NCBI RefSeq assembly: GCF_007993755.1
Contig: NZ_CP042467.1
Span: forward strand, 5,046,001 to 5,110,000
Source of the DNA: Microvenator marinus
GTDB taxonomy: Bacteria > Myxococcota_A > Bradymonadia > Bradymonadales > Bradymonadaceae
Direction of reading: 5' to 3'
Length of the DNA stretch: 64,000 bases
A program made the translations under genes and the position numbers. The notes under the pieces were generated by a model that saw only the letters and a list, made by a program, of their open reading frames with translations, had not been told where the DNA came from and did no database searches. This document shows, in pieces, positions 1 through 64,000 of the stretch. Positions within the stretch are counted from its first letter, which is position 1. The number at the start of each line of letters is the position of its first letter.

Positions 1-1707
1 TTGATACTCGCGTTTCTTTTGGCTTCGAGCTTGTCGAGCGTGGCAAGCGCCCAAGATCTTTCACCCAGAGAGCGCGATTCGGTTCGGGCAGCCCAGGCGT
101 CCACCAAGAAGGCGGCTCAGGACTCTGTTGCCGCGCTCTTCGCTAGACTTTGTCCTGGGCGCTGCGAGGTGATCGGGGTCGAGGTTGAAATGGAGGCGCC
201 GAGGGCCTTGGGGCCAGTAGCTCCTGGATTTGAGTCGGTCACAGGGGCTTCGCTCTCGGTGGATCCCAAGTCTATCCAGGTCTCGGTGCTCCTCGATTCC
301 AAACTGCCGCGTAATTTTCAACGAAACATTCCGAGAATGATCCAGCACCGACTTGGCTCCCTGGCACCTGTGGTTGAAGTTCGCCCCGAACTCTTGGATT
401 TTCCTGAGCCTCAGTTGGAGCCGCTTCCGCCGTTCTACCCTGAGCCGCCCAGGTCTCAGCCTGCGCCAGCCCCGTTGCCTGAACCAGCACCACTGCCGGA
501 GCCAGCCGTTGAAGAAGTCAAGGAGGCGCCACCGGCACCAGTTGAAGTGCCGTCGGTTTGGGAGTCTTTTGGCCCGTGGATTGGACCGCTGATCATGGCG
601 CTTCTGCTCTTTTTGATGATGCTCTACTTGCTCAAGCGAATTGCAGAAATCGCAAAGCCTCAGACGTCGGAGACGGAATCTGTGGCCCGAAAGAGGTCTG
701 TGGACGTTGAGGCGCTTCGTGAGGAGGTCTTGGCGTCAAGGTCTGTGCGAAATCGAATGATGCGCGAATGGGTCAACGAGGATTTGGACGGGGCCGTGAG
801 AGCGGTTCATGTCTTGGGTCCTGACGTGTTGAACGATCTAAAGTCAGAGAGGGGCCTCAAGCCTGCATTGCAGCAGGTTGCGAAGGGGTTGGTGGAAACT
901 CCTGAGCCGCTTGATGCCGAGCTGGAGTCCGTGGTCGCACGGATTCGGACCCGCCTTCGAGCTGCGCAGGTCTTGCACGATGATTCTGCGGCTGCTGAGT
1001 GGGAGTTCCTCGAGGGTGTTGCGCCCGGAAGTGTGATGCAGGCGGCGCAAAAGCTGACGCCGGCGGAGCTTCTTCACGTGGTGGGGCATTTACGTCCTGA
1101 GATTCAGGGAGCGCTGATGGAGCGGTTGACTAAAGAAGGACGTGAGTCATTGTTCTCTGGGGCCGCAAAGGGTCTTAGTAGATCCGAGTCTCAGGAGCTC
1201 GCGTCCAGGTTTCGACGGGCGGTCGAGGAGTTCGGGCAAGAGTCGTCGGAGGCGCAAGTTCTGGGGGCAATGTTGGGTTCGCTCAACGCCGCCGAACAAG
1301 AGGAAACCATGCGGGAACTTCGCCAAAAACGTCCACAGCTCGCTGCAGAGGTTCTGAGCGGACATCTTCTGGAGAGCGCTGTGAGCTACGCGCCACCCGA
1401 GGCCGTGGCCGACGCACTCTTGCGTGTAGAGCTCGAGTCGCTCGCCGCTTTTGCGCGGGGAAGTTCTCAGGCCATCCGAGATAGCTTGTTGTCGCTTGTG
1501 AGCGGGTCTCGCAAAGCGGCGTTGGAGGCCGAGCTCAGTCTTGAGATCCCCGTAGGGCGCGCGGCGTTTCTGGAGGCGCGTAAGGCGTTCCTCTCCAATC
1601 TTCAGGGCGCACTTGAGCGAGAAGGAGAGGATATCTTGCGGGTGAACTCAAAGGCTTTGATGAAAAAGCCCCTGAACCCTGTTGAAGCTAATGAGGCGAG
1701 TTCATGA
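1..1707 (+). CDS. Membrane-anchored FliG-like protein with periplasmic N-terminus
   Basis: The frame opens with TTG at base 1. A signal-peptide-like segment follows (residues 1-18, ending ASA-Q), so this may be the true start or the gene may begin upstream. Next come a periplasmic region with a stretch resembling FliF C-terminal sequence (about 85-133), a Pro/Glu-rich linker (134-184), one membrane segment (about 193-213) and a helical cytoplasmic part. Residues about 330-560 follow the pattern of the FliG middle and C-terminal armadillo domains, including the PELAEEI-like and LALALKG-like positions (PQLAAEV, LAAFARG). FliG is normally a soluble flagellar rotor protein, so membrane anchoring is odd. 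No flagellar genes are visible. The stop overlaps the next start (ATGA). The FliG relationship is my alignment by eye; the function is unknown. Confidence 0.75.
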   Translation: MILAFLLASSLSSVASAQDLSPRERDSVRAAQASTKKAAQDSVAALFARLCPGRCEVIGVEVEMEAPRALGPVAPGFESVTGASLSVDPKSIQVSVLLDSKLPRNFQRNIPRMIQHRLGSLAPVVEVRPELLDFPEPQLEPLPPFYPEPPRSQPAPAPLPEPAPLPEPAVEEVKEAPPAPVEVPSVWESFGPWIGPLIMALLLFLMMLYLLKRIAEIAKPQTSETESVARKRSVDVEALREEVLASRSVRNRMMREWVNEDLDGAVRAVHVLGPDVLNDLKSERGLKPALQQVAKGLVETPEPLDAELESVVARIRTRLRAAQVLHDDSAAAEWEFLEGVAPGSVMQAAQKLTPAELLHVVGHLRPEIQGALMERLTKEGRESLFSGAAKGLSRSESQELASRFRRAVEEFGQESSEAQVLGAMLGSLNAAEQEETMRELRQKRPQLAAEVLSGHLLESAVSYAPPEAVADALLRVELESLAAFARGSSQAIRDSLLSLVSGSRKAALEAELSLEIPVGRAAFLEARKAFLSNLQGALEREGEDILRVNSKALMKKPLNPVEANEASS

Positions 1708-2627
1708 GACTACTTCTGATATTGCTGACTTTGTCGCTCTCGGGATGTACCGTGATCCGTTACGTGGACCCCGAGGAGAACAACACCACTAACAACGGCG
1801 ACACGCCGCCGCGCGTGGTGGATATGTTGGTGATGGTCGACATGAGCCGATCATCGGCGACGCTCTCAAATGAGTATTTTAGGATTTTGGGTTTTCTGAC
1901 TAGTGGTCTCGCGTCTCAACGCGTGGAAGTGCGAAAGATGGCGCTCGCGCCGCTAGACAGGCGAATTGGGCAGACTGTGCCGCTGATTTACGGGACCGAC
2001 GACGCAAATGCAGAGTTTGGGTCGCCTGCGGAAGCTTTGGTCTATTACGCAAAGGATGGTGGAACTCTCTTTTTGACCGATGAGGCCGAGTCTGATTTTG
2101 AGAACCTTGCGCTCCTTGGGCCCGGCATCGAAAGTCAGGCCATCTACCGAGCCAACGGAGCTACGCAGGACGGCCGGCCATACTTCACGGCGCCAGAGGA
2201 CGGTTTGATCGTGGTGACTTTGAGTCCTTCGGCCCGAATTTGTGGTGCGGCAGACGAGAACTGCTTCCTGGACAACCAACCCGCGGCTGACTTTCTTCTC
2301 TCGGAGACGGGTGAGGGCGCTGCGTGGCTCGACTTTCCGGGTGATAAGGAGCTCGGCGTTTCAAAAGTCTTTCACGTGGTCGTAGCGACTCAGGAAGGGC
2401 AGGGCGATTTTCAAGCGTTCTCTGAGTATTGCCGGGATTTTGCAGGATTTCCGAGCGGTACGATCGATTTGCTAGAACCCTCGGCTCTCACCTATTTTGG
2501 GCCGACAGTTGAGCGTATCAATGATGGGCCGGGGCGGGCTTTGTTTATCGACCTCTGCGAAGGGATGTCGGAGCTTGGCGAGATCGCGGTCGGCAAGGCG
2601 GTTGTCGAAATCCGGCGTGGGCTTTGA
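1704..2627 (+). CDS. Lipoprotein with vWA-like domain
   Basis: A lipoprotein signal peptide ends in the lipobox LSGC (Cys15), followed by an acidic, Asn-rich linker. Residues 41-50 read as a vWA first strand ending in a DxSxS metal site (D46, S48, S50). The rest has the alternating strand/helix character expected of a vWA fold, and there are few cysteines (near positions 178-186). The start overlaps the FliG-like gene by 4 nt (ATGA), and the stop shares one base with the next ATG, so the three genes are probably translationally coupled. vWA proteins bind protein partners through a metal ion. A role as the outer-membrane partner of the same machine is inference. Confidence 0.7.
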   Translation: MRLLLILLTLSLSGCTVIRYVDPEENNTTNNGDTPPRVVDMLVMVDMSRSSATLSNEYFRILGFLTSGLASQRVEVRKMALAPLDRRIGQTVPLIYGTDDANAEFGSPAEALVYYAKDGGTLFLTDEAESDFENLALLGPGIESQAIYRANGATQDGRPYFTAPEDGLIVVTLSPSARICGAADENCFLDNQPAADFLLSETGEGAAWLDFPGDKELGVSKVFHVVVATQEGQGDFQAFSEYCRDFAGFPSGTIDLLEPSALTYFGPTVERINDGPGRALFIDLCEGMSELGEIAVGKAVVEIRRGL

Positions 2628-3175
2628 TGGATCGAGAGGTTGCAGAACGTGTCAGCAGTGCCTTGGCCGTGGTAGCCGCGCTTTGCGTGGGACTTTTTCT
2701 CGGAGGTAAGTATTGCGCCGAAGTCCCGCCGGTGGTGGAGCCTGCCCCGGAAGTTGCTCCAGAGAAGGTCTGTCCTGAGCCCGCACCTTGCCTTGACGAC
2801 GTGGACATGGACCCGCCAGATGCGCCCGCTCCCGCGCCAGAAGAAGAAATGCCTGAGCCCAAGACGCCCGCAAGACGCGAGCTTCCCGAAGCGCCTCCAG
2901 TTCTTGAGCCAAAGTTAAAACAGCGTCTGCTGGCGTTTGTTCGCGACAACGCCTCGGAGCTTAAGCCGTGCCGAGAGCCGCAAGGTGCGGTCCGGCTCGG
3001 CGTGTTGTTGGACGTGCAGCCCGACGGACGGGTCAAGAGAGTGAGTTTTCAAGCCGGCAAGGACGAGCTAGAACCACAAACCTTGGAATGCCTCCGCACT
3101 CGAATTCTTGAGTGGGAGGTTCCAGAAGAGTTCTTTAGCGAAGATCAGCGAGTGATGTTCTCGCTCATACTTTAG
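2627..3175 (+). CDS. AgmX/TonB-C-like membrane protein
   Basis: The start is ATG at 2627, overlapping the preceding TGA by one base (TGATG); a TTG at 2624 is in frame but less likely. The protein has one N-terminal membrane segment (about residues 11-27) and a Pro/Glu-rich stretch (about 32-90). The C-terminal domain (about 100-180) has the pattern of AgmX/PglI-type energy-transducer domains: a conserved Cys after 'LKP', a 'VRLGVLLDVQPDGRV' style strand and 'LECLRTRILEW'. In Myxococcus, AgmX-type proteins are tied to gliding and envelope-spanning machines. With the two upstream genes it would give inner-membrane, periplasm-spanning and outer-membrane parts. The family call is by motif only. 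Confidence 0.7.
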   Translation: MDREVAERVSSALAVVAALCVGLFLGGKYCAEVPPVVEPAPEVAPEKVCPEPAPCLDDVDMDPPDAPAPAPEEEMPEPKTPARRELPEAPPVLEPKLKQRLLAFVRDNASELKPCREPQGAVRLGVLLDVQPDGRVKRVSFQAGKDELEPQTLECLRTRILEWEVPEEFFSEDQRVMFSLIL

Positions 3176-3192
3176 AAGCCTCGGGTTCTTTG

Positions 3193-3690
3193 ATGAAAAA
3201 GATCGGCTTGATTTCAGACACGCATGGGTGGGTTCATCCTCATATTCACCAGGCTTTTGCCGACATGGATTTCATCGTTCATGCCGGAGATATTGGTAAG
3301 CCTGAGGTCCTCGAAGAGCTCGAGCGGATTGCGCCTGTCAAAGCCGTCAAAGGAAATATCGACGGTGGTGAGTTACGGTTCTTGCCCCTTGAGTTGGTGG
3401 AAGAGGTGGAGGGATTGAGGCTCGGAGTACTGCATATTGCGGGTAATCCCAAAAATCCAAACCGAGATGCCAGATCGTTTATCGCAAGGGAGAAGCTCGA
3501 TGTGATCGTGGTGGGGCATAGCCATATTCCGGTGGTCGCGAGGTTTTCGGAGACCCTTTGGATAAACCCGGGCGCAGCCGGAAAGAGCGGATTTCACCTC
3601 GAGCGATTTGCCGCGATTCTTGAGGTCGATTCCGGGGAGGTTTTGGGCATGAGCCGGGTGCTCTTAGGGGCGCGCGGCGAGAAAGCGTAG
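3193..3690 (+). CDS. YfcE/MJ0936-type metallophosphoesterase
   Basis: A small calcineurin-like phosphoesterase of about 165 residues, the usual length for the YfcE/MJ0936 group. The metal-binding motifs are visible in order: ISDTHG near the N-terminus, HAGDIG, a GNID motif near residue 55, VVGHSH near 107 and a final NPGAAG. Family members hydrolyse phosphodiester bonds with two metal ions; the natural substrate is generally unclear. The ATG at 3193 is preferred over the in-frame TTG just before it because the protein then begins MKKIGLISDTH, as is typical. The gene is 17 nt downstream of the AgmX-like gene and could be cotranscribed with it, though nothing else links their functions. Confidence 0.9.
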   Translation: MKKIGLISDTHGWVHPHIHQAFADMDFIVHAGDIGKPEVLEELERIAPVKAVKGNIDGGELRFLPLELVEEVEGLRLGVLHIAGNPKNPNRDARSFIAREKLDVIVVGHSHIPVVARFSETLWINPGAAGKSGFHLERFAAILEVDSGEVLGMSRVLLGARGEKA

Positions 3691-3736
3691 TCCGGGACGT
3701 ATCGTTTCGTGGACGCTGATCATCAAAGCGATTAGA

Positions 3737-4714
3737 ATGCAGCGCTCTCTTGGACCTAGGAAAAGCTATTTGAGCTTCCCGAATCCCGAAAACCTGGTTC
3801 CATTACCTCAGCGGGTCTGGGGCTTTATCTGGCGAATTCTCAAGAATTTTCGGCGAAACAAAGGTCTACTTCTTGCGGGGGCTGTTGGGTACAACGCATT
3901 GTTGTCCATGATCCCGGCCCTGGCGATCGCCATCTACGTGCTCTCAGCATTTATGGACACCGAGGCGCTTCTGATGGTGATCTCGGCTGAGGTGGACCTC
4001 GCGATTCCAGGCCGAACAGAAGCCATATCCTCGGCGCTTGAGTCCTTCTCAGAGACGCGCCATTTGGTGGGCGCCGTGGGTCTTGCGGTCTTGCTCTTCT
4101 TCGCGAGTATCGCGTTCAGAATGGTTGAGGATGCGATGTCGATCATCTTCAGACACCACAAAAAAGTTAAGACTCGCCATCCGGTGATTTCCGCCCTGAT
4201 GCCGTTCATTTACGTCTCGGTGGTGACCTTTGCGGTCTTTGTCGTGACGGTTGTCGTGACGGCTTACGAGGCCGTTGCGAGCCGTGGCGTCTGGTTGTTT
4301 GACCGTGAATTGCAGCTTGAGGGCTACTTGCCACTCTTGCTCAAGTTCCTCGGGTTTGTGGGCGTGGTCTCACTCTTTACTTCGTTCTATCGCGTGCTGC
4401 CGATGGCTCGAGTTCGCCTGCGTCTGGCCATCTTCGGAGGGCTAATTGCGGGAATTCTCTGGGAGATCGTGCGCGCGTTCTTGGTCTGGTATTTCGCCTC
4501 CATTTCGCTTGTGAATGCAGTCTATGGGTCGGTGGCTACGGTGGTGATCGTGCTCCTTTCCATGGAGATTGCCGCCGTGATCTTGTTGCTCGGGGCTCAG
4601 GTTATCGCCGAAATCGAGGTGAGTGCGGAGGCAGGATTGCCGTGGTGGGAAGAGCCAAAGAGGTCTGTGCGCGTGTTCCACGACCCTCCCACCGAAGATC
4701 TGGAAACCAAATAG
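3737..4714 (+). CDS. YihY/BrkB family inner-membrane protein
   Basis: An integral membrane protein of 325 residues with about six hydrophobic segments, matching the YihY/BrkB (formerly 'ribonuclease BN-like') family in length and layout. Typical features are the basic N-terminal stretch before the first segment ('NFRRNKGLLLAGAVGYNALLS' region), a 'FRMVEDAMSIIFR' region after the second, and 'GSVATVVIVLLSMEIAAVILLLGAQ' near the end. These proteins are not nucleases and their role is unsettled (envelope or transport). The acidic C-terminal tail is soluble. It stands alone between short gaps. Confidence 0.85.
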   Translation: MQRSLGPRKSYLSFPNPENLVPLPQRVWGFIWRILKNFRRNKGLLLAGAVGYNALLSMIPALAIAIYVLSAFMDTEALLMVISAEVDLAIPGRTEAISSALESFSETRHLVGAVGLAVLLFFASIAFRMVEDAMSIIFRHHKKVKTRHPVISALMPFIYVSVVTFAVFVVTVVVTAYEAVASRGVWLFDRELQLEGYLPLLLKFLGFVGVVSLFTSFYRVLPMARVRLRLAIFGGLIAGILWEIVRAFLVWYFASISLVNAVYGSVATVVIVLLSMEIAAVILLLGAQVIAEIEVSAEAGLPWWEEPKRSVRVFHDPPTEDLETK

Positions 4715-4800
4715 CTCTTGGGTTGGATTTATATTTGAGTCGGGGCTAAGATGTGTTCAACTCGATTTACCTGTTGAAAAATGAAGAATGGAGTCTGCCC

Positions 4801-7110
4801 GTGAAGACTTGGTTAGCGAGAGTATTCTTACTAAGCGCGATTTTCGCCTTGGGTTGTGGTGGTGACGGTCCGGCAATTCAAACCGGACCCGATGACAACA
4901 ACGAAAACAACGAAAACAACACGAATAACGGTGGTCTCAAAGCTGTCGGCGAGTCGTGTTCGCAAGGCTCTGAGTGTGAGTCTCTGGCATGTACGCTAGG
5001 CACTTGTGCTGCTGCGACCTGCTTGGACGGCGTCAAGAATGGTGCCGAAACCGATGTGGATTGCGGCGCTCCAGGATGTTCTCGCTGTCTCGTTGGGAAA
5101 GCCTGTACGTCCAATGAACAGTGTGTATCGCAGATTTGTGGCGGCGGGCTTTGTTTGGACTCCAACTGCGGCGACGGGCTTTTGAACGGTCTTGAGACGG
5201 ACGTGGACTGCGGTGGACTCTGTGGCCCCTGCGATGATGGAAAGGCGTGCGACCTCGCGAGCGAATGTGTCAGCGGCGTGTGTGCCGAGGAAATTTGTCA
5301 GGTCCCCACATGTGATGACCGACGCCAAAATGGCAATGAAACCGGCGCAGACTGCGGCGGAAGCTGTCCAGGGTGTGCCGATGGTGGCACCTGTTCGGAA
5401 GGTTCTGACTGCGAAAGTGGCGTCTGTACCGCTGGTGTGTGCTCAGTTCCAACGTGTTCCGATACAGTGAAGAACGGCCAGGAAACCGGCGTGGATTGTG
5501 GCGGACCGACCTGCCCAACGTGTCCTGATAACGAAGGTTGTGAGAACGGACGTGATTGCCAAAACCTCGTGTGTTCGGCGTCGATCTGCGTGGGCGCGAG
5601 CTGTGAAGACGATAAGAAGAACGGAAACGAAACCGACGTGGATTGCGGCGGTGATTGTAATGGATGCTCACCTGGTAGTGATTGCAGCACGGGTGATGAT
5701 TGCGCCCATTTCATCTGCAATGCTGAAGGAACCTGCGCGGTGCCGACCTGCTCCGACGGAGTTAGAAACGGCGTCGAACTAAACGTCGACTGCGGTGGCG
5801 GCTGCGTGGGCTGTCCAGATGGCAATATCTGTAACGTCAATGGCGACTGTTTGAGTAACGTATGTAATGCCGGCATCTGCCAAGAGTCCGAGTGTTCGGA
5901 CGGTACCCAGAACGGTATCGAGACGGATGTGGATTGTGGAAACGACTGTACGCCTTGTGCGGTTGGGAAATTCTGTGTTGCGGGAACAGACTGTATCTCC
6001 AAGGTCTGCGGAAATAACGGCCGTTGCACCGCACCTCGTTGTGATGATGGCGTCCAGAACGGAACCGAGTCCGACGTAGATTGTGGCGGTAGTTGTAATG
6101 ACCGCTGCGTGCCTGGAGATTCGTGTACGGACGGAAGCGATTGCGAAAGCGGTGTGTGTAACAATGGAACCTGTGCAGCTTCAACGTGTACCGACGGCGT
6201 TCAAAATCAAGATGAGACAGATTTGGATTGTGGCGGCGTGACCTGTCCAAAATGTGACCTCTTCGAGTCCTGTGAACGAGGCACTGATTGCGCTTCGAAT
6301 ATCTGCAGTGGCGGTGCCGCAGGCCCGATTTGTACGGTGTGTTCTGAGAACCAAAGACAGACCATCCAGCAAGGTTGTGGGTTCCAAAACCGCGGTCGTG
6401 TGGAGCAGACATGTCAGCTTGGACAGTGGGTTTCCACGGGTTGTGTGGATGTCTGGTTCGGCTCCTGTAAAGAGATCCTGACCGCCGATCCTAGTTCACA
6501 AGACGGCACGTACGAGCTCGACCCGGACGGCCCGGCCATGGAATACGAGGCCTTTGATGTGTTCTGCGACATGACTACAGATGGTGGTGGATGGACCGAT
6601 ATCACGCCTTGTATCGCGCGAAACGAACTCAAGGCTGAGTTGGTTAACCTCGTGGCGCCAACAGATTCTGGCTTTGAGAACTGTGCACCAGTGACCATGG
6701 ACGAAGGCGGTGGGCATGCAGTCCATTGGACCTTCGACTTCCCAGCTGGATATCGTGAGTTCTACTTCCAAGATTATGAAATCAAGGCCAATGCTCGGGA
6801 AATGCCGCTCGAGACGAGCGACCTTGGCTGGGTGATCAACTCATGGACAAACGCCAACGCCTACTTTGGGAACAACACCGGCGATGTGGCCTTTGGAAGC
6901 CCGGCTAAATCAGGTCCTACCACGTCATATAGCGCGTTCTCGTCGGCCTCTGGTCAGACCTGCAATAGTTGTGTGATCGGTTGGCCAGGCCAGTCCCAGA
7001 TCAACAGCGTGGGCGGCGATTCCTTTAAATTCCGTATTATGTGGAGCGAAGTCGGACCTCAATGGGAAGGCTGGTATCCGTGGTGGAGCGGTACGATTCG
7101 CTTGCGTTAA
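4801..7110 (+). CDS. Large Cys-rich repeat lipoprotein with fibrinogen-related domain
   Basis: GTG at 4801 is preferred over an upstream GTG at 4753: GGAG lies 7 nt upstream and the product starts with a clean lipoprotein signal (ALGC, Cys19). An Asp/Asn/Glu linker follows, then nine tandem Cys-rich repeats of 48-50 residues and a partial tenth. Each repeat carries C-x(5)-C-x(4)-C, a D-G-x-x-N-G-x-E-T-D-V-D-C-G core and a closing C-x-x-C. The C-terminal about 230 residues begin as a fibrinogen-related domain (SCKEIL, then CDMTTDGGGWT). The protein is probably anchored at the outer membrane and surface exposed, with a role in adhesion or recognition. Function is inferred from architecture only; such proteins are common in Myxococcota. 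Confidence 0.85.
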   Translation: MKTWLARVFLLSAIFALGCGGDGPAIQTGPDDNNENNENNTNNGGLKAVGESCSQGSECESLACTLGTCAAATCLDGVKNGAETDVDCGAPGCSRCLVGKACTSNEQCVSQICGGGLCLDSNCGDGLLNGLETDVDCGGLCGPCDDGKACDLASECVSGVCAEEICQVPTCDDRRQNGNETGADCGGSCPGCADGGTCSEGSDCESGVCTAGVCSVPTCSDTVKNGQETGVDCGGPTCPTCPDNEGCENGRDCQNLVCSASICVGASCEDDKKNGNETDVDCGGDCNGCSPGSDCSTGDDCAHFICNAEGTCAVPTCSDGVRNGVELNVDCGGGCVGCPDGNICNVNGDCLSNVCNAGICQESECSDGTQNGIETDVDCGNDCTPCAVGKFCVAGTDCISKVCGNNGRCTAPRCDDGVQNGTESDVDCGGSCNDRCVPGDSCTDGSDCESGVCNNGTCAASTCTDGVQNQDETDLDCGGVTCPKCDLFESCERGTDCASNICSGGAAGPICTVCSENQRQTIQQGCGFQNRGRVEQTCQLGQWVSTGCVDVWFGSCKEILTADPSSQDGTYELDPDGPAMEYEAFDVFCDMTTDGGGWTDITPCIARNELKAELVNLVAPTDSGFENCAPVTMDEGGGHAVHWTFDFPAGYREFYFQDYEIKANAREMPLETSDLGWVINSWTNANAYFGNNTGDVAFGSPAKSGPTTSYSAFSSASGQTCNSCVIGWPGQSQINSVGGDSFKFRIMWSEVGPQWEGWYPWWSGTIRLR
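4942..6255 (+). repeat. Nine tandem 144-150-nt repeats inside the Cys-rich lipoprotein gene
   Basis: The coding sequence repeats with a period of 48-50 codons nine times; a degenerate tenth unit runs to about 6342. Recurrent DNA motifs are GTGGATTGCGG and its variants (coding VDCG) and GAAACCGA (coding ETD). The copies are diverged in synonymous and linker positions, which argues for old expansion rather than a recent slippage event. Confidence 0.9.
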
Positions 7111-7148
7111 CGCGCGTATCCTTTTAGTAAAACCTAGAGGAATTTCTC

Positions 7149-7184
7149 AGAGAGTCAGGTGGTTGCACCGGCTCTCTTTTTTTT
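7149..7184 (+). terminator. Intrinsic terminator after the Cys-rich lipoprotein gene
   Basis: AGAGAG pairs with CTCTCT (7149-7154 with 7172-7177) and GGTG with CACC (7158-7161 with 7166-7169) around a GTTG loop. A run of seven or more T follows, to 7184. The ribosome-binding site of the next gene starts only a few bases later, so the same hairpin also forms part of the leader region of mtnD. Confidence 0.8.
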
Positions 7185-7197
7185 CAAGGAGGTGTGG

Positions 7198-7746
7198 ATG
7201 GCTACTGTGACTATCCCGGAAGAAAATCGAACGCTTGAGAATCCCGAAGAAATTTCGGAGTTTCTCTCTCAATTTGGGATTTGGTATCGGCGATTTGAAG
7301 GGTCGGATGATCTCTCGGACGAGGCGACGAACGAGGAGATCCTTGAGGCCTACTCAGAGCCGATCAACAAGCTAAAGGCCGAGGGCGGCTACGTCACCGC
7401 AGACGTCATCAACATCATGCCAACCACGCCAAATCTAGACATGATGCTGGCAAAGTTCGATAAAGAGCACTGGCACGACGAAGATGAAGTGCGTTTCATC
7501 GTCAAGGGAAGCGGGCTCTTTCATATCCATCCTGACAAGGGCCCAGTCTTCAGGATCGAAGTGGTCAAAGGAGATATGATCAACGTGCCTCGTGGCACCC
7601 ACCACTGGTTTCATCTCTGCACCGAGCGTACGATTCGTGCCATTCGACTTTTTCAAGATATGTCGGGATGGACACCTCATTACACGGAGTCTGGAACGGA
7701 CCAATCTTTCCAACCACTGTGTTTTGGACCGAATTACATCCCTTGA
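7198..7746 (+). CDS. mtnD: Acireductone dioxygenase
   Basis: A cupin-fold enzyme of the methionine salvage pathway. It splits acireductone with O2 to give the 2-oxo acid precursor of methionine (Fe form) or an off-pathway product (Ni form). The start ATG at 7198 follows a strong AAGGAGG, so earlier in-frame starts are discarded. The metal ligands are visible: H91, H93 and E97 in the HWHDEDEVRF motif, and H136 in THHWF. The length of 182 residues is standard for the family. No other methionine salvage gene is in the window, so it is an isolated pathway member here. Confidence 0.92.
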   Translation: MATVTIPEENRTLENPEEISEFLSQFGIWYRRFEGSDDLSDEATNEEILEAYSEPINKLKAEGGYVTADVINIMPTTPNLDMMLAKFDKEHWHDEDEVRFIVKGSGLFHIHPDKGPVFRIEVVKGDMINVPRGTHHWFHLCTERTIRAIRLFQDMSGWTPHYTESGTDQSFQPLCFGPNYIP

Positions 7747-7747
7747 G

Positions 7748-7776
7748 TTGACACAATAGGGTTGCATATGTAGGTT
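7748..7776 (+). promoter_or_regulatory. Candidate sigma-70 promoter for the yceD-rpmF-rib operon
   Basis: A perfect TTGACA (7748-7753) is followed after 17 nt by TAGGTT (7771-7776), a weak -10. It lies just after mtnD and about 45 nt before the yceD start, where the operon promoter is expected. The -10 assignment is uncertain. Confidence 0.4.
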
Positions 7777-7819
7777 GTCGCGCTCTCTGGGCAAGGGTGT
7801 CCAAAGAAGTGAGGATAGT

Positions 7820-8374
7820 GTGCAGCTCTTTATCGACGAATTTTCCGGGGACAAAAACCGGAGCAAACATCTCGAACTCGAGATGAGTCGTGAGGAGTTG
7901 GCGGTCCTGCTTGAAGATATTGCGGATTTCGCACCCGCGGACAAACTGACCGCCAGTGTGGATGTAGAGAGGGTAGAGACCACGTTTCGCCTTCATATCT
8001 CGTGTTCCGTAGATATGGAGTTTGAGTGTGGCAGGTGCGTTCGCCGTCAAGTTTTGCCGGTGTATGCCGAGGGCGATTGGGTCATGATGTTGCGCCGAGA
8101 CTTCGACTCCAAGTATGGAGGCGAGGAGGTCGAACTTCTCGAAGAAGACCTCGACGTGACGTTCTACGAGGGTGAGGTCATCGATCTCAATCCCGTGATT
8201 CGGGAAGCGATCATTCTTGAGTTGCCGACGTTTGCGCGGTGCGAAGAGGGTGATACCGAATGTGACCTTGCGTTTGAGGCGTTTATTGGAGAAAAGGGCG
8301 TTGCTCAGCAAGAGGAGGGGAAGATCGACCTCCGTTGGGCAGCACTTAAAGATTTGAAAGTCAGTAAGAATTAG
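7820..8374 (+). CDS. YceD/DUF177 family protein
   Basis: A DUF177 (YceD) protein, recognised by its place directly before rpmF and by the metal-site-like pattern C-x-R-C (in the FECGRC region, with a later C-x(5)-C in CEEGDTEC) followed by the acidic 'LNPVIREAIILELP' segment typical of the family. YceD proteins are linked to 23S rRNA or large-subunit maturation and are nearly always found next to rpmF. GTG at 7820 is chosen because GAGGA lies just upstream and the sequence then begins with the usual LFIDEF-like strand; a longer start at 7775 is possible. It leads a long operon reaching nusB. Confidence 0.85.
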   Translation: MQLFIDEFSGDKNRSKHLELEMSREELAVLLEDIADFAPADKLTASVDVERVETTFRLHISCSVDMEFECGRCVRRQVLPVYAEGDWVMMLRRDFDSKYGGEEVELLEEDLDVTFYEGEVIDLNPVIREAIILELPTFARCEEGDTECDLAFEAFIGEKGVAQQEEGKIDLRWAALKDLKVSKN

Positions 8375-8406
8375 GAATAGCGCCGGTTTTAGGCGAGGAG
8401 AATGTC

Positions 8407-8592
8407 ATGGCAGTTCCAAAGAAAAGAAAATCGAAGTCGAAGACACGTACACGTCGTTCGCACAACATGCGCTTGACGATGCCTGGTTTCCAAGAATGCC
8501 CAAGCTGTGGCGCGATGAAGCAATCGCACCGTGCATGCGGTTCATGTGGAACCTACAAGAACGAACAAGTTCTTGAGGTCATCGAGTACTGA
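8407..8592 (+). CDS. rpmF: 50S ribosomal protein L32
   Basis: A 61-residue protein with the standard L32 start (MAVPKKRKSKS) and a zinc-binding CxxC...CxxC pair (CPSCGAM and CGSCGTY). The basic N-terminal tail binds 23S rRNA. The ribosome-binding site GAGGAGA lies just before the ATG. In many bacteria rpmF is followed by fatty-acid genes (plsX, fabH, acpP). Here the next gene begins with an acyl carrier domain, a partial echo of that order. Confidence 0.96.
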   Translation: MAVPKKRKSKSKTRTRRSHNMRLTMPGFQECPSCGAMKQSHRACGSCGTYKNEQVLEVIEY

Positions 8593-8600
8593 GCGTACTC

Positions 8601-9314
8601 ATGTCCACGCGTCAGCGAGTTATACAAATCGTCGCAGATGTCATCGAGGCGCCCGAATCCGAGGTGCGCCCCGATTCGCATTTCTTGAACGACCTGGGAA
8701 TGACCAGTCTTGAGATCGTCAATTTGATTTGGCGAGTTGAGAGTGAGTTTTCTCTGGGCGAGACGCCTGAGTCTGTGCTCGAAGGTCTGGCGACGGTGGC
8801 GCAGCTCGTTGAATTTGTGGATTCCTTGCGCAACGAAGAGTCTGAGGTGATCGAGAGCGCGAATGGCGCCGTGATCCTAGCCTCAGACCATGCGGGCATC
8901 GGCCTAAAAGCGCATTTGATCGAGTGGTTGAGGGCGCGGGGCTGGGATGCAATAGATCTCGGCCCATCGGACTCCACCGCGGTGGATTATCCAAGCTTCG
9001 CTGGGAATCTCGCCCGCAAGGTGTCCCGTGGTGATTTTCACGCGGGAGTTTTGATTTGCGGTTCTGGAATCGGGATGTCGATCGCCGCGAATAAGGTGCC
9101 CGGAATACGCGCTGCTCTAGTCAATGAGCCGCTTTCAGCTTCAATGTCACGCAAGCACAACAACGCAAATGTGCTCTGCCTCGGCGCACGGATGGTCGGT
9201 CCTGACCTCGCTGCGGCGTGCCTCCAAGGATTTTTGGAGACCGAGTTCGAACCCGGCGATGACGGTCGTCATCAAAGGCGGGTGAATATGATTTCCGATC
9301 TAGAGCACGGATAG
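8601..9314 (+). CDS. Acyl carrier protein domain fused to ribose-5-phosphate isomerase B
   Basis: One uninterrupted 237-residue frame. Residues about 1-78 are an acyl-carrier-protein domain with the phosphopantetheine site at Ser36 in DLGMTSLEIV (Thr instead of the usual Asp before Ser). Residues about 88-237 are a complete RpiB: SDHAG (95-99), C153 in CGSGIGMSIAANK, H186 in RKHNNANVLCLG and the RHQRR motif near the end. RpiB interconverts ribose 5-phosphate and ribulose 5-phosphate; ribulose 5-phosphate is the substrate of the DHBP synthase encoded three genes downstream. The gene lies 8 nt after rpmF and 6 nt before nrdR. What the carrier domain carries is unknown. Confidence 0.9.
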   Translation: MSTRQRVIQIVADVIEAPESEVRPDSHFLNDLGMTSLEIVNLIWRVESEFSLGETPESVLEGLATVAQLVEFVDSLRNEESEVIESANGAVILASDHAGIGLKAHLIEWLRARGWDAIDLGPSDSTAVDYPSFAGNLARKVSRGDFHAGVLICGSGIGMSIAANKVPGIRAALVNEPLSASMSRKHNNANVLCLGARMVGPDLAAACLQGFLETEFEPGDDGRHQRRVNMISDLEHG

Positions 9315-9320
9315 AATGCC

Positions 9321-9863
9321 ATGCGGTGTCCTTTTTGCGGTCATATGGAGGACAAGGTCGTCGATTCCAGGCCGTCTAAAGATGGTGCGGCAATTCGGCG
9401 TCGTCGCGAGTGTTTAGAGTGCCAGCGGCGCTTCACCTCGTACGAGCATATCGAGGAAGTCTTCCCTCAGATTATTAAACGAGACGGGACTCTTGAAGAT
9501 TACGATCGGGGCAAAGTCCTCCAAGGCGTCAAGATCGCGTGCAAGAAGCTGCCGATCTCAAGGGTTCAGATCGAAGCGTTGATCGAAGCCGTAGAAGAAA
9601 GGCTCCTGCACCAGAATCAGCGTGAGGTTTCTAGCGAATGGCTGGGCTCGGAAGTCTCAGCACAGCTCCGTCTTCTCGACCCGGTGGCCTATATTCGATT
9701 CGCATCCGTCTACCGCGCATTCGGGGATATTCAACAATTCCTGAAGGAATTGCGTGAGCTCGAACCTGAGGCTCGCCCCAGGCCCGTAAACCTTGTGGCT
9801 TTGAGCTTCGAGGAGAGCGAGAACGAATCTGATGATTCGGACGGGGTCATCAATGAGCAATGA
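9321..9863 (+). CDS. nrdR: Transcriptional repressor NrdR
   Basis: NrdR represses ribonucleotide reductase genes. The N-terminal zinc ribbon is intact (CPFCG...CLEC), with the usual VVDSRP and RRRRECL segments, then an ATP-cone domain from about residue 47 (the PQIIKRDG region). At 180 residues it is somewhat longer than the usual about 150 because of an acidic C-terminal tail (ESENESDDSD). ATG at 9321 gives the canonical MRCPFCG start. Its 3' end overlaps ribD. NrdR directly before the riboflavin genes is a conserved arrangement in many proteobacteria. Confidence 0.96.
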   Translation: MRCPFCGHMEDKVVDSRPSKDGAAIRRRRECLECQRRFTSYEHIEEVFPQIIKRDGTLEDYDRGKVLQGVKIACKKLPISRVQIEALIEAVEERLLHQNQREVSSEWLGSEVSAQLRLLDPVAYIRFASVYRAFGDIQQFLKELRELEPEARPRPVNLVALSFEESENESDDSDGVINEQ

Positions 9864-10947
9864 TGAAGCGTGGATGCGGAGGGCGATTGAACTTGCCCGC
9901 AAAGGCGCAGGTCGAACCCGTCCAAACCCTCATGTCGGCTGCGTGGTGGTTCGTGATGGTGCGGTGATCGCCGAAGGGTGGCATCGGAAGGCCGGTGATG
10001 TTCACGCTGAGGTCGATGCGCTTCGGAAGACTGACGATGCTCAAGGGGCTACGGCCTACGTCAACCTCGAGCCGTGTTCTCATCATGGTAGGACTCCACC
10101 CTGTGTTGATGCGCTCGTAAATGCTCGCGTCTCCCGTGTTGTGGTTGCCATGATCGACCCCGATCCGCGGGTGAGTGGACGTGGGATTGAGCACCTAAGA
10201 GCCCATGGGATCGAAGTTGAGGTTGGGGTTCTCGAAGAGGAGGCTCGGTACCTCAATCGTGGCTATTTGAAGCTACAACGCACTCAAACCCCCTGGGTCT
10301 TGGCCAAATGGGCGATGACCCTCGATGGCAGAATCTCTAGTACCACCGGCCATTCTGCTTGGGTGACTGGAGAAGAGTCGCGGGGACTAGTCCATGAACT
10401 TCGTGATGAGCTCGATGCCATCTTGGTCGGGGCCGGAACGGTGCGTCTCGATGACCCGCAGTTAACATGTCGTCGGGAAGGTGGCAGAAACCCAACCCGC
10501 GTCATACTCGACTCGTTACTTAGTCTGGAGCCGACGCGGCGCGTATTTGACTCCAATGCCGACGTGCTTGTCTACGCGTCTGTGAACGCACCGGAGCAGG
10601 CGGAACACCTTCTTAAGGCGCGCGGCGTCAAGGTTGTGAGGGTTCCACGTCTTGCCGGTGGTTTGGATCTTCAGGCTATACTTCAGGACCTGGGTAAGCG
10701 TGGCATCATGAGCATGCTCGTCGAGGGAGGCGGTGCGGTCCACGGAAGTTTTTTTGACGCCAAGTTGGTGGACGAGGTCTTTGCATTTGTTTCGCCCAAG
10801 ATCATTGGCGGAGAGCTAGCTCCAGGGCCTGTTGGAGGCCTCGGGATTCCGCGCATGGATCAGAGTTTGAAGCTCTCCAAGGTGCAATCACGAACCCTTG
10901 GGGAGGATTTCCTCATCCAAGGCTTGCCCGTCTATGAGGAGCGCTAA
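9853..10947 (+). CDS. ribD: Bifunctional riboflavin deaminase/reductase RibD
   Basis: It performs the deamination and side-chain reduction of the pyrimidine intermediate in riboflavin synthesis. The N-terminal zinc deaminase has the HAEVDAL motif (H51, E53) and PCSHHGRTPPC (C75, C84). The C-terminal reductase begins near residue 150 (WVLAKWAMTLDGRI) and has the usual GxGTVRLDDPQLTCR and VEGGG motifs. ATG at 9853 overlaps the nrdR stop by 11 nt; an in-frame ATG at 9832 is possible but less typical. The stop overlaps the ribE start (TAATG). Confidence 0.96.
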   Translation: MSNDEAWMRRAIELARKGAGRTRPNPHVGCVVVRDGAVIAEGWHRKAGDVHAEVDALRKTDDAQGATAYVNLEPCSHHGRTPPCVDALVNARVSRVVVAMIDPDPRVSGRGIEHLRAHGIEVEVGVLEEEARYLNRGYLKLQRTQTPWVLAKWAMTLDGRISSTTGHSAWVTGEESRGLVHELRDELDAILVGAGTVRLDDPQLTCRREGGRNPTRVILDSLLSLEPTRRVFDSNADVLVYASVNAPEQAEHLLKARGVKVVRVPRLAGGLDLQAILQDLGKRGIMSMLVEGGGAVHGSFFDAKLVDEVFAFVSPKIIGGELAPGPVGGLGIPRMDQSLKLSKVQSRTLGEDFLIQGLPVYEER

Positions 10948-11582
10948 TGTTCACAGGATTGATTACGGATATTGGGGTCATACGAGACGTTAAAGGGAGT
11001 CGCACAAAGACTCTTCGAATCGAGACATCGTACGATACCAAAGACATCGAGCTCGGCGAGTCGATCGCGGTGGACGGTGTGTGTTTGACCGTGACGGAGA
11101 TCCAGGACCGTTCGTTCAGTGTAGACGCGGGCTGGGAGACTCTTGAGAAAACGGCGATAGGCAGGCGAGGACCCGGCTCCAAGGTGCACCTTGAGCGCGC
11201 ATTGGCGCTCGGTGACAGGCTTGGCGGCCATTGGGTTAGTGGCCACGTAGACGGCGTGGGTCGCGTGACCAGGCGGCAAGACTTGGACAAGTCCGTGCTC
11301 CTGGAGTTCAGCGCCCCGTCTCATGTTGCCGAGCTTTTGGTGGAGAAGGGAAGTATTGCCATCGATGGCGTGAGTTTGACCGTAAACACCGTGGACGGCG
11401 ATAAGTTCACGGTTGCGATCATTCCGTATACACAGGGAAAGACACATCTCCTTGATTTGAAGGTCTCCGATGAGGTCAACCTCGAGTCCGACATTTTGGG
11501 GAAGTACGTCCGGAAGTTATTGGGCCGCAGCGCCCGGATCGACGAAGAGTTTTTGAAGGCCAATGGTTTTTCTGTGGAGTGA
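10947..11582 (+). CDS. ribE: Riboflavin synthase alpha subunit
   Basis: Dismutation of two 6,7-dimethyl-8-ribityllumazine molecules gives riboflavin. The protein begins with the conserved MFTGLI and has two similar lumazine-binding repeats, each with a '[13 protein letters not shown]' / '[12 protein letters not shown]' core. The length of 211 residues is normal. The second repeat carries the '[10 protein letters not shown]' and '[15 protein letters not shown]' blocks typical of the family. It is coupled to ribD by a TAATG overlap and is 3 nt from ribBA. Confidence 0.95.
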
Positions 11583-11585
11583 GCG

Positions 11586-12701
11586 ATGGATGACGCGATC
11601 AAGAGAGTAGAGGCAGGGCTTAAAGCGATTGCCGACGGAAAGTTCGTGATCTTGGTGGACGATGAAGATCGAGAGAACGAAGGTGATCTTGTGATCGCGG
11701 CCGAGAAGATCACGCCAGAGGCCATCAATTTTATGGCCGTGGAGGCCCGTGGCCTGATCTGTTTGGCGATGAGCGGCGAACTCCTCGATAAGCTAAAAAT
11801 TCCGATGATGGTGAGCTCGAATCAGAGCCCGTATCAGACGGCCTTTGCCGTGAGTATCGAGGCAAAAACGGGCGTGACCACCGGGATTTCAGCGGCAGAC
11901 CGTTCACGCACGATTCAAGTCGCGGTGGATGATGATTCGGGACCTGAGGATTTGGTGATGCCCGGTCATATCTTCCCTTTGCGTGCACGTGAAGGTGGGG
12001 TGCTCGTCCGAACTGGTCAGACCGAAGGCAGTGTGGACCTCGCGAAGCTCGCCGGACTCAAGTCTGCTGCGGTGATCTGTGAGATCATGAATCCAGATGG
12101 AACCATGTCCCGGATGGCGGACCTTGAGGTCTTTGCCGAGAAGCACGACTTGATGATTCTATCGGTGGCAGATCTGATCGCCTATCGGCTCCAGAAGCAA
12201 AGCCTTGTCCGGTGTATCTTGGAAGAGAAACTTGAGACCGAATGGCCAGGGGATTGGAATGTGAAGGTCTACAAGACCGTGGTCGACGATCACGAGCATT
12301 TTGTGCTGACCTGTGGAGATCTTACAGGTGACGAGCCCACACTAGTTAGGGTGCAGCATCGCGTCGATTCTTTCGAAGTCTTTACGCAGCGTCGCTCGGA
12401 GACCTTTGCGAATCTTCAAGGTGCAATGAAGAAGATTTCGGAGGTCGGCAAGGGGCTTATCATCTACCTCGATAGACCTGCCAGCGGCGCAAAAGCTGTG
12501 TTGAGAAAGCATCAAGGAACCTCTCAAGATGAGGTCGATGTGAATCGACCCCAAGAGGTTTTGCGAGATCTTGGAATCGGCGCACAAATCCTCGTGGACT
12601 GTGGCGTGCACAAGATTCGCGTGTTAACGAATCGCCCGCGTAAAATCTTAGGCACCGAAGCCTACGGTTTGGAGATCGTGGACCACGTTCCAATCGACTG
12701 A
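11586..12701 (+). CDS. ribBA: DHBP synthase with degenerate GTP cyclohydrolase II domain (RibBX-type)
   Basis: Residues about 1-200 form a complete 3,4-dihydroxy-2-butanone-4-phosphate synthase ([11 protein letters not shown], the [16 protein letters not shown] region), which makes the four-carbon unit from ribulose 5-phosphate. Residues about 205-371 are recognisable as RibA-like (CGDLTG near the start, [13 protein letters not shown] near the end). However, the zinc-binding CLTGD...RCDCG segment is replaced by [20 protein letters not shown], with no cysteine, and the QEGRGIGL segment is replaced by [10 protein letters not shown]. The GTP cyclohydrolase II activity should therefore be absent, as in 'RibBX' proteins, and another gene elsewhere must supply it. 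It sits in the rib operon between ribE and ribH. Confidence 0.93.
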
Positions 12702-12720
12702 AAGAATTTAGGAGTTAGTG

Positions 12721-13206
12721 ATGACAATCGACGGTGTAAAGGTTGTAGAAGGCCTCTTTCAGGCTCAGGGTAAGCGCTTTGGAATCGTAGCGAGCCGCTG
12801 GAATGGGTTCTTCGCAGACCGTTTGGTCGAAGGAGCCATCGATGCTTTGGTCCGCCACGGTGCTTCGCGCGACGACATTTCCGTAGTGAAGTGCCCGGGG
12901 AGCTTCGAGGTGCCAATGGTGACCAAGAAACTCGCGGAGACTAAGAAGTTTGACGCGATCATTTCGCTTGGTGTCCTCATTCGTGGCGCGACCCCGCATT
13001 TCGACCATATCAGCGCCGAGGCCACTAAGGGCATTGCGTCGGTGAGCATGGATTCTGGAATTCCGGTGGCCTTTGGCGTCCTGACCTGTGATTCGCTCGA
13101 GCAAGCTATCGAGAGAAGCGGCTCCAAGGCAGGAAATAAGGGCGTTGAAGCGGCTATGGCAGCGATTGAGATGGTGAGCCTCTACGACGCGATCGAGGGG
13201 CTATGA
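12721..13206 (+). CDS. ribH: 6,7-dimethyl-8-ribityllumazine synthase
   Basis: It condenses the pyrimidine and four-carbon intermediates into lumazine. Family landmarks are present: [12 protein letters not shown] near the N-terminus, [22 protein letters not shown] (with the catalytic His region), [10 protein letters not shown] and a closing GNKGVEAA. The length of 161 residues is standard. ATG at 12721 follows TAGGAG with a 6-nt spacer; the GTG directly before it is disregarded. The stop overlaps nusB. Confidence 0.96.
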
Positions 13207-13640
13207 GAAATCGAGACGATCAGGCGCCTTATCGCAAGGCTGCGCTCTTGGTGTTGGCTTCACTCGATATCTCCCCTCAGGAGACTTCGGAGGCTTTGAG
13301 ACTTGAGCGCGGGACGTTGCGAGAAGAGTTCGGTCCAGATTTGGACGCGAATTGGCACCTCGTAGAAGAGCGAGTTGAGGGTGTCTTCAGCCAAATGGCG
13401 AAGCTCAACGAAGAGATTCAAGCGGTCAGCCCGCGTTGGAAGATGGCCAGGATGGCTCCTGTGGATCGGAGTATTCTTAGGCTTGGGTTCTGGGATATTT
13501 TGCACGGTGGGTACAACGCTTGGGCCGTCATCAACGATTGTGTGGAGCTCGCCAAAGATTACGGTGAGAAAGGAACCCCTGCCTTTGTAAACGGACTTCT
13601 GGACCAGATGTGCAAAAATCACGGTATCTCTATCCTTTAA
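13203..13640 (+). CDS. nusB: Transcription antitermination factor NusB
   Basis: NusB with NusE (S10) binds boxA RNA in antitermination on rRNA operons. The C-terminal signature is clear: [22 protein letters not shown], then [14 protein letters not shown] and [11 protein letters not shown]. The N-terminal half is more divergent than usual but has the expected [13 protein letters not shown] helix. The length is 145 residues. ATG overlaps the ribH stop by 4 nt. The ribH-nusB order is widely conserved. Confidence 0.93.
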
Positions 13641-14206
13641 TCCTGGTCAGTGCCCTCGCGCTGGGTTGCCGAGACTCTGGAGAGTCGGCGTCCGGTCCGG
13701 AGCAGTACTTGAGCGCCGGCAAACGAGTTGTTCTGAACTCGGCGGAAGGGCAACCGCTCTTCAAGATTCGGCGTAAATCACGCTACGACAAAGTCTACGA
13801 TGATGATCTCAGGGGCGTTGGACGGGTCTGGGTCGAAGATGCCACCGTGCACGTCGAACCTTTAGACGGGGAGCCAACTTCCAGCGGGTGGAGCGAGGAG
13901 AACTGGAGTCTCGGTGAGCGCGTGCGCGTTGAGCCCATGGAGGACGCGTGGCTCGTTTGGGGAGCGAAGAACAAACTCATCGGTTATCTGACCCACGTCG
14001 GAGATGTCTGGGAATTCCGCCGAGAATGGGGCGAGGCTCCAGAATGGGTGGCGTCCAAAGAGGGGAGTGGAGCCGTGGTTAAAACGGAAGATAAAGTCGT
14101 CGCACGTTCCACGCGAATGACGCCGCTGGAGGCGATTTGCGCGCTTCTTCCTGAACTCGGGCCGCTAGAGCGCGCTGCGCTCTCGAAGGCCTTAGAGCTG
14201 GTCTAG
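13610..14206 (+). CDS. Lipoprotein of unknown function
   Basis: The gene starts with GTG at 13610, inside the nusB 3' end (31-nt overlap). It encodes a lipoprotein signal with lipobox ALGC (Cys20) and a mature part of about 180 residues with no recognised domain. The mature part is acidic and strand-rich (many W-E and V-E repeats), suggesting a small beta domain. No family is recognised. It is cotranscribed with the rib-nusB operon and ends the operon. Its end overlaps the opposite-strand coiled-coil gene by 15 nt. Confidence 0.7.
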   Translation: MQKSRYLYPLILVSALALGCRDSGESASGPEQYLSAGKRVVLNSAEGQPLFKIRRKSRYDKVYDDDLRGVGRVWVEDATVHVEPLDGEPTSSGWSEENWSLGERVRVEPMEDAWLVWGAKNKLIGYLTHVGDVWEFRREWGEAPEWVASKEGSGAVVKTEDKVVARSTRMTPLEAICALLPELGPLERAALSKALELV

Positions 14207-14644
14207 AAGCTCTTTACGGCGCTTTCTGTCGAACACACCTAAAGAGAGGGCTTCAGCTGCGACACGGCGCATATGTTCGGCTTCCTCTCGGATCTCCTTG
14301 CTCTCTCGGTCATTCTCCATGCGTTCTTCCATCCAGAGATGTAGGCGTGTGGAGAGCAGAGCAACTTGTTCCTCGAGTGCCTGAGCCCGTTTTTCTGCTG
14401 ATTCGTTGCGATTGTTCGCCTGGTCTCGTTGCCAGATGGCGAACTCACAGAGTTGGTAGAGTTCGTGGAGGGTTCGGTCCACCTCAAGCCAACGCTCGAG
14501 GGGCATGGTGACCGCAGTCTCTTTGACTTTGGGGGCGCGTCGGATGCCCTGGGATGGCTCGCCAAATTTCTGAACTTGTGAGTCTTCGGTTTGTTCGGCG
14601 TGTTCTGCGAATTCAACGAACTCGGCTTCGATAATCGTGGACAT
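14192..14644 (-). CDS. Coiled-coil protein of unknown function
   Basis: A 150-residue protein with no signal peptide. Residues about 50-150 are almost wholly charged helix with heptad-like spacing (for example the RAQALEEQVALLSTRL region), predicted as a coiled coil. Its start at 14644 has a GGAGGA ribosome-binding site just upstream. It converges on the preceding lipoprotein gene and overlaps its end. No family is recognised. Confidence 0.65.
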   Translation of the reverse strand: MSTIIEAEFVEFAEHAEQTEDSQVQKFGEPSQGIRRAPKVKETAVTMPLERWLEVDRTLHELYQLCEFAIWQRDQANNRNESAEKRAQALEEQVALLSTRLHLWMEERMENDRESKEIREEAEHMRRVAAEALSLGVFDRKRRKELLDQL

Positions 14645-14767
14645 GTCTCCTCCATGAAACTTTTGCGCAACTTCCTTGTGCGCGTTGAAACGATCTCCAA
14701 CGAGTCTGAACGATTTGTGCCGATCGTCAAAAAAATGAAAAAATCTATGTGCTTAGTTCTGGGAGCC

Positions 14768-14796
14768 TTGACGTAGGTCTCGGAATTCTCTAGTGA
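14768..14796 (+). promoter_or_regulatory. Candidate sigma-70 promoter for the ferritin-like gene
   Basis: TTGACG (14768-14773), a 17-nt spacer and TAGTGA (14791-14796) lie about 75 nt before the gene. An ACAATAA element further on could serve instead as the -10. Moderate match only. Confidence 0.35.
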
Positions 14797-14869
14797 AGCG
14801 GGCACAATAACTTAGAGACAGGGACGGCGTGGGACATGGCCGTGATCCGTCGATCTTCAGGGAGATGTG

Positions 14870-15487
14870 ATGAGAGAAGAATTAAAGTCAGTTTTAGAAG
14901 GAATTACGTCTGCTCGGCAGCTCGAGGCAGAGTTCTTAAATACATTGTCGTTGCTTGAGTTTACGGGAGCGCGCAAGATCTCAAAGACCGTGGCTGAGCA
15001 CCATCCGAGCCTCGAAGTATTGGACCACCTCGCCGACGAAACTCGCCACGCTGCCGCGCTCAAGCGCCTCGCGGTCGAGGTCGGTGGTGGCGAGCCTGGC
15101 TACATCGCTCGTGAGGCTGCTGCGAAGTACTTCTATAAGCTCGATCGTGAATTGGCCGCTTGGGTGGAGGACTTGGTTGGGCAGCCCGACATGGTGCTCA
15201 CCTACCGTTTGGTCACGACGATGATCGAGCGTCGTGCGATGGTGCTCTATCCGCTCTATCGCAAGGCGAGCGCGACTTCGAGCGTTCGAGACGAGTTGCG
15301 GGCGATTATCATTGAAGAACAAGGTCATCGTGTGGCGATTGAGGAGGCGTGTGTCGCCATGCTCGAGCCCTACGGCGTGACGAGCCTTGCGGCCCCAGAA
15401 GCTGTTGAGTCGGCGTTCTTCAGTGCGTTCTTAAGAGAGCTTGCTGCCGAAGTCGAGGACAGGTTGGTCTTCGAGAAATCGGCTTAG
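14870..15487 (+). CDS. Ferritin-like diiron protein
   Basis: A 205-residue, mostly helical protein with the spacing of a diiron four-helix bundle: Glu in LEFTGARKI, ExxH in DETRHA, Glu in TMIERRAMVLY and ExxH in EEQGHR. That makes a full E...ExxH...E...ExxH set. This suggests an iron- or oxygen-handling or hydroxylase-type protein of the ferritin-like superfamily, but the subgroup cannot be named. ATG at 14870 follows GGAG; a GTG at 14867 is adjacent. It is monocistronic, facing folA. Confidence 0.75.
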   Translation: MREELKSVLEGITSARQLEAEFLNTLSLLEFTGARKISKTVAEHHPSLEVLDHLADETRHAAALKRLAVEVGGGEPGYIAREAAAKYFYKLDRELAAWVEDLVGQPDMVLTYRLVTTMIERRAMVLYPLYRKASATSSVRDELRAIIIEEQGHRVAIEEACVAMLEPYGVTSLAAPEAVESAFFSAFLRELAAEVEDRLVFEKSA

Positions 15488-15496
15488 TGCCGTTCC

Positions 15497-16033
15497 CTAC
15501 TCGAAGTCCGACGCATTGAGTTCGTCGGAGCCTTCTCGGCCTTGAGCTGCCTGAATCCTATCCAAGACAAGGAAGGTGTGGGCGTAAGGGTTCTTTTCAT
15601 CAGCCGCAACGTGGGTGGATTCAACAACTTTCCATTCCGACGGGACGATGGCTGGAAACCGCGTGTCACCTTCTGGTTTTGCGTGCACAACCGTGAGGTA
15701 GAACCGGTCCGCTCGGGGCAGGAAATGTTGATAGAGTCCGCTGCCGCCTAGAATCATGAGTTCTTGGTCTTCGCTCGGGTCGGCAAGCTCGATAGCGTCC
15801 TCGGGGGATGAGGCCGATTCAATGCCTTCAACACCTCTTGAGGAGACCACGATGATTCGCCGCGAGGGCAGTGGAAATCCTAAGGACTCCCAGGTCAGTC
15901 TTCCCATCAAACACGTTTTCCCAATGGTCTTGGCTTTGAACCATTTGAGGTCTGAAGGAAGCCTCCATGGGAGGTCGCCATCCTTTCCAATGACGTAGTT
16001 TTCGGCGACCGCTGCGATGAGGCTAATCTTCAT
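15497..16033 (-). CDS. folA: Dihydrofolate reductase
   Basis: It reduces dihydrofolate to tetrahydrofolate with NADPH. Visible motifs are ISLIAAVAENYVIGKDGDLPW (N-terminal substrate loop), LPSDLKWFK, the MGRLTWESLG cofactor site and ILGGSGLY. The length of 178 residues is close to the usual 160-170, with a short extra C-terminal tail. It lies 2 nt downstream of thyA on the same strand; ThyA makes the dihydrofolate that FolA recycles, so the pair is a functional unit. Confidence 0.96.
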   Translation of the reverse strand: MKISLIAAVAENYVIGKDGDLPWRLPSDLKWFKAKTIGKTCLMGRLTWESLGFPLPSRRIIVVSSRGVEGIESASSPEDAIELADPSEDQELMILGGSGLYQHFLPRADRFYLTVVHAKPEGDTRFPAIVPSEWKVVESTHVAADEKNPYAHTFLVLDRIQAAQGREGSDELNASDFE

Positions 16034-16035
16034 GT

Positions 16036-16830
16036 TCAGACCGCGATTGGAGCTTTGATGGATGGGTGCGATTGATAGCCCAAGATTTGAATGTCTTCGA
16101 ATCGGAAGTCATTGATGTCTTTGACCTCGGGGTTGAGCTCAAGTTTAGGCAAAGGGTAGGGCTCTCTGCTCAGTTGAAGCTGAACCTGTTCCATATGATT
16201 GAGATAGATATGAGCGTCGCCAAATGTGTGCACAAACTCCCCGACTTCTAGACCCACAACTTGAGCCACCATATGCGTTAGAAGTGCGTACGATGCGATG
16301 TTGAACGGCACACCCAGAAAGATATCGGCGCTTCGCTGATAGAGCTGGCACGAGAGCTTGGAATTCGCGACGTAGAATTGGAAGAGCGCGTGGCAAGGCG
16401 GCAGCGCCATGTCGTCCACCAGCGCCGGGTTCCACGCGCTTACGATATGCCTTCGTGAGTCTGGGTTATGCTTGAGTGAGTGGATGACTTTCTCGATCTG
16501 GTCGATGGTTTGGCCGTCGGGTGTGGGCCAGCTTCGCCATTGGACACCGTAGACGGGACCTAAGTCTCCGTTTTCGTCGGCCCACTCGTCCCAAATTGAG
16601 ACTCCGTTTTCTTGAAGGTATCGGATGTTTTGGTCGCCCCTTAAGAACCAGAGGAGTTCGTGGATGATCGACCGAAAATGCAGCTTCTTTGTGGTCACGG
16701 CCGGAAAGCCTTTCGAGAGGTCAAATCTCATTTGGTAGCCGAAAACACTGCGTGTGCCTGTTCCCGTTCGGTCTTGCTTTTCAACCCCGTATTCCAATAC
16801 ATGTTCGAGCAGTCGATGATAGTTTTCCAT
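16036..16830 (-). CDS. thyA: Thymidylate synthase
   Basis: It methylates dUMP to dTMP using methylene-tetrahydrofolate. The catalytic cysteine is C146 in [12 protein letters not shown], the same position as in the E. coli enzyme, and the length of 264 residues is identical. Other blocks are [33 protein letters not shown] and HIYLNH. Start 16830 (MENYHRLL) is preferred because AGGAG lies 5 nt upstream; a longer frame from 16848 exists. The start codon overlaps the start of the divergent TonB receptor gene. Confidence 0.97.
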
Positions 16831-18988
16831 GAGTACTCCTGTGATCAAGGTGTGTCTTAACAGGATTTTGGTGGGGCTTGCACTGCTTTTTGCATCGGAA
16901 GGCGCGGCCGAAGAACCGGAATACCAGGTTCAGACCGAGGAAACGCGGGCCCGTGAAGAATCGTGGCGTGCCGGGACCAAGGTGGGACGTGAGGAGTTCG
17001 AAGAAAGACTACCTAGATCGGCTCCAGACGCGTTGCGCTACGAACCGGGCGTATTTGTGCAAGAGACGGCGCACTCGCAGGCTTCTGTTTTTGTGCGAGG
17101 CCGAACTGGCCAACAAACCGTCATCCTTTTTGATGACGTGAAGATGAACAATAGCGTGTGGCGACAGGGACCTAACCAGTATTTCTTTACGGTTGATGCC
17201 CTGACTCTCAAGAGCGTGGAAGTCTTGAGAGGGTCAGCCTCGACCCGGTACGGATCGGACGCAATCGGGGGTGTGATTCACGCGCGACCTATGGAGCCCG
17301 AGTTTTCCGAAGACGGGGACCTTCTTTTGCGTCCGCGTGGCGTGTTTCGGTGGCGAAGCTCAGATCGCGAACGAGGTGGACGCGCTGAAGTTGGCGCTTC
17401 AAAGGGGGATTGGGGCGTCTTGGCCGGAATTGGCTACCGTAAGGTGGACGAGCTAGAGGCCTCGGGGCCCGTTTTTAGCCCGTTGGACGGAACGCTCCCA
17501 GAAGTGCCGAGGTTCAGGCCAGATGGTCGCACGCAACGCGGGACGGGCTTCGATGAGTTGACCGCAGACGTGGCTCTTGTATGGACACCTAACACCTCCA
17601 CCAAGTTGAAGCTCGCCTGGTACGACTACCGGCAGTTTGACGCTCCCCGAACCGATGCGTGTCCACCTGCTTACGCGCCTTTCAACGAGTGTTTTAGGTA
17701 CGAAGAACAGTTTCGAGATGTTCTCTATTTGAAGTGGGATACTTCGTTATCCAGGGCGGCGGAGGACCTTGTCGCAACCGCCTCCTATCAAAGGCAGCAC
17801 GAGCGAAAGGCTCAGGAACGACCATTTGCGCTGGCGAACGAGATTGGACGCGATGACGTGGATACTTTCGGGGCGAATCTACGGGCAAATACGGATTGGT
17901 TCAGCGTCGCCGGACTGTGGGATTTGAGGCTGCGATATGGGGTCGATGGTGCGTACGACCGTGTTTCGAGCGCGTCGTGGTTGGTGTTTTCAACGGTGGA
18001 CCTGGTTCGAGAGCGTTCCCGTGGGCTCTACATCGATGGGTCCACCTATGCGTCTGGTGGCGTTTGGGCAGAACAGGAGTCACGACTTTTTGACGCGCTC
18101 ATTTTGCGAGCCGGCGGTCGACTCTCGCATTTCAGCGTTCAAAGTCCTGGTGATGAGGAGTCTGGAACGCAGGCATTGGAACAGTCATGGACCCCGACGA
18201 GTTTGAATGCGGGCTTGGAGTGGTGGATTAACCCGTGGCTTACGGCTCTCGTTAACGTCGAGCAGGGGTTTCGTGCTCCAAACTTGGACGACCTCACGTC
18301 GAGGCAACAAACCGGCCCTGGTTTTCAGTTCGAAAATCCTGGGTTGGAGCCGGAACGTTCGCTGACCACGGAGTTGGGAGTTATCGCAAATTTGCGCGGA
18401 TTTCGGCTCGACCTCTGGGCCTATCGAATGGGCATGGAGAATGCGATGGGGCGCGCGCCGAGAAACACCGAAGAATGTCCTCCCGAGACCCCTTCGTGCG
18501 GTAGTTCGTGGTCACGGTTTCAGTTGGTGAATCTGGAGGGCGAGAGTGAGATTCTAGGAGTGGAGGGTGGCTTTAAGGCTGAGCTACCCTACAAGTTGGA
18601 GGTCAAGGCGACCATGAGTTGGGCCCGCGGTGAGGGACCTTCCACTGAAGAGGGAAGCAGTGCCCGTGTTCCTCTCTCGAGAATCCCGCCGCTCAATGGC
18701 AACGCGGAGCTCGCCTGGAGATTTGTGCCGGGCGCCTACGTGAGCGCTGGCACGCGATGGGCCTCCAAACAAGATAGGCTGGCTCTGCAAGACCAGAGCG
18801 ACGAGCGAATTCCTCGCGGTGGCACGCCAGGGTTCGCGGTAGTGGATTTGCGCGCCGGATACCGACTTGAGCGAACGCTCGTCTCAGCGTCATTTGAAAA
18901 TGTCTTAGATGTGCCATACAGATATCATGGTTCGAGCGTCAACGGGGCCGGGCGCGGAGTTTCGGTCTACTTCCAAAGTGGATTCTAA
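16829..18988 (+). CDS. TonB-dependent outer-membrane receptor
   Basis: Approximately 719 residues: a signal peptide, an N-terminal plug domain (about 45-170, with [18 protein letters not shown] and [21 protein letters not shown]), then a strand-rich barrel ending in a terminal Phe (FQSGF), as barrel proteins do. It takes up a ligand across the outer membrane using TonB energy; the ligand is unknown. ATG at 16829 is given, but GTG at 16841 or 16850 would also leave a good signal peptide. ATG 16829 overlaps the thyA start codon on the other strand, and no clear ribosome-binding site decides between them. The next gene is a probable lipoprotein partner 12 nt downstream. Confidence 0.92.
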
Positions 18989-19000
18989 AAGGGAGAATGT

Positions 19001-20167
19001 ATGTTTCTTAGAAAGTGTGCACTGAGCCTAGCGGCCCTAGTGGTCTTCGGGTGCGGTGAAGATGACCCCGTCCCTACAAATACCAATAATGGGTCGGAAA
19101 CAAATAACTCGGCTTCGAATAATTCGAATAACGGCTCAACGAACAACCAGAGTATGGGTGAGTCGAACAATGCGACCAACACTAACGGCGAGACGAATTC
19201 CAACAACGAGTCGTGTCCTGAGCCCGAGAATTATTACAGGCCTGACGAGCAAGATAGTTGGGCCGAATGCATTTCGGATGCTGGAGACTACGTTCAGTTC
19301 GAGGCGTCGATCTCTACGGCTGCTCGTGTAGCTGCATTTGAGGCGATCGGTGACTTGCTCTGGAGAAACGAGGCCCCAAACGTTGAGGACTTTGCCAGCG
19401 CATATGAGGAATACTCAGTTGCAGAAGGGCTATTGTCGCGCGTTTCACGACGCGAAGATGAGCACTATCCACCCGTTACCAACGACGCGGGAGATACACT
19501 GAGTTGTCGAGATGAGGGTGTTCCTGCGATGGATCCGGAGAGATGTGTCGGGCCAGCCGTGATGGTGCCGATGCTCAACGATGCCTTCGAAGCTGGGCTT
19601 GAGGGCACCGACCCTTTGATTCAGGCGAAGAAGATCGAAGCGACCTTGCTCTGGTTCCTCTACATCTCGACGTTTAAGGAAGCGGTGACTTGCGGAAATG
19701 TGCTCAAAGACTGTGATTCGTCCTATGCCTACTACACGGGCGGTTTCCAACGTGACGGCGGCATTGGACTCGCTGCGTATTTCAAGCGTATTCTTCCCGA
19801 AGCGCATGACGAAGTCTTCAATTCGATTCTCGGCGTGCGTTGTTGGAGAGATATCGATTCGGCGATCCCACCGGAGGATTCTCAGCTGCAAGTGCTCTCA
19901 TTGACCAACTTGGACAGTGCGCTTCTTTGGGGATTTGCCGCACTTGTGCTTGAGCGCATCGAGACCTGGGAAAACGCGGAAGGCGAATTGAAGGTCGCCG
20001 AGTGGGAAGCCCTCAAGATTCTTGGGCCAGTGCTTGCCAGGGAGGCCGAACTGAGAAGAGTTGGCGCCGGTGATCTCATCGTCACGGAATTCGCTAAGAG
20101 TGCCGAGGAGTTCGACGCGCAAGAGGCTAGAACTCTGATTTCTGAGCTATTTCAGTGTCTGAATTGA
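19001..20167 (+). CDS. Lipoprotein paired with the TonB receptor
   Basis: A lipoprotein signal with FGC lipobox (Cys18) is followed by an unusual Asn/Thr/Ser-rich linker (about 25-70) and a helical domain of about 310 residues with several cysteines. No family is recognised with certainty. An imelysin-like relationship was considered because of the TonB receptor context, but the GxHxxE metal motif is not visible. GGGAGAA lies just before the ATG. It is probably cotranscribed with the receptor and may be its surface or periplasmic partner. Its 3' end overlaps the opposite nucleotidyltransferase gene by 41 nt. Confidence 0.75.
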   Translation: MFLRKCALSLAALVVFGCGEDDPVPTNTNNGSETNNSASNNSNNGSTNNQSMGESNNATNTNGETNSNNESCPEPENYYRPDEQDSWAECISDAGDYVQFEASISTAARVAAFEAIGDLLWRNEAPNVEDFASAYEEYSVAEGLLSRVSRREDEHYPPVTNDAGDTLSCRDEGVPAMDPERCVGPAVMVPMLNDAFEAGLEGTDPLIQAKKIEATLLWFLYISTFKEAVTCGNVLKDCDSSYAYYTGGFQRDGGIGLAAYFKRILPEAHDEVFNSILGVRCWRDIDSAIPPEDSQLQVLSLTNLDSALLWGFAALVLERIETWENAEGELKVAEWEALKILGPVLAREAELRRVGAGDLIVTEFAKSAEEFDAQEARTLISELFQCLN

Positions 20168-20909
20168 CCCGTTCGAGGTCTTGGACCGTATCGATTTCTC
20201 GCCAGCCCCCGTCGATAAACACAGCGCCAACGTCTGCACCATCGGCGATGAGTTCCAAGATGAGATCCGTGAGGTAGGCCTTCCGGAAGAGCTTGGCCGC
20301 TTGGAATGGTTGGTCGTCCTCGTATTGAGCACGCACGCGCTCCCACGTTGTGCGCGCTATTTCCGCACCCTTCGCGTTGAACTTGGCCAGGCCAATGAAC
20401 TCGCCAGCAGCGCCTTCGGGGCCTACTTGCTTTCCAACGCGCAAGACCTTTTCTCCTTCACAAATTGCAAGCTCGGCTTGCTCCACTGGATGGTCGTCGC
20501 GACCTTCGTAGGCCAGAGCCCACTGGCGGTCGATGACGAGGGAAATATCGTGAGTACTCGCGGCTAATTTTGCAACTACTTCGGGCGTGTAAACGATGTC
20601 CGAATACGTAGTGATAACGTCGCCTTCCAAGCTTTCTTTGGCGTACATTAGTGAGAAAAGTATGTTGTTTTCTCTATACTTTTCGTTGAGGAAATATTTA
20701 ACTTTTTCTCCCGCCTCTTCAGGGAGGATGAGCTTGTCAGCGAGGTAGCCACGAATCACATGAAACTCACTGATTCCGTTGGACCTAAGCGCATGGAGTT
20801 GGTGATCGAGAATGCTCATCGAATTCACTTCGACCATACATTTGGGCTTTTCGTTGGTGTGGTGTTCGAGGCGACTTCCCATTCCAGCGGCGATAATGAT
20901 TGCTTTCAT
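20127..20909 (-). CDS. Sugar-phosphate/phosphocholine-type nucleotidyltransferase
   Basis: A 260-residue NTP transferase with the classic N-terminal AAGMGSRL and EKPKCMVEV motifs, the ITTYSDIVY metal-site strand and a C-terminal GGWREIDTVQDLERV block. The NNILFSLMYAKESL segment resembles LicC-like or aminoethylphosphonate cytidylyltransferases, so the product may be a CDP-activated head group, but substrate specificity is inference. The closing 41 nt overlap the lipoprotein gene on the other strand. No clear partner genes (kinase or transferase) lie nearby. Confidence 0.88.
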   Translation of the reverse strand: MKAIIIAAGMGSRLEHHTNEKPKCMVEVNSMSILDHQLHALRSNGISEFHVIRGYLADKLILPEEAGEKVKYFLNEKYRENNILFSLMYAKESLEGDVITTYSDIVYTPEVVAKLAASTHDISLVIDRQWALAYEGRDDHPVEQAELAICEGEKVLRVGKQVGPEGAAGEFIGLAKFNAKGAEIARTTWERVRAQYEDDQPFQAAKLFRKAYLTDLILELIADGADVGAVFIDGGWREIDTVQDLERVNSDTEIAQKSEF

Positions 20910-21034
20910 ATGTGCTCCACGTTCAAGGCTCTTTAGCTAAGCGTTGATTGATCTACCACTCACGCGGAAGAAATAAACTTGTCATTTCCTCTATGCGGTA
21001 TAAGTTGAGCGAAACTTACCTACGGAGGGTATTT

Positions 21035-21571
21035 ATGAAGAAGTCGATTTTTGTAGCAGTTCTCACACTTCTCGCTTTTGATGCCTCGGCACAAGAGTCT
21101 ATGTCGAGCCCAGCAGCTTCGGGCGGAAACTCACTTGGAGCGGGGCAATGGTCGCTCTCGATGTCCATTCCTGCAGGAGGAAATCCTTACGCAGCTGGCG
21201 CGTTCGGTCTTTGGTACGGGCTTGGTCCCGAGATGAATCTCGGTATCAACGTCGGCCTTGGAATCGATACGGCGCCTGAGGAGGATGTTTTCAACCTTCT
21301 TTTGGCACCTGCGCTCAAGTACTACTTTGCTCCAGGTTCTGAGATTACGCCGTTTTTCATCGGTCAACTCAACCTCGGCGTAACAACCGTAGGAGATGAC
21401 GCGATCGATTTCGGCTTGCTCGCCGGATTCGGTGCTGAGTGGTTCGTCACGCCAATCTTTTCGGTCGCGGGTTATACCGGAATTGGCATCGATATTTTGC
21501 GTCCAAACGAGACCGATCCATTCCGCCTCGGAACGTTTACATCCGGGTTTTCTGCACAGCTTTACTTCTAG
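21035..21571 (+). CDS. Small outer-membrane beta-barrel-like protein
   Basis: A signal peptide (MKKSIFVAVLTLLAFDASA) is followed by about 160 residues of alternating strands rich in Gly and aromatics, ending in a terminal Phe (SAQLYF). This is the pattern of an eight-stranded outer-membrane barrel. The start ATG 21035 follows GGAGGG; longer in-frame starts lack such a site. A TTGTCA...TATAAG pair lies upstream (20979-21004) but with only 14 nt between the boxes. No specific family is recognised. Confidence 0.75.
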   Translation: MKKSIFVAVLTLLAFDASAQESMSSPAASGGNSLGAGQWSLSMSIPAGGNPYAAGAFGLWYGLGPEMNLGINVGLGIDTAPEEDVFNLLLAPALKYYFAPGSEITPFFIGQLNLGVTTVGDDAIDFGLLAGFGAEWFVTPIFSVAGYTGIGIDILRPNETDPFRLGTFTSGFSAQLYF

Positions 21572-21628
21572 TTGGTGTGGATGAGCCAAGATTGGTACAA
21601 TTCACAGAGAAACAAACTAGGAGAAGCT

Positions 21629-22270
21629 ATGAGAAGGTGGATAGGACTCATTGTGGTATCGCTCCTCGCCGCGTGCGGTGGGGATGATGATGCCGTTCAA
21701 ACCACTCCTTTTTTGCTGGTCGAAGATTCGAGCGGCGAGGCTGAGTTGGCCTTTGGGCACACAGAAGAAGGACTCGGGTGGGTCGACGCAACCAAGCGTC
21801 CAGACGCATTCCTCGGAGATCTAGACGGCTTCGATGGTCGTCGTGGTGGCGGTGATGTCTCATTCGAGACGAGCACAGGCGGGACTGTGTTCTTCAACAC
21901 GGGGTTCTTTAGCGGAAGTGCTACGGCCAATACGCCTGCCACAGTGGACTTTAATACGTCCACGGGTGGGAATGTAAACTTCGATTCGTCCCTCGGAGAC
22001 GGCTTGATCAGCTGCAATTTGTATAGCCTTTGCGATTTCGCGAATGTGCTCTGCAATCAGTACAACGAATGCGACGAGTTTGAAGTAGGCCTGTGTTATT
22101 CGGCTATCTACAACAGCGCCTACCTCGTAGAATACGAAGACGCGTTGTGCCAAGTTGTGGACCTGGCAAATTGCTTCTTAAGTGGCGGACCAACCGCCGC
22201 TTGTGGTCGTGGATTTGACCCTGAGCCACAAGGACCGCCCGATAATTTCGGCCCCGATTTCGAATTCTAG
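21629..22270 (+). CDS. Acidic Cys-containing lipoprotein
   Basis: A lipoprotein signal ends in LLAACGG (Cys16). The mature part is acidic, with a Gly/Thr/Asn-rich middle section containing two similar TSTGGxVxF segments and a C-terminal region with eight cysteines in the last 80 residues, likely disulfide bonded. AGGAG lies before the ATG. No family is recognised. It sits between a barrel protein and a metallo-beta-lactamase gene on the same strand. Confidence 0.7.
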   Translation: MRRWIGLIVVSLLAACGGDDDAVQTTPFLLVEDSSGEAELAFGHTEEGLGWVDATKRPDAFLGDLDGFDGRRGGGDVSFETSTGGTVFFNTGFFSGSATANTPATVDFNTSTGGNVNFDSSLGDGLISCNLYSLCDFANVLCNQYNECDEFEVGLCYSAIYNSAYLVEYEDALCQVVDLANCFLSGGPTAACGRGFDPEPQGPPDNFGPDFEF

Positions 22271-22277
22271 AGGATCC

Positions 22278-23693
22278 ATGAAGTTAAAAAGTTTTGGTGC
22301 GGTCGAGGGTGTGACGGGTTCCTGTCATATGCTCGAAGTTGGGGACAAGCGCGTCCTTCTTGATTGCGGAATGTTTCAGGGAAGTCGTGACGACGACGAG
22401 GAGAACCGTGGACTCGGATTCGATCCGAAAACGCTAGATGCGGTGATCGTGTCGCACGCCCACCTCGACCATATCGGTCGCCTGCCGATCTTGTTCAAGC
22501 AAGGTTTTCGAGGCCCAATCTATTCGACTCGAGCGACGTATGATTTGGCCAAGATCTCATTGCTTGACTCCGCGCGCCTTCAAGAGTTTGAGGTGGCGAG
22601 GGCGAATCGTAAGCGCCCGAAAGGAACGCCTCCCAAACAGCCAATCTATGACGATCAAGACGTTCTAGATCTCCTCGATCTTTGGGACCGGTGGGTGAAG
22701 TACGAAGAACCCGTCGATATCTTCAAAGGGGTCAAAGCCAAGTTTAGCGAGGCCGGCCACATCCTCGGTTCAGCGTTTTTGACCATGGACCTCGAAGAGA
22801 ACGACAAAGCCTGTAAATTCATCTTCTCGGGCGACCTTGGGAATGTGGGTAAGCCTATCATTCACGACCCATCGACACCTGGACCCGCGGACGTGGTGTT
22901 GATGGAAAGCACCTATGGTGATCGCAATCACCGGCCGTTTACGGAGTCGATCGATGAGCTCTTAGGTGCAATCGAAGAGACGTTTAAGCGTGGCGGAAAT
23001 GTGGTCATCCCGACATTCGCGCTCGAGAGGGCCCAGGAGCTGCTCTACGTGCTCTACGAAGCGTGGAGAGACGGGAAGCTCGCCGAAGATGCTACGATTT
23101 ATCTGGATAGCCCCATGGCGATTTCAGCGACTCGTGTCTTTGAGAGATACCCTGACCTCTACGATTCCGAGGCGATGGACCTGCACAACCAAGGCGAAAC
23201 GCCCTTTGATTTTCCTGCCTTGCGCTACACGCGGGAGACGCGAGACTCGATGTCCATCAACGAACACCGTAGCAAGGCCATCATCCTCGCTGGTTCCGGT
23301 ATGGCAAACGGTGGGCGAGTAATTCACCATCTGCGCCACAATCTCTACAGAGAGGAATGTTCGGTGATCTTCTGTGGATTCCAGGCGCGTGGAACGCTCG
23401 GGCGAAAGATTGTCGACGGTGCCGATTTCGTTCATATCCACGGCCATACCGTTCCCATCGCAGCTCAGGTTTACACCATTAACGGCTTCTCAGCGCATGC
23501 TGGCCAAGAGGAAATGACTCAATGGGCCAATGCGACTGACGCCAAGAAGATTCTCCTCGTGCACGGGGAAGAAGACGTGAAGGAGCGGTTTCGGCATTAT
23601 CTGTTGAGGAAAGTTGCGACAAATAATGTGGATATCATGCCTGCCCACAAGGCCATCGACCTCACTGAGTGGGCTCGAAGCATCTCGCGTTAG
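22278..23693 (+). CDS. MBL-fold/beta-CASP RNA-processing-type hydrolase
   Basis: A 471-residue metallo-beta-lactamase fold with the beta-CASP insertion, as in CPSF73-like or RNase J-related enzymes and bacterial 'MBL fold RNA metabolism' proteins. Motifs: HAHLDH (60-65), the SGDLGN metal strand, ESTYGDR, the beta-CASP region with IPTFALERAQELLY and DSPMA, GSGMANGGRV, and a terminal HGE segment. The start ATG 22278 gives the typical MKLKSFGAVEGVTGSCH opening. Probable substrate RNA, by family knowledge. It overlaps the next gene's end by 4 nt. Confidence 0.92.
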   Translation: MKLKSFGAVEGVTGSCHMLEVGDKRVLLDCGMFQGSRDDDEENRGLGFDPKTLDAVIVSHAHLDHIGRLPILFKQGFRGPIYSTRATYDLAKISLLDSARLQEFEVARANRKRPKGTPPKQPIYDDQDVLDLLDLWDRWVKYEEPVDIFKGVKAKFSEAGHILGSAFLTMDLEENDKACKFIFSGDLGNVGKPIIHDPSTPGPADVVLMESTYGDRNHRPFTESIDELLGAIEETFKRGGNVVIPTFALERAQELLYVLYEAWRDGKLAEDATIYLDSPMAISATRVFERYPDLYDSEAMDLHNQGETPFDFPALRYTRETRDSMSINEHRSKAIILAGSGMANGGRVIHHLRHNLYREECSVIFCGFQARGTLGRKIVDGADFVHIHGHTVPIAAQVYTINGFSAHAGQEEMTQWANATDAKKILLVHGEEDVKERFRHYLLRKVATNNVDIMPAHKAIDLTEWARSISR

Positions 23694-24082
23694 GGGCCGA
23701 ACGGGCTCGTGTCTAGCGAGCCGTCTACCCCTGAACATTCCAGGCGCTTGGTTTCATCATTCGCCAACTCCAAGTGCAGCGTCTCTTCGCGCCTCGCGGA
23801 CAACACAAACGCAAGCGTGGCTGTCAGCGAGCAGAGCGAGATGATCAGCATCGCTGCGGTCGCGAACGACCCACCAAGGGTCATTGCAGCAGCAAAGGTT
23901 AGCACGGTTGTTAGTGCGCTTAGGGTCCCAAGATGTAGACGCCGTCTAACGCCTCGGCGGATCATATCCGGATCGGAGGACATCGGTACGTAGTGGCCGG
24001 ACCTGGGCGAGTCCCGACGATGCACGCGTCTTGGCCGACGGTGAATTGAGGAGTTTCGAAATCGTCGTCGGTTGATCGCCAT
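23690..24082 (-). CDS. Small membrane protein of unknown function
   Basis: A basic, Arg-rich N-terminal 50 residues are followed by two hydrophobic helices (about 55-92) and an acidic tail. No recognised family. The start at 24082 is chosen by frame and nearby AGGG; a later Met at 23983 is possible. The stop lies inside the end of the opposite MBL gene. Confidence 0.55.
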   Translation of the reverse strand: MAINRRRFRNSSIHRRPRRVHRRDSPRSGHYVPMSSDPDMIRRGVRRRLHLGTLSALTTVLTFAAAMTLGGSFATAAMLIISLCSLTATLAFVLSARREETLHLELANDETKRLECSGVDGSLDTSPFGP

Positions 24083-24149
24083 CACAAGACCCTAGAAGGT
24101 TTAACTCATTGATTCAAACCTTCGCAGGATTCGAATTATTCTCGGGGAC

Positions 24150-25310
24150 CTAAAACCGACCCATCCAACCCATGCCGGCACCGGACTCCGTGGGGTAGAG
24201 AGAGAGCGAACCTATTGGCTCTTCCTCAGAGTCCCAACTAGACGTCAGAAGGTAAGCGAGGGACATACCGGTCGGGATTCCGATCGCCATCCTAAAATAA
24301 GCCCATCGTTCGCTGAAATCGTCCATTCCGAACATCAGGGGCACCCCAGCCGCGAGCATCCCGCCGAGCACCGCACCCACGTCCAACGCAAAGGTCTGCA
24401 TGCGGCTCAGACCCGAATGTGGTGCCCAGAGTAAGCCAGAAACGAGACCGATATCACCCACGATAAGGGCGGAGATGAAGAGTTGGTCGTAGTCAGAATC
24501 GATCAGGCTTGCGTGAATAAGCGTTCCCGTAATCCCTGACCAAATCCCCAGGGTGTTTCCGACTGCGACATGGTCTTCGGTGAGGTCGAGTGCTCGATAA
24601 GCTCCGAACCCACCGAGGGTTCCAGCGATTTGAGCTCCCATGAAAAGAGCCGCGCTCGCACGGTCATCGAGCGTGGAGCCTGTGCCGCCGTAGAGTGCCA
24701 GTGCCTGCCAGCCGCCCCAGAGCGTTCCAGAGTTTACTGACGAGCTGAGCCCGGGGTCGACTTGCGTGTCCGTAAGGCCAATCATCAACCCCAACCCCAC
24801 AGCAGCTCCTGCAACCATGCTGGTCGGAAAGGCATCTGAATCCGTCGAACACCCCATTACAACGCAGAGTTCCGCGCCGAGGAAAAGGCCATGTACAGCT
24901 TGTCCTATGACGAGTTCGTAGCGTGCTCGTTCGTTGCGAGTGGGTTCAGGGACTCCGAAGATATTCGTTTCTCTTGGTGGCTCGGCGGTGCGCTCCAGCA
25001 CCTGTGTCTCGGCTTCGCCATCCGTTTCGGCGGTCGAAGTTGGAGTCTCGGCATCTTTGATTTCGGCTATATCTAGAAGCCTTCTGGATTCTTCAGCGGC
25101 TTTGGTGCCGGGGTACCTTCTCTCTACTTCCTTGAGTCGAGCCAGTGCGCGGACCTTTTCACCCGCAACGTAGAGTTCAAAGGCTTCGTTGTAGAGGGCA
25201 TCGGCAGCCGCAATCTCTTCAGTGGAGTATGTTTGCTCCTCTGAATGGCCAATTTGGGGATAAGAGACCCCACAAAGAAATATGCACAACGCAAAAATAG
25301 CGCTTCTCAT
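24150..25310 (-). CDS. Membrane protein with N-terminal TPR-like segment
   Basis: A signal peptide (about residues 1-23) precedes a short TPR/BamD-like helical part (residues about 35-85, with ALYNEAFELYVAGEKVRALARL), a linker rich in Thr/Glu, and then about eight Gly-rich hydrophobic segments to the C-terminus. The ATG at 25310 is preceded by GGAG at 6 nt. No family is recognised. A membrane or outer-membrane location is inferred. A 13-nt-loop hairpin without a T-run lies 27 nt after the stop (24095-24123). Confidence 0.7.
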   Translation of the reverse strand: MRSAIFALCIFLCGVSYPQIGHSEEQTYSTEEIAAADALYNEAFELYVAGEKVRALARLKEVERRYPGTKAAEESRRLLDIAEIKDAETPTSTAETDGEAETQVLERTAEPPRETNIFGVPEPTRNERARYELVIGQAVHGLFLGAELCVVMGCSTDSDAFPTSMVAGAAVGLGLMIGLTDTQVDPGLSSSVNSGTLWGGWQALALYGGTGSTLDDRASAALFMGAQIAGTLGGFGAYRALDLTEDHVAVGNTLGIWSGITGTLIHASLIDSDYDQLFISALIVGDIGLVSGLLWAPHSGLSRMQTFALDVGAVLGGMLAAGVPLMFGMDDFSERWAYFRMAIGIPTGMSLAYLLTSSWDSEEEPIGSLSLYPTESGAGMGWMGRF

Positions 25311-25370
25311 GGTCAACTCCATTGAAATGGGTTCGTTGTGCCCGTAGAGAAGTGCGAGTTGCGTGCCAGA

Positions 25371-26273
25371 CTATTCCGAAAGGCCGATTTCGCCTCGCAT
25401 CCATGCGTCCTTGAGGCCGTGATGGCTCCAGTAGTCGAGCATGACCGATTTCTTCAGAACTCCAACGGTCGTCATGGGTTGGGCGGCTCCGAGAGGGGAA
25501 TAGGTCTCTTCGAACCGAGTGATGCGAAACGGATGTGTCGGCTCTATGAAGAGCTTAACTTCGCGGTCCAAGGTGCCATACTTCAAGGTGTAGACGAGTT
25601 GGCTCTTGGAGGACTTAAGGCTTGCGCTGACTGGATATGCCGCCACGGGCTTATGTAGCATCCTGAGGTAGTGCATCCCCGGTAAGAGCTCAAAAGAGCC
25701 GGTCGGTAGTTTCCGCGGGTCAATGCGTGCGCGAGACCAGAGGGCATCTTCCATCTCAACCGCGGGAAGCTGCTTGTCTTGGTCTCCCTCGGCCTGAAAG
25801 TACGAATGGAGCCTTGAGCGCAATCCGTCGGAATTGCGATTGATCTGAGCGTAGACGACCCCACACCACTCGGTAGACGTGAAAGCAAGTTTGAGAGACG
25901 GCTCGTCAAGGTCCACAGGTACAAATGCCGACGTGTGAATATGGTAGGGATACACACCCGTCCAGAACTTTCGATGATGGTGGGTCTTTAGAATCGAGGT
26001 CTTGTTTTTTCCGTCACCGAACTCGTACTTGACCTGTTTGTCTCTCAGGAAGTCCTCGGTCACGAAGATGACGACAGATTCGCCGGGATGAATCTCCCCG
26101 TACCGGACTTGCTGGAGCTCATAGCGGTTGAGCTCCGCAAGTCCCCGATACCAGTAGGAGCCGAAGTCTGGACTTCGCTCCAAAATCTGATCGGAAGTGA
26201 AAATCTTCTGCGCATGTGCTTGAAGTGGCACGAGGAGAAGTGTGAGTAGAATGAGAATGGTCGCGTTTTTCAT
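25371..26273 (-). CDS. Exported protein of a Bacteroidota-like uncharacterised family
   Basis: A signal peptide (MKNATILILLTLLLVPLQAHA) and about 280 residues with motifs I associate with a secreted family, frequent in Bacteroidota, often mislabelled 'septum formation inhibitor Maf': WYRGLAELNRYELQQVRYGEIH, VIFVTEDFL, TGVYPYHIHTSAF, EWCGVVYAQIN, SYFQAEGDQ and MLHKPVAAYP. True Maf proteins are cytosolic pyrophosphatases, so that label would be wrong. Function unknown. Start 26273 is chosen for the compact signal peptide; an in-frame ATG at 26288 is equally possible because neither has a clear ribosome-binding site. Confidence 0.75.
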   Translation of the reverse strand: MKNATILILLTLLLVPLQAHAQKIFTSDQILERSPDFGSYWYRGLAELNRYELQQVRYGEIHPGESVVIFVTEDFLRDKQVKYEFGDGKNKTSILKTHHHRKFWTGVYPYHIHTSAFVPVDLDEPSLKLAFTSTEWCGVVYAQINRNSDGLRSRLHSYFQAEGDQDKQLPAVEMEDALWSRARIDPRKLPTGSFELLPGMHYLRMLHKPVAAYPVSASLKSSKSQLVYTLKYGTLDREVKLFIEPTHPFRITRFEETYSPLGAAQPMTTVGVLKKSVMLDYWSHHGLKDAWMRGEIGLSE

Positions 26274-26333
26274 ATATTTGGGATTCATCCCAAACGAAAA
26301 AGTCGCAACTTTGGACGCTACCTCGAGAAATCG

Positions 26334-27161
26334 CTATTCGACGATTTCGACAACGAGACCGGAACCACCACCCAGGCGAACGTCACACGACGTGTAGTCA
26401 CCACCGGAAACAGCGGTGGAATCTGTGCAAAGTAGAATCTCGAAAGTGTCTGCGGGTGTGCCGCCACAGTTTGCGCCATACTCTAGAGCATAGACTTCTG
26501 TTCCAGACTCGACCGCGACCGGTACACCGTCACTAACGAATTGGCCGACCATGAAGCCGCCGCATCCCATTGAAGCAACGTAGGTGCTCTCGAAACTATC
26601 CGGGCAAGAGAGTCCGAATTCACTGATGCTCCCGTCGAAGATTTGAAACGCGTCGGAGTAGTCGTTTCCATTGGGTGCGTTACCTTCTTGAAAGTCAAAG
26701 GCCTCGAACAAGGCTATGACACTGCCCTCCAGATCGTTGAGTGAGATGGCTATCATATCGCTTCCAGGGTCCGAGAACTCGCACGACTCACCCGTGGTGG
26801 TGTCGCGAATCACAATGTAGTCGTAGCCTTCGGTGGATGGCACGTTATTTTCGACACATACACTTCCCGGCGCTTGCGAATCGCGCGGAACACAGATCTG
26901 GGATGCTGGGCAATCTACTGATGTGGTGCAGGAGATTACACACTGCTCGGACTCGCAAACTTGTCCGGCATCGCAATCGGGATCTACGAGGCAGAGTCCC
27001 GAATTGTTCGAATCTGGATTGTTCGGGTCTGGATTGTTTGGATCCGGATTGTTCAAGTTTCCGAAAGGATTGTTTGTAGGAGGTGGATTAGAGCCGCCCT
27101 TCTTGATGTCTTCTCCGCATGAAATGAGAAAGATTGAAACTAGTGCAAGGTATTTAAGCAT
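26334..27161 (-). CDS. Cys-rich lipoprotein, paralogue 1 of three
   Basis: A lipoprotein signal (FLISCGED lipobox, Cys15), a low-complexity linker with repeated NNPDP units, then a Cys-rich module (about 50-105, six or more Cys) and a C-terminal domain of about 160 residues. The C-terminal domain has YIVIRDTTTGESCEFSDPGSDM, APNGNDYSD and MGCGGFMVGQF. It shares this architecture with the tandem genes at 35831-36631 and 36686-37486. The start 27161 gives the shortest sensible lipoprotein. The family is not recognised. Probably an outer-membrane-anchored surface or periplasmic protein. Confidence 0.8.
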   Translation of the reverse strand: MLKYLALVSIFLISCGEDIKKGGSNPPPTNNPFGNLNNPDPNNPDPNNPDSNNSGLCLVDPDCDAGQVCESEQCVISCTTSVDCPASQICVPRDSQAPGSVCVENNVPSTEGYDYIVIRDTTTGESCEFSDPGSDMIAISLNDLEGSVIALFEAFDFQEGNAPNGNDYSDAFQIFDGSISEFGLSCPDSFESTYVASMGCGGFMVGQFVSDGVPVAVESGTEVYALEYGANCGGTPADTFEILLCTDSTAVSGGDYTSCDVRLGGGSGLVVEIVE

Positions 27162-27232
27162 GATCCCCTCTCGTTGGGTCAAAGTTGAATGGCAAAGCTA
27201 GGTCGGCGCGGGCTCGGAGTCAAGTTGTTGTA

Positions 27233-27382
27233 CAAGCGGGCTCTGTCCGCTTGGGATGAACGGCGGCGTGCTATAGCCACACAGTTACTTGTGGCTACCG
27301 ACTTTTCTCTGACACGAACTGAAAAGATTTGGGAGTTAAGTCGACCTTCCCCGACCCATCTGACGAGGACAGAGCCCTCGTC
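27233..27382. other. Intergenic region with hairpins and complementary loops
   Basis: Three strong hairpins: CAAGCGG/CCGCTTG with loop GCTCTGT (27233-27253); TAGCCACA/TGTGGCTA with an 8-nt loop (27274-27297); GACGAGG/CCTCGTC with loop ACAGAGC (27362-27382). The loops of the first and third are perfect reverse complements (7 nt), extendable to an 11-bp inverted repeat with flanking bases. A weaker CTTTTC/GAAAAG stem lies at 27302-27326. It may be a structured RNA or leader of the minus-strand lipoprotein gene, with kissing loops or alternative pairing. No known family is recognised and the strand is unresolved. Confidence 0.4.
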
Positions 27383-27385
27383 CAC

Positions 27386-28126
27386 TTAGTGAAAGGTGGT
27401 CAGCGAGTAGAGGATGAAATACGGCAGGATGATCGCGCCCAAGCCACGCATGAAGCCGGTGTCATACCTTGCCTGTACGGCGGTAAACTCGGAATGGAAG
27501 ACCCAGACGACAGCCAGGAGATGGCCGACAGGATAGTCAAAAATGGGTGGGATCAGCAAAAATGCGAAACCCGCCATGGAGTATCCAGCGATATACGCCA
27601 CGTCTCGGAATCGAATAGCCGAACGCGCAAGAACCAGGAGGCCTCCCCACAACACAAGCGTATGGATGGCCAAAACTAGAGCCGCCCGAATAGGGGACGA
27701 AAAGACGTTGATATGCCTCACTAAATCTGGGCTGACGCTCAATTCTTTGGCAACCTCTAAAGTCATTTCGTCGTAACGACTCAGAAAGAGGTCGCTCCAG
27801 ATCGCCCCCATAAAGAGGCCCACCGTCAGCACCAGATATCCAAATGCAAGCGCTGGCATCGGGCGCCCAAAGGGCCTGAAGCTAAAGAACCTGCGAGGGC
27901 TACTCAATTCTTCGACGATTGTGTAGGCGAGCCCGTGAAGGCCAGAGAAGACCCCAGTGGCCCCCTCCCATTTGGTCTTCGGGCGTAGATTGTCTGCCAC
28001 AGGGCAGCCACGACATACCGCGTAGCCGTTGAGCGCCACAGTATGACAATGGATGCAGATATCCTGTCCGCACAACGAGCAAACCGCAATGGCCGGAAGT
28101 TCCTTGTGGTTGTAGCAAACGCTCAT
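27386..28126 (-). CDS. Zinc-finger-like N-terminus plus Yip1-like membrane domain
   Basis: The first about 45 residues hold a cysteine/histidine cluster (C4, C16, C19, C24, H25, H27, C38, C41) resembling a B-box or rubredoxin-like zinc knuckle. After that come about five hydrophobic segments of Yip1-type layout (AFGYLVLTVGLFMGAIW, LVLWGGLLVLA and others). The start overlaps the ffh stop (4-nt overlap), so it is probably cotranscribed with ffh. The family is inferred from layout; function unknown. Confidence 0.75.
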   Translation of the reverse strand: MSVCYNHKELPAIAVCSLCGQDICIHCHTVALNGYAVCRGCPVADNLRPKTKWEGATGVFSGLHGLAYTIVEELSSPRRFFSFRPFGRPMPALAFGYLVLTVGLFMGAIWSDLFLSRYDEMTLEVAKELSVSPDLVRHINVFSSPIRAALVLAIHTLVLWGGLLVLARSAIRFRDVAYIAGYSMAGFAFLLIPPIFDYPVGHLLAVVWVFHSEFTAVQARYDTGFMRGLGAIILPYFILYSLTTFH

Positions 28127-29742
28127 TTCTTTCGGGCTTTCTGAGCTGCTTTACGCTTTCGCTTCTTGTCTGAGCGCGACGCCGAGCGCGACTTGGTCGC
28201 CTTCGAGCTAGTTGACATTTTTCCGCCTGGCGGGGTGTATCCTGGAGGAAGGTTCATGCCGCCAAACCCAGGGAGCCCACCGCCCATGCCTTGTCCTCCT
28301 TGAGCGCCACCCATGAGGTCGCCAAGGAGTGAGCCGATGTCCATATTCTTCATCTGGCGCATGGAATTCAGACCGCGGAATCCAGGGATTTTGTTGAGGA
28401 AACCACCGCCGAAATTGCTGAACTGCTGCATCATGGCGCGCATCATGTTGAATTGCTGCAGGACCTGCTCAACCTTTTTCAAGTCTTGAGCAGAACCCTT
28501 CGCGATACGTTTCACGCGACTCGGCTGGCGAGTCAAAAGGTCTGGATTTGTGCGCTCTTTCGGAGTCATAGACTGAATGATAGCGCGAATTCGGACGAGT
28601 TCGTGGTCGTCGAGCGAAACGTCCTTGGGAATGCTACCGCCGAGGAATGGCATCATCTCGGCGAGCTCTTGCATGGACCCTAGTTTCGACATCTGTTGGA
28701 GCTGGTTGTAGAAGTCATTGAAGTCGAATTCCCCAGAGAGCATGCGCATGGCGTCTTTCTCGGCATTCGCTGCTTCTTCCTCAGAAAGGGTCTTCTCGAA
28801 CTTCTGCATGAGGCCCATGACGTCGCCGAACCCGAGAATACGGTTCGCGAAGCCTTCTGGCCTGAAAGGCTCAAGCGCCTCGACCTTCTCTCCAACACCG
28901 ATGAATTTGATCGGTTTGCCGGTGACTTCCTTGATGGAGAGGGCGGCCCCGCCGCGCGCGTCACCATCGAGCTTCGTCATAATGAAGCCGTCGATCTCAA
29001 GGCGTTGATTGAACTCATGCGCCGTGTTTACGGCGTCCTGTCCGATCATCGCGTCGACCACCAAGAAGATATTCTCGGGCTTGGTCGTCTCGACGATCTT
29101 TTCGAGCTCAGTCATGAGCACGTCGTCGATGGCCAGTCGGCCAGCGGTGTCAAAAATGACGACGTCGCACTCTTGTTCTTTGGCGATCTTGAGCGCGTCG
29201 TTACACACTTGAACAGGATCACCGCCCTCGACAGCGTGTACAGGCACGCCGAGCTGCTGGCCCAGCACCCTGAGTTGCTCGATGGCCGCTGGGCGATAGA
29301 CGTCAGCACCCACCAAAAGAGGCTTCTTCTTGTGCTGGTCGATGCAGAGTTTCGCGAGCTTAGCGGTCGTGGTGGTTTTACCCGAGCCTTGGAGGCCGAC
29401 CATCATGATTTTTGTGGGGCCAATTCTCGGGTTTTGGAACGTGATATTCGTGTCCACGGGCCCCATCAGGCCTTCGAGTTCATCGTGGCAAATCTTGATG
29501 AAGTGGTCTCCGGGCGTGACTTCACTATCACCAGCCTTGACCCGAACGACCTCGCCGAGGGCCTTTTCCTTCACACGTTCGATGAAGTTCTTGGTGATTC
29601 GGAAGTTTACGTCGGCCTCAAGCATACTCATCCGTATGTCTTTAAGCGCGTCCTCGACGTTCTCTTCCGTGATCTCTCGTTTGCCTTCGAATCGATTTCG
29701 TACGTCACGAAATCCTTTGGATACTACATCAAACATGCCCAT
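28123..29742 (-). CDS. ffh: Signal recognition particle protein Ffh
   Basis: The SRP GTPase that brings signal sequences to the membrane. N domain at residues 1-85; G domain with P-loop GLQGSGKTTTTAKL (117-130), DTAGR, TKLDGDARGG; M domain from about 320 with a Met- and Gly-rich segment, then a highly basic Ser/Lys tail. ATG at 29742 (MGMFDVV) is chosen; a Met two codons later is also possible, and the longer upstream frame is not likely coding. A good promoter lies upstream on the minus strand (29869-29897). Confidence 0.97.
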   Translation of the reverse strand: MGMFDVVSKGFRDVRNRFEGKREITEENVEDALKDIRMSMLEADVNFRITKNFIERVKEKALGEVVRVKAGDSEVTPGDHFIKICHDELEGLMGPVDTNITFQNPRIGPTKIMMVGLQGSGKTTTTAKLAKLCIDQHKKKPLLVGADVYRPAAIEQLRVLGQQLGVPVHAVEGGDPVQVCNDALKIAKEQECDVVIFDTAGRLAIDDVLMTELEKIVETTKPENIFLVVDAMIGQDAVNTAHEFNQRLEIDGFIMTKLDGDARGGAALSIKEVTGKPIKFIGVGEKVEALEPFRPEGFANRILGFGDVMGLMQKFEKTLSEEEAANAEKDAMRMLSGEFDFNDFYNQLQQMSKLGSMQELAEMMPFLGGSIPKDVSLDDHELVRIRAIIQSMTPKERTNPDLLTRQPSRVKRIAKGSAQDLKKVEQVLQQFNMMRAMMQQFSNFGGGFLNKIPGFRGLNSMRQMKNMDIGSLLGDLMGGAQGGQGMGGGLPGFGGMNLPPGYTPPGGKMSTSSKATKSRSASRSDKKRKRKAAQKARKK

Positions 29743-29868
29743 GGTCTTTTCTTCCGCTCTAATGGTTCTTGGGGGAGCAAATGCGCACACCCCGGGTGCA
29801 AAAATCAAAGTTTGGGTGGAAGTTTCGCGCCGATTGGGAGGGATCGACGCGCCCGTCAGGTCGTGGCG

Positions 29869-29897
29869 AAGCTAAGAGCAGAACTGGAACGTGTCAA
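29869..29897 (-). promoter_or_regulatory. Candidate ffh promoter
   Basis: Read on the minus strand: TTGACA (29897-29892), 17 nt, TAGCTT (29874-29869). It lies about 130 nt before the ffh start and back to back with the tetR promoter, whose -35 starts 14 nt away. Confidence 0.55.
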
Positions 29898-29910
29898 GGA
29901 ACGAATTGGT

Positions 29911-29939
29911 TTGACATGGCTAAAAAAACGAAATATTCC
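29911..29939 (+). promoter_or_regulatory. Promoter of the tetR-Lol-like operon
   Basis: A perfect TTGACA (29911-29916), a 17-nt spacer and TATTCC (29934-29939). The near-palindromic operator begins 4 nt after the -10, so a bound repressor would cover the transcription start. Confidence 0.65.
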
Positions 29940-29942
29940 TAT

Positions 29943-29960
29943 TTAGACTGGTCGGTCTAA
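29943..29960 (+). promoter_or_regulatory. Putative TetR operator
   Basis: An 18-bp near-palindrome with perfect TTAGAC/GTCTAA arms. It resembles the NemR-type box TAGACC-N4-GGTCTA. A second symmetric element, GGTCGGACC, follows about 7 nt later. Direct downstream position from the promoter points to autoregulation by the adjacent TetR protein; binding is inferred. Confidence 0.55.
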
Positions 29961-30008
29961 CCGAGTGGTCGGACCGTGCAGTTCAAGTAGTAAAAAAGAG
30001 AGATTGTA

Positions 30009-30644
30009 GTGCCTCCAAGACCTAGATTCGAAAAGTTAGAAGAAGAGAAGAAGCGTTCAATCCTCGAGATCGCCGCAGAAGAGTTTGCCCAGAGCGGCTT
30101 TTCGGGTGCGTCGTTCAATCGAATCATTGAGCGCGCGGGGATCTCAAAAGGTGCCGCCTACTACTATTTCGACGATAAGTCCGATCTCTTCGACACTGTG
30201 ATCTCAATGGGAATTGACCAATTTGACTGGTTTCTAAGGGACACCGACAAAGTTGAAGAAGCCGAGGAATTCTGGACCGTTACCGAAGAGCATTTCCATC
30301 GTGGCATTGGCCTCCTTAGAGAGCATGCGTGGATGGGAAAGTTCCTCAAGGTTCTGATTGCAGTGGTCCAGGGTGACGATGATTCCAAAATGGCCAGGGC
30401 AGCCCGGGAAATGGCGCACTGGAAGACGTCGAACTTCCTGAAACAAGGGCAAGCAAAAGGCGCCGTCCGCACGGACTTGCCCGATGAGCTTCTCTCGCAA
30501 TGTCTATTTTCGATCAGTATCACCGTGGATCAGTGGTTCTTGGAGAGGGGAGCCGAACTCAGTGACGAGGACGTCACGTATTGGGCAAGTCTTTTAACCG
30601 ATATGATGAGGCGCCTATTGGAGCCTCATAAGGGAGGGCAATGA
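30009..30644 (+). CDS. TetR/AcrR family regulator
   Basis: An N-terminal helix-turn-helix of TetR type (residues about 15-60: ILEIAAEEFAQSGFSGASFNRII, then GISKGAAYYYFDDKSDLF) and a helical ligand domain to residue 211. The start is GTG (30009). It is the first gene of a five-gene transport operon and overlaps the next start by 4 nt. With the palindrome just upstream, the likely role is ligand-released repression of the whole operon. The inducer is unknown. Confidence 0.93.
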   Translation: MPPRPRFEKLEEEKKRSILEIAAEEFAQSGFSGASFNRIIERAGISKGAAYYYFDDKSDLFDTVISMGIDQFDWFLRDTDKVEEAEEFWTVTEEHFHRGIGLLREHAWMGKFLKVLIAVVQGDDDSKMARAAREMAHWKTSNFLKQGQAKGAVRTDLPDELLSQCLFSISITVDQWFLERGAELSDEDVTYWASLLTDMMRRLLEPHKGGQ

Positions 30645-31420
30645 TGCAAATGGGAATATTCAGACTTTTGATCTTCATGGCGGCGCTTCTTCCGTGGTCG
30701 CTTTCCGCAGAGGAGCCAACAAAGCCGCTGCCAACACTAGAAGAGGTCACGAAGAAGCTTGACGATCTTTATCGCTCGGAGAGCTCGAAGAGCACCGTAG
30801 TTATGGAGATCGTGAACAATCGAGGCAAGCGAACGCTGACGATGGACCAGTGGACGCGTGGAGAAGACAACGCACTGATCATCATTCGAAAGCCCGCACG
30901 CGAGGCCGGTACAGCTACACTTAAGACCGACGAGGGGTTGTGGAATTATGCGCCAAGAGCCGATCGATTGATTCGCGTGCCAAGTGGACTTCTATCTGAC
31001 TCTTGGATGGGGTCTCACTTTACGAACGACGACCTCGTGCGCGAGTCGAGCTATGACGACGATTTCGTGGGCGAGTTGAGCCGGGTCGAGGAAGGCGGTC
31101 GCAAAGTCCTCAAGGTGAAACTAACTCCAAAGAAGGGCACTCCAGTCGAGTTTGAGAGACTCGAGTATTTCCTCGATGAAGAAGCGTGGGTGCCGATTCG
31201 TGCGGACTTCTACGATAAGGGAAAGATCTATCGAAAAATGGAGTTTCGTGACGTACGCGATGTGGACGGAAAGAAGGTTCCCTTTGTCATGGAGCTCAGC
31301 GTCATGGACAAGCCGGGAGAAAGAACCACGATTTCCTACACTGAGCTGCGCTTGAACATTGAAGTGCCCGAGTCGACGTTTACTCAACAGGGTCTTAGAC
31401 GAGCTGCGAAGCAACGATGA
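30641..31420 (+). CDS. LolA-like outer-membrane lipoprotein-sorting family protein
   Basis: A signal peptide (about residues 1-22) and a LolA-like beta domain. Landmarks: RGKRTLTMDQWTRGEDNALI, PAREAGTATLKTDEGLWNYAP, and SDSWMGSHFTNDDLVRESSY, typical of the 'outer membrane lipoprotein-sorting protein' group that accompanies ABC or RND transporters. It probably carries a hydrophobic cargo across the periplasm. It overlaps tetR and the first permease by 4 nt each; two adjacent ATGs (30641 and 30644) are possible starts after GGGAGG. Substrate unknown. Confidence 0.88.
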   Translation: MMQMGIFRLLIFMAALLPWSLSAEEPTKPLPTLEEVTKKLDDLYRSESSKSTVVMEIVNNRGKRTLTMDQWTRGEDNALIIIRKPAREAGTATLKTDEGLWNYAPRADRLIRVPSGLLSDSWMGSHFTNDDLVRESSYDDDFVGELSRVEEGGRKVLKVKLTPKKGTPVEFERLEYFLDEEAWVPIRADFYDKGKIYRKMEFRDVRDVDGKKVPFVMELSVMDKPGERTTISYTELRLNIEVPESTFTQQGLRRAAKQR

Positions 31421-32655
31421 TACACAAACTTGCTTGGCGGAACTTGGAGAGAAACAAATGGCGTAGCGGCCTTAGTATCGCTGGTGTTTCCGTTGCCGTC
31501 GCCCTCTTGGTGTGGACGCTCGCCTACATGGAAGGTTTTGTCGCCGAACTCATTCGAGGGGCGACGAATACTGAGTTGGGCCAGGTTCAGGTTCATTTGC
31601 CGGAGTACGTGGAGAGACCACAGATCTTTCACGCTTGGGCATTGGATGATGAAAAGAGAGCCCAAGTAGAGGAGCTGGAAGGCGTCGTTGCAATCGCGCC
31701 AAGGGTTCGGGCGTTTGGCATCATTGGCCACGAGAAACGGTCACTAGTAGCTCAGGTCACGGGGGTCGTTCCGGAGGAAGAAAAGAAAGTGTCTTTGGTT
31801 GCCGATGCCCTTGTTCAAGGGGAGTGGTTCACCAAAAGGGTGGAAGGAAGAACTGATGCCGTCATCGGAGTCGGACTGGCGAAGCAACTCGGAATCAAAG
31901 CAGGAGATGAACTCGTGCTCCTCCTCGAGGCTGCTGATGGTTCGATGGGAAATGAGCTTCTTCACGTCTTAGGTGTCGTGGAGACACGCAACCAAAAAGT
32001 CGACCGAAGTGCGGTCTACATGAGGCTTGAAGACGTTCAGTTCGTGGCTGCGATAGACGGTGAAATCCATGAACTAGCAGTTCGTGTAGCCGATGTGCTT
32101 GAGGCAGACCTCGTCGCTCAAGAGATTCAAAGCACCCTTGGGGAAGAGCTAAAAGTGAGATCATGGAGGCAGATTCTGCCCGAGATTTCCCAAATGTTGG
32201 ACATGACTGAGAAGAGTGATTTGGTCATGTACTTCATGGTCTATCTCATCGTTGCCTTCGGACTCTTCAATTCTCAGCGTATGAGCGCATTAGAGCGAGT
32301 TAGAGAATTCGGCGTGATGCGCGCTTTGGGAGTGACTCCATCTCAACTGGGAGGGGTCGTATTCCTTGAGACTGTCTGGATGACAGCTATTGGTGCAGGA
32401 ATTGGGGTCTTGGTTGGCGGTGCAGTCTCGTACTACCACATGGTGCAAGGGCTAGATTTGTCCATGTTTGGGGACAATGTGAGCTTCGATATGATGGGAG
32501 TGTCATTCTCTAACACCCTCAAATTTCAGGTGACGCCGAGGGTTCTCTTGAGACCCGTGCTCTTTCTGATGCCGGTTGTGTTCATCTGCGGACTTTATCC
32601 TGCTTGGTTAGTCTCAAGACTTGATATCACGCGTTCCATCTCGGGGAGGACCTGA
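31417..32655 (+). CDS. ABC transporter permease, LolC/FtsX type (first)
   Basis: A 412-residue MacB/LolC-type permease: an N-terminal membrane helix (about 17-38), a large periplasmic domain (about 40-265), then three membrane helices around FGVMRALGVTPSQLGGVV, the coupling-helix region typical of FtsX permeases. The N-terminal LAWRNLERNKWRSGLSIAGV is the usual opening. It partners the next gene. The four genes before the outer-membrane protein are linked by overlaps or short gaps. Confidence 0.92.
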   Translation: MIHKLAWRNLERNKWRSGLSIAGVSVAVALLVWTLAYMEGFVAELIRGATNTELGQVQVHLPEYVERPQIFHAWALDDEKRAQVEELEGVVAIAPRVRAFGIIGHEKRSLVAQVTGVVPEEEKKVSLVADALVQGEWFTKRVEGRTDAVIGVGLAKQLGIKAGDELVLLLEAADGSMGNELLHVLGVVETRNQKVDRSAVYMRLEDVQFVAAIDGEIHELAVRVADVLEADLVAQEIQSTLGEELKVRSWRQILPEISQMLDMTEKSDLVMYFMVYLIVAFGLFNSQRMSALERVREFGVMRALGVTPSQLGGVVFLETVWMTAIGAGIGVLVGGAVSYYHMVQGLDLSMFGDNVSFDMMGVSFSNTLKFQVTPRVLLRPVLFLMPVVFICGLYPAWLVSRLDITRSISGRT

Positions 32656-33875
32656 TGCTTAGAATGGCCTGGCGAAATCTATGGCGAAATACCAGCCGTT
32701 CCATGATCTCCATCAGTGCGATCGGGCTGACCTATGCCATGTTTCTGGTAGCGATGGGAATGAGTCAAGCCATGTATGGCCAACTCGAGGACGGTGCCGC
32801 AAAGATGGCGGGTGGCGAGGTTCTGATACACGCGAAAGGCTACTGGCAGAACCAAACCAATGACCTCGTGATTCGCGACTATCAGCCATTATTGGCTGGA
32901 CTGCGGGATAACGATAGCGGCGTCGTGGCGGCCCGCGTCATTGTGGATGGTCTCTTGAGCACTTCTGCAGGCAACGCCGGGGTGCGTTTACAAGGGATAG
33001 AACCAGAGGTGGAAAAGGAGTTTCAAGACTACCACCTTTGGATCCATGAAGGAGAATACCTGGACGGTGCTGAGAACGAGGAAATGCCTATCGTATTGGG
33101 CTCGAAGGTAGCGCACGACCTTGACGTCAAGATTGGCGACAGGGTTGTGATGACCACAACCGATTCCCAAGGAGAAATGAGGCGCTCCCTCTTCTTTCTA
33201 CGGGGTGTCATCAAGACGGGCATCGATTCCATGGATTCAGGAATTGCGCTTACTACCGTCGAGGGGGCGCAAAAGGCGCTCGGAGAGAGTGTGATTACGC
33301 AAGTCGGAGTTGTTGGCGGTTTTGATCGCAGTGTCACGACCGAGCTGATGGCTAAGATGGAGGGACAAGAACTTGAGTTATTGACCTGGCGAGAAGCTAT
33401 GCCCGACCTCGTTGGGATGATTGAGCTCGATAAACAATTTGGAAATCTTTACGGGTTGCTGATCTTCATCGTGGTGATCTTTGCCGTCATGAACACGTTT
33501 CTGATGGTCGTCATGGAGCGAATTCGTGAGTTCGGCCTTCTTGGCGCTTTGGGACTGACCCCATGGCAGATTGCCCGTCTCGTGCTCGCCGAATCAAGCC
33601 TACTGGCGGTCGTTGCCCTCGCCGGTGGATTCGTGCTTGGGCTAGCGGGGCATATCTATTTGGTTGAGGTCGGGTTCGACCTCCGAGACATCTATTCTAA
33701 TTTGGACATGGGTGGAGTCACTATCTCAGACCCCATCATACGAAGTGAGATCGATCTCCAAAGATGGGTTGGTGCCACGATCAGCGTGTGGTTCATGGTG
33801 ATTGCCTCCAGCCTTTATCCCGCCCTCAAAGCAGCGCGCTTAAGACCTTCCGACGCGATGCGCTTTTACCACTGA
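32655..33875 (+). CDS. ABC transporter permease, LolE/FtsX type (second)
   Basis: A 406-residue permease with the same layout and clear similarity to the first: MAWRNLWRNTSRSMISI opening, a periplasmic domain, and EFGLLGALGLTPWQIARLVLAESS near the C-terminal helices. It shares one base with the end of the preceding gene. Heterodimeric LolC/LolE-type pairs extract lipoproteins from the inner membrane; here the substrate is inferred to be a lipid-linked or hydrophobic molecule, not proven. Confidence 0.92.
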   Translation: MLRMAWRNLWRNTSRSMISISAIGLTYAMFLVAMGMSQAMYGQLEDGAAKMAGGEVLIHAKGYWQNQTNDLVIRDYQPLLAGLRDNDSGVVAARVIVDGLLSTSAGNAGVRLQGIEPEVEKEFQDYHLWIHEGEYLDGAENEEMPIVLGSKVAHDLDVKIGDRVVMTTTDSQGEMRRSLFFLRGVIKTGIDSMDSGIALTTVEGAQKALGESVITQVGVVGGFDRSVTTELMAKMEGQELELLTWREAMPDLVGMIELDKQFGNLYGLLIFIVVIFAVMNTFLMVVMERIREFGLLGALGLTPWQIARLVLAESSLLAVVALAGGFVLGLAGHIYLVEVGFDLRDIYSNLDMGGVTISDPIIRSEIDLQRWVGATISVWFMVIASSLYPALKAARLRPSDAMRFYH

Positions 33876-33883
33876 GGTTTGAA

Positions 33884-34567
33884 ATGACGATTATCAAGGC
33901 CAAGGATGTGCACAAAATCTACGTGCAAGGAGAAGTCGAAGTAAACGCGCTCAGAGGAGTCAGCGTTGACTTTGAAGAAGGTGAATTCAGCGTTCTAGCT
34001 GGACCATCTGGCTCGGGAAAAACCACGCTCTTGAATATGATCGGATCTCTGGACGATCCGACCCGTGGAGAGGTTTGGGTCGGCTCAAAGGACATCACGA
34101 AACTCAGTCCCTCCGAGTCCGCCAAGTATCGGCTCGAACATATCGGCTTTGTATTCCAAGCTTACAACCTATTGCCGGTGCTGAGCGCCTATGAAAATGC
34201 TGAGTTCATCTTGATGCTTCAAGGCATGAAGGCTGACGAGCGGCGCAAGATCGTTCTTCCACTCATGGAGAGGGTGGGGTTAGCGGATCTAGTAGATCGC
34301 AAGCCAAATCAGCTCAGTGGAGGACAGCAGCAACGGGTCGCGGTAGTTAGAGCGATAGCTTCCAAACCCTTGGTGGTTTTGGCAGACGAACCCACAGCCA
34401 ATCTGGATTCAAAGACCAGCGAATCCCTCCTCGACCTCATGCTCGAACTCAACAAGGAAGAGGGCGTCACATTTGTTTTTTCTTCTCATGACGATTTGGT
34501 GCTCGAGAGAGCAAGGCGCGTCATCCGGTTGGACTCTGGTCAAGTGGTTGGAGACGAAGTGCGATGA
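33884..34567 (+). CDS. ABC transporter ATP-binding protein, LolD type
   Basis: 227 residues with Walker A GPSGSGKTT (40-48), Q-loop VFQAYNLLP, signature LSGGQQQRVA, Walker B LVVLADEPTANLDS and H-loop SSHD. LolD/MacB-type ATPases of this size energise FtsX permeases. The ATG at 33884 is chosen because it directly follows the permease stop with TGAGGT upstream and gives a normal-length protein; a much longer frame reaching back into the permease gene is not credible. Confidence 0.95.
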   Translation: MTIIKAKDVHKIYVQGEVEVNALRGVSVDFEEGEFSVLAGPSGSGKTTLLNMIGSLDDPTRGEVWVGSKDITKLSPSESAKYRLEHIGFVFQAYNLLPVLSAYENAEFILMLQGMKADERRKIVLPLMERVGLADLVDRKPNQLSGGQQQRVAVVRAIASKPLVVLADEPTANLDSKTSESLLDLMLELNKEEGVTFVFSSHDDLVLERARRVIRLDSGQVVGDEVR

Positions 34568-35772
34568 GCGATCACCGACGACCACTCTTGGTTCCTGCTC
34601 TTTGTCTACTTGCATGCGGCTTGCTCCCAGCGACTTCGGAGGCCAGAACGCTCGTTGAGTCGGAGGACTTTTATCTCGATTGGACGAACTTCTTGAGCCA
34701 AACGGGTTTGTTGTCCAACATTCCTTACGAGGTCCCGGGGCTTGAGAGTCCGTCAATTGGAGCCGCCGGCCTTTGGCGCATGGAATGGAGGGCTTCATCA
34801 GGTAATCTCTCATTTGAGGTCCACAACAGACTCTTCTGGAGAGTCGATGGTGGGCAGTCACCAAACGTTGGCCTCGGCGCAAGCGTGCCTCCACCGCGCT
34901 GGGTGGATTTGCGTACACCGTTGATTGAGCGCCCGGGGCAGCTATTGGAACACGATTTCGACCGTTTGAGCTCAACTTGGTTGACTCCTGTGGCGGATAT
35001 CACCGTCGGAAGACAGGCTGTAACCTGGGGTGCTGGTTCGTTGATCGGAAGCATGGACTTTTGGACACAGCTCTCACCATTTGACCTCGATTCCAGTCAA
35101 AAGCGAGGGGTCGACGCTGCTCGCGCGTTCGCTTACGTGTCGGATGTCGAGTTGGACTTCATTGCAGTGGATCGAGGGACTCTGGATGACCTCTCAGGCG
35201 GCGTGAAAGCAGCGTGGAGCGCTGAGTCTTCCGACTACCATCTTGCAGTCGCCAAATCCTACCAACGCGTCTGGGGAGCCTTAGGCTTGGCCATAGATCA
35301 CGGTTCTTGGCGAAGCCACGGCGAAATTGCAGTCCCATACGCTTTGGAGGAGTCCCAGGTAAGGCTGCCAAAGGCGAGCGTAGGAAGTATGTGGACCGAC
35401 GGAACATGGTCGTTTGGGATGGAGTACCACTTCAACGGGCTCGGAAGTCCAAGCCTCGAGGACGCGCTCGGATCTGCGGAGCTCGCCCGTGGTGAGATGT
35501 TCTTCTTAGGGCGCCACTACGCAGCCGTTCAAGGGGGCTGGACCAAAGATGAGTTTAGCGTCGCTCTCTTTGGCGTTGGAAACTTGGCCGACCCTTCAGT
35601 GCTCATGGCTCCGAGCGTAATCTACACTCGGGGAGACAATACCCAGCTTAGGGCTAGTGCGTTTATCGGTGTGGGCGAGAGTCCAACCTTGGATTTGAGC
35701 GGCTTCTCATTGCCTTCAGAGTTTGGTCTCTATGGTCAGACCTTCATTCTTGAATCGCAGGTCTTCTTCTAG
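34564..35772 (+). CDS. Outer-membrane beta-barrel-like protein of the Lol-like operon
   Basis: 402 residues with a signal peptide (about 1-27, ending SEA-R) and an aromatic, strand-rich mature region ending LESQVFF. Segments such as VGRQAVTWGAGSLIGSMDF resemble outer-membrane porin or DUF1302-like proteins that accompany LolA-like transporters, but this is by resemblance only. The start overlaps the ATPase gene by 4 nt. The probable end point of the cargo pathway: inner-membrane ABC, periplasmic carrier, outer-membrane protein. Confidence 0.7.
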   Translation: MSDHRRPLLVPALCLLACGLLPATSEARTLVESEDFYLDWTNFLSQTGLLSNIPYEVPGLESPSIGAAGLWRMEWRASSGNLSFEVHNRLFWRVDGGQSPNVGLGASVPPPRWVDLRTPLIERPGQLLEHDFDRLSSTWLTPVADITVGRQAVTWGAGSLIGSMDFWTQLSPFDLDSSQKRGVDAARAFAYVSDVELDFIAVDRGTLDDLSGGVKAAWSAESSDYHLAVAKSYQRVWGALGLAIDHGSWRSHGEIAVPYALEESQVRLPKASVGSMWTDGTWSFGMEYHFNGLGSPSLEDALGSAELARGEMFFLGRHYAAVQGGWTKDEFSVALFGVGNLADPSVLMAPSVIYTRGDNTQLRASAFIGVGESPTLDLSGFSLPSEFGLYGQTFILESQVFF

Positions 35773-35806
35773 AAAAAGAAAAAGCCACCGAGATGTCTCG
35801 GTGGCT
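35773..35806 (-). terminator. Intrinsic terminator of the tandem lipoprotein genes
   Basis: On the minus strand: an 11-bp stem AGCCACCGAGA/TCTCGGTGGCT (35783-35793 with 35796-35806) followed by T5-C-T4 (35782-35773). It lies 25 nt after the stop of the 35831 gene and directly after the plus-strand outer-membrane gene, so it may act in both directions. Confidence 0.8.
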
Positions 35807-35830
35807 ATTAGAAAGGGGCTTTCGTGGAGG

Positions 35831-36631
35831 TCAGTTGATTACGCCAACGACGTCGCCCGATCCGCTTCCAATAACGTCGGTGCAAGAGGTGATATCACCA
35901 CTCAATGCGGCGGCGGTATCCGTGCAAAGGACAACTTCCAAACTATCATCAGCAGAGCCACCACAGTTTGGCCCGTACTCAACCACACTGACCTGTGTGG
36001 ATGAGTCCAGAATAATTGGTGTTCCCATGTCGTCAAGGAAGTTTCCTACCACATAGCCGCCACACCCAAGTGCAGAGACATTTTCAGCTGCGAAACTCTC
36101 TGGGCAGGCGAGTTCGAAGGAAGGAGCGTCTCCGTCAATATTGATGAGGATATCTGGATAATCATTTCCGTTAGGCTCATCACCGGCTTCAAAAAACTCA
36201 ACAGCGTAGTAGCCGAGAATGTTGTTCTCCAGATCCCTCAACCCTACGCTAGCAAGGTCGCTGCCTGGGTCAGAAATTTCACAGCCTTCGGTGCTGGTCG
36301 TAGTGTCCCGAATCATTACCGCGTAGAGCGGGGTTGGTTCAGTCGTGTTGTTGTTAGTGCCAGTCGTGTTGTTGGAGTTGTTGTTGTTCGTGTTGTTGGA
36401 TTGACCAGCGATACAGTACGCGCGGTCACCGTCAATACCTTCACAAACTTCTCCCGCTGCGCAGTCGGCATCTGAAGTACATGTAACCTCGCAAACCTCA
36501 GCAACACAGATTTCACCAGTGGCGCATTCAGTGTCTTCGAGGCATGACGTCTCATCGCCACACGCTGCGAAGAGTGCGGCGCTTGCGAGTCCTACAAACA
36601 GAAGGCTAATAAGTCGTTTTGTTCTATTCAT
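35831..36631 (-). CDS. Cys-rich lipoprotein, paralogue 2 of three (tandem copy)
   Basis: A lipoprotein signal (LFAACGDE lipobox, Cys24), a Cys-rich module of about 50 residues, an Asn/Thr linker, and the C-terminal domain shared with its neighbours (AVMIRDTTTSTEGCEISDPGSDL, DEPNGNDYPDIL, LGCGGYVVGNFLDD, SADDSLEVVLCTDTAAALSGD). High similarity to the 36686 gene at DNA level shows a tandem duplication. AGAGAGA precedes the ATG. Function unknown; surface or periplasmic by signal. Confidence 0.85.
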   Translation of the reverse strand: MNRTKRLISLLFVGLASAALFAACGDETSCLEDTECATGEICVAEVCEVTCTSDADCAAGEVCEGIDGDRAYCIAGQSNNTNNNNSNNTTGTNNNTTEPTPLYAVMIRDTTTSTEGCEISDPGSDLASVGLRDLENNILGYYAVEFFEAGDEPNGNDYPDILINIDGDAPSFELACPESFAAENVSALGCGGYVVGNFLDDMGTPIILDSSTQVSVVEYGPNCGGSADDSLEVVLCTDTAAALSGDITSCTDVIGSGSGDVVGVIN

Positions 36632-36685
36632 TTTTTTCTCTCTCTATTGTGGCATCTTTCCGATGCCGTTTTCACAAACTTGGTA

Positions 36686-37486
36686 TTAAAGGACACCAAT
36701 GACGTCGCCTGAACCGCTGCCAATCACATCGGTGCAGGAGGCGATATTGCCACTCAAAGCAGCAGCCGTGTCCGTGCAAAGGACCACCTCCAAACTATCG
36801 TCGGCGGAACCGGCGCAGTTTGGTCCGTACTCGACAACTCTTACCTGCGCTGCTGAAGAATCTAGAATGACGGGTGTACCGGCGTCGTCTAGGAAGTTTC
36901 CTATCACATAACCTCCGCACCCTAGCGCGGAAACATTTTCAGCAGCGAAGGATTCTGGGCAGGCGAGTCCGAAAGAAGGGGCATCACCGTCCAAATTAAT
37001 GAGGATATCAGGGTAGTCATTTCCGTTCGGTTCATCGCCGGCCTCGAAGAATTCAGCGGCGAAGTAGCCCAGAACGTCTCCGCCAAAAGTTTCTAATCCC
37101 ACGCTCGCAAGGTCGCTTCCCGGGTCAGAAATCTCGCAGCCTGCAGCCCCAGTGGTCGTATCGCGAATCATTACGACGTAGAGTGGGTCTTCACCCGGAA
37201 TGGTGTTGTTCGGGTCAGTCGTTGTGTTGTTGTTGGTTGCAGGCGCTTCGCCCTCAACACAAATCGAGCCGGCAGAACCACTTGGGCGCGGAACGCACTC
37301 GTCAAAAGCTGGGCAGTCAGCTGCCGTCACGCATTCCTGAATGCACAACTCGTCTTCACAAACGAAGCCAGTTTGGCAGTCGGTGTCGGTCAAGCAGCTA
37401 TCAGCGGACTCACCGCACGCGATGAAGAGTGCTGTACTCGCTAGTCCCACAAAAATCACTCCGAGGAGTCTTTTAGCGCTATTCAT
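36686..37486 (-). CDS. Cys-rich lipoprotein, paralogue 3 of three (tandem copy)
   Basis: The same architecture as the 35831 gene: lipobox LFIACGES (Cys24), a Cys-rich module with CPAFDECVPRPSGSAGSIC-like spacing, a linker with TNNNTT, and the DTTTGAAGCEISDPGSDL domain. Most differences from the neighbour lie in the linker and N-terminal Cys module. Start 37486 is preferred for the GAGGAAGAGAG upstream. The strong minus-strand terminator after the 35831 gene suggests the two copies share one transcript. Function unknown. Confidence 0.85.
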   Translation of the reverse strand: MNSAKRLLGVIFVGLASTALFIACGESADSCLTDTDCQTGFVCEDELCIQECVTAADCPAFDECVPRPSGSAGSICVEGEAPATNNNTTTDPNNTIPGEDPLYVVMIRDTTTGAAGCEISDPGSDLASVGLETFGGDVLGYFAAEFFEAGDEPNGNDYPDILINLDGDAPSFGLACPESFAAENVSALGCGGYVIGNFLDDAGTPVILDSSAAQVRVVEYGPNCAGSADDSLEVVLCTDTAAALSGNIASCTDVIGSGSGDVIGVL

Positions 37487-37967
37487 ATCTCTCTTCCTCA
37501 ATCAAATGAGCGAGTCCTCGCTCGTGTTCAACAAAACTGAGTCCCGTAAGAACCATAATCGGGTAACAATTGGACCCTACATACCGTTCAAAAGGCTTCA
37601 TGTCGAGTCCCAAACGGGTGTGCGGCGTGGTTACGCCGCACACCTCGGTTTGGACCCAGCCATCCATTCACCACATCCAAACTCAAAGTCAATAAATTGT
37701 GAATCCAGCGAACCATGTGGAATATCTAGTACAAGAAGCGGGCCACCATATCGGGATGCCTGAATCGGCCGCATTCCTGCGGTGGAATCACGAAATGCTT
37801 CGGTCGCAAGACGACCACGCTCGGACATACGTGTCAGCCTCCAGGTGAAAGTGGAGTATTTTTTATCCAGCACTATGATTTGCATGTGGCGTTGCGCGCT
37901 TTAGCAAAACCCCTTAATAAGGTTTCGGCTCGGGTTCCGAGTCATGAGGCCTGCTGAGGAGTCCGCG
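37487..37967. other. Gene-poor region with a strong hairpin
   Basis: No convincing gene in about 480 nt between divergent genes. It holds a perfect 12-bp stem GGTGTGCGGCGT/ACGCCGCACACC with a GGTT loop (37617-37644) that has no T-run on either side. An 84-codon minus-strand frame (37631-37885) lacks a ribosome-binding site and any recognised motif. The upstream regions of the lipoprotein genes and of bamD must lie here. Confidence 0.5.
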
Positions 37968-38756
37968 TTGAATTGGTTTGTGAAAGTTGTCTTTGTGTTG
38001 GGAATGAGCTTGGTGTCGGTCGCGCCAACGTCAGTTCAGGCTCAAGATGATCAGGCCACCTATCAAGCGGTGGCCCAATCCACCTATATGAAAGGCGTGG
38101 AAGCGCTCGAGAAGGAGAACTTCTTGGATGCTGGTCGCTATTTCAATACCGTGCGATCACGATTCCAGTATTCGCAGTTTGCGCCTCTATCCGAGCTCCG
38201 ACTCGGGGATGTTTATCTTGGGCAAGAGAAATACGCTGCGGCAACGGAGCAGTATCGCGCCTTTGTAAAGCTTCACCCGAATCACGAGGAAGTTCCTTAT
38301 GCGAGCTGGATGGTGGCTTTTGCGTTCTACAAGCAGATCCCGAGTGATTGGTTCATATTCCCGCCTTCGTACGAGAGGGAGCTTTCCCGTTCAAAGGACG
38401 CGGCACGTGAGCTAGCCTTCTTTTTGCGCCGCTATTCGGACTCGAAATACGCTCCTGAGGCGAAGCGAAAGCTCGTTGAGGTCCGTCGACGACTCGCAGA
38501 TCACGAATTCTACGTGGCGAACTTCTACATTGATCGTGATAACCCGAAAGCGGCTGCGGCCAGATTACGTGGGCTTTTGGAAGAGTATTCGGGTCTAGGC
38601 CTCGATGCGGAGGCTCTTTTCCTGCTTGCTCGTGCGTATTTAGAGCAAAAGGATGTAGAGAGTGCGAAGAAAGCGTTGGACGATTTGATCGAGTTTCATC
38701 CGAATCATGCGTTGGCATCGGAGGCTCGGGACTATATCGCGACGCATGGACTCTGA
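37968..38756 (+). CDS. bamD: Outer-membrane assembly factor BamD-like TPR protein
   Basis: TPR protein matching BamD/YfiO along its length: five helical repeats with the ALSELRLGDVYLGQEKYAAATEQYRAFVKLHPNHEEVPYASW and SKYAPEAKRKLVEVRRRLADHEFYVANFYI regions. BamD helps fold outer-membrane barrels. TTG at 37968 is chosen: TGAGGAG lies 6 nt upstream and gives a signal peptide. ATG 37944 is the alternative. The mature N-terminus (VQAQDD) has no lipobox cysteine, whereas BamD is normally a lipoprotein. Confidence 0.85.
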   Translation: MNWFVKVVFVLGMSLVSVAPTSVQAQDDQATYQAVAQSTYMKGVEALEKENFLDAGRYFNTVRSRFQYSQFAPLSELRLGDVYLGQEKYAAATEQYRAFVKLHPNHEEVPYASWMVAFAFYKQIPSDWFIFPPSYERELSRSKDAARELAFFLRRYSDSKYAPEAKRKLVEVRRRLADHEFYVANFYIDRDNPKAAAARLRGLLEEYSGLGLDAEALFLLARAYLEQKDVESAKKALDDLIEFHPNHALASEARDYIATHGL

Positions 38757-38793
38757 AGATATGGTCGAAATGGCATTTAAGTACACGTAGCAG

Positions 38794-38822
38794 TTGACAC
38801 GGCAGAGACCACCCGTTATACC
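38794..38822 (+). promoter_or_regulatory. Strong sigma-70 promoter for rplM-rpsI
   Basis: Perfect TTGACA (38794-38799), 17-nt spacer, TATACC (38817-38822), 53 nt before the rplM ATG. Confidence 0.75.
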
Positions 38823-38838
38823 AACCGCCCTTAGTTCC

Positions 38839-38858
38839 GGCCCGTATATAAGCGGGCC
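38839..38858 (+). promoter_or_regulatory. Hairpin in the rplM leader
   Basis: GGCCCG/CGGGCC stem with an 8-nt A/T-rich loop in the short rplM leader, just after the expected transcription start. A leader hairpin at this place could be the target of autoregulation by L13; this is inference. Confidence 0.4.
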
Positions 38859-38875
38859 CTAAATTTGTTGGAAAC

Positions 38876-39307
38876 ATGATGAAAACGATCAGCGCCAACC
38901 CATCGAATATCGAACGTGCATGGCATGTAGTTGACCTAGAAGGTCAAACCCTTGGCCGTGCAGCCGCACGAATTGCATCTGTCCTTCGAGGCAAGCACAA
39001 GCCGACCTTCACTCCGCATGAAGACACGGGTGATTTTGTGATCTGTATTAACGCCGACAAGGTGGTACTTACAGGGCGCAAGCTTGATAAGAAGATTTAC
39101 CGTCGTCACTCGCAATACCCGGGTGGACTCAAAGAAATCGTAGCGAAGGACCTTCTCGAGAAGAGCCCTGAGCAGATGATCGAGTTTGCTGTACAAGGTA
39201 TGCTTCCGAAGGGACCCCTCGGACGACGCATGTTGAAAAAGCTTAATGTATACGCTGGCGCAGAGCACCCACACGCTGCACAACAACCACAGCCGCTGGC
39301 GCTCTGA
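38876..39307 (+). CDS. rplM: 50S ribosomal protein L13
   Basis: Conserved blocks [59 protein letters not shown] and the [15 protein letters not shown] core. The length of 143 residues is standard. Two ATGs (38876 and 38879) could be used. Followed 18 nt later by rpsI, the universal pairing of L13 and S9. Confidence 0.97.
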
Positions 39308-39325
39308 GACACCTGGAGAAGATTC

Positions 39326-39721
39326 ATGGCAAAGATTGAACAATACCACGCCATTGGGCGACGTAAGTCTGCACGAGCACGCGTTTTCCTTCGCCCCGGA
39401 AGCGGTCAAGTGATCGTAAACGGCGCCTCTGGTGACGACTACTTCCACCGCGAGACTCTGATGATGATCGTGCGCTCGCCGATGGTCCTGACTGAGACCC
39501 AAAGCCAGTTCGACGTGATCGCTAACGTCGATGGTGGTGGAAAGTCGGGTCAAGCAGATGCCGTCAAACTCGGCATCTCGCGTGCACTCACGCTCTACAA
39601 CTTGGATTTGCGTGGTACCCTGAAGAAGGGCGGATTCTTAACACGTGACGCTCGTGCGAAAGAGCGTAAGAAGTACGGTCAGCGTGGCGCTCGCGCTCGC
39701 TTCCAGTTCTCTAAGCGTTAA
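39326..39721 (+). CDS. rpsI: 30S ribosomal protein S9
   Basis: 131 residues with the canonical [16 protein letters not shown] start and the C-terminal [16 protein letters not shown] tail that reaches the tRNA sites on the ribosome. Blocks [19 protein letters not shown] and [12 protein letters not shown] are typical. CTGGAGA lies before the ATG. An intrinsic terminator follows. Confidence 0.97.
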
Positions 39722-39752
39722 TTCTCGCCGGGATCTCTTTTGGGGAAAAGAC

Positions 39753-39780
39753 AAAGACTGCCTTCGGGCGGTCTTTTTTT
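39753..39780 (+). terminator. Intrinsic terminator after rpsI
   Basis: AAAGACTGCC pairs with GGCGGTCTTT (one T-G wobble pair) around a TTCG tetraloop, followed by a run of T to about 39780. Confidence 0.85.
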
Positions 39781-39808
39781 CGTTCTGATTTCCTTGAGAT
39801 GTGGGCGA

Positions 39809-41635
39809 TCAGGCTTTCTTAAAGAGTCCACCCACACGATCCACGAGCTGGCGGCTTATCTTCAATGCTTCGTGGCGCGTGCGCAGGGCAATCTTCCTCA
39901 AGCCTGCAAACTCGGCCTGGCGGTCGCGTCTATCCAAAATGCCATTTTGATAGAGTCTCAAGGCAATATGCCGTCGAGTTTTTCCACCCGGGGATTTCGG
40001 GATCGAACGTGTGGAGACGCTCAACGTTTCGATTTCGAAGTCGAAGTGTTTCTTGAGTCTTCTCTTGAGCGCGGCGGAGACCTCCGCTTCGTCGGCACCC
40101 TCTTGAAGTTCGTAGGCAACGACCATCTCTTGGTCAGATGCCTGAAATGCTACGACTGCACCGCTTCGGACACCATCGACCGTGCTGGCTACGAGTTCGA
40201 CCTCATCGGGGAAGATGAGTTTTCCGGCATGCTCGAGCCTGAACTCGCTTCTTCCGGTCACAAAAAGTTCGTTTCCGACCGTGTAGCCTAAGTCGCCTGT
40301 CAACAACCACTCGCCCTGTAGTTTGGTGCTGTGGTGGAGTCGGATCTCCTCAGGATCATCGTATGCGGCCATGAGGTTCGGTCCGCGCACGGCGATACGT
40401 CCCAACATGCGATCTGGGAGCTCCTCGTTTGACTCGTCGAGGACCCTGATATCGATGTTCGCAAGGGGTTCTCCTACGCAGCAGAATTCCACCCGGTCTT
40501 TAAGTGGGGCCCGTGAATCAATTGCCTTTGCCTCTCCCTTGGTTTCCAGTCCCTCGCGAGCCACAACATCGAACCTGAGTGGTGCATCCAAGGGACCAAA
40601 CGCGATGCCAAGAGTAGCCTCAGCCATACCGTAGACCGGCATAAAGACATTCGGCGCCAAGCCGGTGGATTCGAAGCGACGGTTAAACGCTTCGAGGTGT
40701 AATCGCTGAACGGGCTCGCCGCCCACCATGGCAACTCTGAGTGAGGATAGATCGAGATTCTTGATGCTCGAGCTTTGGACTCTTCGTGCGGCGTAGTGAA
40801 ATGCGAAGCTAGGGGCCACGGCGAGGGTGGCGCGATGGCGTGCAATGGCGTCGAGCCACTCGTCTGGCCGTCTCAGAAAGCGTTCTGGCGAGATCAAAAT
40901 GAGGTCTAGGCCCCAGTACATGTTGAAGAGGAGACCGCCCACCAACCCCATGGTGTTAAAGAGCGGAAGCCAGGAGATGCCAATATCGTCAGGCTGTACG
41001 TCGAGTGCCTTGCCGACTGCCTCTAGATTCGCAAGCACACCGCGGTGCGTGATCATGCAAGAAGCACGTGCAGCTGTGGCGCCAGAAGTGGTTTGCAGCC
41101 ACGCGAGGTCTGGAAGTGGGCGTGGCTTTGGAGCTGACCCAGCGGGCACGCCTACGAGGAGGCTTGGAACGTCGGACACAAGGCGTAGTGGGCCGAATTG
41201 TGGCGGCTTAACGTCATCACCAACAGCGCGCCTAAAGATCGCGGCTGTCGCGCGAGTTCTTTGAGCGTATCGCACAAAGAACTCCGCCTGATCGCTTCGT
41301 CCATACGCCTCTGGCAGTGGCGGCGCGATTGGGATTGGGGTGGCGCCTAGTGCGATCGTCCCAAAAAATGCCTCGAGGAAGTCGAAGTTCGTTCCCAGGG
41401 CTAGCAAGACTTTATCAGCCTCTTTGATTCCTTTGGATTCAAGCGCGGCTGCAAAACGAAGGGAGCCTTCTGCGATTTGAGCATAGGTTTGAAATTCTTG
41501 GGTGCCTTTTGAGTCTGTGACGTAGATTCCGCGTTCCGGGTAGGTGAGCGCGATCGACTTTAGCATGTCGATCAAAGTCTTAAACTGGGCTCGGTCCGTG
41601 CCACTTTCGGGGCTATGTCTTACTCCTTGAAGCAT
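39809..41635 (-). CDS. Fatty-acyl-AMP ligase/acyl-CoA synthetase-like protein
   Basis: About 608 residues of ANL (adenylate-forming) fold with FAAL-like overall layout: MLKSIALTYPERGIYV, the ATP loop TTSGATAARAS (182-192), LPLFNTMGLVGG, YGMAEATLGIAFG, LTGDLGY and a C-terminal SIPKSPGGKTRR with the likely catalytic lysine. The ATP loop is odd: the usual SGxTGxPK is replaced by SGATAARA, so activity could be altered. The start 41635 is a choice among several Met. Divergent from the SDR/aminomutase genes; the shared pathway is inferred. Confidence 0.8.
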   Translation of the reverse strand: MLQGVRHSPESGTDRAQFKTLIDMLKSIALTYPERGIYVTDSKGTQEFQTYAQIAEGSLRFAAALESKGIKEADKVLLALGTNFDFLEAFFGTIALGATPIPIAPPLPEAYGRSDQAEFFVRYAQRTRATAAIFRRAVGDDVKPPQFGPLRLVSDVPSLLVGVPAGSAPKPRPLPDLAWLQTTSGATAARASCMITHRGVLANLEAVGKALDVQPDDIGISWLPLFNTMGLVGGLLFNMYWGLDLILISPERFLRRPDEWLDAIARHRATLAVAPSFAFHYAARRVQSSSIKNLDLSSLRVAMVGGEPVQRLHLEAFNRRFESTGLAPNVFMPVYGMAEATLGIAFGPLDAPLRFDVVAREGLETKGEAKAIDSRAPLKDRVEFCCVGEPLANIDIRVLDESNEELPDRMLGRIAVRGPNLMAAYDDPEEIRLHHSTKLQGEWLLTGDLGYTVGNELFVTGRSEFRLEHAGKLIFPDEVELVASTVDGVRSGAVVAFQASDQEMVVAYELQEGADEAEVSAALKRRLKKHFDFEIETLSVSTRSIPKSPGGKTRRHIALRLYQNGILDRRDRQAEFAGLRKIALRTRHEALKISRQLVDRVGGLFKKA

Positions 41636-41774
41636 ACCCACTATCTGGCACGTTCTGGAGATTTTGGGAATCGTTGAGCGCACGCAAAATTGAGCACGTT
41701 GCACCTCGGACCGTGATTATGGTACGCGAATCGACGAAAACGGCGGTCTTTTAGCCTCAACCTGAGAAGTCTGC

Positions 41775-43337
41775 ATGGTGAGTTCCAAGAGAGAGATTGT
41801 ACCTGGTGATTGCGTGCTCGTAACAGGGGCCGCAGGTGGCGTGGGAAGTCATGTGGTCAAGGCCTTGATCGATGCGGGATGTGAAGTCAAAGCAGTGGAT
41901 CTTCGGCCGATGACTCATGCCGGTTTAGACGAAGAAATCGACGAAGATTCTGTGGAGTGGATCGAGGCCGATTTGACCAAAACGGACCTGAGGGCGCTGG
42001 TCAAAGGTTGTGATGCAGTCATTCATGCTGCCGCACTGGTCGGTCTTTCCGAAAAGTACGACGATATGGTCGAAGTGAACGTCGACTTGGTGCACGAGTT
42101 GCTTGAGGCTTCGGAGGCCGAGGGCGTTCGTCACTTCATCCATTTCAGTACCGGAGCAATCTACCGCCCAGGGCGCGGATTGCTGGGAGAAGAAGCGGCG
42201 ATTGAGCCTTCGTCTGATTATGCCGAAACGAAATTGGATGCTGAGGCCGCGTTTACCAGCGATTTGAAGTTGAATTGGACCATCTTGAGGCCGGCTTTGC
42301 TCTACGGACCCAGATGCGAGTCCATGAGTGCCGGTCTTTTTACGCTTCCCCCGATTCTTCGCAACTTCATGCCTCTGATGCCGGGATTCACCGGTGGCGC
42401 GCGCTCAAACTGGTGTCATGCGGATGATGCCGCATCGGCGGCGCTCTTTGTTCTTGGAAATCCCAAGGCTTACAGCCGCGTGTTCAACGTGGCCGACGAT
42501 ACGCCAATGGGCAGCGGTGAGGTGATCACAGCGATTACCGAGGCTTATGGCCTACCGATTGGTCCTCTGGTGCCTTTCCCGAACTCCACGGTTCTTCTCG
42601 CGTTTTCTCCGGTGATGGATCGGGACTATCTGGAGCGCACGTTGAGGACTGTTCTACGACAGATATGGAAGAGGGTGGTGTCGAGACATGAGCTCGAGAC
42701 GCCACTTCGGCCGAAAGTGGATCGTGGAGCGCTCTTCTACGTGGCTGAAGATACGGTTCTTGATGCGGGCGCATTGAAAGAGTTGGGTTGGGATCCTGCA
42801 TGGCCAAGCTTCCGCGACGGCGTGGTGGACACACTTCGGTGGTATCAGGATCAAGGTTGGGCACCGAAGTTTGATGCCGAACAACGCGATCGCGAAGATA
42901 CCAGTTTTGGATTCGCGGTCTCGCAGACGCTTAGCGGGAAGTGGGTGCTACCTTCGACCGGCGAATCGCGCCCGGCGCAAGTGTCGCTTGAAGCTGAGTT
43001 CCCGAATATCGTGAAAGCGGACTTTCACGGGCGTATCAACGGGATGGCCTGGATCGAGGGTCTCGCTCAGAACGTAGCGATCGAGGGAACTGCGAAGGTT
43101 GAGATCTTTAGCGGCCGAAACCTTACTTACGAATTTGCTTTTGTAAGTGATGAAGGCGTGGCTCATCGTTGCAGAGTCGAAGCTACTTTCAATCCGTTCC
43201 GTGTGTTTAGCTCGATGTCTAATCTGAACGGGACAATGGTGAACGCCCAGGGAGAAAAGGTTGGCAACGTAGAGTTTTCATTGGGCTTTGCAGACCAACT
43301 CGTGCCGATGTTGATGAGTTTTAGGCCGTTGACATGA
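41775..43337 (+). CDS. Extended SDR with C-terminal beta-rich domain
   Basis: Residues about 10-360 are an extended short-chain dehydrogenase/epimerase: TGAAGGVG (17-24) for NAD(P), HAAALVG, the FSTGAIY strand and YxxxK (Y149, K153). Residues about 375-520 form a separate beta-rich domain (FAVSQTLSGKW, ADFHGRINGMAWIEG, NVEFSLGFADQ) not normal in this family. A 3beta-hydroxysteroid-type or sugar-epimerase role is possible. The stop overlaps the next gene by 4 nt, so it is coupled to the radical SAM enzyme. Function unproven. Confidence 0.85.
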   Translation: MVSSKREIVPGDCVLVTGAAGGVGSHVVKALIDAGCEVKAVDLRPMTHAGLDEEIDEDSVEWIEADLTKTDLRALVKGCDAVIHAAALVGLSEKYDDMVEVNVDLVHELLEASEAEGVRHFIHFSTGAIYRPGRGLLGEEAAIEPSSDYAETKLDAEAAFTSDLKLNWTILRPALLYGPRCESMSAGLFTLPPILRNFMPLMPGFTGGARSNWCHADDAASAALFVLGNPKAYSRVFNVADDTPMGSGEVITAITEAYGLPIGPLVPFPNSTVLLAFSPVMDRDYLERTLRTVLRQIWKRVVSRHELETPLRPKVDRGALFYVAEDTVLDAGALKELGWDPAWPSFRDGVVDTLRWYQDQGWAPKFDAEQRDREDTSFGFAVSQTLSGKWVLPSTGESRPAQVSLEAEFPNIVKADFHGRINGMAWIEGLAQNVAIEGTAKVEIFSGRNLTYEFAFVSDEGVAHRCRVEATFNPFRVFSSMSNLNGTMVNAQGEKVGNVEFSLGFADQLVPMLMSFRPLT

Positions 43338-44461
43338 GCTCTTGGGCACGCCGTCCGAAAATTTGGGAAGATATTGACGAGGCGACCTGGGGGAGTTGGC
43401 ATTGGCAACAGCAGCATCGCGTTCGAGATCTTGAGATTTTGGAGCGCATCCTGGAGCTCAATGATGAGGAGCGCGAGACCTTTCTGGCCGCGCGGAGTAG
43501 GTTCAGGGTGGCGATCACGCCGCACTACCTGGCACTTATGGATGGACAGGACCCGAACTGCCCGCTGAGAATGCAAGCCGTGCCGCAGTCTGGCGAACTC
43601 GAGATTCGAGCGTTTGAGCTTGAGGATCCTTTGGCCGAAGAAGCTCATAGTCCGTGCAAAGGCGTGACGCATCGGTACCCTGACCGCGTGCTGCTTTATG
43701 TGTCGCATAATTGCCCGATGTATTGCCGGCATTGCACGCGAAAGCGAAAGGTCGCAGACCCTTACACAACTTCATCAAGGGCTGATATCGAAGCCGCGCT
43801 GGAGTATATTCGCAGAACGCCTACGGCGCGCGATGTCATCGTTTCTGGAGGGGATCCACTGACCCTGAGTGATGAGCGGCTCGGTGAGATTCTAAGGGCG
43901 TTGCGCGCCATTGATCACGTGGAAGTCATTCGATTGGGCACGCGAAATCCTGTCACACTTCCTCAGCGCATCACGTCTCAGCTTCTGGAGATTTTACGCG
44001 AAGTTCGGCCCGTATATCTCCATACGCATTTCAACCACGTCAATGAGTTGGGCCACGACGCACGAAAATCGCTTTTAGAGCTCCTGGATGCAGGCTGTGT
44101 TCTCGGAAACCAAATGGTGCTCCTCAAGGGTGTCAACGACTCGCCAGAGGCAGTGATGCAGCTCAACCGGGAGCTTCTGAAGGTGGGTTGTCGGCCATAT
44201 TATATGCTTCAAGCGGATATGGCGGAGGGTATTACCCATTTCCGGACCCCGATTTCCAAGGGCCTGCAAATCATGGATCATCTGCGTGGCCGAATAGGTG
44301 GTATGGGAATTCCGCATTTCGTGGTGGATCTTCCGGGTGGGGGTGGAAAGATCGAGCTCACGCCTGATTATCTAGAAGGGAAGTACCCCCATCCTGATGG
44401 CACGCGGTGGGTTTTCCGAAATGGCTTTGGCCAGACGTTCGACTTTGTGGAGCCCGATTAG
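43334..44461 (+). CDS. Lysine 2,3-aminomutase family radical SAM enzyme
   Basis: 375 residues with the SAM cluster motif CPMYCRHC (C127, C131, C134), VSGGDPL, the RLGTRNPVTLPQRI region, and the PLP site GGGGK near the C-terminus. The residues that bind the lysine side chain in the known enzyme (Asp in QADMAEG and in VDLPGGGGK) are conserved, which favours lysine over glutamate as substrate. EpmB-type lysine modification is less likely. Overlaps the SDR gene by 4 nt. A beta-lysine-type product feeding an envelope or secondary-metabolite pathway is speculation. Confidence 0.88.
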   Translation: MSSWARRPKIWEDIDEATWGSWHWQQQHRVRDLEILERILELNDEERETFLAARSRFRVAITPHYLALMDGQDPNCPLRMQAVPQSGELEIRAFELEDPLAEEAHSPCKGVTHRYPDRVLLYVSHNCPMYCRHCTRKRKVADPYTTSSRADIEAALEYIRRTPTARDVIVSGGDPLTLSDERLGEILRALRAIDHVEVIRLGTRNPVTLPQRITSQLLEILREVRPVYLHTHFNHVNELGHDARKSLLELLDAGCVLGNQMVLLKGVNDSPEAVMQLNRELLKVGCRPYYMLQADMAEGITHFRTPISKGLQIMDHLRGRIGGMGIPHFVVDLPGGGGKIELTPDYLEGKYPHPDGTRWVFRNGFGQTFDFVEPD

Positions 44462-46173
44462 TCGGCAGGCGCTTCTTCGCCCTTGAGCCTGGCGATGGCG
44501 AGCCTCAGGTCTTCTCTCAAACAGCCCCAGCAATCTTCACCGTCGCAGCGGTTCCTCGGCATTGCATTGAATCGCTGTAGTGCGGCGAGCGCACGGGAAT
44601 CACCGAGTTCACCGATTCTCACGATATACTTTCGGTTCTCTTCACATTCGATGGCGTGGCGCAGGCGAATGGTTAACTGGTTCCACTCTTCGAGCTCTTG
44701 GAAGAGCCCAGTGTCTTCCATATGTGTGAGTGCTCGCACGCGAATCTTTTTGAGCTGATGATGTTCCGCCAGGGCTGCAAGCCTTGAGAGCGCGTCCCTT
44801 TGGATATGTTCGTTGAGGAAGGCTTGAGCCTCAGCTGCTTGTTCATCGCGCGTGACTTCGAATCGCCTCATGACGTGGTCGAGGAGTTCTCGGTCTGTGC
44901 GGTACCTGGGGTCGAGTTTGATGGCCTCGGCGAACGAAACGAACGCGTGGTCCCATTCGTCGTGAACTGCGTGCAGCGAGCCATTCAGGAAGTGTGCGTG
45001 CGCGTTCTGGGCATTCTCAAGAGTCCAATCGTCGAGATCCTGCAAACCCGCCTTGATATCTTCATGGATTCGAGTTTGGACTGTTTGAAACTCCGGGCTG
45101 TCTTCGAGCTGCTTTCGCTCTGCAGCGAGGAGCTCACCGGGCGATTGTTCGGTGGTTTCCGAGCCTTGTGTAATCTTGTTGATATCGAGCTGGCCAAGAG
45201 CCCAGACGAGAAGAACAGCTGAAAGCACGAGCACAGCGCTCACAAAGAGAGCACGCCCCACGCCTTGTTGTTCCTTCTTTTGGACGGGTTTATCGGTGCC
45301 AAGCAGCCGCCGTTCTACACGAATCAGCGCATCGTAGAGCTCGGAGGCGGTTTGAAATCGTTCTTCTTTGCGCTTCGCGAGGAGACGCATGGTGATTTCT
45401 TCGAGCTCAAGGTCGATGAGCTTCTGGGGATTTGCCACTCGAAATGGAGGAGGCGGGTCTGAGATGTGCATGTTGAGCACGACCGTTAAGCTTTTGGCAT
45501 AAAACGGCATTTTCCCAGTGAGCATCTCGTACATCATGATGCCCACGGAATAGAGATCCGCACGATGGTCGACCTCTTTGCCCCCGGCTTGTTCCGGCGA
45601 CATGTAGAGAGGAGAGCCGTAAACGACCCCCGCCTGAGTGAGTCGGGCCGCGTCTTTGAAGAGCCGGACTTGCGCGACTCCAAAATCCGTAATTTTTACG
45701 AAATCCGGGTCTTGCTCGCGCTGAACGATCATCACGTTTTCTGGCTTGAGATCTCGATGGACCACTCCCATTTCATGGGCGCGTTCAAGCCCCGCGCAGA
45801 TTTGTTTGATCAAATGAAGCGTTCTTAGCTCAGTGAAGGACTCCTCTTCCTTCAAGATGTCGTGAAGTGGTCTGCCGTTTAGAAACTCCATGACGAGGAA
45901 GTACGTATCTCCCTGGGCGCCAAAATCACTTGCGGAGCAGATATTTGGATGCTCGATGTTTGCAGCGGCCTGCGCCTCCCGCTGGAAGCGTTCCACCACC
46001 TCAGGGTCTTTGACATGCGTTGCATGAAGGACCTTGACGGCAACCGTCTTCTTCATGTGGATGTGTTCAGCTTTGAACACGCTTCCCATGGTGCCACTTC
46101 CGAGTGGCTCGAGAATCCGGTAGCGATTCGCCAGGACTTGCCCCACCAGGTTCTTGACCTTTGTCGAGCTCAT
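44458..46173 (-). CDS. Membrane Ser/Thr protein kinase
   Basis: N-terminal eukaryotic-type kinase domain (about residues 18-290): LGSGTMGSVF, AVKVL (K47), HRDLKPEN (139-146), DFG (163-165), YMSPEQAGG. One membrane segment follows (about 306-328), then a helical C-terminal part of about 240 residues with possible TPR-like repeats (the HDEWDHAFVSFAEAIKLDP segment) and a CDGEDCWGC cysteine motif near the end. The last gene of a six-gene minus-strand cluster, just after the GAF gene. It ends with a 4-nt overlap on the radical SAM gene. Substrate unknown. Confidence 0.92.
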   Translation of the reverse strand: MSSTKVKNLVGQVLANRYRILEPLGSGTMGSVFKAEHIHMKKTVAVKVLHATHVKDPEVVERFQREAQAAANIEHPNICSASDFGAQGDTYFLVMEFLNGRPLHDILKEEESFTELRTLHLIKQICAGLERAHEMGVVHRDLKPENVMIVQREQDPDFVKITDFGVAQVRLFKDAARLTQAGVVYGSPLYMSPEQAGGKEVDHRADLYSVGIMMYEMLTGKMPFYAKSLTVVLNMHISDPPPPFRVANPQKLIDLELEEITMRLLAKRKEERFQTASELYDALIRVERRLLGTDKPVQKKEQQGVGRALFVSAVLVLSAVLLVWALGQLDINKITQGSETTEQSPGELLAAERKQLEDSPEFQTVQTRIHEDIKAGLQDLDDWTLENAQNAHAHFLNGSLHAVHDEWDHAFVSFAEAIKLDPRYRTDRELLDHVMRRFEVTRDEQAAEAQAFLNEHIQRDALSRLAALAEHHQLKKIRVRALTHMEDTGLFQELEEWNQLTIRLRHAIECEENRKYIVRIGELGDSRALAALQRFNAMPRNRCDGEDCWGCLREDLRLAIARLKGEEAPAD

Positions 46174-46179
46174 CGCGGT

Positions 46180-47373
46180 TTATTCCAGTTTTTCAGCGGC
46201 CATGATGAGATCGTTGACGTATCGAGCAAGCTGCTTTCCGACGTAAGTCAGCACGTTGAGCTCGGTGCTATCGAAGTGATTGTCTTCCGAATTGAGGAGT
46301 TCAATTGCCCCAAAGACCCGGCCCTCGTGTTGAATCGGTGCGCAGCAGAGGCTCTTCGTTGGGTAGCCAAGAGCTTCCGATACTTGCCGATAGAAGCGCG
46401 GATCGTTGGGTGCGTCGCTGATGGCGAGAGAGACGCCCTCACGGGTGCAGAAGCCAGCGATGCCCTTGCCCATCGGGACGCGGAAGCTCATGACGTCGGC
46501 CGCTTTGGGGCCACGTGCTGTGGCGAAGTAGAGTTCTTTGCCATTAACGTCGGCGAACATAATGCTTCCGGCTTCGGCGCCGACCTTATCGAGGGCGAGG
46601 TCCATGATGAAGTTTACGACTTCTTCCATGGTCATATCGCCGTCGTGAATTCGGTTGGTCTCAAGGAAGACCTCTTCGAGGATATTATCGCTGACTCGGT
46701 CGGTGCGAGGCTGAAGCTTAACCGCAGGTCGTTCACCGGTCGGGGAGCGTCTCTCTTCGAGGACTTTGGCTTGGGGCTGTTCACGCTGAAGCGCTTGCAT
46801 CGTACTCGAGCCAATCCGCATGCGAGCTTCGGCGGCGGCGTCGTGCGTTTCCGAGATTTCTGCACCCAATTGAGGCTGGGGCTCCTCCACAACGACCTTA
46901 GGCTCTTCGACGACGACTTTAGGCTCTTCGACGACAACCTTGGGTTCCGGCGTCTGGGCGAGCGGGCTTTCGACCGGTTCAGTCTTGCGTTCGCCCGAGC
47001 CGTCACGAGCGATCTGATGGCTCAAATCGGTCGGGACGCGGTCGAATGTCTGTGCAGGCTGCGCCGGCGTGACAGGCGCCTTCGGTGCATTGCTTATATC
47101 GATGCGTTGGGTGGCAGCTTGCTCCGGTTCCTCTTGCGGGGGTGCGTCTGGATCAACTTCCTTGAGCACAAAAACACGCCGGGTTGAGGCATCGGTCACG
47201 TGAATAGAGTTATCCTGCTTGATATCGCACATGACGTTGCGAATCAGATCTTCGGCTTCACCTGTTTTTGCCAATCCGGTCTTGAGCGCGCTCATCCAGT
47301 TATCAGCTTCGACAGTGAGGGTGACGTCGTATCCATCGGCGTCGATCGAAGGGATAAAAACTTCATAAATCAT
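46180..47373 (-). CDS. GAF-domain protein with repetitive linker
   Basis: Residues about 1-75 are a small N-terminal domain (MIYEVFIPSIDADGYDVTLTVEADNWMSAL). The middle is a Pro/Glu-rich linker with three repeats of EPKVVVE. The C-terminal about 170 residues are a GAF domain (GSIMFADVNGKELYFATARGPKA, GIAGFCTREG, CCAPIQHEGRVFGAIELLN). GAF domains sense small molecules or act as regulators. GAGGA precedes the ATG at 47373. It lies 6 nt before the kinase gene and is a likely partner or substrate. Confidence 0.85.
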   Translation of the reverse strand: MIYEVFIPSIDADGYDVTLTVEADNWMSALKTGLAKTGEAEDLIRNVMCDIKQDNSIHVTDASTRRVFVLKEVDPDAPPQEEPEQAATQRIDISNAPKAPVTPAQPAQTFDRVPTDLSHQIARDGSGERKTEPVESPLAQTPEPKVVVEEPKVVVEEPKVVVEEPQPQLGAEISETHDAAAEARMRIGSSTMQALQREQPQAKVLEERRSPTGERPAVKLQPRTDRVSDNILEEVFLETNRIHDGDMTMEEVVNFIMDLALDKVGAEAGSIMFADVNGKELYFATARGPKAADVMSFRVPMGKGIAGFCTREGVSLAISDAPNDPRFYRQVSEALGYPTKSLCCAPIQHEGRVFGAIELLNSEDNHFDSTELNVLTYVGKQLARYVNDLIMAAEKLE

Positions 47374-47462
47374 GTGATAATCCTCGCAATATGAGTGCTG
47401 GTAGCAGGAGCATCGCACACTCAACACCCACGCGCAATTTCAAGCTGAGTTGGACCCAGACC

Positions 47463-47705
47463 TTACGGGGAATTTGGTTGCTGAACGCCGCAGGCGCCAG
47501 AGCGGCAACCACGGCTACCGTCGAGCTTGACACCGTCGAGGCGATAGCCTGTTTTTACGAGGGTTTGGGCGTCTACCCATGTGAGATTTTCAAGGATTTC
47601 GTCACATTTGACACAGACGGTCTGGACGTCTGGAGCCCACACACCGAGGGAGTCGGGGCCACAATTGGGGCAATCACCGGTTGGGAACGAGGCTTCTTCA
47701 TGCAT
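47463..47705 (-). CDS. Small zinc-ribbon-like protein
   Basis: 80 residues with CPNC and CVKC pairs spaced like a zinc ribbon, and a C-terminal CRSGACG. No signal peptide. It is the fourth gene of the six-gene minus-strand cluster, 2 nt after the gene before it. Unknown function; a regulatory or adaptor role is possible. Confidence 0.55.
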   Translation of the reverse strand: MHEEASFPTGDCPNCGPDSLGVWAPDVQTVCVKCDEILENLTWVDAQTLVKTGYRLDGVKLDGSRGCRSGACGVQQPNSP

Positions 47706-47707
47706 AT

Positions 47708-48115
47708 TTAGCGCTCACTGCGTGCAATTTCTCTTAGGGCCAGCGACAACATGTCTTCAACTCGTCGAGTGAACTCGGGGTCATCGACAAGCAACTCCTT
47801 AATGGAAGCCGCCTTTTCTTCAGGAATATTCCCGAATTTTTGGGTGATGACATGGTCGACGACCCGTTCTCGCACGGCTCGTTCATCCCCGATTTTTCCG
47901 TGAATGGCGTCGAGCGCGATGTGTTGGATCTCGAGGCTGGTGGCGGACGTAGCTTTAGGGGCATCCGCAGAGGGAGGACCGTGAAATCTTCCCCCTTTTG
48001 CGGAGTTTACCTGCGCTTGCTCTTCTGAGTAGACATCTTGGAGTCTCTCGAGCATGGAAGCAGGTTGAGATTGTATCTTCATAGCTGTCACGACCACTAC
48101 TCCGATCGGGATCAC
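47708..48115 (-). CDS. Small helical protein of the kinase cluster
   Basis: About 125-135 residues, mostly helical and charged in the second half (HALDAIHGKIGDERAVRERV-like region, ending RREIARSER-like). The GTG start at 48115 overlaps the TPR gene stop (4 nt); an ATG at 48082 would give a shorter, likely product. No family is recognised. The context (a TPR protein of chaperone type before it) hints at an exported or regulatory partner. Confidence 0.6.
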   Translation of the reverse strand: MIPIGVVVVTAMKIQSQPASMLERLQDVYSEEQAQVNSAKGGRFHGPPSADAPKATSATSLEIQHIALDAIHGKIGDERAVRERVVDHVITQKFGNIPEEKAASIKELLVDDPEFTRRVEDMLSLALREIARSER

Positions 48116-48504
48116 GCGTCAACGAATGCTTCGTGCAAAAGTCCCATCACTTCAGTGTGAAGGTGTGCATCTTGGCGGCTTTGAGCTTGCTCGAGTTGTC
48201 TCAGACCTTGGGGTTTGGCTCCACTCAGAAGGAGAGCTTCGGCGAGGTAGATCTGCGGCAGGGCGTTTTCAGGGTGGCGCTTTGCAGCGACCCTCAAGAC
48301 CTTGATAGCTTCTTTGAAGTCGCCCTTGGCGGTCAGAATCGCGCCCTTGAGAGTGTCCGGAAGGAAATGCTCCGGCGCGGATTCCTTGGCCAGTTCACAT
48401 GCTTGAAGTGCGTCTTCCCAGGCCTCTTGGTCCAGAAAGAGGTAGGCACATTTCAATTGATGTTGTGCGAGTGTCTCAGCTTGCATTTGGTTCGTATCAT
48501 TCAT
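48112..48504 (-). CDS. TPR protein of type III-chaperone-like size
   Basis: 130 residues made of about three TPR motifs (CAYLFLDQEAWEDALQACELA, LKGAILTAKGDFKEAIKVL, PQIYLAEALLLSGAKPQGL). Small stand-alone TPR proteins of this size include SycD/LcrH chaperones of type III secretion, but no secretion machine is in the window, so this is only a suggestion. The preceding gene on the same strand encodes a small helical protein that could be its client. It overlaps the next gene by 4 nt. Confidence 0.75.
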   Translation of the reverse strand: MNDTNQMQAETLAQHQLKCAYLFLDQEAWEDALQACELAKESAPEHFLPDTLKGAILTAKGDFKEAIKVLRVAAKRHPENALPQIYLAEALLLSGAKPQGLRQLEQAQSRQDAHLHTEVMGLLHEAFVDA

Positions 48505-48510
48505 GTTCTA

Positions 48511-48912
48511 TCACACGTGCATGTTGTTGATTGCTGCCTTTGCTGTGTCGTGACGGGCCTTCATGAGGTTTGACATCGTTGAGAAACGACGGTTGTCCTC
48601 TTGAATTGCCGTTTGCAGTTCGAGGTATTGCAGATTGAACATCTGGCTTTCTCTCTGCATGGCCCACATCTTGTCCATTTGGTCATTGGCCCCGACGTCT
48701 CCTCCGCCAAGTGCTGCTCGGAGGCCATTCGTCGCAGCGGACACGAGCCCACCGCCTGGAATAACGCTCGCGGCTGTTCCGACGGCTGCCAGCGCGCCAT
48801 CTGCCACGCTCTTCATGGTCTTTGAGAACGTCCCATCTGACGAGGACTTGTTCTTGGTATGCTCTAGGTTGCCGACGCCGGCGCCTCGAATTCGACTGAT
48901 ATCATTGGACAC
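48511..48912 (-). CDS. Small helical protein, possible secreted or filament protein
   Basis: 133 residues: a Ser/Lys-rich start, a Gly/Ala-rich central part (ALAAVGTAASVIPGGGLVSA), and a C-terminal helix with a distinctive pattern (MQRESQMFNLQYLELQTAIQ, then SNLMKARHDTAKAAINNM). No signal peptide. The layout resembles small helical proteins exported without cleavage, such as type III substrates, but no homologue is named. It has a very strong AAGGAGG before the ATG, the best of the cluster, which suggests high expression. Confidence 0.65.
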   Translation of the reverse strand: MSNDISRIRGAGVGNLEHTKNKSSSDGTFSKTMKSVADGALAAVGTAASVIPGGGLVSAATNGLRAALGGGDVGANDQMDKMWAMQRESQMFNLQYLELQTAIQEDNRRFSTMSNLMKARHDTAKAAINNMHV

Positions 48913-49013
48913 GGTTTCCTCCTTCTCGGTGAAAAAACTTCTCTCTTATATTTTCGGACGGTTTGGCCAAGTGTTGCAGAAAAAGTGCGTTTTTTTGAAA
49001 AATTCTTGGGTGC

Positions 49014-49043
49014 TTGCACCCGCTAGCCCGCACGGCGTATAGT
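49014..49043 (+). promoter_or_regulatory. Candidate promoter with overlapping palindrome
   Basis: TTGCAC (49014-49019), 18 nt, TATAGT (49038-49043), 47 nt before the 49091 gene. The palindrome GGGTGC-TT-GCACCC (49008-49021) covers the -35 and could be an operator. Confidence 0.5.
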
Positions 49044-49090
49044 CAAGATGCGAGTGATAGAAAATTAGACTTTCGCGCACAGGATGAAGC

Positions 49091-49537
49091 ATGAGCCATA
49101 AAAACCACTTGAAGATCCACGCAGCCCACCTCGATTTGGATTTGCGCGGCGAGGCCGAGTACGTGGAACGAGCTTATGCGGCGATTCGCCCGGTCCTGAT
49201 GGAGCGCTATCGCGAGTCGCTTTTAGCTCCCGGTGCCATTCGTGAGACGTCGGAGCTAGAGAGCATTCCGCGTCCCGCACAGGCGGTGAAACGGGCTGAG
49301 CCCGAGCCGAAAATCGTCAATGTCGTGATGTGTGGTGAGGTCTATAACAAGGTCTTTATCAGCGAGCGTGATCGCTTCGATGACGGACTCTTAGGGCGCG
49401 CGCTTTCGTTTGATGGACTGCGAAGAATTTATGTCAATCGGTCTCAAGAGTCGTCGTTTTCGAAGGACTTCAAATTCGAGAAGGTTCTCTGGCGTGAATT
49501 GACTGCGGCCGGGCGCCAAGCGGTCAAGAAGGGGTAG
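49091..49537 (+). CDS. Small protein paired with the beta-propeller protein
   Basis: 148 residues without signal peptide. N-terminal half rich in charged helix (AEYVERAYAAIRPVLMERYRES); C-terminal half is basic and strand-like (VVMCGEVYNKVFISER, FDGLRRIYVNR). AGGA lies 7 nt before the ATG. The next gene starts right after its stop. No family is recognised; it is a likely partner of the propeller protein. Confidence 0.65.
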   Translation: MSHKNHLKIHAAHLDLDLRGEAEYVERAYAAIRPVLMERYRESLLAPGAIRETSELESIPRPAQAVKRAEPEPKIVNVVMCGEVYNKVFISERDRFDDGLLGRALSFDGLRRIYVNRSQESSFSKDFKFEKVLWRELTAAGRQAVKKG

Positions 49538-51904
49538 ATGAACGCGCTTCAAATCGTCATAGGTCAACGGTGGCAAGAAGATGTGCGTTATCTCTACGAC
49601 ATTCGACTCGCCCGCCCGAGCGGCGCGTCTTTGAATCCAACGGAATTCCGCGATGTGATCGACCTTGTGGTCGACGGACGGAATATCACGGCACATATCG
49701 ACGAAGAGTCGGTCTTTGGACTGATCTCGGAGCTGGTTCGGGCGACCGAAGAGCTCTTGGAAGACGGAGAGAAAGTCCTCGTTGAGTTTCCAACATCGCC
49801 GTATGAATTGGTGCTGGTTCCTAATTTGGATTCGGTCCTGATCAGCCTCTATTCAGTGGATCACGAGCATCGCGTGTACGCGCACAACGCGCGGGTCGGA
49901 CTAAGTTATTGGGTGCAGGGCGTGACGCGTGCCGCAGAACACGTGCTGGCCGAGTTGCTATCGATCGATGATCGTTTTGCGACGAACGCATTGATCCGGG
50001 CTATGGGACGAAACGTTGCGTGGTTGAACCGTCAGAAGTTGGCCGCATTTGAAGAGCAGGCTTGGGATTCTTTCGAAATCTCGGGTGGAACCTCGACGCC
50101 GAGCGGGTTGTCTCTTCACTACGAACTCATGCTCGACTCTGACTTGCAGTCCTATCGTGGCTCGATCCCGTTTGATCTCCACGCGCTTTTGGTCAAAGGG
50201 CATATCGCTGTGGAATGGCAGGAGAAGATGAGCTTGCTTTCGTCTTCGTACCCGTTGTTGAGCGTGATGGCGATTGCCGTTCGGGTTCGCGAACTCCTGA
50301 GCCTGGTGGAAGCCGGTACGCAGCGTTTTGTGTGTGCGAGAGATTCCGAGCACCTAAATCTGGAGATTCGTGCGGAACGTCAATGGACCTTGAGTTGTGA
50401 AGGCGGGCTCGACGCGGAGGTGCGTCCGAACGAATGCCTTGAGACCTTGATTTCAGTGGTCGAAATGATTCTGAGGGATCTTCGTGAGAGTAACTCCAAA
50501 CTGGCCTTGAATCAGAGGTTCAACGATTTGGTGGAAGAGGCCAGCGAGCTTCGATCGTGGTTTTCCGAGCTTTCGGCTTCTAACACCTATTTTGAGACTC
50601 CCGAGGAATTTCTGAGGGATAACGCGCAGGTTCGGCCGGAGCGGAAAACAGATGAGATGCCCACTTTCACGTGGCCATTTGAGAGCGTAAAAGCGCTCTA
50701 TCCCCGTGAAAAGTGGCGCCTCGATGGAGAGACAATTCAGTTTAAGGGTATCGAGCTGGTTGGAGATAAGCTTCTGATTCCAACCTCGGAGGCGCTCGAA
50801 GCGCGCTATGTTTCGTCGGGCGCATTGGCGTGGGAGTTGTTGGAATGCGGAGATTCCGACCTCGTGAGCTACTCATTTGCTGCGGATACATTGGTGGCTG
50901 CAACCCAAGAGGGTACCCTTTGGCTGATCGAGCCGGAGGATGGCCATGTGCGTTGTGCCGTTGAGTGTGAGCCCCGCGAGGCAACGTCTCTTCTTCTGGA
51001 CGCCGCGTCCTACTCAGATTGGGATCGCGTTGTCATCGCCGAGATGAATGGAGCCATCTGTGGGGTGTCAAAGACGACAGGCCGTGCGCAATGGTCCCAT
51101 GACTCGAGTCACGGATATATGGTCGGTGTGGCGTTTGATGGGCCGTTGGTCACGACACTTTCGAGTCCAGGGTTCTTGCAGGCCTTTCATCCGCTGAGCG
51201 GAGATCGGCTGTGGCGAGTGCGTCTGGGAGGTGTGGCGGATCTTGGGCCCTACCTGCACGAGGGGCGGATTTATGCGCTCACGCATGACCCGCTAACCCA
51301 CGGTCTTAGCGTTCATTCGGTTTACCCGTTTACCGGCCGCACGCACTGGATGTTGCGGGTCGAGGGCGCATTGGTTGGGCCTCCAGATTTCATTGGCAAT
51401 ATGATGATTATGCCGATTGAGAGTCATGGACGAATCCAGCTCTTCGGGGTGGATCTCGAAGCTCGAACGCCTAGTGTTTCGTGGTCGCTGGATCTCTTGA
51501 CGGCGGGTCTAGACAGACCGACCCGTGTTGTAAGCGTGGAGGTTGACGGCCATCTATGCGGGGTGGTGAAGACCGACAGGGGTGAGCTGACTTGCTTTAG
51601 GCTTCAGGATGGAGAGGTGGTCTGGCGCGAGCGCGTTGAGGTCGAGTCCGGTCTGCTTTTCAGAAATATCGATATGCTCGTGGTCCGAGATAGTCTGCTG
51701 ACGAAGGGGGATCGCCTTGAGATTCGTGCTCTCTCAGATGGGTCGCTCTTGCACACGATCGACGAACTCAGCGGCGCACTAGACTTCATTATGGCCGTCG
51801 ATAACCTCGATATTTTGGTGGGGAGTATCGGCTCGGAAGAGAATTCAGACGAGCTGATTTGTCTGGCGTTATCGCACTTCCTCGCGCTTGTACCGGCCGA
51901 CTAA
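49538..51904 (+). CDS. Cytoplasmic PQQ-like beta-propeller protein
   Basis: 788 residues, no signal peptide or membrane segment. The N-terminal about 400 residues show no recognised domain. The C-terminal half (from about residue 405) has propeller-like blades of PQQ/WD type ([67 protein letters not shown]), about six or seven repeats, without an obvious catalytic motif. Most PQQ-like proteins are periplasmic; a cytoplasmic one may be a scaffold. It directly follows its small partner and ends on upp with a 4-nt overlap. Confidence 0.8.
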
Positions 51905-52530
51905 CGGGTGCCGTACATGCGGTCTCCAGCGTCGCCAAGTCCGGGCACGATGTAGCCGTGCTCGTTGAGTTTCTCGTCCAGCGCCGCCGTGTAGATTGGA
52001 ACATCAGGATGGTGTTTAGCCAGATGTGCCACACCTTCTGGTGCTGCCAATAGGCACAAGAACTTGATCGAACGAGGGTTTGTTTGCTTGAGACGGTCTA
52101 TCGCGAGAGCGGCGGAGTGGCCGGTAGCGAGCATGGGGTCGACCACGATCGCGTCACGATTATTCATGTTGTCTGGCATCTTGAAGTAGTACTCGACGGC
52201 TTCTAGCGTCTCGGGGTCGCGATAGAGTCCGATATGGCCCACACGTGCCGAGGGGATGAGCTGGAGAATGCCGTCAAGGAGTCCGTTACCAGCTCGCAGG
52301 ATCGACACGAGCACGACCTTCTTCCCATCGAGCACAGGGGCTTGCATCGGGGCGAGCGGCGTTTCGATCGTCTCGAGCGTCAAAGGCATATCCCGAGTAA
52401 CTTCATAGGCGAGTAGCAGTGAGATTTCGCCCAGCAAACGTCGAAAGCCTCCGGTTGACCGCGATTTATCTCGCATCATGGTGAGCTTGTGTTGGACCAG
52501 GGGGTGATTGACGACATTCAGATTGGACAT
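51901..52530 (-). CDS. upp: Uracil phosphoribosyltransferase
   Basis: It converts uracil and PRPP to UMP (pyrimidine salvage). Blocks: [39 protein letters not shown], the PRPP loop [16 protein letters not shown] and the uracil-binding [16 protein letters not shown] at the C-terminus. The length of 209 residues matches the E. coli enzyme. ATG at 52530 follows AGGAG. Monocistronic; its end overlaps the propeller gene by 4 nt. Confidence 0.96.
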
Positions 52531-52599
52531 GAGTGCACTCCTTTGTTTTGCCTGAGCTATCAAACGCGAAGTGCGGCGACAAGGCCGAAGAACATTAGG

Positions 52600-52628
52600 T
52601 TGCTAAATGATAGCCTCGGTGCGATATT
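52600..52628 (+). promoter_or_regulatory. Candidate promoter of the TRAP operon
   Basis: TTGCTA (52600-52605), 17 nt, GATATT (52623-52628), 32 nt before the TatT-type start. Moderate match to the sigma-70 consensus. Confidence 0.45.
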
Positions 52629-52660
52629 CGCCGGGTTATACAAAAGGATACGGAGTTTGC

Positions 52661-53569
52661 ATGCGAGTCATGTTGCTTGCGCTGCTCATTTTCACGAGTG
52701 GCTGCGATTTACAACGCTTGACCGTGAATCAGACCGCGGACGTGCTCTACCAGGGCTCCGTGGCCATCGATCGCGAGTCGGACCCAGAGTTTGCTGAAGA
52801 TGCTATTCCTGCGTCGCTGAAGACCCTGGAGACCTTTCTGGTGTCGGCTCCCGACAACGCAAAGCTCTTGGAAATGTTGGCAAAAGGTTATTATTCCTAC
52901 GCTTTTGGATTCATCGAGGCAGACTTGGAGCAGGCTCGTGTTTGGGCCGCCGAGGAAGAAGAAATTTCCATGATGAGTGCTCGCGCTGTGGGTTTCTACC
53001 TCAGGTCTCGAGACTATGGTTTTGACCTTGTCGGGTCCTCGGACTTCGAGAAGTACGCGTTGGCTGGCGATGAAGCCAAGGTCAAAGCGCTGCTCCAAGA
53101 TATGGAGAAAGAACACGCAGCGGGCTTGTTTTGGGTGGGTTCAGGTTGGGCCTCAGCCATCAATCTGTCCAAGGATGATTCCGATCTCGTCGGGCGGCTG
53201 AACATCGTTGAACTGATCATGGATCGGGTTTTGGAGCTGGACGAAAACTACTTTGACGCAGGAGTACACACGTTCTTCGGTGTGCTTTACGGCAGCCGCC
53301 CGCCTATGTTCGGAGGTGATCCGGATCGTGCGAAAGTTCATTTCGAGAAGGCGATGGCGAAGTTCGGGACCACCAATCATATGATCCCGTATCTCTATGC
53401 GCGTTTTTGGGCCGTACAGGCTCAAGATGGCGAGTTCTTTAATACCCTGATGCGCCAGGTGGCTACGAATAACCCGGACGCCACACCTGATCGGCGCCTA
53501 AACAACACGCTTGCGAGGCAGCGAGCTCAGTTCTGGTTGGATCACCGAGAAGAACTGATTTTCGAGTAA
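52661..53569 (+). CDS. TRAP-associated TPR lipoprotein (TatT type)
   Basis: A lipoprotein signal (FTSGC, Cys14) and a helical TPR-like domain with the TatT-family pattern (LEMLAKGYYSYAFGFIEADLEQA, FWVGSGWASAINLS, VHTFFGVLYGSRPPMFGGDP). TatT proteins form rings that work with TRAP P-proteins in the periplasm, known from Treponema. ATG at 52661 follows GGAG. First gene of the transporter operon. Mode of action by family knowledge. Confidence 0.88.
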   Translation: MRVMLLALLIFTSGCDLQRLTVNQTADVLYQGSVAIDRESDPEFAEDAIPASLKTLETFLVSAPDNAKLLEMLAKGYYSYAFGFIEADLEQARVWAAEEEEISMMSARAVGFYLRSRDYGFDLVGSSDFEKYALAGDEAKVKALLQDMEKEHAAGLFWVGSGWASAINLSKDDSDLVGRLNIVELIMDRVLELDENYFDAGVHTFFGVLYGSRPPMFGGDPDRAKVHFEKAMAKFGTTNHMIPYLYARFWAVQAQDGEFFNTLMRQVATNNPDATPDRRLNNTLARQRAQFWLDHREELIFE

Positions 53570-53578
53570 GGAGCTTCA

Positions 53579-54580
53579 ATGTTTAAACGAATGATACTCT
53601 TGTTGATGGTTTTGGGATTTTTGAGTGCCGACGCATTCGCGCAGTCGAAGAAACCCAAGTACGTGATTAAGATTGGCAGCCTTGCGCCTCAAGGGTCTAC
53701 CTGGGACAAGTCGTTTGAAAAGACGAACCGCGAGATTCGTCGAGCCACAGATGGGGAGGTCGCATTTAGGATCTATCCGGGCGGCGTGATGGGTGATGAG
53801 CCCGCCATGGTTCGTAAGATGCGCACGGGACAGCTCGATGGCGCGGGCGTGACCAACGTAGGGCTGGGCGAGATCGAACCGCAGCTTTTGGTCCTTCAGC
53901 TGCCTTTGACGTTCAGAAATGAGGCGGAACTTGATTACGTGCGCGACCAGATGTCGGATACGCTGCAGAAGCTCCTCGACGACAAGGGATTCGTGCTCCT
54001 TCACTGGGGAGACGTAGGTTTTAACTACGTGTTTTCGAATGTCGAAGTCGCGACTCCTTCGGATTTTAAGAAGACCAAAATGTGGGTTTGGGACGCCGAT
54101 CCAATCTCCAAGGCAGTTATGGAAGGCAGCGGGGTGAGCGGTGTCTTGATGGGAGTGACGGAAGTGTTGAGCTCCTTGCAAACCGGCATTGTGGATGCCT
54201 ATTCGAACTCTCCCTACGGGGCAGTGGCTCTTCAGTGGCACACCCGCGCAAAATACGTCACGAACCTCAAGCTCGCCGTTGTTGTTGGAGGCTTGGTGGT
54301 CAGCAAAAAGTCGTTTGAAGCTCTTCCTGAGAACCACCGAAAGACCATCCTTGAGATCTCTGAGCGCAACGGTAAGGAGCTGCTCAAAGATATCCGAAAA
54401 GACAATCAGTCCGCGATGAAAACCATCGAGAAGGCTGGGATCAAAGTCGTGGCGCCTCAAAACATGAACGAGTGGATGAGTATGGCTCAGAAGACCAAGG
54501 CGACCTTGACCGGGAAGGTGTTCCCGAAGGAGCTGGTTGATGAGGTAGAGCGCCATCTAAACACGTATCGAAAGAAGTGA
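53579..54580 (+). CDS. dctP: TRAP transporter substrate-binding protein (DctP type)
   Basis: 333 residues with signal peptide (about 1-20, ADAFA-Q). Typical DctP blocks: IGSLAPQGSTW, FRIYPGGVMGDEPAMVRKMRTGQLDG, LPLTFRN, MWVWDADPISKAVM with the organic-acid-binding region, and GIVDAYSNSPYGAVALQW. It binds an acidic substrate for uptake; the ligand is unknown, and the TatT partner suggests a hydrophobic or unusual one. 9 nt after tatT and 7 nt before the Q subunit. Confidence 0.93.
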   Translation: MFKRMILLLMVLGFLSADAFAQSKKPKYVIKIGSLAPQGSTWDKSFEKTNREIRRATDGEVAFRIYPGGVMGDEPAMVRKMRTGQLDGAGVTNVGLGEIEPQLLVLQLPLTFRNEAELDYVRDQMSDTLQKLLDDKGFVLLHWGDVGFNYVFSNVEVATPSDFKKTKMWVWDADPISKAVMEGSGVSGVLMGVTEVLSSLQTGIVDAYSNSPYGAVALQWHTRAKYVTNLKLAVVVGGLVVSKKSFEALPENHRKTILEISERNGKELLKDIRKDNQSAMKTIEKAGIKVVAPQNMNEWMSMAQKTKATLTGKVFPKELVDEVERHLNTYRKK

Positions 54581-54587
54581 CGTTTGT

Positions 54588-55484
54588 ATGTTGCGATGGC
54601 TTCAACGTGTCGAAGACAGATTGGTGGTTGTGGAAGGTTGGGCGCTGAGCGCCTGCGTTATCACCATGCTACTACTCGCCGTCTACAATATCGGCTATCG
54701 GAATGTTCTAGTCCCTTTTCAGGCGCAATTTCCGGTGCCGTCCGAGTTTTCAACCGTGGTGGAGTCTACGGTCGAGCCTCTTGGACAAGAGGCTGAGGCT
54801 GACACCGATTCTGAGGGCTTTGGTGGCGGATTTGGTGGCGGGTTCGGCGAAGAACCTGAGGCTGTGGCTCCGGAAACTTCGGACGATTTTGCCGGTGGGT
54901 TTGGAGGGGGCTTCGGTGATGAACCGGCTGAACCGTCTGAACCAGCTGGAGAAGAAGAGGGAGCCGAGGGGTTCGGCGGAGGATTTGGAGGTGGATTTGA
55001 AGACACAGTCGAGGAAGAAGCCGAAGCCACAGAAGTCGAACCGGTTGCGGAAGAGGTTGTAGAACCTAGTGGTTTTGCTTTGTTTCTCGCGGACGTGGTC
55101 AAGGCAATGAGGCTCGAGTGGATCGACATTTTGCTGCGTCATCTCGTGCTCGTGTGTGGATTCTTAGGCGCGATGCTGGCCGCAAAACGCCGCAAACATA
55201 TCACCATCGATGCCCTGTCCAAGGTGATGCCTGCGAAGGTCTTGCCGGTCACCGAGTCTTGCACATCTGCGCTGGCGGCCATGATTTGCATCATCCTCGC
55301 GATATCTGGATGGAACCTGGTTGAGATCGGTCTCGAATTCCCCAAAGAGCTGATGTCATGGGCGGATGAGTGGATGTTCCAACTCGTTTTCCCAATCGGG
55401 TTTTTGATGTTGGCGTTTCACTTTGGCGTCAGGGCTTTTGAAGGATTTGGCGAAGTGGTCTTGGATGAGGAGGCGGTACAATGA
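54588..55484 (+). CDS. dctQ: TRAP small permease (DctQ type) with Gly-Phe/acidic insert
   Basis: 298 residues, larger than usual (about 160-200). TM1 (about 19-37), then a long insert (about 50-160) of acidic stretches and three GFGGGFGGGFG-like repeats, then the remaining three membrane helices with the AAKRRKHITIDALS signature. The insert would lie between TM1 and TM2, which normally is short. It may bind another envelope part or the P/T subunits. It is linked to dctM by a 4-nt overlap. Confidence 0.88.
   Translation: MLRWLQRVEDRLVVVEGWALSACVITMLLLAVYNIGYRNVLVPFQAQFPVPSEFSTVVESTVEPLGQEAEADTDSEGFGGGFGGGFGEEPEAVAPETSDDFAGGFGGGFGDEPAEPSEPAGEEEGAEGFGGGFGGGFEDTVEEEAEATEVEPVAEEVVEPSGFALFLADVVKAMRLEWIDILLRHLVLVCGFLGAMLAAKRRKHITIDALSKVMPAKVLPVTESCTSALAAMICIILAISGWNLVEIGLEFPKELMSWADEWMFQLVFPIGFLMLAFHFGVRAFEGFGEVVLDEEAVQ
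54813..55002 (+). repeat. GFGGGFG-coding repeats within dctQ
   Basis: Three blocks coding for Gly-Phe-Gly repeats, separated by acidic Glu/Pro-rich segments, within residues about 76-138 of DctQ. The blocks are in frame and differ in codons, so they are not fresh duplicates. They create low-complexity DNA that could be missed or altered in assembly. Confidence 0.8.
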
Positions 55485-56764
55485 CTATTGTAGCCGGAAT
55501 CCTCCTCTTTATTGCCGCATTGCTCGGGGCGCCGCTTTTTGTAGTGCTAGCCGCGTTTGCGCTGATGATGTTCGTGCAATCAGGCACGGATATCGTGGTT
55601 TTAGCTGAGGAGCAGTACAAACTCGCCACCAACCCACACTTGATTACGATTCCACTCTTTACCTTCGCGGGCTTTCTGATGGCCCATAGTAAGGCGGGAG
55701 ACCGACTCGTTCGGGCGAGCCGAGCTATCTTGGGTTGGTTGCCCGGTGGGCTTGCGATCGTGGTGATCGCGACCTGTGCATTCTTCACGACCTTCACTGG
55801 GGCTTCGGGCGTGACGATCGTTGCCCTCGGAGGCCTGCTCTTGCCGATGATGGTCCGGGAGAACTACCCCGAGAAGTTCGGCCTTGGATTGATCACGGGC
55901 TCAGGGTCGATCGGACTGCTCTTCCCGCCATCCTTGCCCATCATCCTCTACGGCATCGTCGCTATGGTGAGTATTGACGACCTCTTTCTAGCAGGCATTT
56001 TCCCCGGAATGTTGATGATGGGAGTGCTGGCGCTCTACTCAATGTTCGTGGCGCGCAAACATGAGGTGGAGCGGACTCGGTTTGAGTTCAAGGAGGCCTT
56101 ACTCGCGATTCGTGAGGCGGGCTGGGAGCTCTTGGTTCCCGCCGTAGTCTTGGTAAGTATCTATGGCGGATTCGTAACCATCGGAGAGGCATCGGCCATT
56201 GCCGCGCTCTACGTCTTGATTGTGGAAGTCTTCATCAAGAAAGACATCATTCTACGTCCGGATTCTGAGGATGATCGACCCGACCTGCCGATGATCATTC
56301 GCGAGTCGATGGTGATGGTGGGGGCTATTCTTCTCATTCTGGGCGTCGCATTGGGGCTGACCAACTACCTCGTACAAGAGGAAGTTCCGATGAAAATTTT
56401 GGCCCTGATTCAGGAACACGTGCAGAGCAAATTCACCTTCTTGCTCTTGCTCACAGTGTTCCTGCTGATTGTGGGCTGTTTGATGGATATCTTTAGCGCA
56501 ATCGTGGTTGTGGTACCCTTGATTACGCCAATTGCTGCATCTTACGGGATTCATCCGGTTCACTTGGGAATCATCTTCCTGGCAAACCTCGAAATCGGCT
56601 ACATCACGCCACCGGTCGGCATGAACCTCTTCATCTCGTCCCTGGCGTTCGATAAACCTGTGGTGGAGCTCTACAAGCTCGCTCTGCCTTTTCTTGGGCT
56701 TCTCTTGATAGCCCTCTTGATCATCACGTATTGGGAAGGTCTCTCGCTCTTTCTGATTCAATAA
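55481..56764 (+). CDS. dctM: TRAP large permease (DctM type)
   Basis: 427 residues with about twelve membrane helices, matching DctM in length. Blocks include TFTGASGVTIVALGGLLLP, GSIGLLFPPSLPIILYGIV (typical PPS motif), LMDIFSAIVVVVPLITPIA and NLEIGYITPPVGMNLFI. Ion-driven uptake with DctQ and the P protein. Overlaps the Q gene by 4 nt. Confidence 0.95.
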   Translation: MTIVAGILLFIAALLGAPLFVVLAAFALMMFVQSGTDIVVLAEEQYKLATNPHLITIPLFTFAGFLMAHSKAGDRLVRASRAILGWLPGGLAIVVIATCAFFTTFTGASGVTIVALGGLLLPMMVRENYPEKFGLGLITGSGSIGLLFPPSLPIILYGIVAMVSIDDLFLAGIFPGMLMMGVLALYSMFVARKHEVERTRFEFKEALLAIREAGWELLVPAVVLVSIYGGFVTIGEASAIAALYVLIVEVFIKKDIILRPDSEDDRPDLPMIIRESMVMVGAILLILGVALGLTNYLVQEEVPMKILALIQEHVQSKFTFLLLLTVFLLIVGCLMDIFSAIVVVVPLITPIAASYGIHPVHLGIIFLANLEIGYITPPVGMNLFISSLAFDKPVVELYKLALPFLGLLLIALLIITYWEGLSLFLIQ

Positions 56765-56781
56765 GACCTCCGGCGAACACT

Positions 56782-57651
56782 ATGCGGTACATCCTTGTTC
56801 TATTGGTTCTGATCTTTCCCGCGGTCGGCCTCTCGCAAGTTCCAGATGGGTTCAGTGCAAATTACCGGAACCTAACGGCGCTCAGACTAAACCCGCTTGG
56901 GCTCGTGAATGCGTCGGCCGTCAATCTGCAGCATCCACTCTACAAGAGCGATGACCCGCTTTATCAAACGAACTACGCCGCTCTGACGGTGCAACCCTTG
57001 CTCTCACCGGCCTATGTGCGAATGGGAATCGGCGCTGAACTCCAGCCTTTGAGCATTCTTAGAGTCTCCGTTCTCTACGAAAAAATGTATTTCTTTGGGA
57101 ACTTCGACTTCTTGCAGTCATTTCCAAACGCGAGCGGTGATTGGAGCGACTCGGGACTCGAGGCGAGCACCGAGGAAGCTTATTCTACGGGTGGGGCTCA
57201 ACTGACGCTCGGCACGCTCGTTCAAATCAAAGTGGGTGATATCGCGGCTAGAACGTCGTTCAAGCTCATGAATTTTTCGATGGACGTGAATGAAGGGGAC
57301 ACCACTTGGTACGACCCAATGCTGGATGCCCTCGTTTCCGCTGACGGATGGGGAGTCACGAACGATTTAGACGTGGTGTATCTGACAAAGACCGGCTGGG
57401 TCCTTGGGGTGCGCGACACCATCACCACGATGTGGCTTGACGACGAAGACGATCCAAATCCAATTTCCCATCGAATTGGACCGTTGATTAGCTATCAGGT
57501 GCACTCCGATCCGGGAAAACGAGTCGACTCCGTGAGTGCGTTCTTCGTGATGAATTGGTATCTATCGCATCGGTACAGAACCGGTGAAGATGTAGGTCAG
57601 TCCATACCTTATGTGGCTGCGGGCCTGACGGTCACCGGTCAGCTTTTCTGA
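56782..57651 (+). CDS. Probable outer-membrane barrel protein
   Basis: 289 residues with signal peptide (about 1-19, VGLS-Q) and a strand-rich mature part ending TVTGQLF with a terminal Phe. Aromatic girdle-type segments (SILRVSVLYEKMYFFGNF). No family is recognised. ATG at 56782 is chosen for the signal peptide; it starts 17 nt after the dctM stop, so it may belong to the TRAP operon and perhaps provide outer-membrane passage. Confidence 0.65.
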   Translation: MRYILVLLVLIFPAVGLSQVPDGFSANYRNLTALRLNPLGLVNASAVNLQHPLYKSDDPLYQTNYAALTVQPLLSPAYVRMGIGAELQPLSILRVSVLYEKMYFFGNFDFLQSFPNASGDWSDSGLEASTEEAYSTGGAQLTLGTLVQIKVGDIAARTSFKLMNFSMDVNEGDTTWYDPMLDALVSADGWGVTNDLDVVYLTKTGWVLGVRDTITTMWLDDEDDPNPISHRIGPLISYQVHSDPGKRVDSVSAFFVMNWYLSHRYRTGEDVGQSIPYVAAGLTVTGQLF

Positions 57652-57659
57652 GGCCGGGA

Positions 57660-58184
57660 TTGACCGAAGAGCAGGACATTGAGGAGTCGACGGAAAATGC
57701 CATTGAGGCGCCCGTCGTCAAGCTAGGTGAGGCAGGGGAGTCTGGTCCGCAAGAGAGGCTTCTACAAGGTCGCATCTCTGAGGCGATGGTGCTCTATCCA
57801 CTCTATACCCTCGTGGCGATTTCGGGCGCCGCGGCCTTGCGCTTTGCTTTTAACAGCGTTGAGTGGGCTTCAGCTCCGGTAGGGCTTGCCTGGTTTTGCC
57901 TTTTCATTTGGTATTGGTTTTATGGGGTGGCGTACCGGTATAGGCGACGCATTCTTAAGTACACGAGCGTACTGGTAATCGGCCTGGTGACGCTAAGTTT
58001 GGCCTCGCTTTGTATCGACCGAGGGCGGTCACAGGTCGCCTTCGATGGCGCGTTTATCTCACCCAGAGGGCCAGAAACCAGCTTATACTGGGCAGCCGTT
58101 CTAATTCTGGTAGCTTTGATCGTATTGTTGATTCACGTCTTCTTTCTCGGCCGAGGCTATCGTAAGAAGCGTATAAAGCCCTGA
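57660..58184 (+). CDS. Small integral membrane protein, unknown
   Basis: 174 residues with an acidic N-terminal 40 residues and four membrane segments (LYTLVAISGAAALRF; PVGLAWFCLFIWYWFYGVA; YTSVLVIGLVTLSLASLCI; LYWAAVLILVALIVLLI), ending in a basic tail. The start appears to be TTG at 57660. Not recognised. 15 nt before the prepilin peptidase gene. Confidence 0.6.
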   Translation: MTEEQDIEESTENAIEAPVVKLGEAGESGPQERLLQGRISEAMVLYPLYTLVAISGAAALRFAFNSVEWASAPVGLAWFCLFIWYWFYGVAYRYRRRILKYTSVLVIGLVTLSLASLCIDRGRSQVAFDGAFISPRGPETSLYWAAVLILVALIVLLIHVFFLGRGYRKKRIKP

Positions 58185-58199
58185 GATTCGGAAAACCTA

Positions 58200-59219
58200 G
58201 TGACCCTTTTGATATACACGCTCGTCTTTGCCTTTGTGATCGGCGCGACAATTGGGAGCTTCCTAAACGTTGTGATCTATCGAGTTCCCGCAGGTCTCTC
58301 GATTGTGCAGCCAGCAAGCCGTTGTCCTTCCTGTGAAACGCCGATTCGATGGCATGACAATATCCCGATTTTCTCGTGGCTGATTCTCGCGGGAAAGTGC
58401 CGGGATTGTGGCGCCAAGTTCTCGCCTCGTTATGCACTCATTGAACTCTTGACGGCGGTCATCGCCGCCGTGATGTGGTGGCAATGCGCCGCACCGGTCT
58501 TCGCCGAGTTTAGCGACCCAACGGAGATCCCTTGGAAGTGGGTGGTCATCCCATTTGCGTTTCGCTTCATCTTCGCTTGTTTGTTGATCGTCATCGCGTT
58601 TGTGGACTTGGATCACTTCATCATCCCTCACGAGTTTACCGTTCCCGGCATGGTGATTGGGTTGGCCGCACCTTGGGTCTACAATTTCGTTCTCGGCCCG
58701 GAATGGTTCCTGATGCCGTGGATGTGGCCTCCAGCGACGCCGATGATTAGTTTGATCGGCTTTTTTGCCGGGGGACTCATGATTCTGCTTATTTTCTACC
58801 TCTACCTTGCGGCCCGTGGCGTGGAAGGAATGGGTGGTGGAGATGTCACCCTGATGGCAATGGTCGGAGCCTGGCTCGGTTGGCCTTCGCTGGTCTTCAT
58901 TTTCTTTGCGGCGAGCCTTCAGGCCCTTGTAGGTGCAGGGGTTGCGCACCTTTTCGGATTAGACTTTCTGAAGGACGGTGCTGAGGTTTTTGCCGACGAC
59001 GAGCCTTTGGGGTTTCGCGATAAGGAAGAAGAGGCAAGCGTGGACGACGCGGCAGAAGGCGAGGGCGAAGAAGACGAAAGTGCAGAAGAAGTTGATGATA
59101 CGATTCCAGCCGGGAAGCTCGCCCTGCCGTTTGGCCCGTTCATCGCTCTTGCGGCACTAGAGTTCCTTATTCTGGGACCCTATCTGCCTGATGCGCTCTC
59201 GATGAGGTATTTCTATTAG
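58200..59219 (+). CDS. pilD: Prepilin peptidase (A24 family)
   Basis: It cleaves and N-methylates type IV prepilin-like proteins. GTG start, N-terminal GSFLNVVIYR, then the zinc-binding pairs CPSC and CRDC in the cytoplasmic loop. Catalytic Asp residues lie in VDLDHFIIP and GGGDVTL. Two oddities: an acidic insert (near 58970-59105) between the last two membrane helices, and about 339 residues, longer than the usual about 290. The pilin-type gene served could be the TadE-like gene near the end of the window or others elsewhere. Confidence 0.94.
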   Translation: MTLLIYTLVFAFVIGATIGSFLNVVIYRVPAGLSIVQPASRCPSCETPIRWHDNIPIFSWLILAGKCRDCGAKFSPRYALIELLTAVIAAVMWWQCAAPVFAEFSDPTEIPWKWVVIPFAFRFIFACLLIVIAFVDLDHFIIPHEFTVPGMVIGLAAPWVYNFVLGPEWFLMPWMWPPATPMISLIGFFAGGLMILLIFYLYLAARGVEGMGGGDVTLMAMVGAWLGWPSLVFIFFAASLQALVGAGVAHLFGLDFLKDGAEVFADDEPLGFRDKEEEASVDDAAEGEGEEDESAEEVDDTIPAGKLALPFGPFIALAALEFLILGPYLPDALSMRYFY

Positions 59220-59226
59220 AGGTGGT

Positions 59227-60522
59227 ATGAAACACGAGTTGTCGATCTGGCCAGGAGGGCTTCGGGCCCAGATTCTGGTGGGAATCGGTGCGCTGCTCGT
59301 GGGTTCGTTTGCGCTGCTTGGAATGCTGATAGAGAGCGTGCTCGCGTCTCAGATCGAGCGTGGTGCCAGAGAGCGCGGGCTTGCCGCTGCGCGCTTGGTA
59401 GGACACGCGCCGGAGACTCCGCTGGATGAGTTGGCCCGCGATTTCCGGCTCAATTACGTGTCCTTTCGGTCGGGTGAAGCCGAGAGAGTTTGGGGAAAAA
59501 TGGTGGATGATGGGGTAGGCTTCGTGGCGTTGACCCGTGAGAACTGGAGGGTCGAGATCGACCTCAATTATGAAGAGGAAACCCACGAGATCAGACGATG
59601 GCGTGGGCTTGTTTGGGGATTCCTCGCTGCCGAAGCCTGTCTCTTGCTCCTCTTTGTCTACGGGTTTTTGACCTTCCTCGTTGTGAGGCCAGTCCGGGCT
59701 ATGGGCGTCGCGACCGAGCGCGCTGGTGCAGGGGATTTGGCTTCAGCTATCACCGTGCTCCCTCCGAATGAGTTCGGTAAAGTCGCGCACAGTTTTAATC
59801 AAATGTTGGAGAGACTCGAGGCCTCAAAGGTCCAGCTCGAGGAGCAAATGGACGCTTTAATCCGCAGCGAAAAGCTTGCCTCTGTAGGTCAGCTTGCGGC
59901 GGGTGTTGCACACGAAGTTGGAAATCCTTTGGCCGCAATCTCTGGTTATGTGGATGTGATCGATGACGAGATGTCTCCCGAGGACCTGGAAGATGTCCTT
60001 GCACGCATGCGTAAACAACTTCTAAGAATTCAGCACACAATCCGGGCGCTTCTCGACTTTAGCCGCGAAGACGGCGTAGAGCCGATTCTGATGGATCCGA
60101 AAGAGTGCGTCGACGAGGCTTTGGAGCTTGTTAAGACCATGTCGAGGTCTAGAAATGTGGTCTTCGAAGTTGACTTGCCGGATGCTTTGCCTCGGATTCG
60201 AATTGCTCCGGCTCACCTGGTGCAGGTCTTGCTGAACTTGCTCATGAACGCGGTCGACGCCATGGGAGAGCAGGGTGGCCGGGTCTACCTGGGTTGGATG
60301 GACGGCGTTTTGGAGATTCGCGACAGTGGTCCAGGAATTCCAGAAGACCTTCGCCATCGCATTTTCGACCCGTTTTTCACGACGAAGGAACCGGGGAAAG
60401 GGACGGGATTAGGCCTCGCAATTAGCGCAAAACTGATGGGAAGTATGGGAGGAAGTCTGATACTCGGACCATCGGACGAAGGCGCACGGTTCTTGGTAAA
60501 GCTTCCCGAGCACGCACCATGA
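59227..60522 (+). CDS. Sensor histidine kinase
   Basis: 431 residues: two membrane segments (about 13-35 and 128-152) around a short periplasmic sensor region, HAMP (about 153-205), HisKA with the phospho-accepting His229 in VAHEVGNPLAAISGY, and HATPase with NLLMNAVDAMGEQGG, IRDSGPGIP, FFTTKEPGKGTGLGLAIS. No response regulator is next to it, so its partner lies elsewhere. Coupled by a 4-nt overlap to the next TPR gene. Confidence 0.94.
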   Translation: MKHELSIWPGGLRAQILVGIGALLVGSFALLGMLIESVLASQIERGARERGLAAARLVGHAPETPLDELARDFRLNYVSFRSGEAERVWGKMVDDGVGFVALTRENWRVEIDLNYEEETHEIRRWRGLVWGFLAAEACLLLLFVYGFLTFLVVRPVRAMGVATERAGAGDLASAITVLPPNEFGKVAHSFNQMLERLEASKVQLEEQMDALIRSEKLASVGQLAAGVAHEVGNPLAAISGYVDVIDDEMSPEDLEDVLARMRKQLLRIQHTIRALLDFSREDGVEPILMDPKECVDEALELVKTMSRSRNVVFEVDLPDALPRIRIAPAHLVQVLLNLLMNAVDAMGEQGGRVYLGWMDGVLEIRDSGPGIPEDLRHRIFDPFFTTKEPGKGTGLGLAISAKLMGSMGGSLILGPSDEGARFLVKLPEHAP

Positions 60523-61343
60523 TCAAGCATTATCCAAAATTCTTGTCGGCCCTAGGAATCCTTGGGATTGCCACTGCGGTGGTCTTTCTCACGGGGGTGA
60601 TTTTGAGTTTCATCCCGGGAAATCCCACTATTGCTGCGTTTTTTGTGGGTAGGAGTGACTTAGAGCGCTCGTTCGCCTTTCTTTTGGTGGCGATACCCTA
60701 TGTGTTTTTGATCGCTCATTTGTATTTGAGGACTCACGCTGGCCAATTCTTCCTGCGGCGAGGGGAGGTCGGCTTGGCGAAGGAGTATTGCGAGGCTCGC
60801 CTTCGAGTGACGCCCGGCCGCGGTAAGCTCGAAGTTGCGTACCATCGGCTCTATCTCGGGCAGGCAGCAATTCGCGAGGGTGCATATACGCAGGCCCTCA
60901 GCGTTTTGCGCGAAGTCAAACCTCCATACCGTCTACTCTCGGAGTATCTTCGTTGGGAAATGGAGGCATTGCTTCGATTGGAGAATCTGAAAGATGCGAA
61001 AGAACTCTGTATCCATTTAGAAAGGTTCAAGAATGCAGCATTCTATGCTGCAGCAGCCGAACTCTCATTCAGGCAGGGTGAAACCGAAAAGGCAGCCGAG
61101 CGTCTCAAAGATGCACGTTGGATTGACGATAAAGATCCACGTGTAGCGGCCACCGCTATTCTACTAAACGACGTGAAGGATGATGAGACTTTGGAGCGCG
61201 CGTTGATTTGGGCGGACCAAGTGCCGGGTGCCGCGCTGGAGCTATATCTCGCAGCGGGGCGTGACGCCGGGGAACACGTGAAGGATAGTGCTGATTCGCG
61301 TTCAAAATATGTTCTGAGTAAAACTGAGGTGCAAGATGGATAA
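60519..61343 (+). CDS. Membrane-anchored TPR protein
   Basis: 274 residues with two N-terminal membrane segments (about 9-33 and 48-66) and TPR-like helices to the end (GEVGLAKEYCEARLRVTPG, LGQAAIREGAYTQALSVLREV). It overlaps the kinase gene by 4 nt and the next gene by 8 nt, so the three are probably one transcript. Unknown function; scaffold or regulator. Confidence 0.75.
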   Translation: MIKHYPKFLSALGILGIATAVVFLTGVILSFIPGNPTIAAFFVGRSDLERSFAFLLVAIPYVFLIAHLYLRTHAGQFFLRRGEVGLAKEYCEARLRVTPGRGKLEVAYHRLYLGQAAIREGAYTQALSVLREVKPPYRLLSEYLRWEMEALLRLENLKDAKELCIHLERFKNAAFYAAAAELSFRQGETEKAAERLKDARWIDDKDPRVAATAILLNDVKDDETLERALIWADQVPGAALELYLAAGRDAGEHVKDSADSRSKYVLSKTEVQDG

Positions 61344-61743
61344 GCATTCGGACCAGGCAATTCTAGAAATCTTAGGGTCGGTTAAGTCTCTGGCTATCGT
61401 TGGAGCGCGTGCAGATGGGCCGGCGTTCTACGTTCCGGAGTACCTGCAAAAACAGGGATATGCGCCGATTCCGGTTACGCCAAAGGGCGGTGAGATTTGG
61501 GGCGCTGAAGCTGTGACCTCTCTAGAGAGCCTTGAGAAAGCACCGGATGCGGTCGTTCTCTTTCGCAGGTCCGAAGCCATTCCCGGGCACGTACCTGAGA
61601 TTCTCGCACTAGACCCGCTTCCCAAACTGGTTTGGATGCAGAAAGGGATCGAAAACGCGCAAGCCGCCGAGGAACTTGAAGCCCAAGGGATTTTTGTGGT
61701 TCAAGACCGGTGTATGATGGTCGAGCACAAACGACTAAGTTAG
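61336..61743 (+). CDS. CoA-binding protein (YccU type)
   Basis: 135 residues of Rossmann fold, YccU family: SLAIVGARADGPAFYVPEYLQKQGYAPIPVTP, DAVVLFRRSEAIPGHVPEIL, KLVWMQKGIEN and the C-terminal VVQDRCMMVEHKRL. These stand-alone domains bind CoA; their role is unclear. ATG at 61336 lies inside the end of the TPR gene (8-nt overlap). Confidence 0.92.
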   Translation: MDKHSDQAILEILGSVKSLAIVGARADGPAFYVPEYLQKQGYAPIPVTPKGGEIWGAEAVTSLESLEKAPDAVVLFRRSEAIPGHVPEILALDPLPKLVWMQKGIENAQAAEELEAQGIFVVQDRCMMVEHKRLS

Positions 61744-61800
61744 GGGCAACGGTAGATTTTTTCGTCGTCACGTTGTAGTGTGCCTTCATTCGGAGGAGCA

Positions 61801-63393
61801 GTGATACAGCGTCGACTTGTCCTATTAGGGTTGGGGAGCTTTCTTGTAGTTGTGGGCATCTGCCTGGCGGTAGCCACGTGGATGCTTCGCGAGTGGCCAC
61901 AGCCAATGATTCCGGTGTTTGTTGTCGGGGTCGCACTCCTCATCGTCTACCTGATTCAAGGCACAATCTGGCTTTTGATTTCGCGAAAGGAGCTTGAGTC
62001 TGGCGTAGGAGCCGGCGGCGAAAGCGCGGAGGAGAGAGCGATTAAGCGACTTGTGGGACTGGTTCTGCAGGTGGCCATCGGGCTCTTCGCGTTGGCGATT
62101 TTCGCGTTTTGGATCATCGACGATGTGCGGGTGAAAGTTCTCGACGTCTTCAAAGAGCGTGGGGCCTTCTACATGATTCAGGCGATGAACGACCCGAGCC
62201 CAAAGGTCGTGACGCTCGCTTGTAAAAATCTCTTGGCCATCAGTGCGTTTAAGTACGAGCCGTTTGTTGTGGATGGCCTTACTCGCTCTCCCAAGGCCGC
62301 GGCGGAGTGTCTTTCGTGGGCAAACGAAAAGGGCATGAGCGGTGGGCGGAGTATTGCCACGCAACTCCTGAGACAGTGGGAGGAGGAAGCCTACGTCAGT
62401 GCTGATTCCAACAAGGTGTGCCCATTAGTAGATGCCTACGCCGAAGTAGCGAGTGGCACAGAGATTAACGACCCTCGCTCGTTCTTGCTCGAGTGCTCGC
62501 TATCTTCACGAGAAGATAAAGTGAGAGAGTGTTGTGCATCCAACCTGGAGTCTAGGGACATTAAGTTAGCGGCCGCCGATGTGTCTCCGAGCTTTCCGCT
62601 TGCGTATAGCGAGTTGGTCGCTGCCTCTTTTAGAGAGGGTGAAGCCGATGAAACCATGAAGTCTATTAGCTCAACCCTGAGTTTAACTTCGAATGAAAAC
62701 CGAAAATGGGTGCTGGAGCTCGGATGCGACCTGATGGCGATGGACTCGCAGCGAGACGTGATTCGAGGGCTTAGCCCTCTGGTCAGTGGCAAGACTTGCG
62801 GTCTTCCTGAAGACGCGAGGGTTCTACTCGTCCAAGAAGCGGCGTGGCCTCAGATATGTGACGAGATTCTGGAGTTCTCCGCGAAGGCCGACGTCGAGGA
62901 ATCCCTGTGCAAATCGTTCAATCGTGTGCTCAAGGTTGCTGCGATTAAGAATGCGCGCTCGGAGGTGGAGAACGCCCTGTCGAAATATCGTTCGCTACAG
63001 CGCGCCCGCGAGGTCGATGATGGCGGTCGAGGCGTTGCGATGTCGCGACGTGCTTCAGCCATGGCGAATCGAAAACGACACGAGATCACAACGTACATCC
63101 CGGCTGGTGCAAACCAAGATAAAACCCACTGCACGCGTAGCAGGCTAAAGGCTCATTCGATCACGGGCCCAATTCAAATCGAGACCTACGAGACGACGCT
63201 ATGCAACCTGGGCTGGGAAGAAGGGCTTACCGCTGAAGACATCAAGTTTCGGGCGCTCTCTGCGGCCTTGAAATCCGTCGATGTGCAGAAGACCGGCGGT
63301 GGAAACATGATCAGAAAGGCTAAGGATGTCGGCGCCACAGAAGGGGAGTTGGATAAGGCGCGGCAGGAAATGAAAAAGGCCGCGAACGAGTGA
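61801..63393 (+). CDS. Membrane protein with long helical C-terminal region
   Basis: GTG at 61801 is preceded by GGAGGAG. Three hydrophobic segments (about 7-24, 38-59, 83-105), then about 400 residues of helix-rich soluble region with many cysteines (about 15), possibly HEAT/TPR-like (the NDPSPKVVTLACKNLLAIS block resembles a HEAT repeat). The C-terminal 130 residues are basic and Thr/Gly rich. No family is recognised. Precedes the TadE-like gene by 137 nt. Confidence 0.6.
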   Translation: MIQRRLVLLGLGSFLVVVGICLAVATWMLREWPQPMIPVFVVGVALLIVYLIQGTIWLLISRKELESGVGAGGESAEERAIKRLVGLVLQVAIGLFALAIFAFWIIDDVRVKVLDVFKERGAFYMIQAMNDPSPKVVTLACKNLLAISAFKYEPFVVDGLTRSPKAAAECLSWANEKGMSGGRSIATQLLRQWEEEAYVSADSNKVCPLVDAYAEVASGTEINDPRSFLLECSLSSREDKVRECCASNLESRDIKLAAADVSPSFPLAYSELVAASFREGEADETMKSISSTLSLTSNENRKWVLELGCDLMAMDSQRDVIRGLSPLVSGKTCGLPEDARVLLVQEAAWPQICDEILEFSAKADVEESLCKSFNRVLKVAAIKNARSEVENALSKYRSLQRAREVDDGGRGVAMSRRASAMANRKRHEITTYIPAGANQDKTHCTRSRLKAHSITGPIQIETYETTLCNLGWEEGLTAEDIKFRALSAALKSVDVQKTGGGNMIRKAKDVGATEGELDKARQEMKKAANE

Positions 63394-63530
63394 CCCTGAT
63401 GTGCGCAAATTTGGCGCAGGGATATTGTATCGCCGCGAGACAACGCGGTGTTTAAAAGATGGACCGGAACTTGCGTTAGATGCGACCAAGCATTTTTTGC
63501 GAGACATTTTAATATTAGGAGCAGGTCGAC

Positions 63531-64000
63531 ATGAAACCTTCACGTCACCTTCAAAAATCCGTTGTGTCGACCGTGTGCTGGGGCACGATCCACCTCGCAT
63601 GTGTGGCGTTGATCGCGCTCGTGCTGGGTGGTCTACTGGCCCCATCCATGATCACGGTTTGGGCGGCTCAGTACGTCTGGAGCACGCCGGAATTATTGGA
63701 TGAGAATATTCTGCGGCTTGCCCTTCATATCGGCCTCGCGGCCTGTGTCTGGGGGCTAATGGTCATCACCTTTTTGTTGGCGAGAGAGCGCAGAGCCAAC
63801 AAGAGGTCGATCGTTAAGCTCTCGCGCGGCACGGTACTGACGGAAACCATTATCATTCTTCCTGTGTGGCTGCTTCTGGTCTTCGGACTTGCACAGCTTG
63901 CCATCAATAATATCGCCGGGATTCTTGGAAATGTTGCGGTTTACGAGGCGGCTCGGACCGCCTGGGTATGGGAAGGCGAAGTTGGCAAGCGCGCTGGTGT
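63531..64000 (+). CDS. TadE/TadG-like pilus assembly protein (3' end cut by window)
   Basis: An open frame from ATG 63531 runs off the window end with no stop. Residues 1-80 have two hydrophobic segments; then a TadE-type signal: RGTVLTETIIILPVWLLLVFG (the E five residues after the G is the prepilin-like motif), followed by QLAINNIAG and YEAARTAWVW. TadE-like pseudopilins help build Tad pili. AGGAGCAG precedes the ATG. The prepilin peptidase gene lies 4.3 kb upstream. The position of the motif after two N-terminal segments is unusual. Confidence 0.8.
   Translation, partial: MKPSRHLQKSVVSTVCWGTIHLACVALIALVLGGLLAPSMITVWAAQYVWSTPELLDENILRLALHIGLAACVWGLMVITFLLARERRANKRSIVKLSRGTVLTETIIILPVWLLLVFGLAQLAINNIAGILGNVAVYEAARTAWVWEGEVGKRAG

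Follow-up and report, generated by a model that had tools for sequence, protein, structure and literature searches.

A helical protein family of Myxococcota as a candidate needle- or pilus-like subunit of the non-flagellar type III secretion system of Microvenator marinus

Background

The SctF needle proteins of classical type III secretion systems (T3SS), represented by MxiH, PrgI and YscF (PF09392), are two-helix hairpins of about 80 amino acids, and the HrpA pilins (PF09589, NF053530) are found in plant-associated bacteria. The PscE-PscF-PscG set of Pseudomonas is a known T3SS arrangement. The T3SS of Myxococcus xanthus, designated T3SS*, is described as having no secretin, needle or translocon (PMC12075869, PMC10433427). 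Loss of SctF from the T3SS of Myxococcota was argued by Abby and Rocha (PMC3459982). A needle-less T3SS* has also been attributed to Bradymonabacteria (PMC11509652), with levels of export-apparatus genes that rise during predation (PMC7460792). A search of the literature available without subscription found no paper joining Myxococcota and SctF. Models of predation by Myxococcus and Bradymonabacteria rest on the needleless T3SS* (PMC12075869, PMC10433427, PMC11509652), an assumption that a candidate subunit makes testable.

The genome of Microvenator marinus (5.85 Mb, a single contig) resembles these organisms in having a Sct core and no recognised T3SS secretin, but differs from them in that it encodes a needle-like protein family away from the Sct core, and in that the core genes are found at three loci, whereas they form one cluster in M. 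xanthus. The gene of this family in the locus described here, designated hel, encodes a helical protein of 133 amino acids that probably (at a rough probability of 0.62) serves the non-flagellar T3SS of this genome as a needle- or pilus-like subunit with a remote relationship to SctF/HrpA. Because T3SS* has been described as needleless and no paper combining Myxococcota and SctF was found, the hel family is a plausible missed component, and one easily missed because it is encoded away from the T3SS core genes.

The hel gene cluster

The window, which is the whole stretch of 64,000 nucleotides that was analysed, contains six closely spaced open reading frames on the minus strand at 44458-48912, and a pair of genes on the plus strand that diverge from them:

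49538..51904, plus strand: 788-aa PQQ-type beta-propeller protein (PQQ_2, 1.5e-17), divergent from hel and kept with the cluster
49091..49537, plus strand: 148-aa protein of no family, divergent from hel and kept with the cluster in Bradymonadales relatives
48923-48918: ribosome-binding site of hel, AGGAGG, near-perfect
48511..48912, minus strand: hel, 133-aa helical protein with a GTG start; candidate needle/pilus-like T3SS subunit
48514..48672, minus strand: near-invariant C-terminal 53 residues of Hel (...NLQYLxLQxxxQxDNRRFSTxSNLMKxRHDTAKAAINNMH)
48112..48504, minus strand: TPR protein of 130 aa, candidate chaperone of Hel
47708..48082, minus strand: 121/124-aa partner protein, kept downstream of hel across much of the phylum
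47463..47705, minus strand: 80-aa protein with a zinc-ribbon-like CxxC...CxxC pattern, kept in relatives
46180..47373, minus strand: GAF protein of 397 aa (Pfam GAF_2, 2.2e-15), kept in relatives
44458..46173, minus strand: membrane Ser/Thr kinase of 571 aa (Pkinase, 2.8e-54), a lineage-specific neighbour

The better start of the GAF protein is 47373, where the conserved MxYEVFIP begins; the protein has a conserved N-terminal domain opening with this motif and a variable EPKVVVE linker. A Pfam scan gave no convincing match for Hel, the 121-aa protein or the 80-aa protein, and a weak FTCD_C match in 2 of 56 hel family members was dismissed. A promoter scan found no sigma-70-like site, a result that is uninformative for this phylum. 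A preliminary description of the window had proposed a single six-gene operon encoding a secretion-associated signalling module, with a highly expressed helical protein, a TPR protein and a GAF protein bearing EPKVVVE linker repeats. The six same-strand genes, the TPR assignment (Pfam TPR_19, 1.2e-6; AlphaFold pLDDT 94), the linker repeats (three) and the helical nature of the small protein (a long C-terminal helix is predicted) are corroborated; the codon adaptation of hel, 0.61, is the average of the window and gives no support to high expression.

At eight loci of public genomes, the genes of the 788-aa and 148-aa proteins diverge from hel-TPR-121-aa-Zn-GAF in an order that is kept as far as the contigs reach. 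Five more relatives have the same outline, except that one of them (G043) has no TPR gene between hel and the 121-aa gene; a TPR gene is apparently also lacking at locus L048, where hel is followed after 5 bases by the start of the 121-aa gene. What is conserved in relatives is therefore the hel, TPR, 121-aa, Zn and GAF genes together with the divergent upstream pair (49091-51904). Because the kinase gene follows the GAF gene only here and in G043 among the relatives examined, the kinase is a local addition outside the conserved cluster; in most relatives its place after the GAF gene is taken by the gene of a small membrane protein. Of the proposed operon, the close spacing of six genes stands and a conserved six-gene unit does not; synteny rules out the kinase as a member of the module, and the signalling half of the proposal is not supported. 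The phylum-wide core is hel and the downstream gene of the 121-aa protein; this protein is conserved over much of the phylum, and intermediate sequences join its Bradymonadales and other forms. At positions 41775-46173 of the window, genes of the kinase, a lysine 2,3-aminomutase-like protein and an epimerase are found in an order that recurs beside the GAF gene in G043 (L185) and in none of the other relatives examined.

Type III secretion genes elsewhere in the genome

As the preliminary description stated, no secretion machine is visible in the window. The search for T3SS genes that it recommended located them elsewhere: when the genome was searched family by family, FHIPEP, FlhB/SctU, the T3SS ATPase, YscJ/FliF and FliP/SctR each turned up in two copies. 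One set belongs to the flagellar region at 3.78-3.82 Mb, and the other is non-flagellar, dispersed over three distant loci of the chromosome:

1785503-1790053: SctI-J-K-L-N-O and a 128-aa protein
2250507-2254166: SctR (FliO-fused), SctS, SctT, SctU and a SycD-like TPR protein
1072813-1074900: SctV, alone

Some of these assignments are weak (SctI, 0.0024; SctO, 0.0046) and that of SctK is by position only; the core components SctJ, N, R, S, T, U and V are all present and distinct from the flagellar set. Among the secretin-domain proteins of the genome, no dedicated T3SS secretin (SctC) was recognised; three secretins belong, judged by their neighbours, to T2SS-, type IV pilus- and Tad-like loci. 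The Tad-like pilus locus (4935664-4945030) encodes CpaB-like, FHA-CpaF-like, TadB/C-like and pilin-like proteins with a 475-aa secretin, and can be compared with the Kil system of M. xanthus.

The hel family and its match to needle and pilin models

The nearest relatives of this genome, going by the named organisms that a search with Hel brought up, are Bradymonadales/Lujinxingiaceae (Myxococcota). Among the Bradymonadales members of the hel family, the C-terminal 53 residues have a mean pairwise identity of 79%, versus 38% for the rest of the protein. The AlphaFold model (three helices at low confidence; pLDDT 61, pTM 0.25) is weak except for a single long C-terminal helix, and a fold search with it returned zero matches, as expected from so weak a model. 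A second, mostly longer type of protein has the same C-terminus; in this genome, such long paralogs are encoded by a tandem pair (223615-225329) followed directly by the gene of a 116-aa TPR protein (whole locus, 223615-225682), possibly a locus of a second T3SS-exported subunit.

A blind scan of 379 Myxococcota genomes with the Pfam needle model gave 24 weak hits, 12 of them exactly on hel family members (three of the short type and nine of the long type), aligned mostly to the C-terminal end of the needle profile. The number expected by chance from gene counts is far lower (binomial p < 1e-29 even if one gene in 1000 belonged to the hel family). When 56 members were scanned individually, the commonest Pfam families were HrpA_pilin (7), T3SS_needle_F (6) and HrpF (5), and 19 of the 56 matched the NCBIfam model T3SS_pilin_HrpA (NF053530; best E in the family, 0.0012); Hel of this genome matches the latter with an E of 0.0084 and 16.5 bits over model positions 19-109 of 118. 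T3SS_needle_F was matched by 5 of 13 members of the long type, and three members (L059, L121, L135) cover the needle profile from position 15/20 to its end at 71 of 71. The part of Hel that matches the needle and pilin profiles is the conserved C-terminal 53 residues. With reversed sequences of 52 of the 56 members, no T3SS needle or pilin family was matched. The best family member reaches 24.8 bits against the curated cut-off of 29.4 bits for PF09392, for which Hel of this genome is not listed, and no member reaches the cut-off of 34 bits for NF053530. A search of PDB sequences with the short family yielded chance matches only, and with the long family PrgI in the same C-terminal register, at an E of 0.9 that is not significant alone. 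Because all matches fall below the curated cut-offs, these sequence comparisons point to remote relatedness of the hel family to T3SS needle/pilus subunits, not to membership in those families.

Co-occurrence of hel with non-flagellar T3SS

A hel profile found members in 60 of the 379 genomes and a deeper profile in 62, belonging to 19 families, in 16 of which there are genomes with both hel and SctJ. Non-flagellar SctJ was called as a PF01514 hit weaker than FliF or as a second copy, a rule that takes in a few genomes having two FliF as well; by this call, 55 genomes have both hel and SctJ, seven (mostly fragmented assemblies) hel alone, 37 SctJ alone and 280 neither. The odds ratio is 59 (p 1.8e-33, with the genomes, though related, counted as if independent), compared to 0.96 (p 1) for hel and flagellar FliF. 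The proposed association of the cluster with secretion is upheld by this co-occurrence and by the remote needle/pilus relationship. The 37 genomes counted as SctJ-positive without hel include four of the five SctJ-positive genomes of one family (f42), and a long paralog was found in 1 of 36 such genomes. Either true loss of the needle or a more divergent subunit could account for them; true loss is possible in f42, since hel is absent from four of its five SctJ-positive genomes. No linkage of hel to Sct genes was seen in the distant loci examined.

Partners of Hel

The TPR protein is a candidate chaperone of Hel. SycD (2vgy) fits its model over the full length (TM 0.76/0.75), and generic TPR proteins fit equally; matches to chaperone families are weak (HrpB1_HrpK, 0.0056; LcrH_SycD, 0.0026; CdsG, 0.011) and generic TPR families score higher. 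It is like the TPR chaperones of T3SS (SycD/LcrH, SctY, CdsG/SctG) in size, fold and place beside a putative substrate, and unlike them in its weak sequence scores, which are shared with generic TPR proteins. The 121-aa protein, judged by its position, is a candidate second chaperone or export partner. By analogy, the hel/TPR/121-aa arrangement recalls the PscE-PscF-PscG set of Pseudomonas, a likeness that is a lead and not a test.

Alternative explanations

Hel resembles SctF in that its conserved C-terminal helix aligns to the C-terminal end of the needle profile and in that it co-occurs with non-flagellar T3SS (55 of 62 genomes); it is unlike SctF in its length, its lack of linkage to Sct genes, its scores below the Pfam cut-off and the absence of a recognised secretin from its T3SS. 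The length of Hel is similar to that of HrpA pilins, the NCBIfam model of which is matched by 19 of 56 members, but its scores are again below cut-off and its host belongs to a predatory lineage, unlike the plant associates that possess HrpA. Counting against a needle or pilus subunit, then, are the lack of any member above cut-off, the 133-aa length, the lack of Sct linkage, the weak model of Hel, the unrecognised secretin and the 37 SctJ-positive genomes without hel. The modest E-values, the tendency of helical proteins to yield spurious matches and the separation of hel from Sct genes would all be expected if the resemblance were an artefact of composition in a Gln/Asn-rich helix of a protein unrelated to T3SS; this is the least likely of the explanations, given that the reversed-sequence control was negative, that half of the blind needle hits (12 of 24) fell on one family, that two libraries indicate the same kind of protein, and that hel associates with T3SS and not with flagella.

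Two other explanations would make Hel a protein exported by the T3SS that does not form the needle. It is unlikely that Hel is an early-exported substrate or a regulator like SctX (YscX), chaperoned by the TPR protein in the manner of SctY, that would aid the export gate and form no filament. The YscX:YscY pair, which is known to bind SctV (PMC9163089), is a precedent, relatives of the TPR protein match SctY weakly (best, 2.1e-4), and the size and non-linkage of hel would suit such a pair equally, but no YscX family is among those listed for the scanned members, in which needle and pilin models recur; moreover, the TPR gene is sometimes absent and generic TPR families score equally. Still less likely is a secreted substrate (effector, translocator or tip protein) with a needle-like C-terminal helix, the needle itself being the long paralog or another unlinked protein. 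The Pfam needle model is indeed matched by a greater part of the long type than of the short (5 of 13 versus 6 of 56), and the long type in this genome also adjoins a TPR gene; on the other hand, the short type is more widespread, it also matches the HrpA pilin, and its C-terminus is near-invariant, as for a polymerising subunit.

A model of the Hel subunit

If Hel is a needle- or pilus-like subunit, the TPR protein, possibly with the 121-aa partner, would keep it unpolymerised in the cytoplasm and it would be passed to the SctRSTUV export gate, after which, above SctI, its conserved C-terminal helix would pack to build a helical filament. This filament might be either short and periplasmic, or extended through the outer membrane by way of a secretin borrowed from another system (that of the Tad/Kil pilus, for example), and would serve in contact with prey. 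The longer paralogs, with the same C-terminus and their own TPR neighbour, could make up a distal part or the tip. It is a tentative and rather doubtful extension of this model that the secretin-less, "needleless" T3SS of many Myxococcota builds a needle or pilus from the hel family, whether periplasmic or extended by way of a Tad-type secretin, for use on prey bacteria. If this were true, the T3SS would be a bacterium-against-bacterium injector that retains the ancestral needle. The candidate subunit bears on the evolution of non-flagellar T3SS from the flagellum, and on the question of T3SS action against bacteria.

A link of hel to the flagellum was rejected: hel does not track FliF, and near 3.77 Mb the flagellar region has only a distant relative of the TPR protein. 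This relative (3770791-3771839, near the flagellar locus) is encoded beside an unrelated helical protein of 198 aa that belongs to no known family, and the two may be another substrate/chaperone-like pair.
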